Assembly: GCA_001839685.1 (NCBI GenBank)
Contig: MLAK01000605.1
Location: 70,371-134,370, forward strand
Length of the DNA: 64,000 nucleotides
DNA from: Tritrichomonas foetus
Taxonomy: Eukaryota; Parabasalia; Tritrichomonadida; Tritrichomonadidae
Direction: 5' to 3'
The notes beneath the pieces are model-generated. The model was not told the origin of the DNA. It saw only the letters and a list, made by a program, of their open reading frames with translations, and did not search any database. Within the stretch, counting starts at the first letter, position 1. Every line of letters starts with the position of its first letter. Position numbers and translations under genes: made by a program. Positions 1 to 64,000 of this stretch are shown piece after piece.

Positions 1-1442
1 AAGAGTCGTATTTGATTTTTAAAAATATTGAATTAATTGAATTTTTTAAGTTACAGAAAGATTTCATAGGATTCTCAATTTAATGATAATGTTTACAATA
101 ATATTGAGAGCATTTAAAAATTTCAAAAAATGCGATTTATTCTATAGTGAATTTTCACAAATGAATTGAAGAAACACAGAAATATTTGAATATCTTTGAT
201 TCGTATCTGAAAAAATATTTTTCTTAAATAATTCTAGTAAATAATTATTTGATTTTTCAATGTTTTCAAAAAATATAAACTTTCAAATAAAATAAAAAGA
301 AAAAAGTAGAATTTAATTTTCAATTTATCGTTCTAACTTAAAAAATTGAGACAAAAGATTTGAAAATAAATGTATACATTAAATGTTTCGCAATTTTTAA
401 TATTGCAAATTCATAATATAATCTTTTTCAGACATGAAACTAAGGGAACGCGTTTCATGTAAAAATATAACTCTTCCTGAATTTAAATATCCTTTGATAA
501 TTATAGGAAATGTGAAATTTCTTTTTCATTCGATCACAAACTTTTATTTCTTTTAAATTCAATTATTGAAATTATTGAAAAGATAATAACCCGTTATAAA
601 TTAATTTAAAAAAAAATAATAATAATTGTGAATATTCGATAAAACCATTTAACTGGTTGAATCTGAAATTTTGATCAATATTAATAGTCTTTTATTATTA
701 ACTATCATCTATCTACGAATTTTTAAAAAAGGCATAAAAATTTGTCTGAATGGAAAAAAGATCCAAAAATTTCGCACCATATAGAATTTGTCTTCAAAAA
801 GAACGACAAATTTGAATACTTTTCTATATTCAGAAAAATTTATGAAGTAGTAATTCTGTACTTGCATTGAAACTCTTAATATGAATTCTAATAGAAATGT
901 TGACCGTATTAATTTTATTCGCAAATAAAAATCACCTTTATATGGTGAAATATCACTTTTCATATTATAACATTTGTATATCGAAAACATTGTGTTCATC
1001 AGATGACAAATCACTCGAGTTACATTTATTAAATAATATACTGAACAAAACACTATCTCTCCTGAGAAATGTGATTGTGGACGAAAAAGTTCAATATCGG
1101 TTAATTGAAATTTGTGTTATTTTTCATCGTTTTTCAGAAATTGTCAGTTTAAATTGAATTTATTGATTCTTTATTTGTTTTAATAATTTCTTTTACAGAT
1201 ATCTGCTCTGTTTGAACTAATTCTATTAATATGTATTGATCATGCATTGGTTATTCATGATTATGAATGATGAACTAAAAAGGTCCATAATGAGCTGATA
1301 ACATCATATCGAGAAGTTTGGAAATCCAAAAAAGAAGAAAATTTCCGACTAAATCATTCTGAATAATGTTTTTGTGTTTGAGACTTTCTTTATTTCATGT
1401 ATTTCATTTTTTTTTTTTTATGAAAAATTTGAGGAGGTGAGA
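1..1442. other. Intergenic, no supported gene
   Basis: This A+T-rich stretch holds only two short open frames on opposite strands around 709-1157. Both have low-complexity, Phe/Ile/Tyr-rich translations and no recognisable domain. I see no RNA gene or repeat. The right end carries the 3' flank of the phosphodiesterase gene. Confidence 0.6.
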
Positions 1443-2414
1443 TTAAACAAGTTGAAATGGAATTTTTCCTTTCCATTCTTTCGGTCGAGGTAATCCCAAA
1501 AAGTGTCCAACAATCACACTAATGTCCATCACATTATAATTTGTATTCACATCCAAATTATTTGGAACATGAGGACCATTGCAAGTGAAAAATATAGTCA
1601 TATCTTTAGGGTCATCACTTCCATGATCTTTAAGTTTTTTACCTCCACCTCCATGATCAGTCACAACTAGAATTAGACTATTCTCTAAATAATTCTTCGA
1701 TTTTAGTAAATTCAAAAGTTCATTTAATTTGTCATCAAGCTTTGTCAAGTGTTCTTTTTGTTCGTTTGAGAAATAACCATATTTGTGCCCAAAATGGTCA
1801 GTTCCATCGAAAACAATCATTGATAATTTTGGATCTTCTTTATCAATAAAATTGTAAAATTGTTGAAAGAGTTGAAAATCATCGTTTTTTCGAACTTGAG
1901 TCATTCCAATATCCCTTTCAACAATTCCATGAATTATTGGTCGCCAAATTGAAAATAATCCAATGGTATCATTGATATATTTTTCACGATACTCTCTAAA
2001 AATTGATGGGAATTGTGAATCTACCGGGAAAGGCTGAAGAAGTCTTGGATAAGTGTAAAGTTGATGTTTTTCAGGTTCAATTGAATGAATCATTGAGCCC
2101 CATGCTGGGCCACTTTTGCTGGGCATTACCGTGGATCCATTCAAAGAGAAAACACCTGTTTTCATGAGATTCTGAATTGTTGGTGTCTGATGGGTTTTTG
2201 GAAGATTTCCAATTCCATCAAGTCCAATTATGTAGACTCTTTCTACAATTCTTGTGCTATTTAATGGATAAGAATGACATGATGAGTAGATGTTTGGGTT
2301 CATCAATCTTTTTGGATCAGATGTGAGTTCCAAATATGCTTTAGATATGCATGAAATAAAAGTGAATATGGAAACTAAACAAATGGAATGCAAAATCATG
2401 ATCCAGATTTTCAT
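1443..2414 (-). CDS. Type I phosphodiesterase / nucleotide pyrophosphatase-like membrane protein
   Basis: The protein belongs to the alkaline-phosphatase-like phosphodiesterase superfamily, whose members cut phosphodiester or pyrophosphate bonds with two bound metals. From the ATG at 2414 it has 323 residues. The frame stays open two codons further upstream, but only to a TTG. Residues 4-22 form a hydrophobic signal anchor, so a type II membrane or secreted topology is expected. Visible motifs are GLDGIGN (64-70, metal Asp), VMPSKSGPAWGS (96-107; Ser101 sits where family members carry the nucleophilic Thr/Ser), FDGTDHFGHKYG (Asp and His metal ligands), VVTDHGGGG, and a final KDHGSDDP. The full ligand set looks intact, so activity is plausible. 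The substrate (nucleotide, phospholipid head group or GPI intermediate) cannot be told from sequence. Confidence 0.85.
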   Translation of the reverse strand: MKIWIMILHSICLVSIFTFISCISKAYLELTSDPKRLMNPNIYSSCHSYPLNSTRIVERVYIIGLDGIGNLPKTHQTPTIQNLMKTGVFSLNGSTVMPSKSGPAWGSMIHSIEPEKHQLYTYPRLLQPFPVDSQFPSIFREYREKYINDTIGLFSIWRPIIHGIVERDIGMTQVRKNDDFQLFQQFYNFIDKEDPKLSMIVFDGTDHFGHKYGYFSNEQKEHLTKLDDKLNELLNLLKSKNYLENSLILVVTDHGGGGKKLKDHGSDDPKDMTIFFTCNGPHVPNNLDVNTNYNVMDISVIVGHFLGLPRPKEWKGKIPFQLV

Positions 2415-2821
2415 ATTCAAGACGAAAATGAAAATAGAATTCGTGGCGAAATATTTCTGCTTTTAACTTTTTGATAGAATCAACACATTATTTCTATGGT
2501 TATTTGGGCATTTTAAAGATTTCAATCAATTATTTAAATGTTGAACATTTAGTCACACAATTTTTTTTATTTCAATTAAGTTAACAAATGAATTAGTTAA
2601 CGAGCAGTTTCTGATAATAATATTCACTCATCAGTATAGTTTATCGACAAGGTGAAAATTGATCTCACAAAATACGGTTGTTAATTCTTCATAGCTTCCT
2701 TTTGCTACACTTTATGATTAAACGCTCATGTTCCACAATTAATATTTTCGTGAATGCAAAACAGAATCTCTCGATTTTTTTCATTTCGAATGAAAATAAT
2801 TTTTTTTTATTATACAAAATT
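2415..2821. other. Intergenic spacer
   Basis: This spacer lies between two minus-strand genes. It is A+T-rich with no structured element that I can support. A 62-codon minus frame ending at 2689 is rich in Arg/Lys/Phe and overlaps the 3' end of the next gene; I treat it as chance. Confidence 0.5.
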
Positions 2822-4123
2822 CTAGTAACGTAACAATTGATCAATCTCTGATAAAACCGCATCGACAGATCTATCAAGTTCCTTCACATTTTTCTTTCTT
2901 TCTTCAAACATTACCGGCTGAGGGACAACAACAGAATTACGATAAGATCTCCTGAGCATATTTTCTTCTCTTTTTTCTTTTTTCTTTTTTATTTCCCTTT
3001 CTTGTTGACTCTTTTTCATACGCCAAAGGTAATCATCCATTCCAGCTATCTGCGCTTTTCTGGGAGTTGGCATCCTGCTTCTTCGAATTTGTGGCTGAAA
3101 ACTGCATTCGATAGCTTCTGCCATATCTTGATATTGTTTCATTTCTTCAGCTCTCCTTCTTTGTCTTTCATGAAGTTCGAGTGATTCTTCAAATAAATCT
3201 TTATTTACACCTTTTGTTAATTCTTTACTTTTTGGATTCATTTTTGGTGCGAAATCAAATTTTTCTTCTTGGATTTTTGGTTTTCTTAAAGACTGTGTGA
3301 CTAAATGCTCAAAAACTCGAGGGTCAGACGGTTTCGACTTTTTGGGAGTTTGTGTGGTCGTTGGCGGTTTTATCGGCTCTTTCGGTTTAGTTAATCTTTC
3401 AACTAATTCATTTTGTTCAGCTACCGATAATTTCTTCTGTTTTATTTTAGACTTTTGATTCTCTTTGCCAGCGACAGATCTTCGAGGTGTTTTCGATCTT
3501 CGAAATTGCCGGGAATAAAAATCACTTTTTGTTCGTTGGGCAATTTGTTTTGATCGTTCGTTTATAAATCTTTCTGGCCGTATATTGACATTTTCTTCAT
3601 AAGCAACTTCTGAGCGATTATTATTGGGTTGGATTAAATGATCGGGATCGTATTGAATTTGTTTACTTTTTTCGTTAATTTGTGGGTGGAAAGTATATTC
3701 TTCAATGAATTTTTGATTTTTTTCAAGTTCTGCTTCGCGCAAAAATTTCTTTTTCTTATCTGTTGCTTCATAAATCCTTTCTGATGGCGGACGATAACCT
3801 TTGATTCGAATTGTCTGCTTTGGAAGGAGTAATTCTGAACATTCTGAATCATCGAAATTATTTTCGATTCGATGAGTTCTTTTTTCAAGAACTTCAACAG
3901 AATCGACGTACAAACGATCACGAGTTGCAGTTCCATGATATAAAATTTTTGGTCGCTGTTGTCTGAAGATTGGCTCCTCGTCTGATGAAGATTCGAGAAG
4001 ATCATCTGATTCGGATGATGTTTTTAAATCGCGATAAAGATCTTCGATTTCGGCATCTAATTCATTGTTCTCTTCCGTAATTTTACTCAGTCTTGATGAA
4101 GCGTAAGAATTTTTTCTTGACAT
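2822..4123 (-). CDS. Charged, largely disordered protein with FxPxIN short motifs
   Basis: I do not recognise a named family for this 433-residue protein. The start ATG at 4123 has no upstream in-frame competitor. The N-terminus is acidic (Ser/Asp/Glu-rich, residues 35-52). The middle and C-terminus are strongly basic and predicted coiled (RRRAEEMKQYQDMAEA, then a Lys/Glu-rich helix near 375-400). Three short motifs recur: FHPQIN (145-150), FAPKMN (291-296) and FQPQIR (342-347). Each is followed by Lys/Arg-Ser residues. Such short aromatic-Pro motifs in a charged background suggest a binding-peptide scaffold, perhaps cytoskeletal; that is inference. The gene is divergent from the helical-repeat gene at 4358, about 230 bp away. 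Confidence 0.8.
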   Translation of the reverse strand: MSRKNSYASSRLSKITEENNELDAEIEDLYRDLKTSSESDDLLESSSDEEPIFRQQRPKILYHGTATRDRLYVDSVEVLEKRTHRIENNFDDSECSELLLPKQTIRIKGYRPPSERIYEATDKKKKFLREAELEKNQKFIEEYTFHPQINEKSKQIQYDPDHLIQPNNNRSEVAYEENVNIRPERFINERSKQIAQRTKSDFYSRQFRRSKTPRRSVAGKENQKSKIKQKKLSVAEQNELVERLTKPKEPIKPPTTTQTPKKSKPSDPRVFEHLVTQSLRKPKIQEEKFDFAPKMNPKSKELTKGVNKDLFEESLELHERQRRRAEEMKQYQDMAEAIECSFQPQIRRSRMPTPRKAQIAGMDDYLWRMKKSQQEREIKKKKEKREENMLRRSYRNSVVVPQPVMFEERKKNVKELDRSVDAVLSEIDQLLRY

Positions 4124-4357
4124 TTTAAGTTTACTGTACGTTTAACTCAATGAAGAGATGGGAAGACCAGTTATGCATAGAATTGTTTGATCTATTTTTT
4201 CTCAATTTTTAGACAGATTTGAATGTTATATCAATTGATGACTTTTTGATAAATCTCATTGAAATAAAACACGGTTTAAGGTCAAGCTGATTGATAAACA
4301 TGGTGAATATTTAATAAACCTCTCAATCTCCACAGAAAGGTATGATCATTCAACTGA

Positions 4358-5668
4358 ATGAATGAAAATATTAGAAGATTGGATCGACTTCTGATTTTTA
4401 ATAATGATTATGGATCAAATACTAATAATTCTCAATTGGTATTAAATTCAATTAATCTCCTAGATTTATTGAAACCACCAACACCTATTCAAATAGTCGT
4501 TGAATCATCAAAGACTATGTTTAACAATATAATGAATATGAAAAAAGAAGAAGTGAATGCTTTTTCTGAACAATTTCCATATTTAGATATTTACAATCTT
4601 ATACTTGATTGTGAAAATGAAGATTTGATGGAATATTTGTTTTTATCAATATGTTCAATGACCAAAGGATACGATTTTGATCCAGAAGATTTCATATCTC
4701 CTTCAATATTAATGTCATTAATTATTTTTACAGATAATCCAAAATTTTCATGTTTTGCTTTTTATCTTCTTTCCGTTCTTTATCTCTCATGCCACACTCT
4801 TATAAAAATATATGATGAATATGGTATTATTCACAAACTAGGAATCGATCCAATTGATGTCACAAAAGCTCAATTTATAAGATTGGCATGCGTTTTCCCT
4901 CGAACTGAAGAAATTTGTGAAAAACTTCCAAATCTTGTAATTAAATTACTATGTTCAAATGATGAAAATATTATTCAAGATGGATTAACAGCTTGTTTAG
5001 CACTTAAACTCAATTGTGAAAACGAAAAATTTCGATTATCTGCAGTTCCAATTCTTGAATTTGTTTTGAACAACTTAAATCGTTTTGTTTCAATTAAAAG
5101 TTTGAAATTTCAAACTAAATTTCTCAATTTTTTAGCATCAATTGATTGTGAAATTCCACATTCTCTAATCCCATTCATTTTTAATATCCTCCAAATCAAA
5201 ATTAGTGGAATTGAAAATGAAAATGGCCAAAAAGAATTTATTAATGATGTCGAAGATAATGAAATTATTAATGCTTGTTCCTTTTTATTGTTTTCTACAT
5301 ACTCGAAATGGAAAGATTTTATAAATATTGATAATTTATTTAATTTATTGCTTCCTCGAGCAATTAATGCACCAATTGATCATCAACGTAACCTGTTTTA
5401 TACTTTGTTAACATATAGTGATTATCCACATTTAATTATTCCTCCAATGCTCGAAATGATTGTTAATTATTTAAATTACGAACAATTATCTTTTCCTTGC
5501 ATGAAAGCATTACTAAATATTTTAATGACAGCTGAAAATCCAATAGAACTATTTGGCCCATTAATTAATGATATTATTACTGCCATTTCATCAGATAGTA
5601 TATATGAAAATGAGGAATATGCTTCATTAGCAAATCAAATCATTGAAATTATTGATCCTCAAGTTTAA
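4358..5668 (+). CDS. Armadillo/HEAT-like helical-repeat protein
   Basis: A 436-residue protein with no catalytic motif. It is built almost entirely of amphipathic helices of about 15-20 residues separated by short turns, e.g. around NLVIKLLCSNDENIIQDGLTA (helix-turn-helix) and a C-terminal LLNILMTAENPIELFGPL. The pattern suits an ARM/HEAT solenoid used for protein binding. Trichomonads carry many such divergent proteins. Start: the first ATG after a stop-rich leader. The partner is unknown. Confidence 0.75.
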   Translation: MNENIRRLDRLLIFNNDYGSNTNNSQLVLNSINLLDLLKPPTPIQIVVESSKTMFNNIMNMKKEEVNAFSEQFPYLDIYNLILDCENEDLMEYLFLSICSMTKGYDFDPEDFISPSILMSLIIFTDNPKFSCFAFYLLSVLYLSCHTLIKIYDEYGIIHKLGIDPIDVTKAQFIRLACVFPRTEEICEKLPNLVIKLLCSNDENIIQDGLTACLALKLNCENEKFRLSAVPILEFVLNNLNRFVSIKSLKFQTKFLNFLASIDCEIPHSLIPFIFNILQIKISGIENENGQKEFINDVEDNEIINACSFLLFSTYSKWKDFINIDNLFNLLLPRAINAPIDHQRNLFYTLLTYSDYPHLIIPPMLEMIVNYLNYEQLSFPCMKALLNILMTAENPIELFGPLINDIITAISSDSIYENEEYASLANQIIEIIDPQV

Positions 5669-5837
5669 TTCTAATTTTTTTATATTTGTTATTTTTAGTA
5701 TACTAAAATTTTATATAAAGCATTCATTTTATATCTATATATTATCATGATAATAAAATAAGCCATTAATGCTTGTAAACATGCATTTTGACACTTTAAT
5801 AATAGTTTGTAAAATCGTATTTGATAATTCTATGTAT

Positions 5838-7166
5838 TTATATAACAAAGTGAGCTAATTCACCGAATAGACTGTCAATTTGGTTATTCAATGTTCGATT
5901 TTGGTTTTTGAGTTGATTTATACGTTCCTTCATTTGTGATATTTTTGTTTTCATCATATTCACAATTGCATCATCAGTTGGCAAATTATTGAGGGATCTT
6001 TTTGAAATTGTGAACTTTCCTTTCTTTACAACTTCCGATCCATTATTTTCTTCTTCTTTTTCATTTTTATTTTCATTCAGATTCTTACGTGGAGCTTCTT
6101 CAACAGAAAAGTCCCATTCCATACTCGAACTACAAATTATTCCATTTTTATCATTTTCCACACCATTGGCAATATTTTTATTTGAATTGCTGTTATCATT
6201 TAAGTTGTCATCTCTATTGTTTTTATTAAGTAGTTTTGCTGCATTTTTGTGAATTAATTCGTATTGTTCTTGAATTGAAGGAAGTGAGCCGAAAAAGTCT
6301 TCCATTTCTTTTTCTGAAGCCGCTTGCTTGATAAACCAATGATTAAGTAATTCATTAGCAGTCGGCCTTTTTTCAGGGTCGGAATTTAAAGCGCATTTTA
6401 CAAAGTCTCGAAAAGCCGATGAAAAAGATTCCGGCAAAACAGGTGGTGGTGAATTAGAAATTCGAACAACAACTTCAAGTGGATGCAAATTCGAATATGG
6501 TGCAGCACCGGTTGCTAGTTCTATAGCTGTAATTCCAAGTGACCAAATGTCCGCTTTTTCTGAATACCCAATTCCAGCGCAAACCACTTCAGGAGCCATG
6601 TAGCAGGGTGTCCCTATAATTGTGAAGCGTGCTCGAACTCTCTGCCCTTTCTCGATGAGCCTAGCGGCAATTCCAAAATCAGCTAGCTTAATTTGGCCTT
6701 TATTATTGACCAAAATATTTCCTGCTTTCACATCACGATGCATTTGGCGGTTTTCGTGAAAATAAAATAATGCCTTTAATATTTCTTTCAAAACTGCAGC
6801 TATGATGTTCTCTTTCGGAATTCCTCGATGAAAACCAAACCTGATCATTTCATAGATCGAGCCTTGATCCATGTATTCGGTGATTATATATAACTTTGAT
6901 TTTTCTATGAACGAGCCGTAATATTTAACGAGGTTTGGGTGGTGACATGACGACCACAATGCAACTTCGGCGCGCAATGTATCGATTTCAATCGGGCATT
7001 GTTCAAGATCGATTACTTTTAATGCTACTTCATAGCCGTTTGTGAGACATTTTGCAGCATAAACAGTGGCAGTAGAACCACGTCCTATTAGCTTATGAAG
7101 TTCATATTTGGAGCTTTCGAGAGGGAAAAATGTTTCTTCTTCTTCAGGAGTCACAGCCAGTCCCAT
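5838..7166 (-). CDS. Ste20-family protein kinase, OSR1/SPAK (Fray)-like
   Basis: A 442-residue serine/threonine kinase with all catalytic residues: Gly-rich loop GRGSTATVY (28-36), Lys50 in VALKVI, HRDVKAGN (143-150), DFG (163-165) and GTPCYMAPE (185-193). The wording around LEQC, HRDVKAGNIL and ITAIELATGAAPY is typical of the OSR1/SPAK branch of Ste20 kinases. In animals these respond to osmotic or volume signals through WNK kinases. Residues about 305-390 are Asn/Glu-rich and disordered. The last 45 residues form a coiled coil (ISQMKERINQLKNQNRTL), which differs from the usual OSR1 C-terminal domain. The upstream sense strand carries TTGGTCA about 20 bp before the ATG. Confidence 0.92.
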   Translation of the reverse strand: MGLAVTPEEEETFFPLESSKYELHKLIGRGSTATVYAAKCLTNGYEVALKVIDLEQCPIEIDTLRAEVALWSSCHHPNLVKYYGSFIEKSKLYIITEYMDQGSIYEMIRFGFHRGIPKENIIAAVLKEILKALFYFHENRQMHRDVKAGNILVNNKGQIKLADFGIAARLIEKGQRVRARFTIIGTPCYMAPEVVCAGIGYSEKADIWSLGITAIELATGAAPYSNLHPLEVVVRISNSPPPVLPESFSSAFRDFVKCALNSDPEKRPTANELLNHWFIKQAASEKEMEDFFGSLPSIQEQYELIHKNAAKLLNKNNRDDNLNDNSNSNKNIANGVENDKNGIICSSSMEWDFSVEEAPRKNLNENKNEKEEENNGSEVVKKGKFTISKRSLNNLPTDDAIVNMMKTKISQMKERINQLKNQNRTLNNQIDSLFGELAHFVI

Positions 7167-8059
7167 CTTGCCTCAAATTTTGAATAAATATGACCAAGTT
7201 ATTCTCATTTTTTTCTGAATGATTTGGCCTATATTCATTGTATTTCTGAATGCATTCAATATATACCTAGTATTATTCAAAAACTTCATCTCTTTTTGTA
7301 TAGCGACTTCACTTTTTTATCAATTTCCTAGATAACAAACAAAACTTGGAATCTCAGAGAATAATATCAACAAGTGAACCCATAAAATGACAATAAGTCA
7401 ATAGTCTTTTGATATCAATATCTATTTCAATAGATTTCATTTCGCGGTACACCTCCATATTGAGATAATATCTCAATAGTTCTTTACAATATATTTTTCA
7501 ATGCTTTATTTTGAATTAATTTATCAAAAATTTTAAATGTTTCAAGTTCCTCAATGAGACAAGGATTACTCCATACTATCAGTTGCAGATATTATCCAAT
7601 TATCTGTGGAATGCCTTGAATTATTTTTTTCTCAAAAAGCAGATTCTGAAAAACATTTTTTTCTTTAGACAAGTCAATAGATTGAATACTGGTTTCAAAG
7701 TTTTCCTAAATTTGACGATTATTAAAAAGTCTACCTCTTAACTTTGTGTGATGAAATTGGTGATTTCATGAATTCTAGTTGAATGAAGTTGTCAAATTAT
7801 GAATTCAATCATCATGTAATCTTTTAGGAAAAAAATTGTGTTAATTGACAACCGTTTTTTTTTTTTTTTTTTTTTTTTTTGAGTAAATGATGAGTCAGTC
7901 ACAATTTGAATTGGATTTTCAATTTCTTTCAATAAAATTTAATTCAAATTGATTGAATATGAACTTTTATCTTTCACTGGCCAATTGGAATCTGGATTCC
8001 AAAGTGGGACTCTCACCGAATTCCATCTGGTTGATTGCGACAATAGAAATTTTTGTGTG
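7167..8059. other. Divergent intergenic region with palindrome and T tract
   Basis: About 890 bp between the Ste20-like kinase (minus) and the glycosyltransferase (plus). It holds a 21-nt palindrome at 7458-7478 and an uninterrupted run of 26 T at 7855-7880. The glycosyltransferase frame stays open upstream to 7949 but starts there at TTG, so 7949-8059 is treated as leader. No gene is supported. Confidence 0.6.
7458..7478. repeat. 21-nt near-perfect palindrome
   Basis: TATTGAGATA is followed by one A and then by its exact reverse complement TATCTCAATA. It lies about 290 bp upstream of the kinase start and 580 bp upstream of the glycosyltransferase start. It could be a dimeric protein-binding site or chance in A+T-rich DNA. 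Confidence 0.5.
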
Positions 8060-9262
8060 ATGCACTTCTTTTTAATTCAAAATTTGATTTTATTCCTTTT
8101 TTTGATATGGATTACCCCATTGAAAAATATTCAAAAGTCTCAGCAAAATCCAATTCTTGACATTGAGTCACTCCGAACAAAAAGTTCAACAAATTTCGCC
8201 ATTCACGAAATTCATGATGATCGATTTAAAATTTCAGTTGCAATTCCAGTTTTCAATAGAGTTAATTTTATTGACAGATTATTAATTAATTTACTTAATC
8301 AAACCTATCCATACTATGAGGTTGTTTTTACAGATGATTGTTCAACTGACGGTAGTTATGAGAAAATCTATGATCGAGTCAAAAATGATAAACGAGTAAC
8401 TCTTGTTCGTCACAGTTATAATAAAGGTATTTTCTGGGGACGTAGAACTTCATACATCGTATCGAAATACGAATATATTATTAGTGTTGATCCAGATGAT
8501 GTTATAAACAAAGATGGCATAGAAAACCTCATGAAAGAACTTAACAATACAAAAACTATTCCAAAATGCCCAAATAAGACGAATAACTTGGAATGTGACC
8601 CATCCAAAGAAAAAGTAGAATATGACACTTCAGACATCTATCAATACCGTTATGATGTCATGTATGGTGATCATATTGAGAATAAAAACATTTTTCCATG
8701 TCCGAGGGATTTCAGCAGTACCAAAGATTTGGTTGATTTTAATTCGAGGAAGGGAAGCACTATGTCTAATAATTTATGGAATAGAATGTTTAAGCGAACA
8801 GTTCTCCTCGAAGCAATGAAATTATTGCCGAAAATCATTCCAAATAAGAAACTCACTTGGTGTGACGATCTTTTCATTGCAGCAGGCGCGTTTCTTTTTG
8901 CTAATAGTTATCATTGTTGTAAATATCATGTATACCTATACTACCGTAGTAATTCTGGATCATCAATAGGTCGCTTATCAAATGCCCAACTACATAACCA
9001 ATACAATTTGGCCCACAGTTTTCGATATTTTCCATACCATAATGATCAAGCATTAAAGTTAGCAAAAGAGCATCGTTATGATGAAATTCGTGATCTTTTT
9101 TATGATGAATCACCAGAAGGACGAAACAGGCTCCGATTAATGGAAGGTTTAGAATCTTTAAATACATCACAACCTGCGCAATTTTCCTGTGAAGGAAAAA
9201 CTGAGTATCACTCGTTGACATATGTTGAAGAAGAAGCATTTTGCATATTGAGACCTATCTGA
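8060..9262 (+). CDS. Family 2 glycosyltransferase, type II membrane protein
   Basis: From the ATG at 8060 the product has 400 residues; the frame upstream begins at a TTG and adds a segment unlike the family. Residues 1-21 are a hydrophobic anchor, so the enzyme probably sits in ER/Golgi membranes with its catalytic part in the lumen. The GT-A fold begins with SVAIPVFNR (59-67), followed by VVFTDDCSTDGSY (nucleotide-binding Asp pair) and SVDPDDVI (about 143-150), which takes the place of the DxD metal site. A later NNLWNRMFKR and a TWCDDLFIAAGA segment complete a typical GT2 core. Sugar donor and acceptor are not predictable. Confidence 0.88.
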   Translation: MHFFLIQNLILFLFLIWITPLKNIQKSQQNPILDIESLRTKSSTNFAIHEIHDDRFKISVAIPVFNRVNFIDRLLINLLNQTYPYYEVVFTDDCSTDGSYEKIYDRVKNDKRVTLVRHSYNKGIFWGRRTSYIVSKYEYIISVDPDDVINKDGIENLMKELNNTKTIPKCPNKTNNLECDPSKEKVEYDTSDIYQYRYDVMYGDHIENKNIFPCPRDFSSTKDLVDFNSRKGSTMSNNLWNRMFKRTVLLEAMKLLPKIIPNKKLTWCDDLFIAAGAFLFANSYHCCKYHVYLYYRSNSGSSIGRLSNAQLHNQYNLAHSFRYFPYHNDQALKLAKEHRYDEIRDLFYDESPEGRNRLRLMEGLESLNTSQPAQFSCEGKTEYHSLTYVEEEAFCILRPI

Positions 9263-9321
9263 AATGTACCCGGTGAGATATTATTTATTATTGTTGGATA
9301 TTGTTCTAAAGAATATTCATA

Positions 9322-9416
9322 TTCATATCTATAATTCTTATTCATATCTATAGTTCTTATTCATATCTATAATTCTTATTCATATCTATAATTCTTATTC
9401 ATCTTTATAATTTTAA
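9322..9416. repeat. 19-nt tandem repeat, about five copies
   Basis: Five successive copies of a 19-nt A+T-rich unit beginning TTCATATCTATA and ending TTCTTA, the last one decayed. It lies 60 bp downstream of the glycosyltransferase stop, in the spacer before the convergent THEP1-like gene. Confidence 0.8.
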
Positions 9417-9675
9417 TTCATTGATGTATAAAAGCTATGAATATTTCCCACTTTCATGCTTATTTTGAGGAACAATAGAAAACGCATAATTTCCAATTTG
9501 AATTTTTTTCGAAAAATCATCGACACATTAAAGATTAAAGCTTAAAAATCATCATTTTAATGTATGTAATAATTTAAGGCTTATGTCTATCAATATATAA
9601 TATATAAATAATAGTATGTATAATAAAGGGTTATTTGGTTCTATGTTTATTTAGAGACGATTTTCTCAATTCTTT

Positions 9676-10254
9676 TTATCTGAGTGAATTAATTATATCA
9701 TCCATAAACTTTCTTCTTGTTTTTTCATCACATGGAAGTGAAAGCATTGATGGTGAAACTTTCAAATTAAAATCATTACCAATATTCTTCAAAAGAACGT
9801 CCAAATTTTGCTTTCTCGTTGCAAAAATGGTTGAAAATCGAACATTTTGGAAGTCGATTTGATTGATTATAGTCTTCATTGCAGAGAAAAGTCCTTTCCC
9901 TTTGGATTCAATTTTCCCATATTCATCAAAATAAAGAAGTGGTGGTTTTTCAACAATAGTTTTGTTTTCAAGTAATTTTTTAACATTTGTAATGGTTTCA
10001 TTATCAAATTGAAATAGGTTAGGATCATTAAGAGTGATTCTTTCTTTTATTCTCACAAAAGGAAATTGATAGTGACTACCATTCAAATTTAGATAGAGAT
10101 CATATCCAATTCTATCTTTGCCTTTATAAAGACACTTTTCAGTGAATCCAATCATTGGATATTGATCTTTAGCTTCATTTATGAGTTGACTCATAAAATA
10201 AGTTTTTCCTGATTGTATGGGTCCAGTAACAATGAAACAAGACTTTAAAGACAT
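9676..10254 (-). CDS. THEP1-like P-loop nucleoside triphosphatase
   Basis: A 192-residue single-domain NTPase. The P-loop is GPIQSGKT (11-18), right at the N-terminus. Residues 36-57 (GFTEKCLYKGKDRIGYDLYL) match the region of THEP1/DUF2478-type NTPases that follows the P-loop, and LLYFDEYGKIE (106-116) is a Walker B of the kind those proteins carry as DEIGKxE. Family members hydrolyse NTPs; their biological role is poorly known. They are mostly bacterial and archaeal, so a lateral origin is possible, although the codon use looks like that of its neighbours. The ATG at 10254 directly precedes the P-loop strand, supporting this start. Confidence 0.75.
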   Translation of the reverse strand: MSLKSCFIVTGPIQSGKTYFMSQLINEAKDQYPMIGFTEKCLYKGKDRIGYDLYLNLNGSHYQFPFVRIKERITLNDPNLFQFDNETITNVKKLLENKTIVEKPPLLYFDEYGKIESKGKGLFSAMKTIINQIDFQNVRFSTIFATRKQNLDVLLKNIGNDFNLKVSPSMLSLPCDEKTRRKFMDDIINSLR

Positions 10255-10288
10255 TTGTCTGAGTCTTAAAAATGTGAAGCGATAAATT

Positions 10289-10576
10289 GATTATCTTATT
10301 TCACCTTTAACTTCATTTTTCACCTTACAAAAAATAATTATTGGATAACTTTTTCTATTCTTTTCAAATTAAAAAATAAAAAAAACTCAAATTAAAAAAT
10401 AAAAAAAACTCAAATTAATAAATAAAAAAAAACTCAAATTAATAAATAAAGAAAACTACCCAAAGTGAATAGTTTTTGGAAGAGATGTGGTGCGGGTAAA
10501 ATGATTATCTTATTTCACCTTTTGCTTCATTTTTCACCTTACAATAAATAATTATTGGCCAACTTTTTCTATTCTT
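10289..10576. repeat. 74-nt direct repeat pair
   Basis: Copies at 10289-10362 and 10503-10576 both begin GATTATCTTATTTCACCTTT and end TTTTTCTATTCTT, differing at a handful of positions. Copy one lies just upstream of the THEP1-like start codon at 10254. The duplication may have copied a promoter segment. Confidence 0.85.
10365..10457. repeat. 23-24-nt A-rich tandem repeat, four copies
   Basis: Four units starting CAAATTAA and ending AAAACT, at 10365-10387, 10388-10410, 10411-10434 and 10435-10457. The array sits between the two 74-nt direct repeats. Confidence 0.85.
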
Positions 10577-10916
10577 GTTAAAAACGTTTCACCTAAATAT
10601 TTAGGTTCGAAAAGGATTAATAAGATCAGTTGATTTGTGTATATCTTTTTAGCTCAATAAACATTTCATTTAAATATTTTATCTCAACTTCTCTCGAAAT
10701 CCTGCGTTATTTTGGTCAATGAATCTGCACTTTTAGACATGACAATCAAATATAGTATTTAAATCTCATATAAAAATGATTTGAAATAATAAGAATAAAA
10801 GATATTTCTTAAAGAAACGATTTTTAATCAAACAAACAAAAACGCATATTAAAATTATCTAATTGTGATAGTGGATCAAACTTGAATATGTTTTTATAAT
10901 TTTTACAAAATCCACT

Positions 10917-12929
10917 CTATTCGTTGTTAACCACAGTTATTAAATTATTTTGTGCCTTATGGTCAGGCACGAAATTCAAAACAATTTTTGTAAAATCCGC
11001 ACAGTTTTCTGCAATTAAATTTACAGATTTTTTCGCATTTTCTTTAACTTCGTCACTTTCATCAACAACAAGTTCAGCTAATGCTTCAAGTGGTTGAGTA
11101 TACAATGTAATTGATTGAGCTACAAGGCCAAAACCACTGGCACAAGTTGCTCGTTGTTTGTCATTTTTTGACTTACTTTCATTAAATAAAACATCTAACG
11201 CCTTTTGGGTATGGATTGACGTGATTAAAAAAGAAAAGCAATCGTCTGCCAATCTAGAGATCTGCTTATCTTTTAAATCATAAGAAATCAGTTTCAACAA
11301 ATGATGAGCAATGAAATCAGCAAGTGGTGATAAATTAATATCTTGACATTTAATTAATTGCTGGAAACATTTGAGAGCATCATGCGATTCTTCACTAATG
11401 TCGAGCAATGAAGAGCAAACATCGCGAAGATGTGAAGTAATTTGAGGGATAAATTTCTCTATATTGGAAAAAAGTTTGGAAATTGCCTCATTTTGTTGGT
11501 CAATGTCAAATGAGCGAATTTTTTCGAGTATAGATAAGAATTTTTCATCTGGCGATTTTGGTGTTTTGGCTCTTCGATTTGATTTCATTTGATCATTGAG
11601 GTGATGAACAACTTTCGCTTTTTCAGAATTATCTATTAAGAGTCTATTTTTCTTTCGGCTTGATTTTGATTTTTGATAATATAAATCTTCATCGAAAATA
11701 TCATCAACTATTTCAATTCCACTTTTGATCTTATTTGCATCATTAAAATTATGTTCTTCATTTTCATCACCAAATAGGGAATCTGTTGGAAATTTGAGAT
11801 CATCAGTATCACCAATTGTTACTCTTGCTGTTGGAACTCTGGAATCGTCAGCTGAGCCTGGTTTAGATGTAATAATCTCAATTTCATCTATTTCCGGCGA
11901 GCTGAAGATAGATTTCGATTTTGCAACTCTATTTATATTTAATCCAAGAACCATATTTGCTGTATTTTTATTATTAGTTGATAAAATTGGTCTTTTATAG
12001 TTAATTGCTGGAATAAAAGACGAATTTTTTGATGTAAAATTTAATGATTTCGATGAAGTTTGAGCTAAATTTCCTTTCATTTTATCAAGCGATCGACTTG
12101 TAACACTTGATTGTTGATATGAATAACTAAACTCATTTGGATCATTATATTCATCATAAAAATAATAATTTGCTCCTGAATTTTTATTGGAAACATTGGA
12201 CATATCATTTGGCATATAGTTAGGCATATTATTAGACGTATTATGAGGCATGTTATGTGAAGAATTGTTAGAAATATTCATTCTATGAGCAATTGTCAAA
12301 AAAGAGTTTTTATCATTTGATTTTATGACTTGTAGGCAGTTTTGAACACTTTCTACAAGATTATTATCATCAGAATTTATAGAATCTTCAAATATGAAAG
12401 CAAACTTTGTCATCATTGACGGCTGGATTGTTCCATATGTAATTTCAGATGAAACAAAATTGAAAACATCACTGATGGTTCGTGGTGGAGCCATCAAAGT
12501 TTGTGTGAAAACATCTGAAATGACAGTTTGAGGTGAAATTGATTTAACCATTATATGTAAAATATTTTTTGCAAATGCTGATAAAAACTTTCTTTTTGAG
12601 CCTAAATGATTAATTGCAATTTTAAGAAAATGACTTTTGTAAAGGGCCACATTTCCCCTCAAATTTGCGCATAGTGATTCTATTACTTGGCAGCAACTTT
12701 CAGCAACGATAATGTTTTCGTCATTCGTGAATTTTAGGATGTAATCAACGAACGGATCGACTTCGATTCGATTTGAAGCGGTTGTTTGAATAGTTGAAAT
12801 TAAATCTGATATTGCGTTTTGTCGGATCTGATAATTCTCTGATTCGAGTTTTTCTATGACCGATGATGCAAGGAAGCCAAAGGCAAGTTCAGAAACCTGA
12901 AAAGAGCCTTTTGTCGGCGAAAATGACAT
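10917..12929 (-). CDS. TOG/HEAT-type protein with two helical domains and a disordered linker
   Basis: The product has 670 residues. Residues about 18-210 form a helical-repeat block beginning EKLESENYQIRQNAISDLIS, the kind of helix pair seen in TOG domains. Residues 225-460 are Asn/Ser-rich and basic, with charged clusters. Residues 465-665 form a second helical block (EKIRSFDIDQQNEAISKLFS onwards). Two TOG-like arrays with a basic linker recall CLASP and TOGARAM/Crescerin proteins, which bind tubulin and shape microtubule arrays or cilia. I see no signature that separates these families, so the assignment is inference from architecture. A promoter-like ATGGTCA lies about 62 bp upstream of the ATG. 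Confidence 0.75.
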   Translation of the reverse strand: MSFSPTKGSFQVSELAFGFLASSVIEKLESENYQIRQNAISDLISTIQTTASNRIEVDPFVDYILKFTNDENIIVAESCCQVIESLCANLRGNVALYKSHFLKIAINHLGSKRKFLSAFAKNILHIMVKSISPQTVISDVFTQTLMAPPRTISDVFNFVSSEITYGTIQPSMMTKFAFIFEDSINSDDNNLVESVQNCLQVIKSNDKNSFLTIAHRMNISNNSSHNMPHNTSNNMPNYMPNDMSNVSNKNSGANYYFYDEYNDPNEFSYSYQQSSVTSRSLDKMKGNLAQTSSKSLNFTSKNSSFIPAINYKRPILSTNNKNTANMVLGLNINRVAKSKSIFSSPEIDEIEIITSKPGSADDSRVPTARVTIGDTDDLKFPTDSLFGDENEEHNFNDANKIKSGIEIVDDIFDEDLYYQKSKSSRKKNRLLIDNSEKAKVVHHLNDQMKSNRRAKTPKSPDEKFLSILEKIRSFDIDQQNEAISKLFSNIEKFIPQITSHLRDVCSSLLDISEESHDALKCFQQLIKCQDINLSPLADFIAHHLLKLISYDLKDKQISRLADDCFSFLITSIHTQKALDVLFNESKSKNDKQRATCASGFGLVAQSITLYTQPLEALAELVVDESDEVKENAKKSVNLIAENCADFTKIVLNFVPDHKAQNNLITVVNNE

Positions 12930-14131
12930 TTCGGGAAAATTTCGTGTCTCTGATTTTTGACCTTTTTCCTTTGATATTTCACCTTTATTTTGACCATTTA
13001 TGAAGAATTATTTGAATGAGATCACAATATTGAATTGATCAATTTAATCTAGTTTCTATCAATAACCAAAGTTTTCAGGACTTTTTCAAAATTTATTTCA
13101 GAAAGGATATTGAGAACTGAACGTTATTTTATATTGAAAATATCAACCCTAATTAGGGATTATTTGATCGGAAATCAGAAACAATCTCGAACCTAGGAAA
13201 AGAATAATAGTCGATCCGCTTAAATATGTATAATCGCAAAAATCTAGGTTGATATATGTCAATCATAGTGGTGATTATTCTTCTTCAATTCTTAATATTT
13301 ATTAAATATATTTGTAAAAATATTATTATTTTTTTTCCTCAGCAAATGTATATATATCAATATACATATATATATTATTATTACAAATATTTTGATTAAA
13401 TCAATTTTATTAATGTCATTTCACGAGAATCACATTAATGTGATTGGCAATTTTGAATATAAACTTCTTCAATATTGCTGAAAGAATTTGATACAATAAA
13501 AAGGGTAGGTATTTCATGGTTAACTCTTTTTATAAATAAGGTAATTACTAATTTCTCATATTCAAACTATTTTGGATCAACACAATCAGGTGGCCACCTA
13601 TGTTGATAGAATTTTTTTTTTTCTTTTTTTTTTTTTTTCAAGATCAGATTGACATAACTTTCCCTCTATCTCTCGATATATGTTTCTCTTAAATTGAAGT
13701 GCGTTTTGTTTCACGACATTTAATTAATTACAACAAGAATTCTGGCAACATGACTTTAAAGTGATAATTATCCTAATATGAGTTTCATGATCAAGACATT
13801 TCATTAGTATCATGATTTTACAGAATAGAAACAAATATGAAGAACCTTTTCGAGATGATTATTGTAGCAAAGTACTGGCTTCTCGTATAATTTCGTCAAA
13901 ACTACTAATTTCTATCATCTTACATATCTTTTATGATCCAAATAAAACAATTTTCATCAGGTAATGCTAAGTTTATTTGTGTCACAAAAAAAAAATCAAT
14001 TTTAATCTATAGTCCCGATTTTTCGACATGAGATGGCATGCTCAAAATGAGAAATCAGATAATAATATCAAAAAGCATCAAGAAACCCATCAACATTTTT
14101 CAATAACAAATGAGCAAAGACAATTTTTATT
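12930..14131. other. Intergenic, about 1.2 kb, low complexity
   Basis: The stretch separates two minus-strand genes. It holds an ATGGTCA-type site near 12991, an alternating TA-rich tract around 13345-13380, and a T-rich tract around 13612-13638. The right end is 3' flank of the large ubiquitin hydrolase. No coding frame or structured RNA is supported. Confidence 0.55.
12991..13001 (-). promoter_or_regulatory. ATAWATGGYCA-type motif
   Basis: The minus strand reads CATAAATGGTCA, about 62 bp upstream of the TOG-like start codon and in the same orientation. It is one of a dozen related intergenic sites in this window; the promoter role is inferred. Confidence 0.4.
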
Positions 14132-17100
14132 TTACAAAATGAGTTCTCCTTTTTCCAAGATATCTTTCACATCATCATGTTGGTGTAGAATCTCTTGCAT
14201 TTCAGGACGAGCTGAATAGAAAAGTCTTGCATTTTCTTCAGCAATTTTCTTTTCTTCTCCTTCAGATGAATCAAAAATTTGGACCTGTTGAACAAATCCA
14301 TCAATTAATAAATCATCAGGAATCAGACAAAGTGTCAATGTTACAAATTCTAAAATTTCTTTATTTTCAATCTTTTTCTCCATTAAAAGAATATAAAGAA
14401 ATGTTGCCCATTCACTATTTTCTTCGAATCCAAACTTTTCCAAGATTTGAGTCATCAATGAAAAGCTTTCAAATGCTTCAACACAGTTGATATTTTCAAT
14501 GTTGTCTAAAACTTGACTGAAAAAATCAGCAGCATATTGTTTACGTGTGTCAGTATCATTAATACATAAATAGCATTTTGTGAAATGCCAGAAAACTATC
14601 CAAAAGTTATCAGGACTAAGAATGGTTGTTAAATAATCTATAGTTACTAATGCGCATGTTGCATTCCGTTCAATAATATAATAAAGTATCTCATTAAATC
14701 CTTTTCTACAATCATCATTATGAGTTATTGAATATTGAATACAACTTTCAATCGAAGAAATAGCAAAGTCACAATCAATTTCGATATTACTATTCTTGCG
14801 AATAAGATTTAAAAAGATCTTTGTTGAATAATCATGATACATTATAAAATGAGGTTGTGAAACTTGTCTCATTAGCCAAGATAGCATTTTTTCAATATAA
14901 TATTTCGAATTTTGATCAATGTTTGAATCATCAAGATAGATTGAATTTACAAATCGCATCACACTTGAAATGTTTCCATCATATTCAAAAATTTCAATTA
15001 AGATGCTTCTAAGAAAAGGAACTGTTGGTTCTATTGCTCGCATGAATGCTTTAAAAGTATCTTGATCAGCAACATTTACTGTCAATAAAAATAATTCAAT
15101 TATTTTTTCTTTATTTAGGATAACATCATCGATAAAATCGGCTAGTCTGTCTTTATTTAACTTTAAGAATAACATTAATATAATAATATAAAATATTGGA
15201 TAAGGATAATTAAATATATATTCATGCTCATTGTAATTTATATTTGTATATAAAATTGGAATCGAATCAAAACATAAATTCCACATGGTATGAGAATTAT
15301 TTTTAAGGAAAATATTTCGTTGAGGTGTCTCAATGTTTTCAAGAATCCTGAGAAATTCCATTAATGTTAAATTGCATTGATGTTTTAATTCTTGGTCTTT
15401 AATATTGACTTTTTGAGTAAAAAGGAATAATTTATTTAAATGTTCATCAGAAATCGTAATATTTGATGCTTTAATATTGAATATTCTCATCAGTGGTGTA
15501 TAACAATCGCTTGAAGAAATGTCTTTAAGGGTTTCAATATATTCAATTGCTTCGCTACATATGGTATCAAGTATTTCATAAATCAATTCATTAGAAAGAT
15601 TTACTTTTGTTTGGAATATTGAAGATTTTTCTAAGGGACTATTGCATTGTCGTTGTGTCATGCATTGTTCAGCATATCGATAAAATGGCGGTTTAAATGA
15701 TGGAAACATTTTCTGGAAGAAAATATTTTCCATTATTCTTCTGGATTGGGCATCTGATGATACCAAAAAATCAAAGAATAAATATTTTGGAAACTGTTTC
15801 ATTTTATCTAAAATTAATTCACAATTATTGGCATTATTCATTTCAATTGAAATTGCATTCACGATTTGCTCATCGTTAAATTGCTTTGATCGAGCCATAT
15901 TTATTAAACATTCGGCTTCTTCATCAGTTTGAACACTTTTTAGCATTGAAATGAAAAAGTTTTTCTCAAAAGTTACTGTGTTTGGTAACATTTGTATCAA
16001 ATCCTTAATAGGAATCACTTCGGTCATTAATTCTAAGAACTGGCTTTTACAATTTCGCGATTTCAATATTAATGGCGATAATTCTAAAAGTGGCTGTGGG
16101 TCAAAACCTAATTTCGATAAAACTAAAAATAGCAATTTCAAATCTACATCACGAACAGCAATTGAATTCAGTTTATTTGTATCATAAAAAACCCGTAGAA
16201 AATCACAAATTTTTTGACCAAATTTGTTTTGTTTCATTAAACCAATTACATCAGCTCGATTGGCTGCTACATGAAGAATTAAAGAAAAGTATTGAATTCG
16301 ATCCCAATGATTTCCTAATGAAAACAGTTTTTCAAGAATTTTTTTGGAAAAATCATATGTTGCTTCTGCTTGACATGAATTAAAAACACCATATAATAAG
16401 ACAGAAAATATGCTGATATAATTAGAGCATGTACAATATGTGAATAAGTTCACAATATCATTAAAAAGACTAAATATTTGATCAACACGTATAAATCCAT
16501 TTGTAATTTTACCTATTCCTTGTATTAAATCAATAATGTTATTTTTTGGTGGTGAATGTGAACCAATTTTCAAAAAGTATGGGATAATAATATCAGTATC
16601 ATTCAGATTTTTAATAAAGTTAATCGTATAATTAGAAAAAAGGCAGAACAATTTCCTATAATTAGCATTTTTTTCGTCAATTTTTTCTTTCATGGTTTCA
16701 CAAAGTTTGAATGAAGAATTATTTTCTGTGAAATTTTGAGAATTGACACGTTTATAAAAAAGGATGTATGCTGATGGATTTGTTGTAAAATCATCATGTG
16801 CCATAAATTGAATATTCCCACCATAAAATATTGATTCTTTATTATTTAAGAATGAGGAAAACTGATCATTGATTTCATACCATTTATTGTTTTGTTTGAC
16901 ACACGAAACGTAGTGTCCAACTTCAGTAGTTCCTGAATGAACAATTACTCCTGTTAATTCATATATTTGTTTCGGACCGTTGGGGTTTTCTGTGTAAGGA
17001 GTCAGATCAAACTCATCTGGGAAAACAAATTTATCATCAATTTTATATTTGGTAAATGATTTGATATCATATTCAAATCTTCTCAATTGAATTACCAAAT

Positions 17101-20100
17101 AATCTCCTGCAGACTTAATACAAGATGACTTTTTGGCTTCAATTTTACGTCCTAAAGATTCGGCAAAATATTTGTCTTTGCCAATAAATTTTTCTTCAGC
17201 AAGAGATAAACGAAAAGAATTCTCAAAACTTATTTGTCCACGAACTTGTAAGCTTAAACTTATGAAAGTTTCTTCATTTTTACTTTCATACTCTTCAGTG
17301 ATTCCTGAAAATGTATGCAAAAATGAACCACGATAGAGGTTTTTAATGTTTTCAGGTGATTTATCTAATATATATAAAAATACTTCCAAGGCATCTTGTT
17401 GTTGACGAAGATTATCTGTGAAATTAAGTTGAATCAATAAAGATTCTGCTTCAACAGATTGCAAAGGATTTATTGATAAGCAAACAAATAGTCTTTGCAA
17501 TTCTTTTAGCCAAGCAACATTGCTTTTCTTTGAATTATTTTTCGCATCATCATTTTCTGCAGAATTGTTTGGAGAGTTCATTTGGGAAAAATTTAATGAT
17601 AAAATGATATTTCTAAAGTTAATGTTGTGATAAAGTTGTTGAACTACAGAGTTAAAATAACATATCACACCAGGATTTTTCAATCCAACAAAAGGACAAT
17701 TTTGCCCTTGTTCAAAATCTAATGACCATTCATCTAATTTAACATCAAATAATTGAAGTAACACTTCTTTCATATATGTTAATTGATTTTGATCTTCAGA
17801 CAAAAGAAGAGAGCAGAAATCCAAATATTTTTCTAATTCTTTTTCATTTCCTTGGGTTAAAGCATATTCAATTACTTTCCCTGTGATATTTCCATACATA
17901 GAAATAATATTTTTATGGTTCGGAATTATAGATATTAAAAATGAAGCAGAATGCCTATTAATCTGATTTGACAGGATATTTCCAACAATTTCACAAATAT
18001 CACAATTATTGTTATCACAGAGTAAAAGTGCTTGAAAGAAAAATTCAAAATTTTGAGTTGGAATTTGATTGAAGCTACTACATAAAACAGCAAATATTTT
18101 AGGTTTAATAGAATCTTCAAAATGTCGAAACATATTCACAAAATATTTTGAATGTTCATTGAATTCTATAAAAGGAATGGATAAATAATGATAAGATTCA
18201 AGGAAAAAGTCATTGATAAATTCTTTTGATTCTTTGGACATTCGCCTTTTAATAAGTTTCCCAATTAAAAATTGAATCAATGATTTTCCTTTTGAATCTA
18301 TTGCTAATCTATACAAATAAGTTAAAAACCCATTTGCTCGAGTAAATTTATATTTTGATGAATAAATCAAACTAAGAATGTATTTGATACATTCAGGTGG
18401 AGTATTTTCCTGGTTATCAAGTAATAAACTAATGTAAAAATCAATATTTTCGATTGGTAAACGTCGATTGATTAAAATGCAAAATATATAATTTAATATG
18501 TAACTATTTTCATTTGTCAATTCAAGATTATTTTCAACTATATATTGCGATAATACAATATCACTTAATTTTATCAAATTTTCATCGGTTTTTAAAAACT
18601 TTGCTAATTTCCATGCAAATTTCTTTATTTCATGGCTTTTTGTATGATTCTTAAGAATTTCTATAAGGTTTTGTGTGAGCCATTGTGATTCTTGGGATGG
18701 AAAATAGGTATTACTTTGTGGGATATCATTGGTAACACTTACACCAATGATAGAATCATTGATTATCCCATAAGTAGAGATTGGCTTTATTGATTCTTCA
18801 ATGATTTGTTTATTCTTACTTAACTCCAAACCTTTTACAGAAATTCTTAGCTTTAAAGATGCAAGTTTGTATAAAGCAAAAGCAGGCCAATCCAAACTTA
18901 TATACGTTTTAATAAATTGTGGATCATTCCCAGTCGTTGATAATAACAATTTGATGAACGCATAATTTTTATAACTGGAAATATGGTGTCTTTGAATATT
19001 TTCATTAATACAAGGCTCATAAACTATTGAGTACATTGAATAAATTAAATCCAATGCCCTTTTTTGGTCGTTTATATTTAAAATTTTTCGAGCAAAACTT
19101 TCAGGTAAACTTAAGAATCGATAAGTAAGATACAAAATATTGATTTTTAAATATTCAACCAATTCAATATTTTGTGAATTATTATAAGCGCGAAGTAAAG
19201 AATCAAAACCATGCTGGCATCCATTCAATTTAATAGTAAATGCAACTAAAAAATCGATAAATTCTTTATTAACACTCGACTCTGTAATGTTTGAATCAAT
19301 TAATTCCCAAATTTCAATAATCAATTCTTTATTTAAATTAATTAATCCTATAATTTTTTCTAATTTTACCCAAATAAGAGTTTTATTGGAATTCATGAAT
19401 TTGAGAATTGATTTCATGTTTTGTGGATTAATTTCTTTTGATACATAGATAATAAAGTTTTCAAGAAGATTGATAAGCATTTCATTTGGATTATTGTTTA
19501 CAAGTGCTTGAATAAAAGCTTGGTTATTAAATAAATCAGAACATGACATATTTTTAATCAAACAGTTTAAAATGTTTATGATATATTCAGTGACTTCTCC
19601 CTTGCAAAATTTTTCCATGTAAAATTGATATAGGAACTTTTTCACATTAAATTGGGTTTCAAATTTGCAAAAAGAAACAATGTTTTGATCAATAATTGTA
19701 CATGATTCTAGATCAGTTCTATATGAAATTAAAATATTAGCGATTTTTAGAGGCAATTCCTTAAATTTTGAAGCAGTAAAAGTACAAAAAAATTGAATTA
19801 TTGATGAATCTACTTTCATATTTCTTTCAACAAAAGATAAAATTTCTTCAAATTCGAGTTTTGAAATTGCAATTTTTAAATAATGATTATATTTTGGAAT
19901 ATGACTTGGTTCATATTTAGGTAAATGATTTATCATCAAATCAAGTGTGTCCATATCAAGACCATTATTTGTTATATATGTTACAATAAATTTCATTGAT
20001 CTTTTCATTATTTCATCGTGAAAATTCTGAGAAAAATAGAAATGCAAGAATTTATTCGATTTCGCCCATTTGACAAATGCCAAATGTGATGCTGCATCAT

Positions 20101-20875
20101 TGAAAATGGAAACTCCAATGACTTGAAGACCTAAAATGTCGCATTTTAATAAAAAGAACGAGATATCGAAGATCTTCATTATACATTCATGATTTTTATC
20201 AGAGCGAGAAATTTTGTAAGCAGCAGACATAATGCAAGACATCGTTTTTGGATCGATTTTATGAATATCTACGGATTTGAGCGATTCATAAATATGATTC
20301 ACAGCTTTTAACATACTAACTCTGATCATTTTAAATGTGACTCCTGCAATTTGGTCAAAATTTTTGTCAATGAAATAAAAAACAAAATCATAATACTTTT
20401 TATCTTGAATAAAATCAAATTGTGAGATATTGTGAAGAAGAGTGTTTAAACAATCATTATCAAAAATGCAATGAATGATATTTTGAGAAAGTGTTTTTTT
20501 AAAATTGATTTTATTTCGATAAAAATAATTGTTTGGATTAGATATACTCACTATAATATCAAGCATTACATCATTCTTCATTGTGAGAAATGGAAACAAA
20601 TCCTTTAACACTTTAAGTAGAAATCCTAGAATTGTCATGGAATCAAAAGATGAAATATCAACTAATGATAACAATTTCAAAGTAAAAGGATACAGAATTT
20701 GGGTAAGAAATTCGTTTGTCTCATCGACAAATTTGTTTTGTTTGAAATTTGACAAATATTCTTCAAGAGCATCAATTCCTTCTTCGAGTAAATCTGGTAG
20801 TAGTTGGGTATCATTTAGTGTGATATTTTCAGTTCTTTGCTTGAAATCTAAAAAGGAATCATGTGAAATAAACAT
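14132..20875 (-). CDS. Very large ubiquitin carboxyl-terminal hydrolase (C19, USP)
   Basis: This 2247-residue protein removes ubiquitin from conjugates through a papain-like triad. The USP domain begins near residue 1063 (GLKNPG) with the Cys box ICYFNSVVQQL and catalytic Cys1072; the usual Thr before the Cys is Ile. Several hundred residues later come LTGVIVHSG and the His box EVGHYVSC (His1321), followed by WYEINDQFSSF, then a closing YILFYKR. About 1060 residues of helical, HEAT-like sequence precede the domain and about 890 follow it. That layout recalls USP9X/USP24/USP34-type giants, where flanking solenoids recruit substrates. No zinc-binding CxxC pairs stand out in the USP fingers. The ATG at 20875 is the first in frame. 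Confidence 0.9.
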   Translation of the reverse strand: MFISHDSFLDFKQRTENITLNDTQLLPDLLEEGIDALEEYLSNFKQNKFVDETNEFLTQILYPFTLKLLSLVDISSFDSMTILGFLLKVLKDLFPFLTMKNDVMLDIIVSISNPNNYFYRNKINFKKTLSQNIIHCIFDNDCLNTLLHNISQFDFIQDKKYYDFVFYFIDKNFDQIAGVTFKMIRVSMLKAVNHIYESLKSVDIHKIDPKTMSCIMSAAYKISRSDKNHECIMKIFDISFFLLKCDILGLQVIGVSIFNDAASHLAFVKWAKSNKFLHFYFSQNFHDEIMKRSMKFIVTYITNNGLDMDTLDLMINHLPKYEPSHIPKYNHYLKIAISKLEFEEILSFVERNMKVDSSIIQFFCTFTASKFKELPLKIANILISYRTDLESCTIIDQNIVSFCKFETQFNVKKFLYQFYMEKFCKGEVTEYIINILNCLIKNMSCSDLFNNQAFIQALVNNNPNEMLINLLENFIIYVSKEINPQNMKSILKFMNSNKTLIWVKLEKIIGLINLNKELIIEIWELIDSNITESSVNKEFIDFLVAFTIKLNGCQHGFDSLLRAYNNSQNIELVEYLKINILYLTYRFLSLPESFARKILNINDQKRALDLIYSMYSIVYEPCINENIQRHHISSYKNYAFIKLLLSTTGNDPQFIKTYISLDWPAFALYKLASLKLRISVKGLELSKNKQIIEESIKPISTYGIINDSIIGVSVTNDIPQSNTYFPSQESQWLTQNLIEILKNHTKSHEIKKFAWKLAKFLKTDENLIKLSDIVLSQYIVENNLELTNENSYILNYIFCILINRRLPIENIDFYISLLLDNQENTPPECIKYILSLIYSSKYKFTRANGFLTYLYRLAIDSKGKSLIQFLIGKLIKRRMSKESKEFINDFFLESYHYLSIPFIEFNEHSKYFVNMFRHFEDSIKPKIFAVLCSSFNQIPTQNFEFFFQALLLCDNNNCDICEIVGNILSNQINRHSASFLISIIPNHKNIISMYGNITGKVIEYALTQGNEKELEKYLDFCSLLLSEDQNQLTYMKEVLLQLFDVKLDEWSLDFEQGQNCPFVGLKNPGVICYFNSVVQQLYHNINFRNIILSLNFSQMNSPNNSAENDDAKNNSKKSNVAWLKELQRLFVCLSINPLQSVEAESLLIQLNFTDNLRQQQDALEVFLYILDKSPENIKNLYRGSFLHTFSGITEEYESKNEETFISLSLQVRGQISFENSFRLSLAEEKFIGKDKYFAESLGRKIEAKKSSCIKSAGDYLVIQLRRFEYDIKSFTKYKIDDKFVFPDEFDLTPYTENPNGPKQIYELTGVIVHSGTTEVGHYVSCVKQNNKWYEINDQFSSFLNNKESIFYGGNIQFMAHDDFTTNPSAYILFYKRVNSQNFTENNSSFKLCETMKEKIDEKNANYRKLFCLFSNYTINFIKNLNDTDIIIPYFLKIGSHSPPKNNIIDLIQGIGKITNGFIRVDQIFSLFNDIVNLFTYCTCSNYISIFSVLLYGVFNSCQAEATYDFSKKILEKLFSLGNHWDRIQYFSLILHVAANRADVIGLMKQNKFGQKICDFLRVFYDTNKLNSIAVRDVDLKLLFLVLSKLGFDPQPLLELSPLILKSRNCKSQFLELMTEVIPIKDLIQMLPNTVTFEKNFFISMLKSVQTDEEAECLINMARSKQFNDEQIVNAISIEMNNANNCELILDKMKQFPKYLFFDFLVSSDAQSRRIMENIFFQKMFPSFKPPFYRYAEQCMTQRQCNSPLEKSSIFQTKVNLSNELIYEILDTICSEAIEYIETLKDISSSDCYTPLMRIFNIKASNITISDEHLNKLFLFTQKVNIKDQELKHQCNLTLMEFLRILENIETPQRNIFLKNNSHTMWNLCFDSIPILYTNINYNEHEYIFNYPYPIFYIIILMLFLKLNKDRLADFIDDVILNKEKIIELFLLTVNVADQDTFKAFMRAIEPTVPFLRSILIEIFEYDGNISSVMRFVNSIYLDDSNIDQNSKYYIEKMLSWLMRQVSQPHFIMYHDYSTKIFLNLIRKNSNIEIDCDFAISSIESCIQYSITHNDDCRKGFNEILYYIIERNATCALVTIDYLTTILSPDNFWIVFWHFTKCYLCINDTDTRKQYAADFFSQVLDNIENINCVEAFESFSLMTQILEKFGFEENSEWATFLYILLMEKKIENKEILEFVTLTLCLIPDDLLIDGFVQQVQIFDSSEGEEKKIAEENARLFYSARPEMQEILHQHDDVKDILEKGELIL

Positions 20876-21215
20876 GATTTAAGAAATTTTAATATATTTT
20901 CAATGCATATATGGCCATTAAAAAATGTCATGATATGGTTCATGATGGCAAAATTATAATGACATATGATTTGAAAACTGAGTATTTCGAATTCCTTAAT
21001 TTAATCTACTTGGTTCATTAGATTCTTTATATTTCCCAATAGGGAACATGATGAACCTTTAATATGATTCCCTTTTTCTTTTAATGTTGATAGAAAAGAA
21101 TGCAAGGATGTTGAAGAAATAGACCATTTAAATACTCAATTATGATATAATGAATTGGCAGGTGAAAATTGTGAGATATCTCAATGTTGATTTTACTTAA
21201 CTTTTTCACATAAAG
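20876..21215. other. Divergent promoter region
   Basis: This 340-bp spacer separates the ubiquitin hydrolase (minus) from the seven-pass protein (plus). It holds one ATATATGGCCA site and TTTTTCACATAAAG directly before the plus-strand ATG, which could serve as an initiator (TCA core). No gene is present. Confidence 0.5.
20904..20917. promoter_or_regulatory. CATATATGGCCA motif
   Basis: The sequence GCATATATGGCCATT lies 30-40 bp upstream of the ubiquitin hydrolase ATG. TGGCCA is itself palindromic, so either strand could be read. It matches the site before the gene at 34143 apart from one C/T change. Confidence 0.4.
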
Positions 21216-22118
21216 ATGAATAAAACTCTTCCATGCCTCTGTAAAGATACAGCACCATGTCGTGCATGGGCAGCAGTATATTTTATTTGTGGTTCTATTT
21301 TTATATTTATCGGTATTGTTTATTTATATTATATTTGGAAAGATATTCGAAGTCAAACGCCAAAATTACCAGGATATAAAGCATCTCAAATAGTCTTTAT
21401 TATTGCAGCACTTTTCAGAGGAATTGGATGGGTTTCTCATGCCAGTTTAATCATATCAGAAAGTCCATTTACAGCAGATATTCAACCTGTTACAATCGGT
21501 TTTCCAGGATATATATTATCAATATCATTTTGTCTAATATTCTTTTTATGGTGTTCAATCGCTGTTAACCTACTTATTAACGATTTATCGGGATTTTATG
21601 AAAAACTTCGGAATTTATTAGCTTTTCTATTAGTTGCAGTATTAATAACTGCGGCAATCTCGATAGGTATTACGATATATTGTGAAGTTATTGCAAGAAC
21701 TTCTGATGAGAAACATCAAATGGAACAAAGTGCAGATATTGCGCATACAATTGAAGCTGTAAATGCAATTCTTCGTGATTATGTCACAGCATTTGCTTTT
21801 TTATATTATTCGGTGAAAATCATCAAATTGTTGAACAAACCCCTCTTTAGTTTACGTTCTAACGAATCAGTTTATTGTCTGATGCTTCTTGGATTAACGG
21901 CAGCCCTCTTTGTGCGTGGAACATCAATAGCTGTTTACCTTGGTTGTTTCTTCTTTCGTTCGGCTAATGATAGCGATGAACCAAATACAGAATGGACTTA
22001 TGGAAGTCTGGTTAATACAATTATTTCTGCCATTTTCGCTGAGATACTGCCAAATTTAATGATATTTTTTAATAGAAGAAGATCTGGGTTACTGAGTGTG
22101 TATGATATAGTAGATTAA
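21216..22118 (+). CDS. Seven-pass membrane protein (GPCR-like or TOM1/THH1-like)
   Basis: A 300-residue polytopic protein. Hydrophobic segments fall near residues 17-41, 56-80, 98-121, 133-158, 181-202, 217-244 and 262-285, giving seven passes. The N-terminus has four Cys (LPCLCKDTAPC). The C-terminus is short and basic (NRRRS). The size and the RGIGWVSHASLII segment in pass two recall the THH1/TOM1/TOM3 family of eukaryotic seven-pass proteins, but I cannot confirm this without a search. A role as receptor or membrane adaptor is possible. Confidence 0.75.
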   Translation: MNKTLPCLCKDTAPCRAWAAVYFICGSIFIFIGIVYLYYIWKDIRSQTPKLPGYKASQIVFIIAALFRGIGWVSHASLIISESPFTADIQPVTIGFPGYILSISFCLIFFLWCSIAVNLLINDLSGFYEKLRNLLAFLLVAVLITAAISIGITIYCEVIARTSDEKHQMEQSADIAHTIEAVNAILRDYVTAFAFLYYSVKIIKLLNKPLFSLRSNESVYCLMLLGLTAALFVRGTSIAVYLGCFFFRSANDSDEPNTEWTYGSLVNTIISAIFAEILPNLMIFFNRRRSGLLSVYDIVD

Positions 22119-22521
22119 AATAAATACATGTATATAAACCATTTTACCTCCTTAGATTTCTTTGAGTAGTATATTTCTCATCTTTTTACAATCTCCATGA
22201 TTTTTAGTTGTAAACGAATACGTGTCAAAAGTTGGATTAATTTTGTGAATTTTACATGTTATAGTGATAAGATATCTGCAATTATTTTTAATTTTTTTCT
22301 GATTCATGATAAAATAGAAATCCTTTTCATAAGAAGTATTAATTATAATATTCTTTAAATTTACACTTGAATGACCAAAATGAATTTTTCTACTATCATG
22401 AATAGAGTGATATCAATCGGATTGTCAGACAAAGAATGAAAGAATCATGAAATATGTCACTTTTTTAATTTAATAAAAAATAAAATTACATTATGAATAA
22501 ATAAATATTAATATATGAAAA
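22119..22521. other. Convergent intergenic spacer
   Basis: This holds the 3' flanks of the seven-pass gene and the ASH-domain gene. It is A+T-rich with several TAAATA stretches near both stops that could act in 3' end formation. No gene or repeat is supported. Confidence 0.5.
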
Positions 22522-25500
22522 TCACTTCCTACTCTTTCGCTTAGCGGTACTCTTTGATTGTCTGGTTGTTGTAGCTTGACTTAAATCGGCAGCCTGTTGC
22601 AAATTAATCAAGCATTTTATCTTAAATGGAACTTTCCTTTGGAATTCTGCACATTTAAGATTAATATTTGATTCTGCAACAACCCACTGACCAACTTGAA
22701 GCAATGAGGAAGCTGGTGGTGCATATTCAATGACAGCTTTAGCAACACCACCACATTCTACTGAGCTTTTCATTGGTGTGATTGTAAATCCTGGTCCTGA
22801 AAGGTTATCAAATGAAAATTCGCCATTTGTTTTCTTAACATCTTCATTTTGATTAGCTACACCAAAGGTGAGAGTTGTTTGAGCTGCTGGACCTGGATAA
22901 GCCATTTCACAAATCACATTTGGCCTAAAGTAAGGCTCATCTAATGCATAATGATCAAATGCAGTTCTTTGTCTTGGTTCTTCAACACCACCCATGATAA
23001 ACATTACATGTGGCCAAGCAGCACCAGTAATAGGGACTTCGCATTTTTCGCCATCTTCACCTGCAGAAATAACTAAAATGCTTTGGAAGGTTAAATCATC
23101 ATGATCAGGTGAGAAATTAACTGAGGCATCTCCTGTTTCACCAGGCTGGAGTCTTTGAGTTTTCACTGGAACAGTAAAAGCATCGTTTCCACTCATATTC
23201 TTATTATGCATAGTTGGTGTTGGTTTCAATTCATAAGTGTATTGCTGTGCAAAGTTTGCATTATTTTTAACTTGAATTGAACGAGTGATTGAATGGCCAA
23301 CAACTACATGTCCAAAATCAAGTGATTCTTGACTTAATGCAATTGATGGGGCTGCTCCTTCACCATTCAAGGAAAGAGTAATTCTGGAATTCGGTCGATC
23401 AGCACATCGAATTTGAACAGTTGATTTGTATTTCATGTTTGCGCAAGGAGCAAATCGAATATGAAGCTCTGTAGATTGAAGTGGTCTTAATTCACAAGAT
23501 GGTGATAGAACTTCAAATGAACCTCTTTCACAAACATAATCAAGTGCAAGTGTCTTTTTAATAACACTTTTAATTTCAATTATAGCGTCTAAAAATTGAC
23601 CAGTTGCAACAATACCGAAATTGATTTTATTTAATGATAAATCAATATAATCTTCACTTTTTCTGACATGCTGACTACCAATTGCAACTTTAGTAATAAA
23701 CAAAGTTGGTAAAATTGCAGCCGCTTTCATTGAGATATGATGACGACCATTATTTGAACCACTCTTCCAGAAACAAGCAATGCTTTTCTCATAAAGTCTA
23801 TAAGTGAAATCTGGGCTAATAATTTCTTTTGGATCTTCTCCAGGTTCTTCAGTTTCAGATTTCTTTTTATCTTTATGATGTTGTTGCTTAGAATTATGCT
23901 TCTTGTTATCTTTTTTAGTTGTTGAATTCCCAGTTTTAGTAAGTGCAGCAGTTTCATCTTCTTGTTTCACTTCTGGTTGTTGAATTGGAACAGTTGGACG
24001 AAAAGTCACAAAAACTGGAGATTTCGAATTTGCTGGAACAGTTCCAACAACCGGATCAAATAAGAAATCATCTGGTGTTTCAAACTCAAAGTCAAGTGGC
24101 TGAGCACGACTATTGTTAACAATTAATTTATATGAAGAATCTGATCCGAGAGGTGTTGCTTCAAATTCAATATCAGTTTGTGAGAAGGAAATTGGTGATT
24201 GACATACTGTTGCAACACATGGAATATTAAATTTCTGACCTTGTAGGATTGCAAGTTGAATTGGAAATTCATGTTTCTTTGGTATTTGACTTTGGAAGCA
24301 AACAGTTACTTCAACTGTTTCACCAGGTAAAATCAAACCAAATCCATCAAATGGTTTCACAGAAACACCGTTTGGTAAGCGAATAAAACCAAAATTACAT
24401 GGAAGTTGAAGTGATGATGTTATACGTAAAGGTACTTCTTTACATTCAGTGGTAATAAAAGTACCAAAATCTAATTGTGGAGGATCAAATGACAATTTTA
24501 ATGAAGACGGTGTAAAAGAAATAGAAAAGTCAACGGGCAAAACTTGATTCACCACAGTCATTCTAATCGGAATTTCAGCAGTAGATTCAAATTGTGGAAA
24601 TTGTGAAGTAAATTTATTACTTGTACGTAATTTTATAGTTATTTGTAAAGAAGACATTGGCTGAACAAAACCAACTTTTGGCATAAATTCAACAAACTTT
24701 TCTAAATTCGGTGGAGTTTCAATCACGAATCTTTGTGATAAATTGCTTCGATTGTGAGCAACAAGTGTTGCACGATAAAGTTCGTTATAGTAACAAACGC
24801 CGAAGTCAATTTTATCATTTTCTAAGAAAATAGGAACATCAGCACCTGTTCCTTCAAGTGGTAAATCCTTTACAAAACTATCAAATTCTTTGTGACTTGA
24901 AGAAAACTTAAATCTGAGAATAAATTTAAGTTGACAAGGTCTTGCTGGCCTGAAATTCACTTTTATTGTTGAACTTGAATAGCCTTGTGTTACTCCATGC
25001 CTTGTCGAGAATTGAACCACACCATCTTCGGCCTCAGAAAGTGACAAAAACCCTGGATCAACAGGAGCGGTCTCAAGGGAGATGGACCAGGTTGCTTGGA
25101 GTGCACCAGAGTTACGAATGATAATAGACTGTTCTTTTTCTTCACCAAGGGTAACAACGCCTATATTGAAAACATCAAATGGGTCAATTTGGATATTCAC
25201 TATTTTTGGATAGCATTCAACGAGAACATCAAATGGACCGGTTTCTGCGAGACAGTGAAGTGGGCATTTAATTGGCGAGTTGTATTTCGGTGTAAAATCT
25301 AACGAAAGATTGACGGCAACGCCAGGCGAAATGTAGCCTGGTGGTGAAAAATTCAGGTGAAATAGTGCTTCAAACTCCTTGTCAAAGCCTATAACTTTGT
25401 ATGTATTGCGGCCGAAGGAAACATTTGTAAGAGTAAACGGGAGATTCATTGTTTCGCCAATTACGAAATCTCGGAAAACGAGAACACCGGGATCGGAGAT

Positions 25501-25545
25501 GAATGGTTGACTTTTTTGCTTTTTATCTTTTTTCGTTTGGCTCAT
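22522..25545 (-). CDS. ASH/MSP-domain axonemal protein (HYDIN/CFAP-type)
   Basis: A 1007-residue protein made of repeated immunoglobulin-like ASH/MSP modules. Each starts with a phrase such as FNIGVVTLG (about 125), IDFGVCYYN (about 245), LDFGTFITT (about 357), INFGIVATG (about 638) or LDFGHVVVGH (about 740), and runs on to GSVxF/FxP-type strands (LDFTPKY, VNFRPARP, VTFRPTVP, IRFAPC, VNFSPDH). A Lys-rich insert lies near 528-562. Proteins of this build (HYDIN, DLEC1, CFAP74, CFAP65, CFAP221) sit in or near the central-pair apparatus or axonemal surface. The exact orthologue is not certain; length and module count fit CFAP74/DLEC1 better than HYDIN. Confidence 0.82.
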   Translation of the reverse strand: MSQTKKDKKQKSQPFISDPGVLVFRDFVIGETMNLPFTLTNVSFGRNTYKVIGFDKEFEALFHLNFSPPGYISPGVAVNLSLDFTPKYNSPIKCPLHCLAETGPFDVLVECYPKIVNIQIDPFDVFNIGVVTLGEEKEQSIIIRNSGALQATWSISLETAPVDPGFLSLSEAEDGVVQFSTRHGVTQGYSSSTIKVNFRPARPCQLKFILRFKFSSSHKEFDSFVKDLPLEGTGADVPIFLENDKIDFGVCYYNELYRATLVAHNRSNLSQRFVIETPPNLEKFVEFMPKVGFVQPMSSLQITIKLRTSNKFTSQFPQFESTAEIPIRMTVVNQVLPVDFSISFTPSSLKLSFDPPQLDFGTFITTECKEVPLRITSSLQLPCNFGFIRLPNGVSVKPFDGFGLILPGETVEVTVCFQSQIPKKHEFPIQLAILQGQKFNIPCVATVCQSPISFSQTDIEFEATPLGSDSSYKLIVNNSRAQPLDFEFETPDDFLFDPVVGTVPANSKSPVFVTFRPTVPIQQPEVKQEDETAALTKTGNSTTKKDNKKHNSKQQHHKDKKKSETEEPGEDPKEIISPDFTYRLYEKSIACFWKSGSNNGRHHISMKAAAILPTLFITKVAIGSQHVRKSEDYIDLSLNKINFGIVATGQFLDAIIEIKSVIKKTLALDYVCERGSFEVLSPSCELRPLQSTELHIRFAPCANMKYKSTVQIRCADRPNSRITLSLNGEGAAPSIALSQESLDFGHVVVGHSITRSIQVKNNANFAQQYTYELKPTPTMHNKNMSGNDAFTVPVKTQRLQPGETGDASVNFSPDHDDLTFQSILVISAGEDGEKCEVPITGAAWPHVMFIMGGVEEPRQRTAFDHYALDEPYFRPNVICEMAYPGPAAQTTLTFGVANQNEDVKKTNGEFSFDNLSGPGFTITPMKSSVECGGVAKAVIEYAPPASSLLQVGQWVVAESNINLKCAEFQRKVPFKIKCLINLQQAADLSQATTTRQSKSTAKRKSRK

Positions 25546-25660
25546 TTCTGCAAATATTTAAAAATCGACTTTTTTATAATTAATAACGAATGTTTTTTGG
25601 AATTATATTTCACCTTAATCTAGGTGAATATTTTCTTAATGTTTGTTTAAATATTTCTGT

Positions 25661-25673
25661 TTCTATATGGTCA
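25661..25673 (+). promoter_or_regulatory. ATAWATGGYCA-type motif
   Basis: The sequence CTATATGGTCATG lies 94 bp before the coiled-coil ATG at 25767 and about 120 bp from the ASH-gene start on the other strand. It may serve either gene of this divergent pair. Confidence 0.4.
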
Positions 25674-25766
25674 TGATGTGGCTATATATATTATCAAAAA
25701 GCTGGAATTCAAATTTGAATTTTGACTGCATTGATTCTGATCTATACGTTAAGGACAACATTTCTC

Positions 25767-27068
25767 ATGTCTTTGAGTAAGTTAATGAAGGGATCTTTCG
25801 ATATGATGAAGTCTCATCATCAAAAAGTTAGCTTAGATATAATGATCAGTGAACAAAAATTCACCAAGAACCAATTGGAAAGAGATATCGATGCCAAAAA
25901 AATTGTATCACAAAACCTTGACAAAGAAATTCAAGAAAAAGAAGATGCTCTAAAGAGTTTAAATCAACAGGTCAAAGAAGCGGAACAGAAATGCCAAAAC
26001 GCGTTGAGAATTCAAAAAGAAGCCGAAGAAAAAGCATCAATTTTAACAAGAGAAGCAGATGAAGCTGCTGCAACGAAAGAACTTCTTAATCAAGATATTT
26101 TAGAAGCAGAAGAAAATTTGGAGTTTATCAAAGGAGAAATAGAAAAGTATTCAGTTAAAGAAGAGGAAACATTCCAAAAATATAATGAAGTTGAACAACT
26201 TCGAATTCAATCATTAAAAGATATTGATGAAAAACAAAAGCAAATAAACCTCTTAACAAGTAAAGTCAATGATTTCCAAAACCAAATTAACAATGCTAAT
26301 GCACAACTTTTATGTATTGACAAGGAAATTAAAGCAGAAGAAGATAAATTGAGGAAGAAGAGAGACGAATTATTAACACTAGAAAATGAATCTAAGTTCA
26401 AGCAATTAAAAATTAATGAACTTCAACATGAACAAGAAAACTTGCAGACAGAAATAGATAATATTAATAATCAAATTACTGCACAAAAATCAGTTCTTGC
26501 AAAAGCAGGTCAAGAAATGATTGATCGTGAAAAGATAATCAGTGATCGTGATCAGGAGATTGCAAAACTTGATTCTATTTGTATCGAGAAAGGTAAAGAA
26601 ATTCGTGATAAAGAAAATCTGTTGTTATGTAAAACACAAAAGATTGCAGAATTGAATAATCAAGTCAGTCAAATGTTTATTAATATTGCCAAACTTGAGA
26701 GAGAACAAAATGAGATTGGTGAGAAAACTACACAAGCACGAAAGAAACTTGAGCAAGTTGAACAAGAAGCCATTGATGCTCGCCAAGAATATACCGAAAT
26801 TCTTGAGAAAATCTCCAATTGTCAAAAGATGCATAGTGAATTGATTCAAGAAATGACCGATGTTGCTAAAAGTCAAAGTGAATTTATGATTAAAACACGT
26901 CAGATACAGAATGATCGTATTGAGAAATATACTACCCCCACTATTACTCGGAAGAAAGAAGCTATTTTTTCAAATGTTGAATTTGAATCGAAATCTCTCA
27001 CACCACTTCCATTTTCACGTTGTTCTGAAAATGAGGAAGAAGTGCAAACAGAGCTCAGAAATATATGA
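25767..27068 (+). CDS. Long coiled-coil protein
   Basis: Residues about 25-400 of this 433-residue protein are a nearly continuous heptad-patterned coiled coil rich in Glu, Lys, Gln and Ile/Leu. The last 40 residues are non-helical (ITRKKEAIFSNVEFESKSLT). The frame is open upstream to a TTG at 25722; I use the ATG at 25767. No family can be named. The structure suits a cytoskeletal rod. The gene is divergent from the ASH-domain axonemal gene with about 220 bp between the starts, so shared expression is possible. Confidence 0.82.
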   Translation: MSLSKLMKGSFDMMKSHHQKVSLDIMISEQKFTKNQLERDIDAKKIVSQNLDKEIQEKEDALKSLNQQVKEAEQKCQNALRIQKEAEEKASILTREADEAAATKELLNQDILEAEENLEFIKGEIEKYSVKEEETFQKYNEVEQLRIQSLKDIDEKQKQINLLTSKVNDFQNQINNANAQLLCIDKEIKAEEDKLRKKRDELLTLENESKFKQLKINELQHEQENLQTEIDNINNQITAQKSVLAKAGQEMIDREKIISDRDQEIAKLDSICIEKGKEIRDKENLLLCKTQKIAELNNQVSQMFINIAKLEREQNEIGEKTTQARKKLEQVEQEAIDARQEYTEILEKISNCQKMHSELIQEMTDVAKSQSEFMIKTRQIQNDRIEKYTTPTITRKKEAIFSNVEFESKSLTPLPFSRCSENEEEVQTELRNI

Positions 27069-27254
27069 GTTTTATGATAATTTTTTAATAAAATAAGGAT
27101 ATTAAGTTCCACTTTTCTTCTTTCTTTATGAATTTCCTTAAACATCATTGCATAACATCAAATATTTTTTATTTGTGAATATTTATACTTTTGAAAGGAA
27201 GAAGCAAGATTAGCAAGAGTTATATAAAAATAAAGTTTATTAAAAAAAAAAAAA

Positions 27255-28799
27255 TTAAAGCGAGATAGTGTGATGAGTTTCTGGAAGAACATCGCCAAAG
27301 AATTCAATTGCTGACAAAGAAATAATTCCAAATCTGTCTTTATACATATAATGCGTATCTTTTTGTAAGTATCGAATGTATCTAAATAGTGGTGATTTTT
27401 CTGGGCAAGCATAAGATCCAGTTTTTCTTGCTCCACTCAATTCGATTGCATTTTCAACTTTTAATAAAGGTGTCCAATTCTCTCTATCATTTGACCCAAG
27501 TACTTCGAAATCTCTAGGATGTGCCATAGTTTCACCGAGAGAATTTGTCCGAATTCCAAAAGCAAAAAGCGACACTTGTTTATCTCCAAAATCGAAATCA
27601 ATCCAATTTTTATTTTGTTCTTCAACCAAATTTTGATTTAAATAATATGATGCATCCAATAAAGGCTGGTCATATTCCAGGAGATTTGTTTCTTTGAAGC
27701 GATGATTTGGTTCCATTGGTGTAAGGATTTTCACGAAGCCAGAAGTGGCTGGGTTTTCATTCTGATGATTTTTACGATAATTAAAAAATATTCCTTGAAG
27801 AGGATTTCGAAATGCGTGTATTTTTTGGATTTCATTTGTCATTATTTCATAATCTGATTTCAAACTATTCAAAACTGAAGAAGTTTGGCCAAATCTTGTT
27901 TGGGTATCATTAAATTCTCTTTTCATTCCATCAAACAAAGAATTTATTTTATCATATGATGTATTTATCTGCAAAATTGATTCAATTTCAGCTTTGTTTT
28001 TATCTTCAACTTGCCTGACAGAATTTTGGACATCAATTATTCCTTGTTGGATTGTTCCTTTCAAATTGTCAGAAATTGTTCTGAAATTCTGAATGGTTTG
28101 GTTTTGATCTTCAATTCTTTGGAGCAAACTTAAAACAAAAGGCATGATGTGAGGTGTTGAAATTGTGTTTGGCATAAATTTACTTTCTGAAAGTTCTCGA
28201 ATTTCATTAATAGAAAGTGCTCCAAAGTTTATAAATGAAAGTAAAGATGTTGTTTCCTTTTTATTTCTGATTGCATAATTTTTACAGAATTCGAAAATTT
28301 TATGTTCGTTTGAGGAATTTCTGGTTTTACTTGAAAGGATTTGGCAGAGGATTTCTTCTGGAATTTCTAAAAGTTTTTCATTATCGATAAAATTATCAAT
28401 ATTTGATGCGATTTTATCAATGAGCGATGAAAAGTCGGTATTATGTTCGATGCAGAAAAGAAGGCGTGGGAGAAGGAGCGCATCTTCATTTTCTTTGAAG
28501 AAATTCTCCATGGAAGCGAATAAAATCGAGGTTTCAAATTCCGTGCAGAGAAGCTGGAATTCAAAAATATTGTCGACTGATAGGAAGTATGGACGATCTT
28601 GGCAGGCTGCGATAAACGATTTGAGTGAAGCTTCGGAGACTTCTGACGTGATTTGATATGACGACGAAGTTAGAATGGATGGATCCTTCTGAAAACGAAG
28701 TGAGTAACGGCAAAACTGGAATTTGCAGATGGGGAACTCGGTTTCCCTTAAAATAAGATTGAAATTCGGAGTTTCGAGGGGTGGTGTGACACTTAACAT
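27255..28799 (-). CDS. BTB/BACK-like protein with C-terminal F5/8 type C (discoidin) domain
   Basis: From the ATG at 28799 the protein has 514 residues. Residues 1-100 resemble a degenerate BTB-type entry. Residues 110-240 look like a BACK-type helical region (LLFCIEHNTDFSSLIDKIA). Residues 260-345 form a coiled coil. The C-terminal 140 residues match the galactose-binding-like F5/8 C fold (WIDFDFGDKQVSLFAFGIRT, then RENWTPLLKV and a closing YIRYLQKD). This BACK plus F5/8C layout is a large family in trichomonads. The frame is open 89 codons further upstream, but that extension translates a poly-A run into six Phe and covers a G+C-rich hairpin, so I reject it as coding. Confidence 0.82.
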   Translation of the reverse strand: MLSVTPPLETPNFNLILRETEFPICKFQFCRYSLRFQKDPSILTSSSYQITSEVSEASLKSFIAACQDRPYFLSVDNIFEFQLLCTEFETSILFASMENFFKENEDALLLPRLLFCIEHNTDFSSLIDKIASNIDNFIDNEKLLEIPEEILCQILSSKTRNSSNEHKIFEFCKNYAIRNKKETTSLLSFINFGALSINEIRELSESKFMPNTISTPHIMPFVLSLLQRIEDQNQTIQNFRTISDNLKGTIQQGIIDVQNSVRQVEDKNKAEIESILQINTSYDKINSLFDGMKREFNDTQTRFGQTSSVLNSLKSDYEIMTNEIQKIHAFRNPLQGIFFNYRKNHQNENPATSGFVKILTPMEPNHRFKETNLLEYDQPLLDASYYLNQNLVEEQNKNWIDFDFGDKQVSLFAFGIRTNSLGETMAHPRDFEVLGSNDRENWTPLLKVENAIELSGARKTGSYACPEKSPLFRYIRYLQKDTHYMYKDRFGIISLSAIEFFGDVLPETHHTISL

Positions 28800-28986
28800 T
28801 TCAATTTTTGATTTTGTCAGAAAAAAAAAAAAAAAAAAAGAGAGAAAAGTTGCCAAATGACTGACGATAGAAAAATGGTTAAATTTAAAGCCAATTTCAT
28901 TATCGTACAAAAATATGACAAAATGATTTTGATCATTTTGTATGTTTATTCGACTAACTAAACTTAGTGAAAAATGTTTGAAGTAG

Positions 28987-29043
28987 TTCACCACAATGTG
29001 AGGCGCGTAAGAATAGGGATCGCGCGTATGCCCAGAGAGTGAA
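28987..29043. ncRNA. Candidate small structured element
   Basis: A 57-nt island of high G+C content in A+T-rich DNA. TTCAC (28987-28991) pairs with GTGAA (29039-29043) to close it. GCGCG (29003-29007) pairs with CGCGC (29021-29025), and CAC/GTG can form a small hairpin between. The octamer-like GCGCGTA also occurs twice in direct order. It could be a small RNA or a protein-binding site; the strand is unknown. Confidence 0.35.
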
Positions 29044-29523
29044 AAAAATTCGAATAAGTTAGACATCTTTCTATAGTTGAGAAACCCTCATCCTAAGTAT
29101 GCAAGAAGTTATATAACTTTAGTTGAATATCATAGATAATCTCACTAGTTCTCATACGTATTCCCCAGGCAAAAGCTCAAATAGTATGTTGCGACCAAAT
29201 AAACTATGAAAAATAATGGGAGCTTTTTCTATACGAGAAATCAACTTTTTCAAAAAGTCCAATCAGAATTGTGAAAAGAAAAGGAATTGAGTATGACATA
29301 CTAAATAGTGTATCATAAAAACTGAAAATATTCTGAAGAATCAACCTTTTTCAATATCAACGTATTCAAATATGTCTATTTTATTTTTCACATATTTCTA
29401 GTCAAATAATAAACTTTTTCAGTATTTTTAAACTTGTCAGGCAGAAAACACCGATACTTTTTGATATTTCACAAAAAGTGATGAGCGAAGAATCCGATGA
29501 TATAAGCCAAACTTTTTATGCTT

Positions 29524-29534
29524 TAAAATGGTCA
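29524..29534 (+). promoter_or_regulatory. ATAWATGGYCA-type motif
   Basis: TTAAAATGGTCAATC lies 47 bp upstream of the RING-CH start codon in the same orientation. Confidence 0.4.
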
Positions 29535-29580
29535 ATCGATCTTTTTTGAATTCAATTCTTTTTCTATCACAAAAATTTTC

Positions 29581-30201
29581 ATGTCGATTGATTACTCGAA
29601 ATGCAGAATATGTAAAGAAAAAGATCATACAAACAAAATGATAATGCCATGTAAATGTGGGACATGGGTTCATCGTTCTTGTCTCAACAAAAAAAGAGTA
29701 TCTGATCCCGCATATTACGAATCTTGTCCAATTTGCGGTGCCACATATAACTTTGAATTCAAAAAGATGCCAGAATGGAAAAAACACTTCCAAATTATAT
29801 CATCTGTAATTTTGGATGTTATTTCAATATGTTCGATGTTTGCTTTGAGTTCATTTATTTTAGGTAAGTTATTTATTACTTTTAATATCAAATCTGAACT
29901 TATTCCTAATCCAACTCTATTTGGTGGTGCCATCATATGTGGAATTATTGGATTTTGCATCATTATTTATGCAATGTCTCAGGGGGGATTTTTCTATTTT
30001 TATCCATCCAATTTTTATTCAGGGAATAATAATAATGATGCATTGATGGCATTTGTTGTGATTGGAATCGTCGCAGTTTTTGCATCTCTCATTTATTACA
30101 CCTACTACATCACAAAATCAAGATACGAAAGGCACAGACGCGCAGTTGGCGTAAAAGAAAACGTTGTGACTGACTACCTCAAAGGCGTTGATAAAATTTA
30201 A
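29581..30201 (+). CDS. RING-CH (MARCH-type) membrane ubiquitin ligase
   Basis: A 206-residue membrane E3 ligase candidate. The N-terminal RING-CH finger has Cys8, Cys11, Cys24, Cys26, His31, Cys34, Cys49 and Cys52, the C4HC3 order typical of MARCH ligases (CRICKE..., CKCGTWVHRSCL..., CPICG). Hydrophobic segments follow near 71-103, 112-135 and 147-170, so the finger is presumably cytosolic and the rest membrane-embedded. MARCH proteins ubiquitinate membrane proteins and steer their traffic or degradation. The ATG lies only six codons before the first zinc ligand. Confidence 0.88.
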   Translation: MSIDYSKCRICKEKDHTNKMIMPCKCGTWVHRSCLNKKRVSDPAYYESCPICGATYNFEFKKMPEWKKHFQIISSVILDVISICSMFALSSFILGKLFITFNIKSELIPNPTLFGGAIICGIIGFCIIIYAMSQGGFFYFYPSNFYSGNNNNDALMAFVVIGIVAVFASLIYYTYYITKSRYERHRRAVGVKENVVTDYLKGVDKI

Positions 30202-30615
30202 AGTTTTTTTATGATTGGTTAAAACACCTGATCAACCATTTTGATGTGCGAATAAAGAAGTATTGTCTAGAATTTACGTGCAATAATTATTTTTTATTTT
30301 TTTGAGTTTTATTCTGGAAAAAATTGCTCATGTTTTTTGAAGCTTAAAAAAAGAAACATTGGAATGCTAGAAATTGTTTCCTGGGTTTATTTTATTCATT
30401 TTAATACGCCCAAAACGAACATACATGTTTATTGAGCTCATTCTTGATTCATATATCATCTTTCTAAATCCCAATTATTCCCAACAACTACAAAAAGTTT
30501 TGTGAAAAGTCAAACTTAATGTACTCCTTTAAAGTAATACTTATATATAGATTATCTTGACAGTATCTGACACTTAAAATTGTTGTTTTATCGTATAATT
30601 AATTTTTATTTTCTT
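30202..30615. other. Convergent intergenic spacer
   Basis: This is the 3' flank of the RING-CH gene and of the profilin-like frame. It is A+T-rich, with no structured element or open frame of interest. Confidence 0.5.
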
Positions 30616-31134
30616 TTATACATATTCAAACATGATTGAGGTTTCATTATTGACTGATTGCATTTCACCGTAAATTTCACAATCTCTAACAAATCTTGCA
30701 AGTTTATCAATTGCCATAAATGCGCTTGTTAAGTTTCTTGATGAGTCAGTGGAATCGACATAAGCAACAAAAATGTATTGCTCGGTTTTAGAGAAAATCA
30801 GACTTTTATGTGTACCAGAATCTACATAATGAGCCTTAATAGAATTTTTATTGTAATCAATGATGTGAAAAGATTCTGATTCACTTTTTGAATTTTGACA
30901 AAACGTACATAATATTTTGGATTTTTTAGGTGATTGCTCACCATTTATTTGCTCAAATATTTGATACCACTCTTGTGCCTCTTTTAGGGTTGGCTTAAAA
31001 TGTTTTATTTTATAATCTTGAGATGGATCACAAACTTGGGCAATAATACCACTTGGACTTTATTCATTCGGAATAACTATTGCATCAATCACTTTATTTT
31101 TTATTTGATCTAAAAATAGCTTCCATTTATCCAT
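30616..31134 (-). pseudogene. Profilin-like protein, frame interrupted by one in-frame TAA
   Basis: Reading the minus strand from the ATG at 31134 gives 172 codons in one frame to a TAA at 30616-30618, broken only by a TAA at 31060-31062 (codon 25). Before the stop the peptide reads MDKWKLFLDQIKNKV, like a profilin N-terminus (Trp, then a long helix). After it come HFKPTLKEAQEWYQIF and, near the end, IFSKTEQYIFVAYVD followed by AIDKLARFV. This parallels the C-terminal profilin pattern of KT-Q-ILI-Y and a closing EKLADYL-type helix. Profilin binds actin monomers. It is an actual nonsense mutation, a readthrough site or a base-call error. No start codon lies close behind the stop. The profilin call rests on pattern memory only. 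Confidence 0.55.
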
Positions 31135-31320
31135 CTCTTTCTCAAGGTGAAAAAAACGGCTCTAAAAGGTCAATAAATTAACCAAACTTTTAATAATGAA
31201 GTGTTGTGGGATGACACTTTTTCATCATAATATTTAATGTGACTTTTGAAGGATCCTTTTCAAAATTTTCTGAATAAATGAGATAGTTATTGTGGTATTA
31301 AGTGGCCGACCACTTATTAA

Positions 31321-33882
31321 ATGACATCAATCGCGATCGATTTTGGGAATGAAAATTGTTTAATCGCAATTCCAAACAAGGGAGGTGTTGATATTATTAG
31401 TAATCAAGCTTCACAACGAATAACGCCAACAATGGTTGCCTTTTCGGAAACACGACGATATCATGGAATTTTTGCACAGCATCAACAAATGCAAAATGTT
31501 AAAAATACACTTACTCAGATCAAACGTTTAATAGGCCTTACTTATGATTCACCAGAATTGAAAGAAATCCAAAATCTCATCACCTATCAAATTATTCCGG
31601 GAGTCAATGAAAAACATGATCAAATGCAAGAAAAAGATAACCAACAAACCCAAAATTCACGTCAGGTTGATATCAAGGTTGAATTTTTGAATCATGAACA
31701 AATTTTCAACATTCACCAAATCATTGCATATTTAATTAAAGGGCTATTTCAAATAGCTAATTTGAATAAATTTTACACTGATCGATGTGTAATTGTTGTT
31801 TCACCATGGTGGAATGAAATACAAAGAAAAATTATCATTAATTCAGCAAAAATAGCTGGATATGAAGTAGTCAGATTAATAAACTCAACCACAGCAGAAG
31901 CAATCACTTATCAAATGTATCATCGAAAATTATTACCGAATAATGAGAAAAAGTATGTGGCGTTTATAGATTTTGGTGATTGTTGCTTAAATGCATCTAT
32001 TGTTCAATATTATGATGGAATGCTTGAAGTTAAAGGCTATTGTTGTGATGAACATATTGGTGGATCTAACTTTACAACAGCTTTAGTTAACTTTTTATTA
32101 AAGACTACAAAAGACAAATACAAAATTGATCCAACAAATAATCCTAGGGCAATGCTCAGATTTTATAATGCAGCTGAAAAGTTAAAGAAAGGATTATCAA
32201 TTAATCCTGTAATGCCATTTGATGTGCCATCTTTAATGAATGATATTGATGTTAATTTTTTAGTCAAAAGAACTGATTTTGAAGAACAAATTACAGATTT
32301 GGTTCAAAGAATTGCCGAACCAATTGAAAAATCGTTGAAATTTGCCAATGTGAAAAAAGAAGACTTATTTGCAATTGAAGTTCATGGTGGTGCTTCGAGA
32401 GTTCCTGCAGTAAAAGCAAAAATTGCTGAAGTTTTCGGAAAAGAACCAACCCAATCTTTGAATCCTGATGAATGTTTTGCTCTTGGCGCAGGATTTCAAG
32501 CTGCACTTTGTTCTTCTCAATTTGTTGTTAATTTAAAGATCAAAGATGTCTTTCAATATAAAATAGCTCTTTCATATAAAGACATAGAAGGAAAAGAAAA
32601 TGTTAAAGAATTGTTTTCACAATATCAACCAATACCATGTACCAAAATATTTACGGTTAAAGTTCAAAGGCAAGTAGTCATTTCATTATATAGTGATAAT
32701 GTGAAACTTGGCGATATTGACATCAGACCTAAAACTGATGATGTTGTCAATGCTAAAGTCAAAATTAGACTCACGCAAGATGGGATTGTTGATGTGCAAG
32801 ATGTTACATACAATGAAGAAATCATTGAATCTATTAGTGAAAATAAGATAGAAAATAATAATGAAAAAGTGAATGAAACTGAAAACAAAGAAAACAATGC
32901 TGAGAATGACGCTGAGAAAAGTGTAGAAAAAGGTGAGAATGATGAAAAGAAAGAAATAAAGAAAAAGCATGTAGAAGTGAAAATTCCCTTCAGATATAAA
33001 CTTGCCTATGGACTAAGTGAGAAAGAGATTAAAGAATATCAAGAAAAAGAGAAAGAAATGATGAACATAGATTCAATGGAAGAAGCAATTGATAATGTCA
33101 AAAATTCATTGGAAAGTTACATTTTTCAAACAAAAAATGCAATTGAAAGGGATTACACTGAGTTCTTTGATCCTAATAAAATTAATGAATATAAAGCAAA
33201 AGTTGATGAAACTTTTATGTGGTTTAGTGAAAATGAATTTGATAGACTTCCTCTTCAAGAATATCAAACAAAGTTAAATGAGTTGAAAGAATTTGGTGAG
33301 CCTGCGCTCAAAAGAAACAAATTCAGGCAGCTTTTACCATCACAAATTAAAGAATTGGTAGATCGAATTGAAAAATGTCGAGCATTTTTGATGCTTGATG
33401 ATCCACTTTTTAAATATATACCGATCGAGAAGAAAACATCGCTTGATGAAGAATTTCAAAAAATAATTTCCGATATTGAAAATGCCAAAAATAAAATTTC
33501 ACAAACACCAGGTTTTATAGATGTAACCTTTGATTCAAGTGAATATAGTAATCAAATCTTCCAAGTCGAGAAGAAAGTGAACGAGTTGATGATACCTGAT
33601 CCAGAAATACTTAAAGCTCAAGCTGAAGCATCTGCACAAACAGAAGCGCAACAAGAAACACAAACAGAAGCACAACAAGAAACACAACAAGAAACACAAA
33701 CAGAAGCGCAACAAGAAACACAACAAGAAACACAAACAGAAGCGCAACAAGAAACACAAACAGAAGCACAAACAGAAGCACAAACAGAAGCACAACAAGA
33801 AGCACAAACAGAAGCGCAACAAGAAACACAAACAGAAACACAACAAGAAACACAACAAGAAACACAAACAGAAACACAATAA
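31321..33882 (+). CDS. Hsp110/Grp170-type Hsp70-family chaperone with Gln/Thr/Glu repeat tail
   Basis: An 853-residue Hsp70-superfamily protein. The ATPase domain (residues 1-390) opens with IAIDFGNENCLIAI and QRITPTMVAF, the Hsp110 style. It also holds VIVVSPWW, the phosphate-2 region AFIDFGDC, and HGGASRVPAV in place of GGSSRIP. The substrate part carries a long acidic Asn/Glu/Lys insert (about 503-550), as Hsp110s do, followed by a helical region to about 765. Hsp110s are nucleotide-exchange factors and holdases for Hsp70. The last 80 residues are a low-complexity array of TEAQQE and TQTE units. The same frame continues past the TAA with decayed copies of the array. Confidence 0.88.
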   Translation: MTSIAIDFGNENCLIAIPNKGGVDIISNQASQRITPTMVAFSETRRYHGIFAQHQQMQNVKNTLTQIKRLIGLTYDSPELKEIQNLITYQIIPGVNEKHDQMQEKDNQQTQNSRQVDIKVEFLNHEQIFNIHQIIAYLIKGLFQIANLNKFYTDRCVIVVSPWWNEIQRKIIINSAKIAGYEVVRLINSTTAEAITYQMYHRKLLPNNEKKYVAFIDFGDCCLNASIVQYYDGMLEVKGYCCDEHIGGSNFTTALVNFLLKTTKDKYKIDPTNNPRAMLRFYNAAEKLKKGLSINPVMPFDVPSLMNDIDVNFLVKRTDFEEQITDLVQRIAEPIEKSLKFANVKKEDLFAIEVHGGASRVPAVKAKIAEVFGKEPTQSLNPDECFALGAGFQAALCSSQFVVNLKIKDVFQYKIALSYKDIEGKENVKELFSQYQPIPCTKIFTVKVQRQVVISLYSDNVKLGDIDIRPKTDDVVNAKVKIRLTQDGIVDVQDVTYNEEIIESISENKIENNNEKVNETENKENNAENDAEKSVEKGENDEKKEIKKKHVEVKIPFRYKLAYGLSEKEIKEYQEKEKEMMNIDSMEEAIDNVKNSLESYIFQTKNAIERDYTEFFDPNKINEYKAKVDETFMWFSENEFDRLPLQEYQTKLNELKEFGEPALKRNKFRQLLPSQIKELVDRIEKCRAFLMLDDPLFKYIPIEKKTSLDEEFQKIISDIENAKNKISQTPGFIDVTFDSSEYSNQIFQVEKKVNELMIPDPEILKAQAEASAQTEAQQETQTEAQQETQQETQTEAQQETQQETQTEAQQETQTEAQTEAQTEAQQEAQTEAQQETQTETQQETQQETQTETQ
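33637..33882 (+). repeat. Coding tandem repeat (Gln/Glu/Thr/Ala)
   Basis: Short units of CAAACAGAAGC(A/G) and CAACAAGAAACA alternate to encode TEAQQE, TQTE and TQQE strings in the chaperone tail. The array has no T on the coding strand except at its edge, so the complementary strand is also open in several frames; those frames are not genes. Confidence 0.9.
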
Positions 33883-33978
33883 GGAGCACAACAAGGAACA
33901 CAACAAGAGGCGCATTAAGAAACACCACATGAACAATAAGAAGCACCTGATCAAAACCAACAAGTATACGAACAGTAG
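33883..33978 (+). pseudogene. Eroded continuation of the chaperone repeat tail
   Basis: After the stop at 33880-33882 the same frame reads GAQQGTQQEAH, then TAA (33916), ETPHEQ, then TAA (33937), EAPDQNQQVYEQ, then TAG (33976). Two of the TAA codons sit where the repeat pattern predicts CAA (Gln). The chaperone probably once had a longer tail, since truncated by C-to-T changes. Confidence 0.55.
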
Positions 33979-34050
33979 AAAAGTAACGAAAAAATGTTTA
34001 TAAAAGATCTATTAAAAAATCTATTCATTTTTAAATCTTTTTTTTTTAAT

Positions 34051-34063
34051 GCATATATGGTCA
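34051..34063 (+). promoter_or_regulatory. CATATATGGTCA motif
   Basis: GCATATATGGTCACT lies 80 bp upstream of the ATG at 34143, same strand. It matches the site at 20904-20917 almost base for base. Confidence 0.45.
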
Positions 34064-34142
34064 CTCACTCAGAAAAAAACATTTTTTCTATTGAATAGGC
34101 AAAAAAATCCGTTATTTCAATTCAAGACAAGAGGACAAAAAA

Positions 34143-37100
34143 ATGTATTCATCTTCTCATTCTCGAAGCCGATCGTCTATGTATTCCTCGAAACAACCAA
34201 TACACAAGAAGCCTCGACAATTGCATCTTCAGGATGATGAAGAATTGAATCAGCTCCGAGACAGATTAATCGAAACCCACGATTTTGAAGGAATTAATAA
34301 TCGAAAACTCCTGGCAATTCAGCAAAACGTCCGACAAGCCAAAAAATCGATGATGGCTTATACCTCCTTTGTTAAAGCGCGAGATTTATTTACTCTTGAT
34401 GATGAAATTTCAGAGGAATTTCACAGACGAGAAGAAGAAAAAGAAACGCAAAAGCAAAGAGACATTTATTCAAATCCAAAAATCGTAAACTACGACCAAG
34501 AAACGCAGGCGGGATTAGAGCAAATGCAAACCCGCCACGCCAAGTTAATGGACTCGCTTGATACAATTTGGAATCAGAAAATGCAGCCGCATTATTTCGA
34601 GCCATCCAAAAAGTTAACTCAAATGCAAGATCAGCTCAAGAAAAATCCAAACGATAAAGAGCTCGCTGACCAAATTGATGAAATGTATATGCAAGAAATG
34701 GAAATGGCTGAGGTTAATTACGAAACAGATTATCTAAAAGCTCGAATGAAGCTTGAAGCAAAACAAAAATCAGAAATTCAAAGTTATTACAATAAAAGAA
34801 TGAAGCAAAGACAAATAATATTAGCTGAAATTCGTCCAGTCCAACCATATAATCTCAGAAATGTTCATGAAAGAAAATCAGTTCCTGTAAAAAGACCAAA
34901 TCTACTTTCTTATGCTCACATGGCGCATAAAAAGTCGCCTGTTGTGCCAGTTGTTCAGAAGAGCTCAATTAGTACGATTTCTCGATCAATGAACACAACA
35001 AAAACTAGAAATAATAATAAAAAGAAAGCACTACCGAATTTCTTTGAAACGTCAGTACAAGCTGATTTCCAAGATAAAGAAGAAGATTACATTTATGATG
35101 AAGAAAACGCAACAGGTGGCAATTCTGAAGTCAATAATAATCATCAAGAAGAAGAAGAAATTGAAGTTATTATTGAAGAAGAGGAAGAAGAAGAAGTTTA
35201 TGAATATGAAGAAGAAGAAATTCAACCAAAGAAACCTAATTTGAATGTTCCTATTGCAAATAATGTTACATTTAAGAAAACTCGCGCAAGAAGTGCAAGA
35301 GATGATCGACCAAGAGTTTCTGCTAAATATGAGAACATTGTTGAACCTAATAACACTATTGTTCCTCCTCAGAATAATGAAAATCGTGAAGTCAGTCCTC
35401 TTTTCGCACCTCAAAATAGCAATGAAGAGAATAATGAAACTATTATTTATGAAGAAGAGGAAGAAGAAGAGGAAGCAATTGTTGTTGAAGAAGAAGAAAA
35501 TGGAGAAAATGGAGATATTATGGAAGAAGAAGAAGCTCAAAATGAAGACAGAGAAAATGGCCAAGAAAAAGGAGTAACAGTTCTTGGTGATGTTATTAAA
35601 GATGCTTTAACTGAGCAAAAGAATGAAGAAGAAGATCCAGAAAATTATCCACAACCAATGGATCCTGAAGATGGTAATAAAGATATTGAATCTAAGAATG
35701 ATAGTCTTGCTCCTTCTCCTCGAAATGAAGAAGCTGAGGTTGACAGTCTGGGGCCATCTCCACGAAATGAAGAGGCAGAGGTTGATAGTCTTGGTCCTTC
35801 TCCACGAAATGAAGAAGCTGAGGTTGACAGTCTGGGGCCATCTCCACGAAATGAAGAGGCAGAGGTTGATAGTCTTGGTCCTTCTCCACGAAATGAAGAN
35901 NNNNNNNNNNNNNNNNNNNNNNNNNNNNNNNNNNNNNNNNNNNNNNNNNNNNNNNNNNNNNNNNNNNNNNNNNNNNNNNNNNNNNNNNNNNNNNNNNNNN
36001 NNNNNNNNNNNNNNNNNNNNNNNNNNNNNNNNNNNNNNNNNNNNNNNNNNNNNNNNNNNNNNNNNNNNNNNNNNNNNNNNNNNNNNNNNNNNNNNNNNNN
36101 NNNNNNNNNNNNNNNNNNNNNNNNNNNNNNNNNNNNNNNNNNNNNNNNNNNNNNNNNNNNNNNNNNNNNNNNNNNNNNNNNNNNNNNNNNNNNNNNNNNN
36201 NNNNNNNNNNNNNNNNNNNNNNNNNNNNNNNNNNNNNNNNNNNNNNNNNNNNNNNNNNNNNNNNNNNNNNNNNNNNNNNNNNNNNNNNNNNNNNNNNNNN
36301 NNNNNNNNNNNNNNNNNNNNNNNNNNNNNNNNNNNNNNNNNNNNNNNNNNNNNNNNNNNNNNNNNNNNNNNNNNNNNNNNNNNNNNNNNNNNNNNNNNNN
36401 NNNNNNNNNNNNNNNNNNNNNNNNNNNNNNNNNNNNNNNNNNNNNNNNNNNNNNNNNNNNNNNNNNNNNNNNNGGAGCACTTACTGGAAATGAAGAAGGA
36501 AAATAACCAGAGGTAGTTGACCGATCATTAAATAAAGAAGAGGAAAATGAAAACAAAGAGGAAGAAAATGTAAACAAAGAGGAAGAAAATGAAAATAAAA
36601 AAGAAGAAAATGAAAACAAAGAAGAGGAGAATGAAAACAAAGAAGAGGAAAATGAAAACAAAGAAGTTGGAAAACTTCAAGATACTGTTGGTGGAATTTT
36701 CGGAGCACTTACTGGAAATGAAGAAGGAAAAGAACCAGAGGTAGTTGACCGATCATTAAACAAAGAAGAAGACGAAAATTATGAAAAAGATCATAACAAT
36801 GAAGCCAAGAATGAAAGTGATTTACTTCAACCTCTACCAGAAGATGAAAATGACAAATCACAAGAAAAGAAAGAAAATAAACTAAGTGACGACAAAGATT
36901 CACTCAAAGCCGAATCTGAGATAGAAGATAAGGATTCACTCAATGCTGATTCAAAATCTGGATCAAGTTCAGATAAAGATAAAACTGAATCTGAATCATC
37001 AAAATCACACAAAAGTGATATACAATCATTAAAAGCTGAATCAGAAAGTGAGAAAGAAGAAAAGGATTCACTCAAAGCTGAATCAGATCATGATTCAGAG

Positions 37101-37223
37101 CACTCAGAATCGGAAAATGAAAAGGAAAACTCTGAAAAGAAAGAAAGCAAACAAAATACAAGCCCGGGAAAAGTGCAGCTTGCTGAATCTTCAGCTCAAA
37201 CAGATGGAGATAACGATAAATGA
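34143..37223 (+). CDS. Acidic repeat protein, interrupted by an assembly gap and an in-frame TAA
   Basis: I recognise no family. Residues 1-240 are basic and helical with coiled-coil character (LTQMQDQLKKNPNDKELADQ). Residues 310-510 are Glu-rich. Then come 14-residue repeats (EEAEVDSLGPSPRN), which enter a gap of Ns (35900-36473). After the gap the frame runs to TAA at 36504-36506. The identical frame, though, stays open without any other stop to TGA at 37221-37223. It encodes NKEEENE-type repeats, a second copy of ALTGNEEGK with Glu in place of the stop, then Ser/Glu/Lys-rich KDSLKAES repeats ending QTDGDNDK. I therefore read one gene with a nonsense change or base error beside a poorly assembled repeat. 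The gap length may not preserve the frame. Confidence 0.65.
35727..35899 (+). repeat. 42-bp minisatellite in an 84-bp higher-order unit
   Basis: Units at 35727, 35769, 35811 and 35853 all encode EEAEVDSLGPSPRN. They alternate between two synonymous DNA versions (CTGGGGCCATCT versus CTTGGTCCTTCT in the middle), so the true period is 84 bp. The array runs into the gap. Confidence 0.9.
35900..36473. other. Assembly gap (574 N)
   Basis: The run of N follows directly on the 42-bp coding minisatellite and is followed by non-repeat coding sequence in an open frame. The gap very probably hides more repeat units, and its true length is unknown. Confidence 0.95.
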
Positions 37224-37462
37224 GATTCTCTGCCAGGATGTAATCAATTTTGTAAATTTTTGTGTTAAAAAACATGTTGTTTGAAATCGTATTCATCTTT
37301 TTTGTTTTTTTTACTATTTTATTTTCAACAATAATAGTTCATAATCGAAGTATATTCAATATACTAAAATATTAACGATTCAAAGAATCAACTAATATTT
37401 ACTAAATAACTTAATTAGAGACAGTACTGTAGACTCACTGACTAGGTTGGTGAAGTATATGT

Positions 37463-38173
37463 TCATTCACCAAATCTTGCTATAAATTCCTTGTATCGTC
37501 TTTTTCTTAAAATATTCATATAATTTTGTGGATAATCTTTCAAGTGATATTCAATAAAATGCTTTTCAATATTTCTAGCAGCTTCTAGCCTCTTTGAAAA
37601 CACTTTTTTGGAATAATCAGCATATTCAAAGAGCAGCATATATTCACCAACATAGTCAGTGCGTGTCACAATGTTAAAAACACATAAAATATTTAAAGTT
37701 AGATATAACCTTCTTTCAAGTGATTGTGGATCATTAATATTTCGTGTAAAAAAATTGCACATGCTTTTTTTTGTCATTCGATGCACACCAAAAAACATAA
37801 ACATTGTAATTATTTTTATGGCAATTGTTCCTAACGATGGTGAGACACCTAGATCAAATAATTCATAAAAACCTTTGGATAACGAATCTATTTCAAGCTG
37901 TTTGTACTGTTGGTTGATATATTTTTTTATATTGGATAAACTTATCCAGACTATTTGACCTTTACCTTCATTTCTGCATGCACCAAACTGTATCAGAACA
38001 GAAAAGAAATTGTAGACACTTCTTTTTTGAATATTGCATTTAGTTGATAAATCATGAATGCTGATATTATGAATTTTATTATCTTCGAAAGAGGCGACAA
38101 GATCAGCAAAAATTGAGTTTGTATTATCTGAGTTTACCGTATTTATTTCTTGTCTCTGAATCGACTTCTTCAT
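37463..38173 (-). CDS. Tandem winged-helix protein, atypical E2F/DP-like
   Basis: The 236 residues hold two winged-helix modules and little else. Module one (about 20-80) has IHDLSTKCNIQKRSVYNFFSV and then IVWISL, matching the E2F/DP pattern in which an RRVYD recognition helix is followed by a strand ending IxWxG. Module two (about 112-175) has SLERRLYLTLNILCVFNIVTRT, again like the RRLYDIxNVL helix. Two E2F-type DNA-binding domains in one chain is the layout of E2F7/8 and plant DEL factors, which bind DNA without a DP partner and repress S-phase genes. In both modules the canonical Asp after RxVY/RRLY is replaced (Asn, Leu). DNA binding and function are inferred. Confidence 0.65.
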   Translation of the reverse strand: MKKSIQRQEINTVNSDNTNSIFADLVASFEDNKIHNISIHDLSTKCNIQKRSVYNFFSVLIQFGACRNEGKGQIVWISLSNIKKYINQQYKQLEIDSLSKGFYELFDLGVSPSLGTIAIKIITMFMFFGVHRMTKKSMCNFFTRNINDPQSLERRLYLTLNILCVFNIVTRTDYVGEYMLLFEYADYSKKVFSKRLEAARNIEKHFIEYHLKDYPQNYMNILRKRRYKEFIARFGE

Positions 38174-38303
38174 TCGGATTACGATAAGCTCTTGAGTTTT
38201 CTGATTGTTGATTTCAATTTATTTTCTAATTGATCATGATTCAAATTTGTGTGATTCCTCATTATATTGTGAGAAAAATAAATTCAGATGAAAGATTAAG
38301 TGA

Positions 38304-38387
38304 ATTTTCATAGAATTGATTATGGAAATTTAATATATTTGAAATTTGATTAGATTAATGAAATAATTGATCAATTCTATGGAAATT
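38304..38387. repeat. Inverted repeat with 12-bp perfect core
   Basis: CATAGAATTGAT (38309-38320) is repeated as ATCAATTCTATG (38370-38381). The match extends outward to about 18 bp with one mismatch. The 49-nt loop contains another direct copy of TATGGAAATTTA. It lies about 130 bp upstream of the winged-helix gene start. Confidence 0.6.
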
Positions 38388-41035
38388 TATGAACAAAATG
38401 ATTAATTTGTATGTGATTATGATGAATCTTAAGCTTAATTCATGAATTATAGGCTATAAATTACGTTCTTTTACAATGTAAAATATTTATTATGTTATTA
38501 ATATGATTTAAAACAAGGATGTGAATTTCGAAAGGATGAAGTTTTACGCCTTGATAATCTTCATTAAGAACAAAAATACAACTATTAGGTGTTTTAATAA
38601 TGAATAAAAAGTTGAAAAAAAGTCATATGAGATATTTTTGCACAATTTTTTAGAAATGGCCACACATTAAATATCATTAAATATAAAAAAAACACTGATA
38701 ATACATCAATAGATCTATTATTAAGCAATATTGCTTAACCAAGCGAAACGGGTTGAATTCACATTACAATTTTCAAATTTGAGTGCTTGAAGAGATGATT
38801 AGAAATATTTCTATTATTGTACTAAAATTCTATCAATTTTTAAAAAGACCATGAATTTTTATAATTATTCATTAAAGTATTCAAAGGTATGAAAAGTGTT
38901 CATATTTGAATGATAGCATCATAAACAATATTGAATTTATTTACAATGATTGTTTTGATAGAAAAATTGTAAAAAGCTCTCGATTTACTTAGATAAAGAT
39001 ATCTCCTTCACAACGAATTTTCATCATGTCAAGTTATATCCAATATTGATACTGATATTGCAACCCTTGTTGAAATCTCATAATGTTTAAGGTTCACACT
39101 ATTTACTCCTTTAATCGGATTTTATTTCTTTGATTTTTGCAACGAAGCAACTGTGAAATGCTTTATAGTATTTCCATGAATTATTCTACCTTTAAATATT
39201 TTTATCTTTGAATAATGAAAATTTTGCGAAATTGTTACATCGATGACTTTCATTTATGTCGTTAGCTTTGATTCCAAAAACAAAAACCATTATTCCATTC
39301 TAGCCACATAAATATAGATGATCAAGATCTGCGATAAGATTTCAATTGAAAATTCTACTTTCATTGAAATTCTGAGTATCACAATTAATTCAAATAAAAT
39401 AAATCCAAAATTTTTTAAATATAAAATAATTTTTACTTGGAAATGACATTCTTTCCATGAGAAGTAATTAATTCAAAGACAATTGCTACAATTTCAGTGC
39501 TCCAAATAAAAATATAAATATTAATGAAAATGACTTTACACCGAGATCTCTTTTCGTCGAATTGGTTGGAAAAATTTGATATGATTCGATAATAAATCCA
39601 CAAAACAACGTTGATGCAAGAAATGGATTTATATTTGATTTATCATATTCTTTTTAATTAATGACATATGATTAAATAATTATTTTTATGGTGGTGCAAA
39701 CAGAACTAACATGGGAACTGAATTCTCAATACAATTTTATTTAGATATCTATCTTAATGAACAAATTCTTTTTAATTTTTATCTTCATGAATATCATCGT
39801 CATATGACTTGTTATCTAAAAACATTAGCGAAATCTTACATGAAAAAACTGCTCAAGCAATCAGTTTCTCTTTCATATTTATTTTGGATTTTGGACATGA
39901 AATCAGTCATTTCTGACATGCAAGAAGTGTTCGAACGACCGTTTACTAAAACAAGTGAATTTTGACCATTCTGTATTTCTGGATGAAATTGATTTTGGAA
40001 TTTGTGATTTCCAGATAAGATAGAATATCAATTCAATATGCATATGCCACAGAATGAAGTCGATTCGAATTGTATCATGAAGAAATAATTCACCAAAATT
40101 AAATAACATTCATTTCATCATTATTATTAAACTTTATTTTTATATTTACCAAAATTGGGAAAAAATCTCGAAATTGTTGAAATTTTAGTTTTCACCGATG
40201 AAAAGTTCTAATTTTCTGAAGTTGGACAGGAGTCATTTTATGTTTGCTGATGGCATTAAGAAAGTGCCCAACTTTTCTGCTCGTTTTCCCAATATCATCA
40301 TCAGGGAGTGAACTGCNGGAAAATGACAATAATTTCTCTTTTCAGCATAATTTGTTGATTGCCAAAGGAAGGTTCGTCTGCGAATATCGATTTTTTTGAT
40401 CTTAAGTAGCGAAATATAAAACTTTTTTGGTTTTTAACGTACGGATTCCTCACTAAAAAATATTCCTGGTGAAATAATTTCATAAGGTCAAAAATTATTT
40501 CGGAAATATACATTGATATAATATGAAAATATATCAATATTAAGAGGAAGAGTTCTTTATACTACTTATTAAGAATGTGAGAATGCCTAATATCATATAT
40601 TATCAAGTTTCCATCAAGATATTTCCTCTTAGCTTTAATAGACAAATTGAATGTGAAAAATCGATTTATTCAAATAAACGTATTATTTTTCAAATTTGAA
40701 TAGATAATAGAAAAAGTTAATATCCAAAAAATTCTGATTCAAGAAATAAAGTTAATATCCTGAATATCTTGTAGCTATATATAAATATGAAACAAAGACA
40801 TTGGACACTATCACTTGTTCAAAGCCAATAATTTTGCATTTTTCTTGATAGGAAAGGATACTATGATCATTCTTTAATGAATATTCCTGGTGAAATATAT
40901 TTAACCTTGGCTCCTCTCAAAAAATACAGAATTTGAATGAGAATCTATTTCTCAGGAATTCCGAGACAGATTTTTATATAACTTCGTTGNTTGTATTAGA
41001 CACATNNCCTATAATAACATATTCCAATTTCAGAA

Positions 41036-41070
41036 AGATTCATCGGTGAAGGGTCTATTCGCACACTTCT
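41036..41070 (+). ncRNA. Conserved hairpin, second copy of the 61820-61854 element
   Basis: This 35-nt stretch aligns without gaps to 61820-61854, with 29 identical positions and 6 transitions. It can fold as AGA, TTCA, loop TCGG, TGAA, GGG, TCT, then ATTC and GCACACTTCT. The stem pair T-A here is C-G in the other copy. Flanking sequence is not obviously shared, and Ns lie just upstream, so this may be a fragment or a divergent full copy. Confidence 0.45.
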
Positions 41071-41252
41071 GACATGCATGAGATTTTGATCAAAACGGTT
41101 ATTCGTTCAAAAACTCATGGAATTAAAAGAAACTTTTTGAAAGCAGCCAATATACATTTGAAAAATGGCAAACGAGAAAATTTTATCTTTTCAATTTTTG
41201 AATACCTCACATAAACTTTTTGTATTTGAAAGAGTAATTTAGAAAAAACAAG

Positions 41253-42252
41253 ATGAGTGTTACCGCGCGAAATTCCCCGAAGAGGCCACCCGCATTTAAG
41301 GGAGACTTTCCCACGCACCTTTCAATCGATAACAGTTCTTCACAATCATCTCGCACCTGCCGGCCGAGGAGACGAAGTTTTAATTCCGCACTGCTTCTGG
41401 CGGCAAATTATTCAACCTTCGGCAAGGACGCCCCGAAGTTTACAATACCAAGTAGCAGACCGCCGTCGTTTTCGCGCAGCCTCATGCCCGGTCCTGGCGA
41501 TTATGAAGTGAGTGATGACAAAATGGATAAAAAAATTCCTCACAAAATTTATTCATCACGAGGAACCGTTAACCGCCAATATCGACTTTATCGACCGACC
41601 GAAATTTTCCGAAAATTCTGGATTTACAATCGGCAATAGAGAAAAATTCGAATACGCAATAATGACGCCAGGCCCGGGCCCAGGGAAATATGCGCTTCCT
41701 TCCACGATGGACACCGCAAAAAGTCACACAATTACATCCCGCCATTATCACGAAAAAGTGAGCGACACCCCCGGCCCAGGCTTTTACGACTTGCCAAGCA
41801 CCATTCAACTGCAGAGACAAGGGCCAGTGCCCTCTGTTGTTGATAATCGAACGGACTGGATGGTCAACGGGACGGAAAAAACGCCGGCGCCAACTGACTA
41901 CAATCCAGTGCCAATTGACGGGAAAGCGCCAATCGGGGTAAAGCTCACAAGCGGAAGAATTTGTACTTCAATTGGGAAGAAAAACCGTGGGAGAAATGTG
42001 TCAAATGGGAAAAATGTGATTGCTGTTGATAAATGCATCGTCAAATTGGATAAAGTAGAAGATGCTGAAGACGCAAAAAGATACATTCAATCATCATCAG
42101 CTTTGAAAAGCATTGTGGCAGAAATTTATGATTTGATATTAAAGGAGAAACCAGAAGATCCAATTGAATGTATCAAGCAACACTTTCTTCCTGAAGTTGT
42201 TCCGGCAAATCCAGGCGAGGAAGAAGAGGATTACAGTGATTTTCTCTTTTAA
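41253..42252 (+). pseudogene. Sperm-tail PG-rich repeat (STPGR/ODF3-like) protein, split by a frameshift
   Basis: Two overlapping frames make one protein. Frame one (from ATG 41253) carries FGKDAPKFTIPSS and SLMPGPGDYEVS. Frame two (to TAA at 42252) carries RPKFSENSGFTIGNR, TPGPGPGKYALPS, DTPGPGFYDLPS and APTDYNPVP, then an acidic end. PGPG.Y with an F..G..FTIG-like segment between is the STPGR signature of proteins that stabilise flagellar doublet microtubules. The whole span is 1000 nt (3n+1), so one extra base would explain the break. The seven-A run at 41529-41535 is the obvious site. G+C content and codon use are higher than in the neighbours. It could be a sequencing indel rather than a dead gene. 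Confidence 0.75.
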
Positions 42253-42879
42253 TATATTTGATTGTTGATGTTCTATCTTTCATTTCACAATAAATTATAT
42301 AAAAGCGGTTTTAAAATCTCTTTATACATATCTGGTGCTTCCAATTTACCTTTGTTTCTCTTGTCTTTGAAATTCATTTCATTTTATGTGAAATGTTTTT
42401 AAAATGCGATATTTTCATCACGAATTGAACATTCATGGTATATCGATCAAATGCATCATTTCTCCCTCCTTTTCCTGATATTCTTTAATCTCTTTCTCAG
42501 TCCAAAGGTTCCTTTGATGTTAACATCAAGTTTCCAATATGATAATGTTTTCAATTCATTTCTGTGAAACTCAGTCATTCAACATCACTTTATAGTAAAG
42601 TATTCATCTCCTATGTGAGACTGTTTTCATTGTGAACATTCAATTTTTGTCTCACAGGAAATTTAATATCAGAAATTTGATTGTTACCCAAAAAATGGTT
42701 CGAGCGAGTTTCAATGATTTATCTTTTAGATTTTGGAATGAAGAAAAAAGGGAAGGGAATAAAAAAAAAGTAAAGATGAGGGATATTTATTTTGGAATTA
42801 TGCTTTGACGAAAAAGCCAACAAGGATCAAATAAAATGTGCGTCTGAGTGGAATATAACTTCTGTGTGTTAGAATTGAA
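42253..42879. other. Intergenic with 16-nt palindrome
   Basis: About 630 bp of A+T-rich sequence. The only feature is a perfect palindrome, TTGATGTTAACATCAA, at 42514-42529. No coding frame is supported before 42880. Confidence 0.5.
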
Positions 42880-43137
42880 ATGGAAAACTCAGATGCCGAA
42901 TGCCTCAACAAAGCTTCAGACCGCCCGTCGGCAGAGGTCATCATAGAAAACATACTTTTGTGTTGTAGATTCGAATTTTCCTTTTCAAACAAAAGGAAAA
43001 AAGAGTTGCAACTCGAAGAGACTGCTGTAAAAAATGTGGCTGACCCAAAAAGTGCTCCGAACACTTCACTTCTTTTATTATCAAAAAGTTTAAATCAAAT
43101 TTCTCAAAAAGTTAATAAATATAACTCCCAATCGTGA
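42880..43137 (+). CDS. Small hypothetical protein
   Basis: An 85-residue frame with a hydrophilic, helix-prone composition (e.g. RKKELQLEETAVKNV and LLLLSKSLNQISQKVN). It has no transmembrane segment or known motif. The opposite strand is also open over most of the span (88 codons, 42798-43064), but that translation is hydrophobic and less protein-like. The spacing to the ubiquitin hydrolase downstream (219 bp) would allow a separate gene. I rate it possible, not certain. Confidence 0.4.
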   Translation: MENSDAECLNKASDRPSAEVIIENILLCCRFEFSFSNKRKKELQLEETAVKNVADPKSAPNTSLLLLSKSLNQISQKVNKYNSQS

Positions 43138-43356
43138 AAACATGAACCATCATCGAATTACATACATCTCGAAATGGATTCATGGAATCATCATTGGTAT
43201 ACCAGTGATATAACATTTAAAAATGGATCCTTCTCGATGATTAATAAAGAATGTTCAACAAGAGAACATGAAAATAACATCAACACTTTTATGAAAAAGT
43301 TTAACTTTTTCTATTAGGTTCTTTAAAATTTTTGCCAAATATTCCCAAAATCAAAA

Positions 43357-44277
43357 ATGAGCATTCACGAAAGACTTGGGAATTTTCCAGGTGACCACAC
43401 TATTATCCAACTTGCAAACTCAAATGGTACATGCTATATTAATTCTATTTTACAGTCAATGTTTAATTTACCATCAATTATTCAATATCTTGAAGAAGTT
43501 GAAGAAAAACTTGTTCAGCTGAATTTGAAAGAAGAGAATGAACAAAGTCTTTTTGGATTATTTTTAAAGATTTATATTGATTCAATGAGGGCCCCACAAA
43601 ATGAAGTTTATTATGAGCCGAATTATTTTTTGGATGAGTTATTTAAAACATTAACTATGTTTCAAAGAGGAAATCAAGCTGATGCTTTTGACTTCTATCA
43701 TCAAATGTTAATTTCATTTGATCAATCGAACACTTTCATGAATGAAATTATTGGAAAAAATGAAATTCCTTTATTTTCTTCATTCTTCAGAATTGTGATT
43801 GATGAAAATTATTATCGTCGTCATGAATTTATCAATTATTGTGCAATTACAGTCCTTCCAAATAATGAAGGCCTAGAAAAGGCAATAGAAAAATGGATGA
43901 CGCCTGCTAGAGGCATTTCCAGAACTTTTTATGAACTTCCCCAAATTTTTTGTCTCAGAATAAATGTTTTTACTGTTGAAAACGGTGAATTGAAGAAAAA
44001 TTTCACCAAAACGCCGATTCCATTAGGCTTTTCATTAAGAGAAAGAGATAGTGAAGTAAATTATACTTTTATTTCATCAGTTATTCATAATGGTGATCAT
44101 TTTAATGATGGTCATTTCATTTCTATATTTTATACATGTGACAGAATTATTGTTGGTGACGATGCAAATTTCTGGGGACTGAATGACGAACAGCTTTCTA
44201 ACTTTTTGGAGTTTAATGAAGTTCCAGGAAGCGAAAAATCCAGTGCTATTTATATTCTATTCTACCAAAGAATCTAA
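43357..44277 (+). CDS. Small ubiquitin carboxyl-terminal hydrolase (C19, USP)
   Basis: A compact 306-residue USP. The Cys box NGTCYINSILQSMFN begins at residue 23, giving catalytic Cys26. GNQADAFDFYHQML matches the QQDAxEF-type segment. The His box FNDGHFISIF gives His253, followed by VGDDANFWGLND and a closing YILFYQR. It lacks zinc-binding CxxC pairs and any extra domain, so it is close to a minimal USP core. It should remove ubiquitin or a ubiquitin-like modifier. It is unrelated in size to the giant USP at 14132-20875, though both show the same divergent Cys box style. Confidence 0.9.
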   Translation: MSIHERLGNFPGDHTIIQLANSNGTCYINSILQSMFNLPSIIQYLEEVEEKLVQLNLKEENEQSLFGLFLKIYIDSMRAPQNEVYYEPNYFLDELFKTLTMFQRGNQADAFDFYHQMLISFDQSNTFMNEIIGKNEIPLFSSFFRIVIDENYYRRHEFINYCAITVLPNNEGLEKAIEKWMTPARGISRTFYELPQIFCLRINVFTVENGELKKNFTKTPIPLGFSLRERDSEVNYTFISSVIHNGDHFNDGHFISIFYTCDRIIVGDDANFWGLNDEQLSNFLEFNEVPGSEKSSAIYILFYQRI

Positions 44278-44695
44278 AATCATCAAAACAACTTCAATTT
44301 ATATGACAGCTCCTCCGTTATTCATTAAAGTTTATTTGTTTGAAAGAAATTCATGAAATGAAATAGACTAGATGGAGAAATAATAAAAACTAATCTAAAC
44401 TGATATAATTTTGTTTTTCTAACATATTGTTTGCTGATTGCTTTTGAGAATTTATACTTGAACATTCAGATTGAAAATTATATTAAATGTGATTCATATT
44501 TTTGGAAATGAGTATAGTATAGTTAATTATTAAAAATGTAGGAAATTATATTTCGAGGTTTTAATGACATTTGCCATTTCAGCCTTTTTTCAATATTAAA
44601 AAGAAAAATCCGATAAAATTTGCCATGCCAATTATATTTCAAGGTTTTAATGGCATGGTCAATATTTGAGATGAAAGGTCAATTGTTTATTTTAT
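44278..44695. other. Spacer and promoter of the thioredoxin-reductase-like gene
   Basis: About 420 bp holding a 27-nt direct repeat pair and an inverted repeat (listed separately) in the last 150 bp before the ATG, plus an ATGGTCA site at 44655. The rest is featureless. Confidence 0.55.
44544..44658. repeat. 27-nt direct repeats with overlapping inverted repeat
   Basis: Copies at 44544-44570 and 44630-44656 begin AATTATATTTC and end TTTTAATG(A/G)CAT, with 25 of 27 bases equal. The second copy is enclosed by CCATGCCA (44623-44630) and its reverse complement TGGCATGG (44651-44658). The cluster ends 38 bp before the ATG at 44696, a fitting place for regulatory binding sites. Confidence 0.7.
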
Positions 44696-45745
44696 ATGTT
44701 TTTTGTTTTCTTAAATTTAATATGCATTTTACGTATTATTAATGAAGAAGGTGAAAACATTTTGGATAGATTGGATGATGAAAATAAAGAAATTGATTGG
44801 GATCAAACAAAATTATATGATTCAATAATTATTGGAAGTGGTCCGGCTGGAAGTACTGCTGGACTTTATCTCGGACGAGCCAGATTTAGTCCGCTTATTT
44901 TTCATGGTCATCTTCCTGGTGGTCAATTAATGCTTACCACTGACGTTGAAAATTTTCCAACGTTTAAAGGCACAGGACCACAGTTAGTTCAATCAATTCA
45001 GCAGCAAGCACGTGAATCTGGTGCAAAATTTGTTTATGATGAAATAGTTTTTGCTAATTTATCAAGTTATCCAAAAAAACTCGTCAGTGCATCCAACATT
45101 GGTTATCGTTCGAAAACAGTGATTCTTGCAACAGGTGCTAATGCAAGATATCTTGGTTTAACAAATGAAAAAAAGTTCATTAATAAAGGAATTTCAACAA
45201 GCGCTTCATTAGATGGATACCGTTACACAAATAAAAGCGTGGCGGTTGTCGGTGGTGGTGATACTGCCATCACTGAAGCATTAACTCTGACGCAAATTTG
45301 TAAACATGTAACACTAATTCATAGAACTAATCGAATGACTGCATCAATGCCAATGCAAATGAAATTAAAAAAATATTCAAACATTACAATCATTTCCAAT
45401 TCTGATATTGTGGAAATTATTGGTGATGATTTTTTAACAGGTATACAAATAAAGAATCAAATTACTCAAGAAATATCATCATTAGAAATTAATGGATTGT
45501 TTATTGCAATTGGGAGAGTGCCAGCAGCTTCTGTTTTTGCGGATGAAGTTGGCGTTGACAAATATGGATATTTTTTGAAAAATGCCAATACGACTGAAAC
45601 TAGAATTCCGGGAGTTTTTGTAGCTGGTGACTGTGCCGACAATATGTATAGACAAGCAATTACATCAGCTGGAACAGGGTGTCAAGCTGCTCTTGATTCA
45701 GAAAGATATTTAAAAGAAAAAAATCAGCTAAGAACACCAATTTGA
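44696..45745 (+). CDS. Thioredoxin-reductase-like flavoprotein lacking the redox CxxC, with signal sequence
   Basis: A 349-residue protein with the low-molecular-weight thioredoxin reductase fold: FAD motif IIGSGPAGSTAGLYLGRA (45-62), GGQLMLTTDVENFP (75-88), ILATGANARYLGL (143-155), NADPH motif VVGGGDTAITEA (184-195) and C-terminal GVFVAGDCADNMYRQA (306-321). In true reductases the segment before the NADPH motif reads CATCDG and holds the active disulfide. Here the aligned stretch is STSASLDG (167-174), with Ser169 and Leu172 at the Cys positions. Direct thioredoxin reduction by the normal route is therefore unlikely. Residues 1-13 are hydrophobic and followed by an acidic stretch, suggesting ER entry or membrane anchoring, also unusual. 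It may be an FAD/NADPH oxidase, a ferredoxin/flavodoxin-NADP reductase-like enzyme, or non-catalytic. Confidence 0.88.
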   Translation: MFFVFLNLICILRIINEEGENILDRLDDENKEIDWDQTKLYDSIIIGSGPAGSTAGLYLGRARFSPLIFHGHLPGGQLMLTTDVENFPTFKGTGPQLVQSIQQQARESGAKFVYDEIVFANLSSYPKKLVSASNIGYRSKTVILATGANARYLGLTNEKKFINKGISTSASLDGYRYTNKSVAVVGGGDTAITEALTLTQICKHVTLIHRTNRMTASMPMQMKLKKYSNITIISNSDIVEIIGDDFLTGIQIKNQITQEISSLEINGLFIAIGRVPAASVFADEVGVDKYGYFLKNANTTETRIPGVFVAGDCADNMYRQAITSAGTGCQAALDSERYLKEKNQLRTPI

Positions 45746-46129
45746 TTTTATTTCGTCTAACCAAATAATGACGAAACCAATTAATTATTTCCGATTTCAT
45801 TTATAGTTATGTAAAGATTTAATATAGAAACATCACAATTTCACATGGAATATCTCTTTGTTTTAAATCATGATAATTCTGTTGTGAATAATAATGGAAA
45901 TAAGAAAATTATTTTATTACAGTTTCAATTTCTAGAAACAGGAGGTAGAAATATATATATTTTTTAAATGGAACAAAACATCCAAAAATAAATATTGTTC
46001 AATAAAGTTTATTACCAACAACAACAATAAATAATGCATCATGAAAATACACTAATACAACACTCATAAATATATATATATAAAGATAGATAAATAGATA
46101 TAATATGGGATAAATATTATCCTAAATTT
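45746..46129. other. Convergent intergenic spacer
   Basis: This holds the 3' flanks of the thioredoxin-reductase-like and Sel1-kinase genes. It is very A+T-rich with TATATA runs around 45950-45970 and 46067-46082 and a GATAGATA-like stretch near 46085-46100. No gene is supported. Confidence 0.5.
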
Positions 46130-49100
46130 TCAATTATTTTTCTTTTTCTTTTTCTCTGCTAATTCTTTCAATAATGTTTTAGCGAAATCAGGATTTGTTT
46201 CAAGTCCTTCAATAAAGAGCGATTCAGCTTGTTTGAAGTCTTGTTTCACTCCCCAACCATTCATTAACATTCGTCCATAGTCAATTTTAGCATCAGTGTT
46301 TCCTTTTTCAATTGCATCACGTAAATACTTCAAAGCTGAATCAAAATCTTTTTCAGCTAAATAAAAAATACCTAAACTATACATTGCCAAATCACAACCT
46401 TTTTCAGCAGATTGCTTTTGTAATCGGAGAGCGAGCTCAACATCTTGGTTTTCAACACCAATTCCTTCAAGAAGTTTGATTGCATAGTTATTTAGACCAT
46501 ATGCATCACCTTGATCAGCTGACATTTTATAGTATTTTACAGCTTCTTCAATATTTTCTTTAACACCAATTCCATTTTCCAAGAAATCGCCATAACTATT
46601 TTGTGCCTCACTATTTCCATTATCTGCTGCCAATTTGAAGTATTTTGCAGCTTCAACTAAGTCTTCTTCAAGTCCATATCCATCTTTCAGGCATTGTCCA
46701 TAGTAAAATTGCGCTTTAGCAAATCCTTGATCAGCTGCAAGCTTGTAATATTTTATAGCATCTTTTGGATTATCTGGAGTATCTTTTGAACAACGCTGTG
46801 CATATTTAAATTGGGCTTTTGCATAGCCTTTATCAGCAGATTTCTTAAATTGTCTTAAAGCTTCCTTTAAATTTTTTCTGACACCAAAACCATTTCTCAA
46901 ACATCGTCCATAATATAATCTCGCTTTTGCATCATCTTTCTGAGATGCTTCTTCAAACAGATCAGCAGCACGTGTGGCCTCAGTATGATACTTATAATAC
47001 ATTTTACCTAATGTATATTTAGCATAAACATCATCCGATTCTGCAGCTTTTTCAAGAAGAGAAAATCCGGCTTCTAATTCTTGGTTGCTGTCAATTAACC
47101 ATTTCCCATAATAACATTGACCGATGATACTATTTTGATCAGAAGCAGCTTTAAAATATCGGCCAGCTTCCTCAGGGTCAACTGAGACTCCAATTCCATT
47201 TAAGAAACATTTTCCATAAAGGCATAAACCTTCTGGACTTCTTAGTTTTGCAGATTTTTTGAAATAGTTAAAAGCAAGATGAACATCTTTTCTTACATGT
47301 TTTCCTTTAAGTATCATTCGACCATAATAGTTTAAAGCTTGATCATAGTTGTTATCAGCAGCTTGTTTCAAATATTTTAGACCATCACGAAGATTTTGTT
47401 TTATTCCTTTTCCTTCCAACAAACATTTTCCTAACATAAATTGACCTTTTGGATTCTTTAAATCTGCTGCTTTTTTAAAGAAACTAGCGGCATCAATACT
47501 ATTCGCAGCAGTGCCATTTCCATTTAATAAACACATTCCAAGTTCATAACAAGCTTCAGAGCTTCCAGCTTTGGCAGCCTTTTCAAAAATTGAAAGACCA
47601 CGTCTGGCATCTTTTGTAGTACCTATGGCCGATAAGAGACATCTGGCGTATTCCACACTTCCTTCAAGATCATTATTATCGCTTGCTTTTTTATACATTT
47701 CAAAAGCTTTTTCAAGATGATTAGGTGAAGATTCAGGATATTTTTCTAAAACTTTTCCATATAAAACCATTGCCTTAACAACTCTATTATTTGAAGCAAA
47801 TTTTAAGAATTTTGAAGCCTCTTTCAAATTTGGCTTATTATTACAATGAATTCCTTCATAAAGAAATCTGCCAGCATGATAATTAGCTTCCGAATTTCCT
47901 TTATTTGCACATTTTTCATAATATTTAAATGCGCGCGATAGATCTTTATCAATACCGATTCCTTTTTCAAGAAATTGGGCAATTTTTAGTTGCGCTTCTT
48001 GATGGCCATAGTCCGCAGCTTTCATGTATTGTTTTGCAGCACGAACAAGACTTTTCTGGATACCAATTCCCTCTTCATGGCATTTTCCATAAAGATAAGT
48101 TCCTTCAGGGTCGTTTTGTTCAGTTGCACGTCGTAAAATTTTTGCAATATCTTTTGCTAATTTACTTTTCTCATCTGGATCTGTAATTTTTTCCATTTTG
48201 ATCCATAATTCCTTTGCTTTACTAGTATTGGTTTGATGATCATCATGACTTGGATTTGTTGTAGAAGCAGCTAAATTAGTAGAATTCGAATTTAATTGTG
48301 GTGGAATTGGTGCAGTTTGAGTGAATAAAAACTCGGGATTTTTTGACTGTTGAGAATTTGAAGAATTTTTAATTTTGGTATTAATTTCGCTGATGTCAGA
48401 AGAATCAGAAATCGGGTTTATTTCATCTGAATATATGTCTGAATCACTGCTGAATGAAAATTCATAATCATTTGAAGTTGAATTGACTTTTATGATTTTA
48501 TTGGTATTTTGTGAATGTGCGACTGTACAATTGCTTTTCAATGTTGAATTATTTTCATTTTTCATGGGTAAAACAGGTTTTTGTGTTAAACTCATTGAAG
48601 AAATAACATCATTTTTCATATCGTCATTTTTTTCACTTGCTTTACTCAAATGCACCTCTTTATTTGATTGCTTCAAAGGCGAAGCAGATTTAGTTGCTCT
48701 TTGTTTTGAAGGCGAATTCGTAGACTTTCCTTTCATATTCTCTTTGCTATCGCTCTCACTATTATCTTTTGCATTCTCTTTATTATTTCCTTTTCCAGTA
48801 TTTTTATCATTGTCTTTTGCTGTCTCTTTTTTACTTTCTTTTGAATTTTTTCCTTTGGGAGTTGAATCTTTTGTTTGTGTTTTTTGAGTTGTATGTTTTT
48901 CATTCAGTTTCTGTGGTGATGCGTGTTTTCGTTTCTCAAATTCGCTTGCCTCCAATTGGAGTTCGATATAGTAGTTTTTGATTGGATTAACATCGAGATC
49001 TTTCATGACACTATCTGGATCTTCTTCAATATAATCAGCGATTTCTGCAATTGTTGGCCTATTTTCAGGAACTTCGTTCCAGCACTGCTCAATGATGTTT

Positions 49101-49828
49101 TTCATGAGGTCGTTCATTGAACCGGACGGTATTGTTGGTCTTTCACCGTTGATTATTTTTCCTGGGATAACCAAGCTGTTATTCACATTTTCAAATGGTC
49201 GAGTTTCAGTGATAAGATGATATAATAGCATTCCGAATGAGAAAATGTCTGTTTTATTGGTGATTTTCCCACCCTTAAGTTTTTCCGGTGACATAAAAGC
49301 AGGACAGCCACGAGAAAAGAGACTTGACATGGATTCTTCAATTGGGCCAATTCCAAAAGAGAGTAAATGAGGTTTTAGCCCTTCATCGAGCAATATATTC
49401 GATGTTTCAAGAGCTCCATGGATGATATTTTGCTTGTGGAGAAATCTTAAAGATTCCGCAACGCCAATAATAATCGTCATTTTAGCGGTGTTTGAAATCC
49501 CTGTTTTTTGCTTGATATGCATCAGCAAATTATCATATTTGTAATATCTGAATAAATATGATGGAAAATATTGATCATTAAAATCAACAAATGAAAAAAG
49601 TTCATATCTTATCAATGTTGGATAGATTAAACAATTTAATTTATAAAATAAGTCTGTAAAAAGTTTTTGTTTGTCTTCTGTATTGAATTTCCCAACAAAA
49701 CTTTTCACAACAAATTTTTCGTTCGTAATATTTTTTTCGACAAGCTGAACTTTCACAAACTTGTTTGAATGCAGTTTGTTCGTGATTTTGTAATCTGCGT
49801 AATGCGCAAGTGAATGTATCACAGACAC
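46130..49828 (-). CDS. TKL-like pseudokinase fused to Sel1 repeats
   Basis: The coding frame gives 1232 residues. Residues 12-270 form a protein-kinase fold of the TKL type, but key catalytic residues are gone. The HRDLKxxN loop reads HGALETSN (137-144), so the catalytic Asp is Ala139, and DFG reads SFG (157-159). The Lys of VVK (about 42) is kept. Residues 290-560 are a disordered Lys/Ser/Asn-rich linker. Residues about 570-1220 carry roughly 18 Sel1-like repeats (YGKCLLEGKGIKQNLRDGLKY, A-YYGRxLxxG pattern), a protein-interaction solenoid. Kinase plus Sel1 proteins are greatly expanded in trichomonads. The 5' end is unclear: upstream of the kinase fold no in-frame ATG exists before a stop at 49838-49840, and 49828 is a GTG. 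The nearest ATG (49856) lies in another frame. Confidence 0.85.
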   Translation of the reverse strand: MSVIHSLAHYADYKITNKLHSNKFVKVQLVEKNITNEKFVVKSFVGKFNTEDKQKLFTDLFYKLNCLIYPTLIRYELFSFVDFNDQYFPSYLFRYYKYDNLLMHIKQKTGISNTAKMTIIIGVAESLRFLHKQNIIHGALETSNILLDEGLKPHLLSFGIGPIEESMSSLFSRGCPAFMSPEKLKGGKITNKTDIFSFGMLLYHLITETRPFENVNNSLVIPGKIINGERPTIPSGSMNDLMKNIIEQCWNEVPENRPTIAEIADYIEEDPDSVMKDLDVNPIKNYYIELQLEASEFEKRKHASPQKLNEKHTTQKTQTKDSTPKGKNSKESKKETAKDNDKNTGKGNNKENAKDNSESDSKENMKGKSTNSPSKQRATKSASPLKQSNKEVHLSKASEKNDDMKNDVISSMSLTQKPVLPMKNENNSTLKSNCTVAHSQNTNKIIKVNSTSNDYEFSFSSDSDIYSDEINPISDSSDISEINTKIKNSSNSQQSKNPEFLFTQTAPIPPQLNSNSTNLAASTTNPSHDDHQTNTSKAKELWIKMEKITDPDEKSKLAKDIAKILRRATEQNDPEGTYLYGKCHEEGIGIQKSLVRAAKQYMKAADYGHQEAQLKIAQFLEKGIGIDKDLSRAFKYYEKCANKGNSEANYHAGRFLYEGIHCNNKPNLKEASKFLKFASNNRVVKAMVLYGKVLEKYPESSPNHLEKAFEMYKKASDNNDLEGSVEYARCLLSAIGTTKDARRGLSIFEKAAKAGSSEACYELGMCLLNGNGTAANSIDAASFFKKAADLKNPKGQFMLGKCLLEGKGIKQNLRDGLKYLKQAADNNYDQALNYYGRMILKGKHVRKDVHLAFNYFKKSAKLRSPEGLCLYGKCFLNGIGVSVDPEEAGRYFKAASDQNSIIGQCYYGKWLIDSNQELEAGFSLLEKAAESDDVYAKYTLGKMYYKYHTEATRAADLFEEASQKDDAKARLYYGRCLRNGFGVRKNLKEALRQFKKSADKGYAKAQFKYAQRCSKDTPDNPKDAIKYYKLAADQGFAKAQFYYGQCLKDGYGLEEDLVEAAKYFKLAADNGNSEAQNSYGDFLENGIGVKENIEEAVKYYKMSADQGDAYGLNNYAIKLLEGIGVENQDVELALRLQKQSAEKGCDLAMYSLGIFYLAEKDFDSALKYLRDAIEKGNTDAKIDYGRMLMNGWGVKQDFKQAESLFIEGLETNPDFAKTLLKELAEKKKKKNN

Positions 49829-50277
49829 GATATATAATTATGATGAGATTGACCATTTATAATCTGAAAATGATAAAAAAAGTATGAATCGTTAAAATGG
49901 TCGCTTCATAACAATTTTTTATAGACTGAAAACGTTGCTACTAAAATCAAGATTTGAAGAAATGGAAGGAAAGAAAATTGATTTTATGTTGAATCTCTAA
50001 AATATATATATATATATATATATTATGCCTTTATGCATAAATCACTTTAATGAATTCATATTGCTAGTTGTTGCTCGACATGACTCATGTATGATATTAT
50101 TATCTTGCAGCATCTTAGAAAACTCTTTCATTAAATATGAATTATTCAGATGAAATATTGCTAGCAAAAACTTGAAATAATATAGAAGCAATAACAGATC
50201 TATCAAAGAATATTAAGAAAAGAAATTGTATATAATTTTCTTTTAATATCGTCTACAAAGATCGTTTTTCTCATTAA
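49829..50277. other. Intergenic with promoter-like sites and (AT)n
   Basis: This is the spacer between two minus-strand genes. It holds an ATAAATGGTCA site at 49850-49860, a TAACGA sequence (minus strand, near 49890) like the Myb element known from Trichomonas vaginalis, and an alternating AT run near 50000-50022. No gene is supported. Confidence 0.5.
49850..49862 (-). promoter_or_regulatory. ATAWATGGYCA-type motif
   Basis: The minus strand reads TTATAAATGGTCAATC, ending 22 bp before the annotated frame start of the Sel1 pseudokinase. The ATG inside this motif is out of frame with the kinase. Confidence 0.4.
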
Positions 50278-52254
50278 TTAAGAAGAAGGAAGAGCTGATG
50301 CTTTTGGTGCATGTTCAATCCAAGAAACACCCATAGATTTTTCGAATTTAGCAGATTCATCATGTGCCAAAGCTTCAAGACGAGCTTCTTCTTCAGCTGC
50401 TGCATTTGCGCCTGTATCATCGTCTTCTTCTGGTTGTTGTGTCAAATCTGGTAACAAACCACGAGAATCGCGAGAAGAAGAAGCTTTTGAAAGTTTGTTT
50501 CTTTCTGCTTCTTCTTTTTCGATCTTTGTGTTCTTTCTTAAGTTTGGACTCAACTTCATCGAGTGAATTCTTCCTTTATCATCGCCAACGAGAATAATTG
50601 GCCACTTTGGATGAAATCTTACTGATGTGAGTGAACCATCATTTGTTTCAACTACTTCAGTTTTACAGATTTCTTTGTATCTATTGATGGCAATATCATA
50701 AATGAACAAAACACCATCACTGTTTACAGATGCGAAGATTGTTGAAGAATGTGGTGCAAATTGTAGATCATTAACGTAATATGGTGCATAGTCATATGTT
50801 TGAAGTGGCTTAGATTCCTCTTCACGCCATATTTTAACACTCCAGTCTGTTCCAGCTGTTGCAAATACGTCTTGGTGGAATTTATTAAACGATAAAGCAA
50901 TGACAGGTGGTGAGTGAGCTTGAATTGCTGTTGGTGGTTGAGTTGTTCTTGTTCGTAAAACTTTATAAATCTTACCATCATCACAAGCAACAGTGTAATG
51001 TGTTGACTTCTCGTTGTAATAATCGAGAGAAATAATTCCAGCAGGTAATTGAGCAATTTCTGTTACTTTCATTTCGTTTTGAATCATTGTCCATTGAACA
51101 ATCCTACCATCAAGGCCAGCTGATATTAAATTCTGATTCGATGAAGAATCAACTGGCTGCCATTTAACAACAGTCACTCCTGCAGAATGACGTTCTGGAT
51201 TCTTTAAAGTCGTGAAGATTGGTTGTGTTGCACGAGTTCGAACATCGTATATAGCAACATTTCCATCACTTGAACCTGCAGCAATAATTCCACTTTCATA
51301 TGGATTCCAATCAACACTTTGAGCGGGTGCAGATAACTCAAGAACGTTTCTCGGTGTTGATTGATTTTTGAGTGTCCATGTTAATAAGAAACCTCTCTGT
51401 GGCTGAGACTTATCTGTAGTTGGTGCATAAGAAGCAGCAAAGAGATCAGGAACAGATGGACACCAGCGAATTGCTGTAATTCCAAAGCCAGTAAAGATAG
51501 CATCACACTTGAATTCCCAAAGTGGAAGTGTAAAACCTTCAAGACGGGAAAGCGCATCTCTTGCATCATCAAAATATTTGAAATCAAGGCATGCGTTTGG
51601 ATCCATATTTTGATTCACGACACGCTCCATGATTCGAGTAACGTGAAGTGCAGAGAGCGGGGGTGGTAATAAAGTTGTATTTTTATCTTTTGAGTAGGCC
51701 TCAGCGATCACTCGTTGGTTTGTAACACCTTTGCAATCTTTGGGGGTTGGGGCTTCAGAAAGTGTCCCTTGGTCAATATATACCATAATTTGACCTTGTG
51801 TAGCTCTATCGGAGAAATTGAATTGATTACGAAGTAATTTTCCCTCCTTTTCGTCGACATCCTCCTCTTCTTCTTCATTTTCGGCCACTGGAACCTCTTC
51901 CTGCTCAATCTTCATCGGATTGGCAAGGCCGATGCGTCCCATTCTGTCGACGTTAACGATTACGGAGTCTCCTGTTTGAACTTCTTCGAATGTATTTTGG
52001 GAGAATTTAAGGCGGACGAGAGTTTGTGGAGCTTGGGGGTCAGTAACCTTGAGGTCACGGCTGAAATATTCTTCCTTTTGCTCGTTTGTCAGTTGAAGTT
52101 GTTCACGAGGTGGCTTATTCGTTATCTGGCTTAAGTTGCCAATCGAACGCATTGAAACACCTGACCGGAAAACACTCGAAAACATTGCATTACTACGGCG
52201 AGAAACAGTGGCTTCGTTGACTGCCCCGAGTTTTGTCGGCTTATAATCGCTCAT
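50278..52254 (-). CDS. DNAI1: Axonemal outer-arm dynein intermediate chain, DNAI1/IC1 type
   Basis: A 658-residue WD-repeat protein. The N-terminal third holds LTNEQKEEYFSRDL, an acidic patch and FNFSDRATQ, which matches the FN(F/Y)SERA(T/S)Q phrase of DNAI1/IC1 chains. Residues about 250-570 form WD repeats (e.g. SVDWNPYESGIIAAGSSDGN, FATAGTDWSVKIW and VRFHPKWPIILVGDDKGRI). The C-terminus is charged, with a coiled segment. This chain helps dock outer dynein arms to doublets and holds the dynein heavy chains, so it fits a flagellate. A TAACGA sequence sits directly before the start codon on the coding strand, similar to the Myb recognition element known in T. vaginalis. Confidence 0.9.
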   Translation of the reverse strand: MSDYKPTKLGAVNEATVSRRSNAMFSSVFRSGVSMRSIGNLSQITNKPPREQLQLTNEQKEEYFSRDLKVTDPQAPQTLVRLKFSQNTFEEVQTGDSVIVNVDRMGRIGLANPMKIEQEEVPVAENEEEEEDVDEKEGKLLRNQFNFSDRATQGQIMVYIDQGTLSEAPTPKDCKGVTNQRVIAEAYSKDKNTTLLPPPLSALHVTRIMERVVNQNMDPNACLDFKYFDDARDALSRLEGFTLPLWEFKCDAIFTGFGITAIRWCPSVPDLFAASYAPTTDKSQPQRGFLLTWTLKNQSTPRNVLELSAPAQSVDWNPYESGIIAAGSSDGNVAIYDVRTRATQPIFTTLKNPERHSAGVTVVKWQPVDSSSNQNLISAGLDGRIVQWTMIQNEMKVTEIAQLPAGIISLDYYNEKSTHYTVACDDGKIYKVLRTRTTQPPTAIQAHSPPVIALSFNKFHQDVFATAGTDWSVKIWREEESKPLQTYDYAPYYVNDLQFAPHSSTIFASVNSDGVLFIYDIAINRYKEICKTEVVETNDGSLTSVRFHPKWPIILVGDDKGRIHSMKLSPNLRKNTKIEKEEAERNKLSKASSSRDSRGLLPDLTQQPEEDDDTGANAAAEEEARLEALAHDESAKFEKSMGVSWIEHAPKASALPSS

Positions 52255-52830
52255 TCGTTATTATATATTTTTTGACTAGTTTACAAATTCCCCCAATTCT
52301 TTTATCAAAAATATTTCAAGTATACGGTCCTCATTTTGGTTTTTCATATACCTTAATTTTCATGTAAGATTTTAATTTAGGTAAAAAGAATGAAATTTGC
52401 TTTTAGACTGAAATATTCATAAAATAAAATGTTTTCGAATTCTGAAAGTTAACGTGCTTGGTTTGCATGTATAAATGGTCATATCTGAAAAAAATAGTTT
52501 AACGATTCCTGTCGACAATTTGGTCAACTTTCCATCAGAATCTTTCTATAATTAAAACAATACTGTGTCCTAACAAAACTATTTAAAAAATAAATCATAA
52601 AAATATCTTGATATAAAATTGGAATATATAATGGTCAATTTGTCACTTCTATTCAACTATATATAAAGTAAGGTACTTTATTCATATTAGTGTTCTTTCT
52701 CAAAAATTGAGATTTGTTACCTAAAATATAATTTCTAAAGATTTTTTATTTATCACATTCTAGACGAATTTTAAAAGGAAAAGTGAGATCTGCTGAAATA
52801 TAAGAAATAAAGAAATCATTTATTAATTAA
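52255..52830. other. Intergenic with two promoter-like motifs
   Basis: About 580 bp. ATAAATGGTCA (52471-52481) and ATATAATGGTCA (52626-52637) both lie on the plus strand, opposite to the neighbouring genes, so either the motif works in both directions or it marks an unannotated short plus-strand transcript. No open frame follows them. Confidence 0.5.
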
Positions 52831-53598
52831 TTAGACTTGTAAATCTTCGATCATCAAAAGTGGCTCGTCAAGAATTTCTGGTGAGCTCGAATAAGCAGTG
52901 AAGGTCTGTGTGAATTCTGCCATTGCCTTACTCATGAGCTCCGCAAGTTGGTTTGGCGTAATGTGCGGGTTCTTCTTGAGCTCCTTTGTGAGATTGAATG
53001 TGAAGATTCCCTGCTGCTGCGCCAGGTTCATCATAGACTTTGATGCTTTCACCATTGGTGATGCTGACAATGTCATCACGCGCGGCGGAAGCTCTATTCC
53101 CTTCACGAAGCCGCTGGTGAGGCTCCAGCATGTATTTGGCTTGCATGTGTCTGTAATAAGGGTCACGATGCTGTCTGGGTGCTTACTGCATGTGAGGTGC
53201 TGGGCCATGTCTTCGTCGACGATTCGGCCGTCCTCGAATGTGAAGGCTTCATCGAAATCCTTCTTGATTGTATTGTCGAGATCTTCTGGCGTTGTTCCCT
53301 GGCCAACGTAATAAACAATAAGATGTCCATATGTGTGTTCGAAAAAGAAATCGAGATAATTTAGGAAAAATCGAGCATGTGGATTATGAAGATAGAAAAC
53401 GTCATATTCGAAATATTTGAGGCATTTGGCCATGGCTACTGCATCGCCTATCGGTGTGATTCCAATATTTTGACGAAATGAGCGATATGAATTGACGCAA
53501 ATGAAGCAGGCCTTTCGCATTTCGGTGGGAAGGCGGTTTATGGGTTCTTTAGCAAGATCACGACCGAGAATTCTTAAGTTACGAACTGGATCAGCCAT
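52831..53598 (-). CDS. Caspase/metacaspase-like protein with altered catalytic His
   Basis: The 255 residues fit a clan CD (C14) caspase-like fold. The phrase LIVYYVGQGT (93-102) matches the metacaspase FxYSGHGT segment, followed by DLDNTIKKDFDEAF like the acidic turn of metacaspases (DGYDEAI). VTLITDTCKPNTCWSL (145-160) matches xxIFDSCHSGT. The catalytic Cys position is kept (Cys152) but the catalytic His is Gln100. The protein is thus probably a pseudo-peptidase, unless another His (His91, His88) substitutes. The C-terminus (about 195-240) is helical. Codon use in the 3' half is richer in G+C than in neighbouring genes, which may mean high expression. The family call is by motif only. Confidence 0.7.
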   Translation of the reverse strand: MADPVRNLRILGRDLAKEPINRLPTEMRKACFICVNSYRSFRQNIGITPIGDAVAMAKCLKYFEYDVFYLHNPHARFFLNYLDFFFEHTYGHLIVYYVGQGTTPEDLDNTIKKDFDEAFTFEDGRIVDEDMAQHLTCSKHPDSIVTLITDTCKPNTCWSLTSGFVKGIELPPRVMTLSASPMVKASKSMMNLAQQQGIFTFNLTKELKKNPHITPNQLAELMSKAMAEFTQTFTAYSSSPEILDEPLLMIEDLQV

Positions 53599-54001
53599 TT
53601 TTTATTTTTTAGATTTCGAAATAAAGTAAAAATACGTTAGCTAATTCGAGTTTTTATATCACATTTCTGTTTTACAATTTTCACATTTTCTTATAGAGAT
53701 TTTGAGTATAGTTGAACTAAACTTGTACTTTAAATATAGAATTCGTTCGTACCTATAGGTTGTTGATAGTTCAAGAAAGATTCTCAAAAGAAATGACTAT
53801 CATTACAAGATGAACAAAAAATTGACCATGTATTTGAATTCAATAACATTGATTCAATTCAAAATGACAATTGAATTGAATCCGTTAGTTTCCATAGAAA
53901 GTGTTGAATGAAAATATTCAAATTTTAGCAAGACTTTTCAAAACATCACAAAAATATCATCACTTTTCGGAAGACACCAAAACAAAATAAAAAATCTTCA
54001 A
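53599..54001. other. Divergent promoter region
   Basis: About 400 bp between the caspase-like gene (minus) and the coiled-coil gene (plus). TGACCAT at 53823-53829 is one more member of the ATGGTCA motif set, read on the minus strand. No gene is present. Confidence 0.5.
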
Positions 54002-55678
54002 ATGCATTCAACACTTTCTCCCAAAAGTCTCAAAGAAGCTAATTTACCATCCCCGCCAAATAAAACATTCAACGCGACATATAGTTTTAAAAACAGCAAA
54101 CTCCCTTTACTATCATCTCTATTCGGCTCGTCGAGTTCTTTAAATCCAACAAGAATGAGTCGCGAACTTCAAAGGCTTGAACCAAGAATCCAAGAACTCG
54201 AGAAAAGCTACCAATTAATCAGACAGCAAATCCCGCTCGATTTAGGTGTACTTATGACAAAAATAAAGGACAATTGTGTCAATTTGAATAGCATAATGGA
54301 TAATATTCAAAATGATCCAGTTCAAAATAATTCTAATGAAAATGAAAATTATGATTTTGAAGAAAAATTGAAAGAATTAAGTGAAAGAGTTTTGAATCGT
54401 ATTTCAGAACAATTCAATCCGCATGTCGAAAAAATCGAAGCAGAAATTCAAAGAAGAAAAGAAGCCGGAAAACTGAAAGGAGTGAAGCAGCACTCTTTTC
54501 TTGACGATGATGAAGATCGATTTGCCGAAATTACACAAAAAACAGAAGCACTTTCAGATACTATTTCATTTGAAAAAGAGCGAACTAAACACCGAATTGA
54601 ATTAATTAAAAAGAACATTCAACGAATTCGAGATGAATATAAACCAAAAGACTACTCCAATGATATTGAACAAATAAATGAGGATTGTAACATAAATAGA
54701 GCAGAAATCCAACGAATCAGAACAATGATAGATGATGTAAAAAATCGAACAACTTCCGTCTTAACTCCAAGAATTAAAGTAATGAATAAAGAAAATGCAG
54801 AAATTGAAAAGTCGAATGATGAAAATGAAAATCAAAGTGAAGAAAATGAAAATATATTTGATTTTTCTCTTGTTCCAGATTTATCTACACAATTTAATGA
54901 ACTTTCAAAAGAAATTTCAATACTTAATGACGAATTTGGCCAATCCGTTAATGACTTAAAGAAAGAAGTTGAAGATTGTGAAAAAGAGTCGCAAGAAGTA
55001 AATTTAATTGTAAATGAGGTTTCGTCATCAACCGCTGAACTTGAAGCAAAAGTTAATGAATCAAGTATATTAAGTGCTCAACTATTTGAAAAATTGAAAA
55101 TACTTTCGTCCAAAATCATCAATGAAAAAGAAAAAAATGATATTCAACAAATTATACAAAAAATTCAAAATAGTAATCATGATATTCAAACAGAGTTAGA
55201 TTCAATAAAACGAAGAATGGAAAACTCTTGCACAGCTTCAATTTCATTAGGAAATCATGTGAAAAGAAATCTAGTCTTCCAAAGCCATGAAGATTTCGAT
55301 TCTGAAAATGAAAAAACCAAAAAAGAAAATAATAGCAAAATAACAAATGATACAATAACAAGTGATACAATACCAAATGACAAGATAACAAATGATAAGA
55401 AAAAAGATACAGAGGAAAAAACATCTGAAAAGAAACTAGCAACAAAAAATGATAATAAAGCAAGAACAACTCATTCACAAAGTGGTGAAAGAACAAATAG
55501 ACTAGAAATAGATAATGAACCACATATTAACAAATCTGAGCCTGCTTCCCCTGTTGATAAAACCAGAAAATCAAAAGGGAAAACAGAAAAAGGAGAAAAA
55601 GAAAGTTCAAAAGAGGAAGTGGAAGAGAAAGGTGAAGCAGAGAAAAAAGTCGAAAAATTAAATTCTTTGTTTGATTGA
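54002..55678 (+). CDS. Coiled-coil protein with Ser/Pro-rich head and charged tail
   Basis: A 558-residue protein of unknown family. Residues 1-50 are Ser/Pro-rich. Residues about 55-400 form several coiled-coil stretches (RELQRLEPRIQELEKSYQLI at the start, DLKKEVEDCEKESQEVNL later) broken by Asn/Glu-rich loops. Residues 430-558 are highly charged and disordered, with TNDT/ITND micro-repeats near 460-475. It resembles cytoskeletal linker proteins in composition only. TCTTCAA precedes the ATG and could serve as initiator. Confidence 0.78.
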   Translation: MHSTLSPKSLKEANLPSPPNKTFNATYSFKNSKLPLLSSLFGSSSSLNPTRMSRELQRLEPRIQELEKSYQLIRQQIPLDLGVLMTKIKDNCVNLNSIMDNIQNDPVQNNSNENENYDFEEKLKELSERVLNRISEQFNPHVEKIEAEIQRRKEAGKLKGVKQHSFLDDDEDRFAEITQKTEALSDTISFEKERTKHRIELIKKNIQRIRDEYKPKDYSNDIEQINEDCNINRAEIQRIRTMIDDVKNRTTSVLTPRIKVMNKENAEIEKSNDENENQSEENENIFDFSLVPDLSTQFNELSKEISILNDEFGQSVNDLKKEVEDCEKESQEVNLIVNEVSSSTAELEAKVNESSILSAQLFEKLKILSSKIINEKEKNDIQQIIQKIQNSNHDIQTELDSIKRRMENSCTASISLGNHVKRNLVFQSHEDFDSENEKTKKENNSKITNDTITSDTIPNDKITNDKKKDTEEKTSEKKLATKNDNKARTTHSQSGERTNRLEIDNEPHINKSEPASPVDKTRKSKGKTEKGEKESSKEEVEEKGEAEKKVEKLNSLFD

Positions 55679-56812
55679 ATCTCTCGTTGAACAATTAACA
55701 AAACGTAATGATGTTGTCATGTTGTATATGTAAATTATATTTGTCATATCTTCAGTATTTAATTATTTGTAGTTATTTTAGATTATTTTTTCTTATCCTA
55801 GTGAATCTTCTCTATTTATTTAATATTCACATATACGTTAATGATTTTCGGGTTGAGATAAATTGTAATTGTGACAAAATTACACATCCAGGAAAATGAA
55901 GTAACTCAAACTGGATGTGTCACTAAAGTATAGAAATTTTTCTAAATTCATCAACCCATAGAGATCATGTTAAAAATCATTAAAGTGATATTATAGACAA
56001 AAAGTGCTTATAATGGTGGTACATAAACTTTATGATTTTTGAACTCTAATAATGCGCAAAAGATGGTAGATAAAACAATATTTTTTGATGAATTTTAGGG
56101 TCTACTTCTATCGTTATTTTTCGGAATTGAATGAAATTAATTCAAAAAATAATTGAATACATTCAAATACATTAAGACGTTTGATTTTGTTCTCTCAGAG
56201 GAAATAGGCCTATTTCTGCAAATAAATGCAAATTTCTTTTTCTTCTTTTTTCCCTTTGCTATTTATATCAAAGTAAAAAAGATAAACTCACTCGAACCGA
56301 CTTTTTCCAAACAACTTCGCCAATATTGGAATATATTGATATCTACATGTTTTAACTCAACTTTTATCACTTCTGAGATTTTGAGATGTGTATTGAAATT
56401 ATATGACGGTTAATGGTGAAATACATCTGACCTATGATCTGAAATTTCATTCGATTTTTCATCATTTTTATTCAATTTTTACGAACTAATTCAATTTAAT
56501 TTAAAAAAAAAAAAAAAAACATCGGAATATTCACCTTCGAGTTTTTTTAACCTTTTGTACGATACAGAATTCAATGATTTATAGACTTTTGTATTCATCA
56601 ATATCATCAACTTTTCAAATAGATTTCGTTTAGTATATTCACTTTTGTTCCACTTCTATCAATTCAATAGTTATTTTTCTATCGTTTCCATTGTGTTTTT
56701 TTCACAAGAATATTTATTCAAAGATCATTGATAATATTCAAATATATTTTATGGAACACCGATAAACAAAGGCCAAATAAAAATTGTGAAAGAAGAAAAA
56801 CCTACGAAAAAA
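55679..56812. other. Intergenic, 1.1 kb, with stem-loop
   Basis: Contains a strong stem-loop at 55882-55920 and an A run near 56503-56518. Plus frames at 55708-55899 and 56153-56413 are low complexity (runs of Phe) and I do not accept them. The last 27 bp before 56813 are open in the kinase frame but begin with GTG. Confidence 0.55.
55882..55920. repeat. 10-bp perfect stem-loop
   Basis: ACACATCCAG (55882-55891) and CTGGATGTGT (55911-55920) are exact reverse complements around a 19-nt loop. The stem lies about 200 bp after the coiled-coil stop. It is not followed by a T run, so it is not a simple Pol III terminator. Confidence 0.6.
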
Positions 56813-58333
56813 ATGGATCGTGTTTCTTCAAAGCCACTACTCTCTTTAGTTACAGTTATCGACGCGGAAGAAGACAACAGAGACGAACCTAAAAAAATTA
56901 AAAAAGTTAACAACTATATTCTCGCTGGTAAACTCGGATGTGGCTCGTTTTCAAAAGTTTATCTCGGAATCGATTCTGAAACCAAGAAAAAATTCGCCGT
57001 AAAACGTATCAAACTGAAAGAGTTATGTAGGACAACATCAGGAATAGCCCAACTTGAAAGGGAAGTTCGATTAATGCAAATTTTCGATCATCCAAATATT
57101 CTCAAACTTTATGAAGTTTTACATGTCGAATCAATGCATTTTGCTTATTTAATTCTTGAATATGCGAAGAAAGGAAGTCTTGGCGCATTAATTGATCGAG
57201 GCGTTAAATTATCGCAGCAGGTAGTTTTTTCAATCATCAAACAAGTCATAAGCGCACTCAAATATTTACACAATAACGGATTTGTTCACCAGGACATCAA
57301 ACCAGGCAATATTCTCATCGATGAAAATGGCAGAGCGATTTTGGCAGATTTTGGAATAGGGCATAGTTTTCAGAGTTCTACAATGGTTGTTGGATCACCT
57401 GCCTTTCAGGCTCCAGAGTGTCTTGACGATTCGGCGTATGATGAAGAAGAAGAATTAGATGAAGATAAAAATGATGTTGATCCACAGAAAGAAGATGTTT
57501 GGTCACTTGGTGTTACACTTTATCAGTTACTTTTCATGAAACTTCCATTCGAAGGCGATAATCTTTTCGAAATTGTCCAGTACATAAAATCGAATGATTT
57601 GACTTTTCCTGAAGGCACAGATCCCAAAATTATAGAGTTGATTCGAGGAATGCTAGCAGTTGACCAAACCAGCCGCTTCGATGTCAACGACATCATGCAG
57701 AATGAGTTAATTGCGAATGCTGCAGAACTTGCCGTTGATCTTCCCGAGCCGCCAGAAATCGAAGTACAAGAAGGAGAGTTCGAGCAAATCAATGCAAGTG
57801 TCTGTCCACGTGGTTACTCATTTGCATCAGTCGCAATGAGTATTCAACGCCGCCTATCATTCATAAATGCGCCATACAGCCCAGAACGGCTTCAGGGACG
57901 ATCGCCACTTCAGGATAGCAATAATGCAACAAATTCTCCGCCAATCCCGCCATCAGGGAGCTCAGCGATGATGCCTCAACAGACAGCAATGAAGAGAATC
58001 AAGCCATTTGAAGCAAAAACAAATAATGGAAATTTTCCCCAAATTAATCAAAATTCATTTTATCAAACGCAATTGGCAAATACTCAATTTAGAGGTGAAA
58101 CTGGAAATGACTCGATTTCTTATTCTGATGGATATAGCAATGATGGAGACGAAGATGAACAAAACATGAATTTGACGAGAAATAATTTGAATCCTCCGAA
58201 AAACGAGTTTTTGGATGATTATGCAAATCCTGGAAATTATGAAAATGGTAAAAATGAGGAACAGAATAATGTGAATGGTGATGAAGAGGGAAATGAAGGA
58301 ATGGCTACAAAGAATAAGTGTGTATTGATTTGA
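56813..58333 (+). CDS. LKB1(STK11)/CaMKK-like protein kinase with C-terminal CaaX box
   Basis: A 506-residue kinase from the ATG at 56813 (the upstream extension starts at GTG). Catalytic motifs: GCGSFSKVY (42-50), Lys64 in FAVK, HQDIKPGN (159-166, Arg of HRD replaced by Gln), DFG (179-181), GSPAFQAPE (194-202). GSPAFQ-PE and DVWSLGVTLYQLLF...PFEGDN closely follow the LKB1 pattern; LKB1 and CaMKK activate AMPK-type kinases. A short acidic insert (about 210-223) follows APE. Residues 350-500 are Asn/Pro-rich and disordered. The last four residues are CVLI, a CaaX box favouring geranylgeranylation. Animal LKB1 is also prenylated at a C-terminal CaaX, so membrane tethering may be a shared trait. 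No reference alignment was run. Confidence 0.88.
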   Translation: MDRVSSKPLLSLVTVIDAEEDNRDEPKKIKKVNNYILAGKLGCGSFSKVYLGIDSETKKKFAVKRIKLKELCRTTSGIAQLEREVRLMQIFDHPNILKLYEVLHVESMHFAYLILEYAKKGSLGALIDRGVKLSQQVVFSIIKQVISALKYLHNNGFVHQDIKPGNILIDENGRAILADFGIGHSFQSSTMVVGSPAFQAPECLDDSAYDEEEELDEDKNDVDPQKEDVWSLGVTLYQLLFMKLPFEGDNLFEIVQYIKSNDLTFPEGTDPKIIELIRGMLAVDQTSRFDVNDIMQNELIANAAELAVDLPEPPEIEVQEGEFEQINASVCPRGYSFASVAMSIQRRLSFINAPYSPERLQGRSPLQDSNNATNSPPIPPSGSSAMMPQQTAMKRIKPFEAKTNNGNFPQINQNSFYQTQLANTQFRGETGNDSISYSDGYSNDGDEDEQNMNLTRNNLNPPKNEFLDDYANPGNYENGKNEEQNNVNGDEEGNEGMATKNKCVLI

Positions 58334-58604
58334 TTTTGGATGTTGGTATTTTTATATTAATATATTAGATTATAATAAATATTCGGTATGCGTCATATTA
58401 AAAAATGTCTTTTTCTGAGGAATTACTTTTTCTCGAAAGTGATTCTATTCATGGAATTTACAAAATAATAATCGACTTTTATAAAGATCAAAGTTGGAAT
58501 GTCATCAACGTTTTGGATATCTAGATAGTTTTTCACATGTTCATTTGAGGGTTATGGCATTAGAAAAGTATTGAATTTATTGAATGGAATTTTAAACGTT
58601 CATA

Positions 58605-60737
58605 ATGAGTGATTTCTCAGATACTGATTTACAATTTGCTTCGCATGTAGAACTTAGTGATCTTGGGAATTCGCAAATGCTTGCATCTCAAAAGATTTCT
58701 GCCACTTCGCAAAAACAAGAAATTGCTGCGTCAGTCAATAATCGTCATCGAATTCTTAGTTCTGTTTTTCGTGAGTGGAGAAAAGCATCAAAGCAGCAAA
58801 AAATTGACAAAGTTAAAAAATTGGCATTTAAACGATTTTTTGTCAAAAAGAAAATAATATTTAATTTCAATAAATGGAAAGATAGATTTTCAGATTTTCA
58901 AAGACTCCATGTTTTAGGTGACAGTTTGCTGATAGTAAAACACTTTCAATTATGGAAAAAAATCATTGATCAGCAATTTGAAGAAAGAAAAAGATTTATG
59001 CGGTTTTTACTGAAACGAAGAACTATTTATGAGCACCAGTTTTTCTATGAATGGAAAAGATCAATGAGTCTTGTGAAAAAATATAAAAATGCTGCAAAAC
59101 AAAACAACAAAGAAATATTCGTGAAAGCTTTAAAAGCATTTCGAATTAACATTCTTCAAAATAGACAGCAGCAGAATTTGGAAGAATCTGTAGTATATGT
59201 ACGTGAAAAATTCTTAAAAATTAACTTTTTTGCAAAATGGAAACAAAAGCTTCGCTATAAAAGATTAGAAAGAACTGTTATTAAAAGGCGACTGTATCAA
59301 TTACAAAGAAAATGTTTTGAAAAATGGACTCTACAAAAAAAGAATAATGATAGAATTAAGCGTAAATTTAGAGCTGTTCGTTCACTTTCTAAAAAGTGTA
59401 TGAAACGAAGAATGTTTAATAAATGGTATTCAAAATATGTTATAAAAGATGAAATGAACAACAAAATTCACGAAATGAATAAAATGATAAGGAGAAGAAA
59501 TTATGAAATATATTTTATGAAATGGTTGAGTAAATTCAATGAAAAAAATTATCTTTCATCTTCTGAACAAGCTCTTCAAGATGCTATTAAAGATATTCGA
59601 CTTCGCAGATATTTTGGTCGGTGGCATTCAATATTTGATATCATTCAACGAAGAAATTCTCGAATAAATAAAAGTGAATCAGAATTAAGAAAAAGGAAAT
59701 TATCAAGGTTATTCATGCATTGGAGATCTCAATTTGCAATTCAAAACTTCGAAAAAATCATGCTTCGTAAAGCCTACAGAGTTATGAGAGTGTTTTATAG
59801 GAAAGTTTATTGGAATAAATGGCAAATTTCGTTGAAAATTCATTCCGAAGAACGTTTGTTAAATGACAGTGCAAACCAGTTTAGAAATCTTTCATTGAAA
59901 TTAAAAGCTTTTAATCGAATCAAAATTTATTATGAAAATCAAAAACTTAAACAACACAAAGAATTGATTGCACAAGCTCATTATGTGATTCATCTCGAAA
60001 GATCTGCAATGATTTCCTGGAAATTATCACATCGTCAAACGAAACGGAGATTTTTGATGGTTTCGTCTGTTTTAAGAGCCTGGGCATATAATGTTCAAAA
60101 GAAAAGATTTGATCAATGGTATTCTTATATCAAACGAAAGAAACAAAAGAAACTTGATATAATTGAAGCTTTAGAAATTCATAAAAGAAGGAGTGTTTCT
60201 TTTGCTTTAACAAGTTTTGTGATGTCAACTAAATCGATGAAACCTCCTCCTCCAATTGAAGTCGATATTAGTTCAGATTCCAGTGAAGATTTATTGAAAT
60301 CATCTTTCGAAATAGATGAAGATGATGAAAATAATAATCCTATTAGTTATCGAACTGCTAATTTGGCAGACTATGATGGTGAAAACATGGAATCATTCAG
60401 AAATTCCAATCAGAATTCATATCAAAATAGAATCGATGAGAATAGAAATGATGGCTTCAATGATATTCATTATCAACTAACTTCCACAAAACTTCCTTCT
60501 CCTAAACGACCAGCATTTTTAGGGCCAAAACAAAAAATTTATCCAATGCAGCATATGATTTCTATGGTAAATTCACCACTTGATTTGCAAAAAATGCAAG
60601 ATCAGCTCAAACAACAAATTGAAGAAACTATTGGAAAGCTTCAGCAGTGCACAAATGAAGAAGAAAGAGGGCAGCTCAACTCACAACTTAAAATATATAT
60701 TGATCAAGCAAATGAGCTATTGGCTCAATTACCTTGA
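58605..60737 (+). CDS. Sfi1-like centrin-binding repeat protein
   Basis: This 710-residue, very basic protein has about fifteen helical repeats of 25-35 residues from 45 to 545. Each ends in a Phe/Leu-x-x-Trp-Lys/Arg phrase: FREWRKAS, FNKWKDRF, FQLWKKII, FYEWKRSM, FAKWKQKL, FEKWTLQK, FNKWYSKY, FMKWLSKF, FGRWHSIF, FMHWRSQF, WNKWQISL and FDQWYSYI. This is the Sfi1 repeat pattern that binds centrin along one long helix at centrosomes and basal bodies. In a flagellate it is expected at basal bodies or contractile/filamentous roots. The C-terminal 170 residues are acidic then disordered, ending in a short coiled coil. GTTCATA directly before the ATG may be an initiator. Confidence 0.88.
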   Translation: MSDFSDTDLQFASHVELSDLGNSQMLASQKISATSQKQEIAASVNNRHRILSSVFREWRKASKQQKIDKVKKLAFKRFFVKKKIIFNFNKWKDRFSDFQRLHVLGDSLLIVKHFQLWKKIIDQQFEERKRFMRFLLKRRTIYEHQFFYEWKRSMSLVKKYKNAAKQNNKEIFVKALKAFRINILQNRQQQNLEESVVYVREKFLKINFFAKWKQKLRYKRLERTVIKRRLYQLQRKCFEKWTLQKKNNDRIKRKFRAVRSLSKKCMKRRMFNKWYSKYVIKDEMNNKIHEMNKMIRRRNYEIYFMKWLSKFNEKNYLSSSEQALQDAIKDIRLRRYFGRWHSIFDIIQRRNSRINKSESELRKRKLSRLFMHWRSQFAIQNFEKIMLRKAYRVMRVFYRKVYWNKWQISLKIHSEERLLNDSANQFRNLSLKLKAFNRIKIYYENQKLKQHKELIAQAHYVIHLERSAMISWKLSHRQTKRRFLMVSSVLRAWAYNVQKKRFDQWYSYIKRKKQKKLDIIEALEIHKRRSVSFALTSFVMSTKSMKPPPPIEVDISSDSSEDLLKSSFEIDEDDENNNPISYRTANLADYDGENMESFRNSNQNSYQNRIDENRNDGFNDIHYQLTSTKLPSPKRPAFLGPKQKIYPMQHMISMVNSPLDLQKMQDQLKQQIEETIGKLQQCTNEEERGQLNSQLKIYIDQANELLAQLP

Positions 60738-61037
60738 AAAATTTTGTTATTATATAAATTGTTTGTATTCTTTCTCAATTTTTTTTTTTTTCTTATTTTT
60801 TTGATTAAAACATCCTCTTTTTTAAATTATTGGTCAATAAATCTAGTGATGAAGAAACCAAAATCAAAGGAAATATTATAGATTCTTCCAAATATTTTGT
60901 GATAGATTATATGGCCAGATAATATTAGAAAAGATGATCGGTTGGTTGGCCGTTTAAACATCCAACTTTTTATTAAATCAAACACACCTATTCAATTTGA
61001 GTACCTTGGCCTTCTTTCGCTTTTCTGATTTTAGATC
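60738..61037. promoter_or_regulatory. Upstream region of the uL1 gene
   Basis: This 300-bp spacer holds a T run after the Sfi1-like stop, ATGGCCA at 60911-60917, and GGCCTTCTTTC at 61008-61018, 19 bp before the uL1 ATG. The last motif recurs as GGCCTTTTTCC directly upstream of the eL27 start, so it may be a ribosomal-protein promoter element. No gene lies here. Confidence 0.45.
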
Positions 61038-61691
61038 ATGACACACATCCATCAAGATAACTTGAAATCGGCCATCGCTGATATCTTGAAGTATTCCAAC
61101 GACACCAAAAAGCGCCACTTCACTGAAACCATCGAACTCCAAATCCGTCTTAAGGGATACAATATCGCCAAGGATAAGCGTTTCATCGGCAGCATCAAGC
61201 TTCCAAACGTCATCCGCCCAGGCCTCCGCGTTGGTATCATGGGTGACAAGATCCACTGCGAACAAGCCCAACAAGCTGGCGTATTGAATTACGATTTACA
61301 AACACTCACAAACTTCAACAAGGAAAAGAAGACCATCAAATACTGGGCCAAGAAGCACCACCTCTTCCTTGCCTCCGAAACCCTCATCAAGAGCCTCAAC
61401 AAGACACTCGGCCCAGCATTCAACAAGACAGGCAAATTCCCAGCACCAATCCGCTCAAGCGACAAGGTTGCTGATGCTGTCGACGAAGCCAAGAAGACAG
61501 TCAAGTTCAGGCTAAAGAAGTCCATCGCTTTCGGTGTCCCAGTCGCCAACGTCAAGATGACACCAGATCAAGTCTACCAAAACGTCATGCTTGCAACAAA
61601 CTACGTCGTCTCCCTCCTCAAGAAGCAATGGCAGAGCATAGGCGCCATCACACTCCACTCAACCATGGGTAAGCCACACCGCGTCTATTAA
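61038..61691 (+). CDS. RPL10A: Large-subunit ribosomal protein uL1 (L10a)
   Basis: A 217-residue uL1 protein of normal eukaryotic length. It shows ETIELQIRLKGYNIAKDKRF, IKLPNVIRPGLRVGIMGD (the conserved uL1 region), LGPAFNKTGKFPAPI (LGPxLNxAGKFP signature) and a C-terminal GKPHRVY. It binds 28S rRNA at the L1 stalk, where it helps move tRNA from the E site. Codons are rich in G and C at third positions compared with neighbours, as expected for a highly expressed gene. The ATG follows GGCCTTCTTTC by 19 bp. Confidence 0.97.
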   Translation: MTHIHQDNLKSAIADILKYSNDTKKRHFTETIELQIRLKGYNIAKDKRFIGSIKLPNVIRPGLRVGIMGDKIHCEQAQQAGVLNYDLQTLTNFNKEKKTIKYWAKKHHLFLASETLIKSLNKTLGPAFNKTGKFPAPIRSSDKVADAVDEAKKTVKFRLKKSIAFGVPVANVKMTPDQVYQNVMLATNYVVSLLKKQWQSIGAITLHSTMGKPHRVY

Positions 61692-62302
61692 GTAGTAAAT
61701 AAAAAGGTATATAAGCATCACTTAACTTGCATATATATATGTTTTTCATTCATATTTAGTTAAATATCTTATTCGTGAAATTCCCCCCTGTGTGAAAGGT
61801 CCGCAATGTGGAATTGAATAGACTCACCGGTGAGGGGTCTGCCCGCACACTTCTAATTGAATGCAATCATTCACGTGATAAGGTCTTGGTCACCAAGCAC
61901 TTTCAGATGCAAATGAAGGCCTTTCATCTCGGAGGATTTCGCAAAAAATAAAAAAACGTGGATTGTTTTTGGATTCGTTTGAGCCATGAGACATTAAATC
62001 TATTATGATAGATTATATTCATGAATCATGATTGGTTCAAGTTATTCACCTTAATTTTGTCTTTCCAAATATGAAAAAATCTTTCTATATTTTGTATTCA
62101 TTTATTTCATTCGCTTTACAAATGATATATGATGAGATTTGTGTATCGAAGCAGAATTGGACGAAGAAAATAAAACGTAATTCATCATGTTCTGAATAAC
62201 TTGTAATCAATTTGTTTACAAAAAAAAAAAAATAAGAAAGGAAACAAATAACAGAGAAAGAATTGTTTAATCAAACAAAATAGACAATCAACTATATTCT
62301 AT
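61692..62302. other. Intergenic region carrying a candidate structured RNA
   Basis: This spacer between uL1 and the convergent U-box gene contains the 168-nt folded region at 61775-61942 described separately. The remaining 360 bp are A+T-rich 3' flank of the U-box gene, with an A run at 62220-62231. Confidence 0.6.
61775..61942 (+). ncRNA. Candidate multi-hairpin structured RNA
   Basis: This G+C-richer island in A+T-rich DNA folds into a closed structure. Terminal stem: GTGAAATTCCCC (61775-61786) with GGAGGATTTCGC (61931-61942), 11 of 12 positions paired. Inside: GTGTG (61790-61794)/CACAC (61846-61850) encloses hairpin CTCA-CCGG-TGAG (61823-61834). Next come TGAATG-CAAT-CATTCA (61858-61873), CTTGG-TCA-CCAAG (61885-61897) and AGATG/CATCT (61905-61909/61925-61929) with three further A-T pairs inside. 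Two terminal-stem pairs are G-U on the plus strand but would be A-C on the minus strand, so the plus strand is favoured. It encodes no open frame. It begins 84 bp after the uL1 stop. I could not match it to a known RNA (no snRNA, SRP, RNase P or MRP signature recognised). Confidence 0.55.
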
Positions 62303-63283
62303 TTACGCACGGTTTCTGTTTTTATTTTGAAGGCAAAGCCTGTAGTTTGACACAAGTAAATCAAACACGATATTTGATTTTATATCACTTTCTTTGATCA
62401 TTTCACCGGTAATTGGGTGACGAGCGTGTCCTCGAGTTCTGTGGAGCCACCTTCGCAGGCAGCCTCGGCAGAAGGTGTGTCCTCTGCATGTGACTGGATC
62501 GGTGAATATGTCGTAGCAGATTATGCACTTCAATGCTTGAGGAACTGGTTCTTCTGGTGGAATTTCATAGTCGCAACGTGGCGGATTCTTATTAGCTCTC
62601 AAAATTGAGAGCACTAATGATGAAAACAAATTTTCAACGCCGACAGTCAAAACGAGGTGCGTAAGTGGTGCAGCTATGAAGCTGGGAACAACTTCTTCAA
62701 TGATCGATGGGGGAATGAAAGAAAGCTTCTTCAGAAGAAATTGTGAAAGACAGAATGCCAATTGGTTGATGACAAATATTTGGAATGATTTGGAGAGAAA
62801 GCTGACGATTGGCCGTTTAGTTTTAGCACCTGTATTCCGTCCGATAAACGCCTGGTAAAGTGATGCAACACCAATTAGAACAGAATTCTGAAGATTAACA
62901 TTCCGATTGAAAATTGTAAATGATAGGTTGTATCTTCTCGATATGGCTTGCGAAATATACGTCGGCCATGGTATCGTCTGGAGTACAGTTGATGTCATAA
63001 GTCGGAAGCGGCTCTCGTCCGGGGGATTAACGGAAAAAATACAAGTTGGCACCAAAACAAAACAGAAAATTACATCAGATGCAGCCAGGGATTTTTTTGG
63101 TGATCTAACTTGCTGAATAATCGATTCGGATTCAATAAGAGTGGCGAGAAATGTCGTGTCGAATGAGAATAACTTTGGCATTGAATTGAAATTGTGCATC
63201 ATGTAATCTTGAGTATCTTCTGCAACCTCTACAATGCTTTCTTGAGTATTTGCGCTGAGAGCGCGGAGATAAAGACGTAGCAT
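62303..63283 (-). CDS. U-box/RING-like ubiquitin ligase with hydrophobic N-terminal region
   Basis: A 326-residue protein. The C-terminal 75 residues form a U-box/RING-type module: LKCIICYDIFTDPVTCRGHTF, FCRGCLRRWL, HPITGEMI, then SNIVFDLLVSNY, the classic U-box ending. It keeps Cys253, Cys256, Cys266, His269, Cys272 and Cys275, i.e. one RING zinc site and part of the second. The last Cys pair is replaced by the U-box HPITGE phrase, so it is intermediate between the two folds. The N-terminal 230 residues are helical and partly hydrophobic (70-85, 165-185, 205-228), suggesting membrane association. It should act as an E3 ligase; the substrate is unknown. Confidence 0.8.
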   Translation of the reverse strand: MLRLYLRALSANTQESIVEVAEDTQDYMMHNFNSMPKLFSFDTTFLATLIESESIIQQVRSPKKSLAASDVIFCFVLVPTCIFSVNPPDESRFRLMTSTVLQTIPWPTYISQAISRRYNLSFTIFNRNVNLQNSVLIGVASLYQAFIGRNTGAKTKRPIVSFLSKSFQIFVINQLAFCLSQFLLKKLSFIPPSIIEEVVPSFIAAPLTHLVLTVGVENLFSSLVLSILRANKNPPRCDYEIPPEEPVPQALKCIICYDIFTDPVTCRGHTFCRGCLRRWLHRTRGHARHPITGEMIKESDIKSNIVFDLLVSNYRLCLQNKNRNRA

Positions 63284-63448
63284 AAATTCAAGAAAGATAG
63301 AAACTCAACAAATATGTCAATGTGCATAATTTATCAAAAAGTTCAACTGCCTGCTCTGGAATTTCAAAATTACTTTGAAAAAGCCTATAAATTCAAGATA
63401 AGATCAGAAAAAAAAGGAAAAAAAGGTTTAAATAATATTAAATAAAAA

Positions 63449-63504
63449 AGAGCGTGAGTGGTCACCCTACCCGGTGCTCATATATTTTTCATATGAGACG
63501 CTCT
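63449..63504 (-). ncRNA. Candidate three-helix RNA element
   Basis: AGAGCGT (63449-63455) pairs with ACGCTCT (63498-63504). Inside, CTCATAT (63477-63483) pairs with ATATGAG (63491-63497) around a 7-nt loop, and CACC (63463-63466) pairs with GGTG (63473-63476) around CTACCC. On the minus strand the closing stem is followed at once by six T, like a Pol III terminator. It starts 9 bp past the eL27 stop, so it may instead be part of that mRNA's 3' end. Confidence 0.4.
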
Positions 63505-63512
63505 GCATTTAT

Positions 63513-63944
63513 TTAGAATTGGAGTGGCTTGAAGAGCCATGGTAATTTGTTGTTGAGGTATTTCTGGCGGAGAACCTTGGCAACGGCTTCAAGTTGAGCT
63601 TTCTTTTCGGCAGCATCTTGCATTGAAGCAACAACTGTGTCTGGCTTGATCTTGTTGAAGAGATCGTCGTCAGATTTGACAACATGACGAGTTAAGAGAA
63701 GGTGGTTGAAGTTGACTGTCTTTAAGAAGCATTTGACTTGTGTGCGTTTGACAAGGGTTTCTTGTGGCATGTCTTTTGTGAGCTTCTTTGGTGCCTTTTC
63801 GATACCGAGGACAACACAATGTGGGTACTTGCGGGCTTCGGTTGGTTCGTTGTAGACGGCGAGAACGATGGCCTTCTTTCCGGCGTGGCGGCCATTAAGG
63901 AGGATGACGAGTCTGCCTTGTTGGATAAGTGTCTTTGTTGACAT
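63513..63944 (-). CDS. RPL27: Large-subunit ribosomal protein eL27
   Basis: A 143-residue eL27 from the ATG at 63944. It shows QGRLVILLNGRHAGKKAIVL (the N-terminal KOW-type segment of eL27), the HCVVLGIEKAPKKLTK region, VKCFLKTVNFNHLLLTRH and a C-terminal LPWLFKPLQF, all family landmarks. The frame is open 11 codons further upstream to another ATG (63977), but eL27 proteins normally start just before the GK/QGRLVILL strand, and the extension overlaps the GGCCTTTTTCC promoter-like motif, so I prefer the inner start. Codon use is G+C-rich like uL1. Confidence 0.95.
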   Translation of the reverse strand: MSTKTLIQQGRLVILLNGRHAGKKAIVLAVYNEPTEARKYPHCVVLGIEKAPKKLTKDMPQETLVKRTQVKCFLKTVNFNHLLLTRHVVKSDDDLFNKIKPDTVVASMQDAAEKKAQLEAVAKVLRQKYLNNKLPWLFKPLQF

Positions 63945-63964
63945 TGAGGAAAAAGGCCGGCCAA
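63945..63964 (-). promoter_or_regulatory. GGCCTTYTTYC ribosomal-protein motif
   Basis: The minus strand reads GGCCGGCCTTTTTCCTCA directly before the eL27 ATG. The core GGCCTTTTTCC (63948-63958) parallels GGCCTTCTTTC upstream of uL1. The adjoining CCTCAATG could serve as initiator (TCA core). Confidence 0.45.
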
Positions 63965-64000
63965 ACCGACATGTCAATTTTTTTTTCTATTCAAATTGAC

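What the first reader, a model, noticed from the sequence alone, without database searches (positions are those of the whole stretch)
61775..61942. Candidate undescribed structured RNA next to the uL1 gene
In non-coding, A+T-rich DNA a 168-nt block closes on itself with a 12-position terminal stem (one mismatch) and contains four or five further perfect hairpins in series. Two terminal-stem pairs are G-U only when read on the plus strand, which points to a plus-strand RNA. No known RNA family signature was recognised. It may be a parabasalid-specific RNA or a very divergent form of a known one (RNase MRP/P, snRNA, SRP).
Basis: seen in the sequence. Interest (0 to 1): 0.75.

Follow-up and report, generated by a model that had tools for sequence, protein, structure and literature searches.

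The report
GC-rich island with transposon scar
A short G+C-rich stretch between two genes of a trichomonad relative has ends that can pair with each other, but part of its middle is the scar of a jumping gene, and whether the rest makes a working RNA remains open.

Summary
The block is a real G+C island (0.48 against a noncoding mean of 0.26) found once in the assembly. Its ends pair better than chance: duplex -25.2 kcal/mol, reached by 2 of 2000 shuffles. The whole fold is unremarkable (26 of 200 shuffles as good), but this does not discriminate: RNase P, MRP, SRP, U5 and U6 of the same genome give z from -1.0 to +1.2. New: bases 61820-61854 are the right end of a dispersed inverted-repeat transposon (45 places, control 0), flanked by a perfect 8-bp direct repeat. 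A 1148-bp relative with its own 8-bp duplication lies at 39923-41070. Candidates for P, MRP, SRP, U2, U4, U5 and U6 lie elsewhere. The remaining 125 bp have no relative found and lack the upstream motif of U2 and U4. Best reading: a lineage-specific structured RNA gene, possibly dead, hit by a transposon that later collapsed. Only the scar is shown; the RNA is inferred.

The parts
61775..61942 (+). The block: self-closing G+C island (0.482), one place in the assembly
   Evidence: One place at E<=0.001; highest G+C among 12462 noncoding 168-nt windows of the window (80-aa ORF mask)
61775..61786 (+). 5' arm of the terminal stem (12 positions, 1 mismatch)
   Evidence: mean pair probability 0.79 for the outer 9 pairs
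61931..61942 (+). 3' arm of the terminal stem
61792..61801 (+). 5' arm of the inner closing helix, 10 contiguous pairs
   Evidence: mean pair probability 0.88
61918..61927 (+). 3' arm of the inner closing helix
61885..61897 (+).
   Evidence: pair probability 0.95-0.98
61812..61819 (+). Target-site duplication, left copy AATTGAAT
61820..61854 (+). 35-bp relic of the right end of a dispersed inverted-repeat transposon
   Evidence: 29 of 35 bases identical to the right end of the element at 39923-41070, all six differences transitions; core in 45 genomic places, reversed-pattern control 0
61855..61862 (+). Target-site duplication, right copy AATTGAAT
61823..61834 (+).
   Evidence: pair probability 0.07-0.10; relic position
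39923..41070 (+). 1148-bp member of the same transposon family, inverted ends AGAAGTGT...ACACTTCT
39915..39922 (+). 8-bp target-site duplication GACATGCA, left copy
41071..41078 (+). 8-bp target-site duplication GACATGCA, right copy
61038..61691 (+). uL1 (L10a) ribosomal protein gene, ends 83 bp before the block
   Evidence: PF00687 E 1.6e-41; 92% identical to Tritrichomonas musculus, 88% to Histomonas meleagridis
62303..63283 (-). RING-finger protein ORF, next gene downstream, convergent
   Evidence: PF13445 E 1.9e-7; ORF limits

Best explanation
The block is a composite. SHOWN: 61820-61854 is the last 35 bp of an inverted-repeat transposon of a family with dozens of genomic places, and it stands between two copies of an 8-bp direct repeat (AATTGAAT), as an insertion with target duplication would leave. 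INFERRED: an element of about 1.15 kb inserted and was later reduced by a deletion between the AGA that begins the element and the AGA 35 bp before its right end, since the residue starts with AGA exactly at the duplicated target. The host sequence that was hit (61775-61819 plus 61863-61942, 125 bp) is a G+C island whose two ends pair over about 20 base pairs. INFERRED: the most likely nature of this host part is a small structured RNA gene of this lineage, perhaps read from the + strand, with the terminal and inner helices closing a core of one firm and several weak hairpins. The relic sits between the two arms, so it lengthens the interior and leaves the closing helices intact. Whether the RNA is still made is open; it may be a dead gene.
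For: Transposon relic: core at 45 places against 0 for the reversed pattern; two of the 45 are the copies the pattern was made from. In eight copies compared with a ninth, the similarity stops within 3 bases of the core's end. 8-bp duplications: of the 7 copies for which 1.1 kb or more of left flank was at hand, 2 have a perfect one (1148 and 1149 bp) and 1 has 7 of 8 (1103 bp). Perfect 8-bp repeat around the 35 bp in the block; the chance of that 8-mer in 37 positions is about 0.009. RNA gene: end-to-end duplex reached by 2 of 2000 shuffles; G+C 0.48, within 0.45-0.52 of the genome's U2, U5, MRP, P and SRP (U6 0.37); one place in the assembly; 5' arm pattern has one other place, with 3 mismatches; no protein relative found.
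Against: Relic: 4 of the 7 copies with enough left flank gave no convincing duplication, and the left inverted end is missing in the block. RNA: overall fold energy no better than shuffled. Pairing of the two ends is not a mark of the RNAs tested here: only MRP comes near (9 of 300 shuffles as good); U2, U4, U5, U6, P and SRP give 54 to 215 of 300. Taking out 43 bp (relic and one duplication) gives z -2.30 (19 of 1000), but taking 43 bp out at 22 offsets across the block gives 0.0 to -3.24, so the gain is not specific. The motif upstream of both U2 genes and U4 is absent. No T-run within 20 bp after the block. No Rfam match at gathering level. No relative from another genome. The minus strand folds about as well. 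A transposon scar inside is also what a dead gene or unconstrained DNA would carry.
Confidence: 0.42

Rival explanations
1. The host 125 bp is itself the remnant of an older mobile element with imperfect inverted ends (foldback or MITE type), into which the younger transposon nested.
For: Three of the four other G+C islands at this threshold in the 264 kb scanned are copies of a palindromic repeat: C215:159.5 kb, C215:161.1 kb and C111:13.9 kb. The block's arms look like inverted ends.
Against: No target-site duplication at the block ends (best exact match 4 bp, with shifted boundaries). One place in the assembly. The 5' arm pattern has 2 places including itself, the other with 3 mismatches. 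Local similarity to the palindromic repeats is at shuffle level: 16 to 258 of 300 shuffles as good in six comparisons.
Confidence: 0.2
2. The host part is the tail of a decayed protein-coding gene: one + frame is open from 61796 to a TAA at 61949.
For: This frame scores +0.11 per codon with a G+C-rich codon model, above the best frame of the nine known ncRNA sequences compared. Of the six frames of 61863-61948 only this one is open and positive.
Against: With the codon model from all long ORFs the frame scores below zero. 150 of 2000 block shuffles and 961 of 5000 shuffles of the 3' piece score as high, as do 81 of 243 windows of known ncRNAs. No ATG gives more than 14 residues. No convincing Pfam match (best E 0.09), no PDB match at E<=10, no own-genome match at E<=10 besides itself, no database relative; the database search covers only proteins of about 28-89 residues. 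The open frame runs through the transposon relic.
Confidence: 0.15
3. Unconstrained DNA: a G+C-rich patch with a chance inverted repeat and no product.
For: Fold energy at shuffle level; no promoter motif, terminator or relative found; contains a transposon scar.
Against: Stretches of this G+C content are rare: in 59 kb (C215) and 18 kb (part of C111) of noncoding DNA only tRNA-Leu, three copies of a repeat and this block reach 0.42 over 168 nt. End pairing reached by 2 of 2000 shuffles, 2 of 200 with free position.
Confidence: 0.23

Closest known systems
RNase MRP / RNase P RNA (Rfam RF00030, RF00009)
   Same: Self-closing RNA; the inner helix contains GAAAGGUCC / GGCCUUUC, which recalls the P4 strands of this genome's MRP (GAAAGUCCCC, GGGGCU; alignment). 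That these strands form P4 is recalled, not taken from a call.
   Different: Only 5 bases between the terminal stem and this helix, so no room for P3; no Rfam match to P or MRP at E<=10; an extra pair in the P4-like helix. The genome's own MRP and P genes are on C598 and C928.
Non-autonomous inverted-repeat DNA transposons (MITE-like), superfamily unknown, 8-bp target duplication
   Same: The 35-bp relic: same right terminus and 8-bp duplication as the element at 39923-41070.
   Different: Left inverted end reduced to AGA. 8-bp duplications and AGA...TCT ends differ from parabasalid IS481EU (about 4, 15 or 25 bp; TGT...ACA in Histomonas) and Polinton (6 bp) (passages of PMC10045372) and from T. 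vaginalis MULEs (10-14 bp in the part of the table seen; PMC2725143). Merlin also makes 8 bp (PMC10045372), but no transposase was found to compare.

Membership tests
RNase MRP | Is the genome's MRP gene | tested here: not met
   MRP found at C598:24818-25040, 100 bits
RNase MRP | P3 domain between P1 and CR-I, with P4 from CR-I and CR-V (features recalled) | tested here: not met
   Only 5 bases between the terminal stem and the P4-like strand; no Rfam match at E<=10
RNase P | Is the genome's RNase P gene | tested here: not met
   C928:82997-83251, 114.3 bits
SRP RNA | Is the genome's SRP RNA gene | tested here: not met
   C437 and C724, 54.9 and 54.1 bits, below the Rfam cut-off of 70 but E about 1e-11
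Spliceosomal snRNA | Is U2, U4, U5 or U6 | tested here: not met
   U2 x2, U6 40.8 bits, cut-off 44, U5 44 bits, U4 44.8 bits, cut-off 46, all elsewhere
Spliceosomal snRNA | Is U1 | not tested
   No genome-wide U1 search; no U1 match in the block at E<=10
Spliceosomal snRNA | Sm site (U-run; recalled) | tested here: not met
   No run of four T in the + strand of the block
Box C/D snoRNA (incl. U3) | Boxes C and D (CUGA; recalled) | tested here: not met
   No CTGA in the + strand of the block; minus strand not assessed. No U3 match in the genome at E<=0.1, so U3 itself stays unlocated
Box H/ACA snoRNA | ACA three bases before the 3' end (recalled) | tested here: inconclusive
   No ACA near 61942, but the RNA's true 3' end is unknown
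Inverted-repeat transposon family of 39923-41070 | Right terminus GGTGARGGGTCTNNNCGCACACTTCT | tested here: met
   61829-61854, 0 mismatches to a pattern made from this and the 41045 copy; 43 further places
Inverted-repeat transposon family of 39923-41070 | 8-bp target-site duplication | tested here: met
   AATTGAAT on both sides
Inverted-repeat transposon family of 39923-41070 | Left inverted end AGAAGTGTKCGAA | tested here: not met
   Only AGA remains; the 35 bp are a relic, not a complete member

The most novel reading that the evidence does not exclude
A lineage-specific non-coding RNA closed by a helix of about 20 base pairs has taken a transposon's terminal hairpin into its core: the six differences from the window's other copy all go to G or C, and two of them turn G-U into G-C pairs of the relic's hairpin, as if the scar were now kept as part of the RNA.
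Probability: 0.1. Interest if true: 0.6.

Novelty: new member of a known kind. Interest (0 to 1): 0.3.

Why it matters
If the host part is a transcribed RNA, it would be a structured RNA outside the Rfam families, and the nested scar would allow a direct test of whether an RNA gene tolerates, or takes over, a transposon residue in its interior. I have not surveyed how many such RNAs have been proposed for parabasalids. If not, the case shows that a hairpin-rich block read by eye can be partly a transposon scar, and that fold-energy z-scores do not separate most known RNAs from shuffled sequence in this genome.

Tried and rejected
Fold energy as a test: rejected as uninformative, because this genome's MRP, P, SRP, U5 and U6 have z from -1.0 to +1.2; only the two U2 genes stand out (-5.96, -5.25) (U4 not run). 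P/MRP relative: considered because of a P4-like inner helix; rejected. Y RNA, vault RNA and telomerase RNA: considered from memory only, not tested; by reading, neither TTAGGG nor CCCTAA is in the block. Coding remnant and a kinase-like P-loop reading of GEGSxRTLL: followed, then dropped when the matching copies proved to be transposon ends with stop codons upstream. Palindromic repeats as a source: similarity at shuffle level. A tail shared by 5'-truncated retroposons: considered, dropped when inverted ends and 8-bp duplications appeared. Empty-site fold: better z but not specific. Relatives: phage records gave only 11 weak matches (E 0.7), and a block pattern in viral contigs none; uL1 relatives, wanted for their downstream DNA, none in genome contigs or viral contigs. 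Literature seen: PMC3228867 (outline with abstract, passages), PMC6679479 (passages), PMC11415386 (two sections, passages), PMC12589397 (passages), PMC10045372 and PMC2725143 (passages); all other papers only as search listings. A 14-base string of the transposon's end is in no held paper (one search).

Full report
Where it is. The window is contig C215:70371-134370 of a 63.7-Mb assembly in 1064 contigs. The neighbouring uL1 protein is 92% identical to Tritrichomonas musculus and 88% to Histomonas meleagridis, so the genome belongs to that parabasalid lineage; the species is not known to me. The block lies between uL1 (61038-61691, +) and a RING-finger ORF (62303-63283, -).

The observation. 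The end-to-end duplex is -25.2 kcal/mol on the + strand: 2 of 2000 dinucleotide shuffles of the block and 5 of 2000 with each end shuffled apart are as good, and 2 of 200 with free choice of position. On the minus strand it is -24.8, with 6 of 2000 and 8 of 2000. The internal hairpins are present as letters, but only 61885-61897 is firmly predicted. The block as a whole folds no better than shuffled (z -1.15, 26 of 200; repeats -0.99 and -1.14).

Controls for these tests. The fold statistic on RNAs found by Rfam models in the same genome gives MRP -1.02, RNase P -0.90, SRP +0.45 and +0.14, U5 -0.66, U6 +1.20; only the two U2 genes stand out at -5.96 and -5.25 (U4 was not in that run). It therefore cannot refute an RNA here. 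The end-pairing statistic is not a mark of RNAs either: MRP comes nearest (9 of 300 shuffles as good), while the two U2 genes, U4, U5, U6, RNase P and the two SRP copies give 54 to 215 of 300. It shows that the block's ends pair beyond chance, not that it is an RNA. G+C content: 0.482 in the block against means of 0.260 (sd 0.048, 42853 windows of C215) and 0.258 (sd 0.042, 13100 windows of part of C111) for noncoding 168-nt windows. Stretches at 0.42 or more are the block, a tRNA-Leu gene and three copies of a palindromic repeat. With 100-nt windows at 0.45 two more appear, C215:187.7 kb and C111:21.3 kb, whose nature I do not know.

Not a core RNA that I could place. Whole-genome searches place MRP (C598), RNase P (C928), SRP (C437, C724), U2 (C195, C415), U4 (C197), U5 (C425) and U6 (C111) elsewhere. 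SRP, U4 and U6 score below Rfam's cut-offs but with E-values from 2e-7 to 9e-12. U3 was not found; U1, 5S and snoRNAs were not searched genome-wide. On the block Rfam gives nothing at gathering level and only chance-level matches at E<=10: CRISPR-DR20, Yfr1 and GHRLOS, E 7.5-8.9, and a SCARNA7 match, E 2.3, overlapping its first 20 bases.

The transposon relic. A BLAST of the block against 264 kb of the same genome showed, besides itself and two matches at E 0.12 and 0.41, one match: 61820-61854 against 41036-41070, 83% over 35 bp, E 2e-4. The shared core GGTGARGGGTCTNNNCGCACACTTCT has 45 places in the assembly with up to 3 mismatches, against 0 for the reversed pattern; two of the 45 are the copies from which the pattern was made. 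I looked at 12 of the 45: two in the window and ten fetched. Eight copies compared with a ninth (L039) stop being alike within 3 bases of the core's end, and reach left by 35 to about 500 bp, the limit of what was fetched then. In the window the copy is an 1148-bp element (39923-41070) with inverted ends AGAAGTGTTCGAACGACC and GGTCTATTCGCACACTTCT and a perfect 8-bp direct repeat GACATGCA on both sides. A second copy (L044, 1149 bp) has a perfect ATCACACA repeat and a third (L045, 1103 bp) a repeat with 7 of 8 bases. Four further copies with 1.2-1.7 kb of left flank (L043, L046, L047, L048) gave no convincing duplication in that scan, which asked for AG after the left copy: L043 and L047 each gave a one-mismatch 8-mer at a place that is not an element end, the other two nothing. 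So 3 of 7 copies with enough flank show it. The rest had too little left flank to judge. In the block the core ends at 61854 and is followed by AATTGAAT; the same 8-mer stands at 61812-61819, right before the AGA that begins the 35 bp. That 8-mer would occur in 37 positions with a chance of about 0.009 at its frequency in 264 kb. The family's right end carries AGATTCATC from 35 bp before its terminus, and its left end begins with AGA, so a deletion between these two short repeats would leave just what is seen (inference). All six differences between the relic and the 41036-41070 copy are transitions, each to G or C in the block. Copy C444 shares GAG with the block, and C444 and C692 share GC at the variable positions, so a G+C-richer subfamily is the simpler reason.

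The host part. Without relic and one duplication 125 bp remain (G+C 0.464). Folded as an empty site they give z -2.30 on + (19 of 1000) and -2.81 on - (7 of 1000). Removal of 43 bp at 22 offsets across the block (one of them, 44, almost the true site) gives 0.0 to -3.24, so the gain is not specific. No paralogue at DNA level at E<=0.001; the 5' arm has one other place in the genome, with 3 mismatches. Coding tests are mixed to negative. The open frame scores above the known ncRNAs with a G+C-rich codon model but below zero with the general one; 150 of 2000 block shuffles, 961 of 5000 shuffles of the 3' piece and 81 of 243 windows of known ncRNAs score as high. There is no relative in Pfam (best E 0.09), PDB, the own genome or the protein database (the database search considers only proteins of about 28-89 residues). 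The sequence shared upstream of both U2 genes and U4 (CGGTTATGMGAAAATA) is not seen upstream of the block, nor in the 180 bp shown upstream of U5, U6, MRP or RNase P.

Judgement. Shown: a self-closing G+C island that carries a transposon relic with its target duplication. Inferred: the island is, or was, a structured RNA gene of this lineage. This is my best reading, because the other islands at that threshold here are a tRNA and repeats, and because its ends pair beyond chance. But no transcript, promoter or homologue supports it, and a scar inside fits a dead gene equally well. The finding is ordinary as a transposon scar and undecided as an RNA.

Noticed in passing
L002, L003 and L032: upstream of the U2 and U4 genes: Both U2 genes and the U4 gene share CGGTTATGMGAAAATA followed by a TTGAAAG block, about 70-75 bp upstream of the start of the Rfam match: a candidate snRNA promoter element, not seen in the 180 bp upstream of U5, U6, MRP and RNase P.
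   Followed up: partly
G000:C215:187736-187852 (L024 about 3366-3482): Second G+C island of about 115 nt (0.50 over 100 nt) in noncoding DNA; + strand folds to -33.3 kcal/mol with several hairpins. No Rfam match at gathering level; copy number not tested.
   Followed up: no
G000:C215:159.5 kb, 161.1 kb, 134.7-135.0 kb; C111:13.9 kb: Family of G+C-rich palindromic (foldback) repeats; the copy at C215:160950-161450 matches its own reverse complement at 97% over 0.5 kb.
   Followed up: partly
window 39923-41070, and 45 genomic places of the right end: Inverted-repeat transposon family of about 1.15 kb with 8-bp target duplications in 3 of 7 copies judged, ends AGAAGTGT...ACACTTCT; no ATG-started ORF of 120 aa or more in the window copy, superfamily unknown.
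   Followed up: partly
G000, whole assembly: No U3 snoRNA found with RF00012 at E<=0.1, although candidates for MRP, P, SRP, U2, U4, U5 and U6 are found.
   Followed up: no
window 58605-60737 and 37463-38173: Sfi1-like ORF (PF08457 E 1.4e-5) and an E2F/DP winged-helix ORF (PF02319 E 6.1e-6).
   Followed up: no
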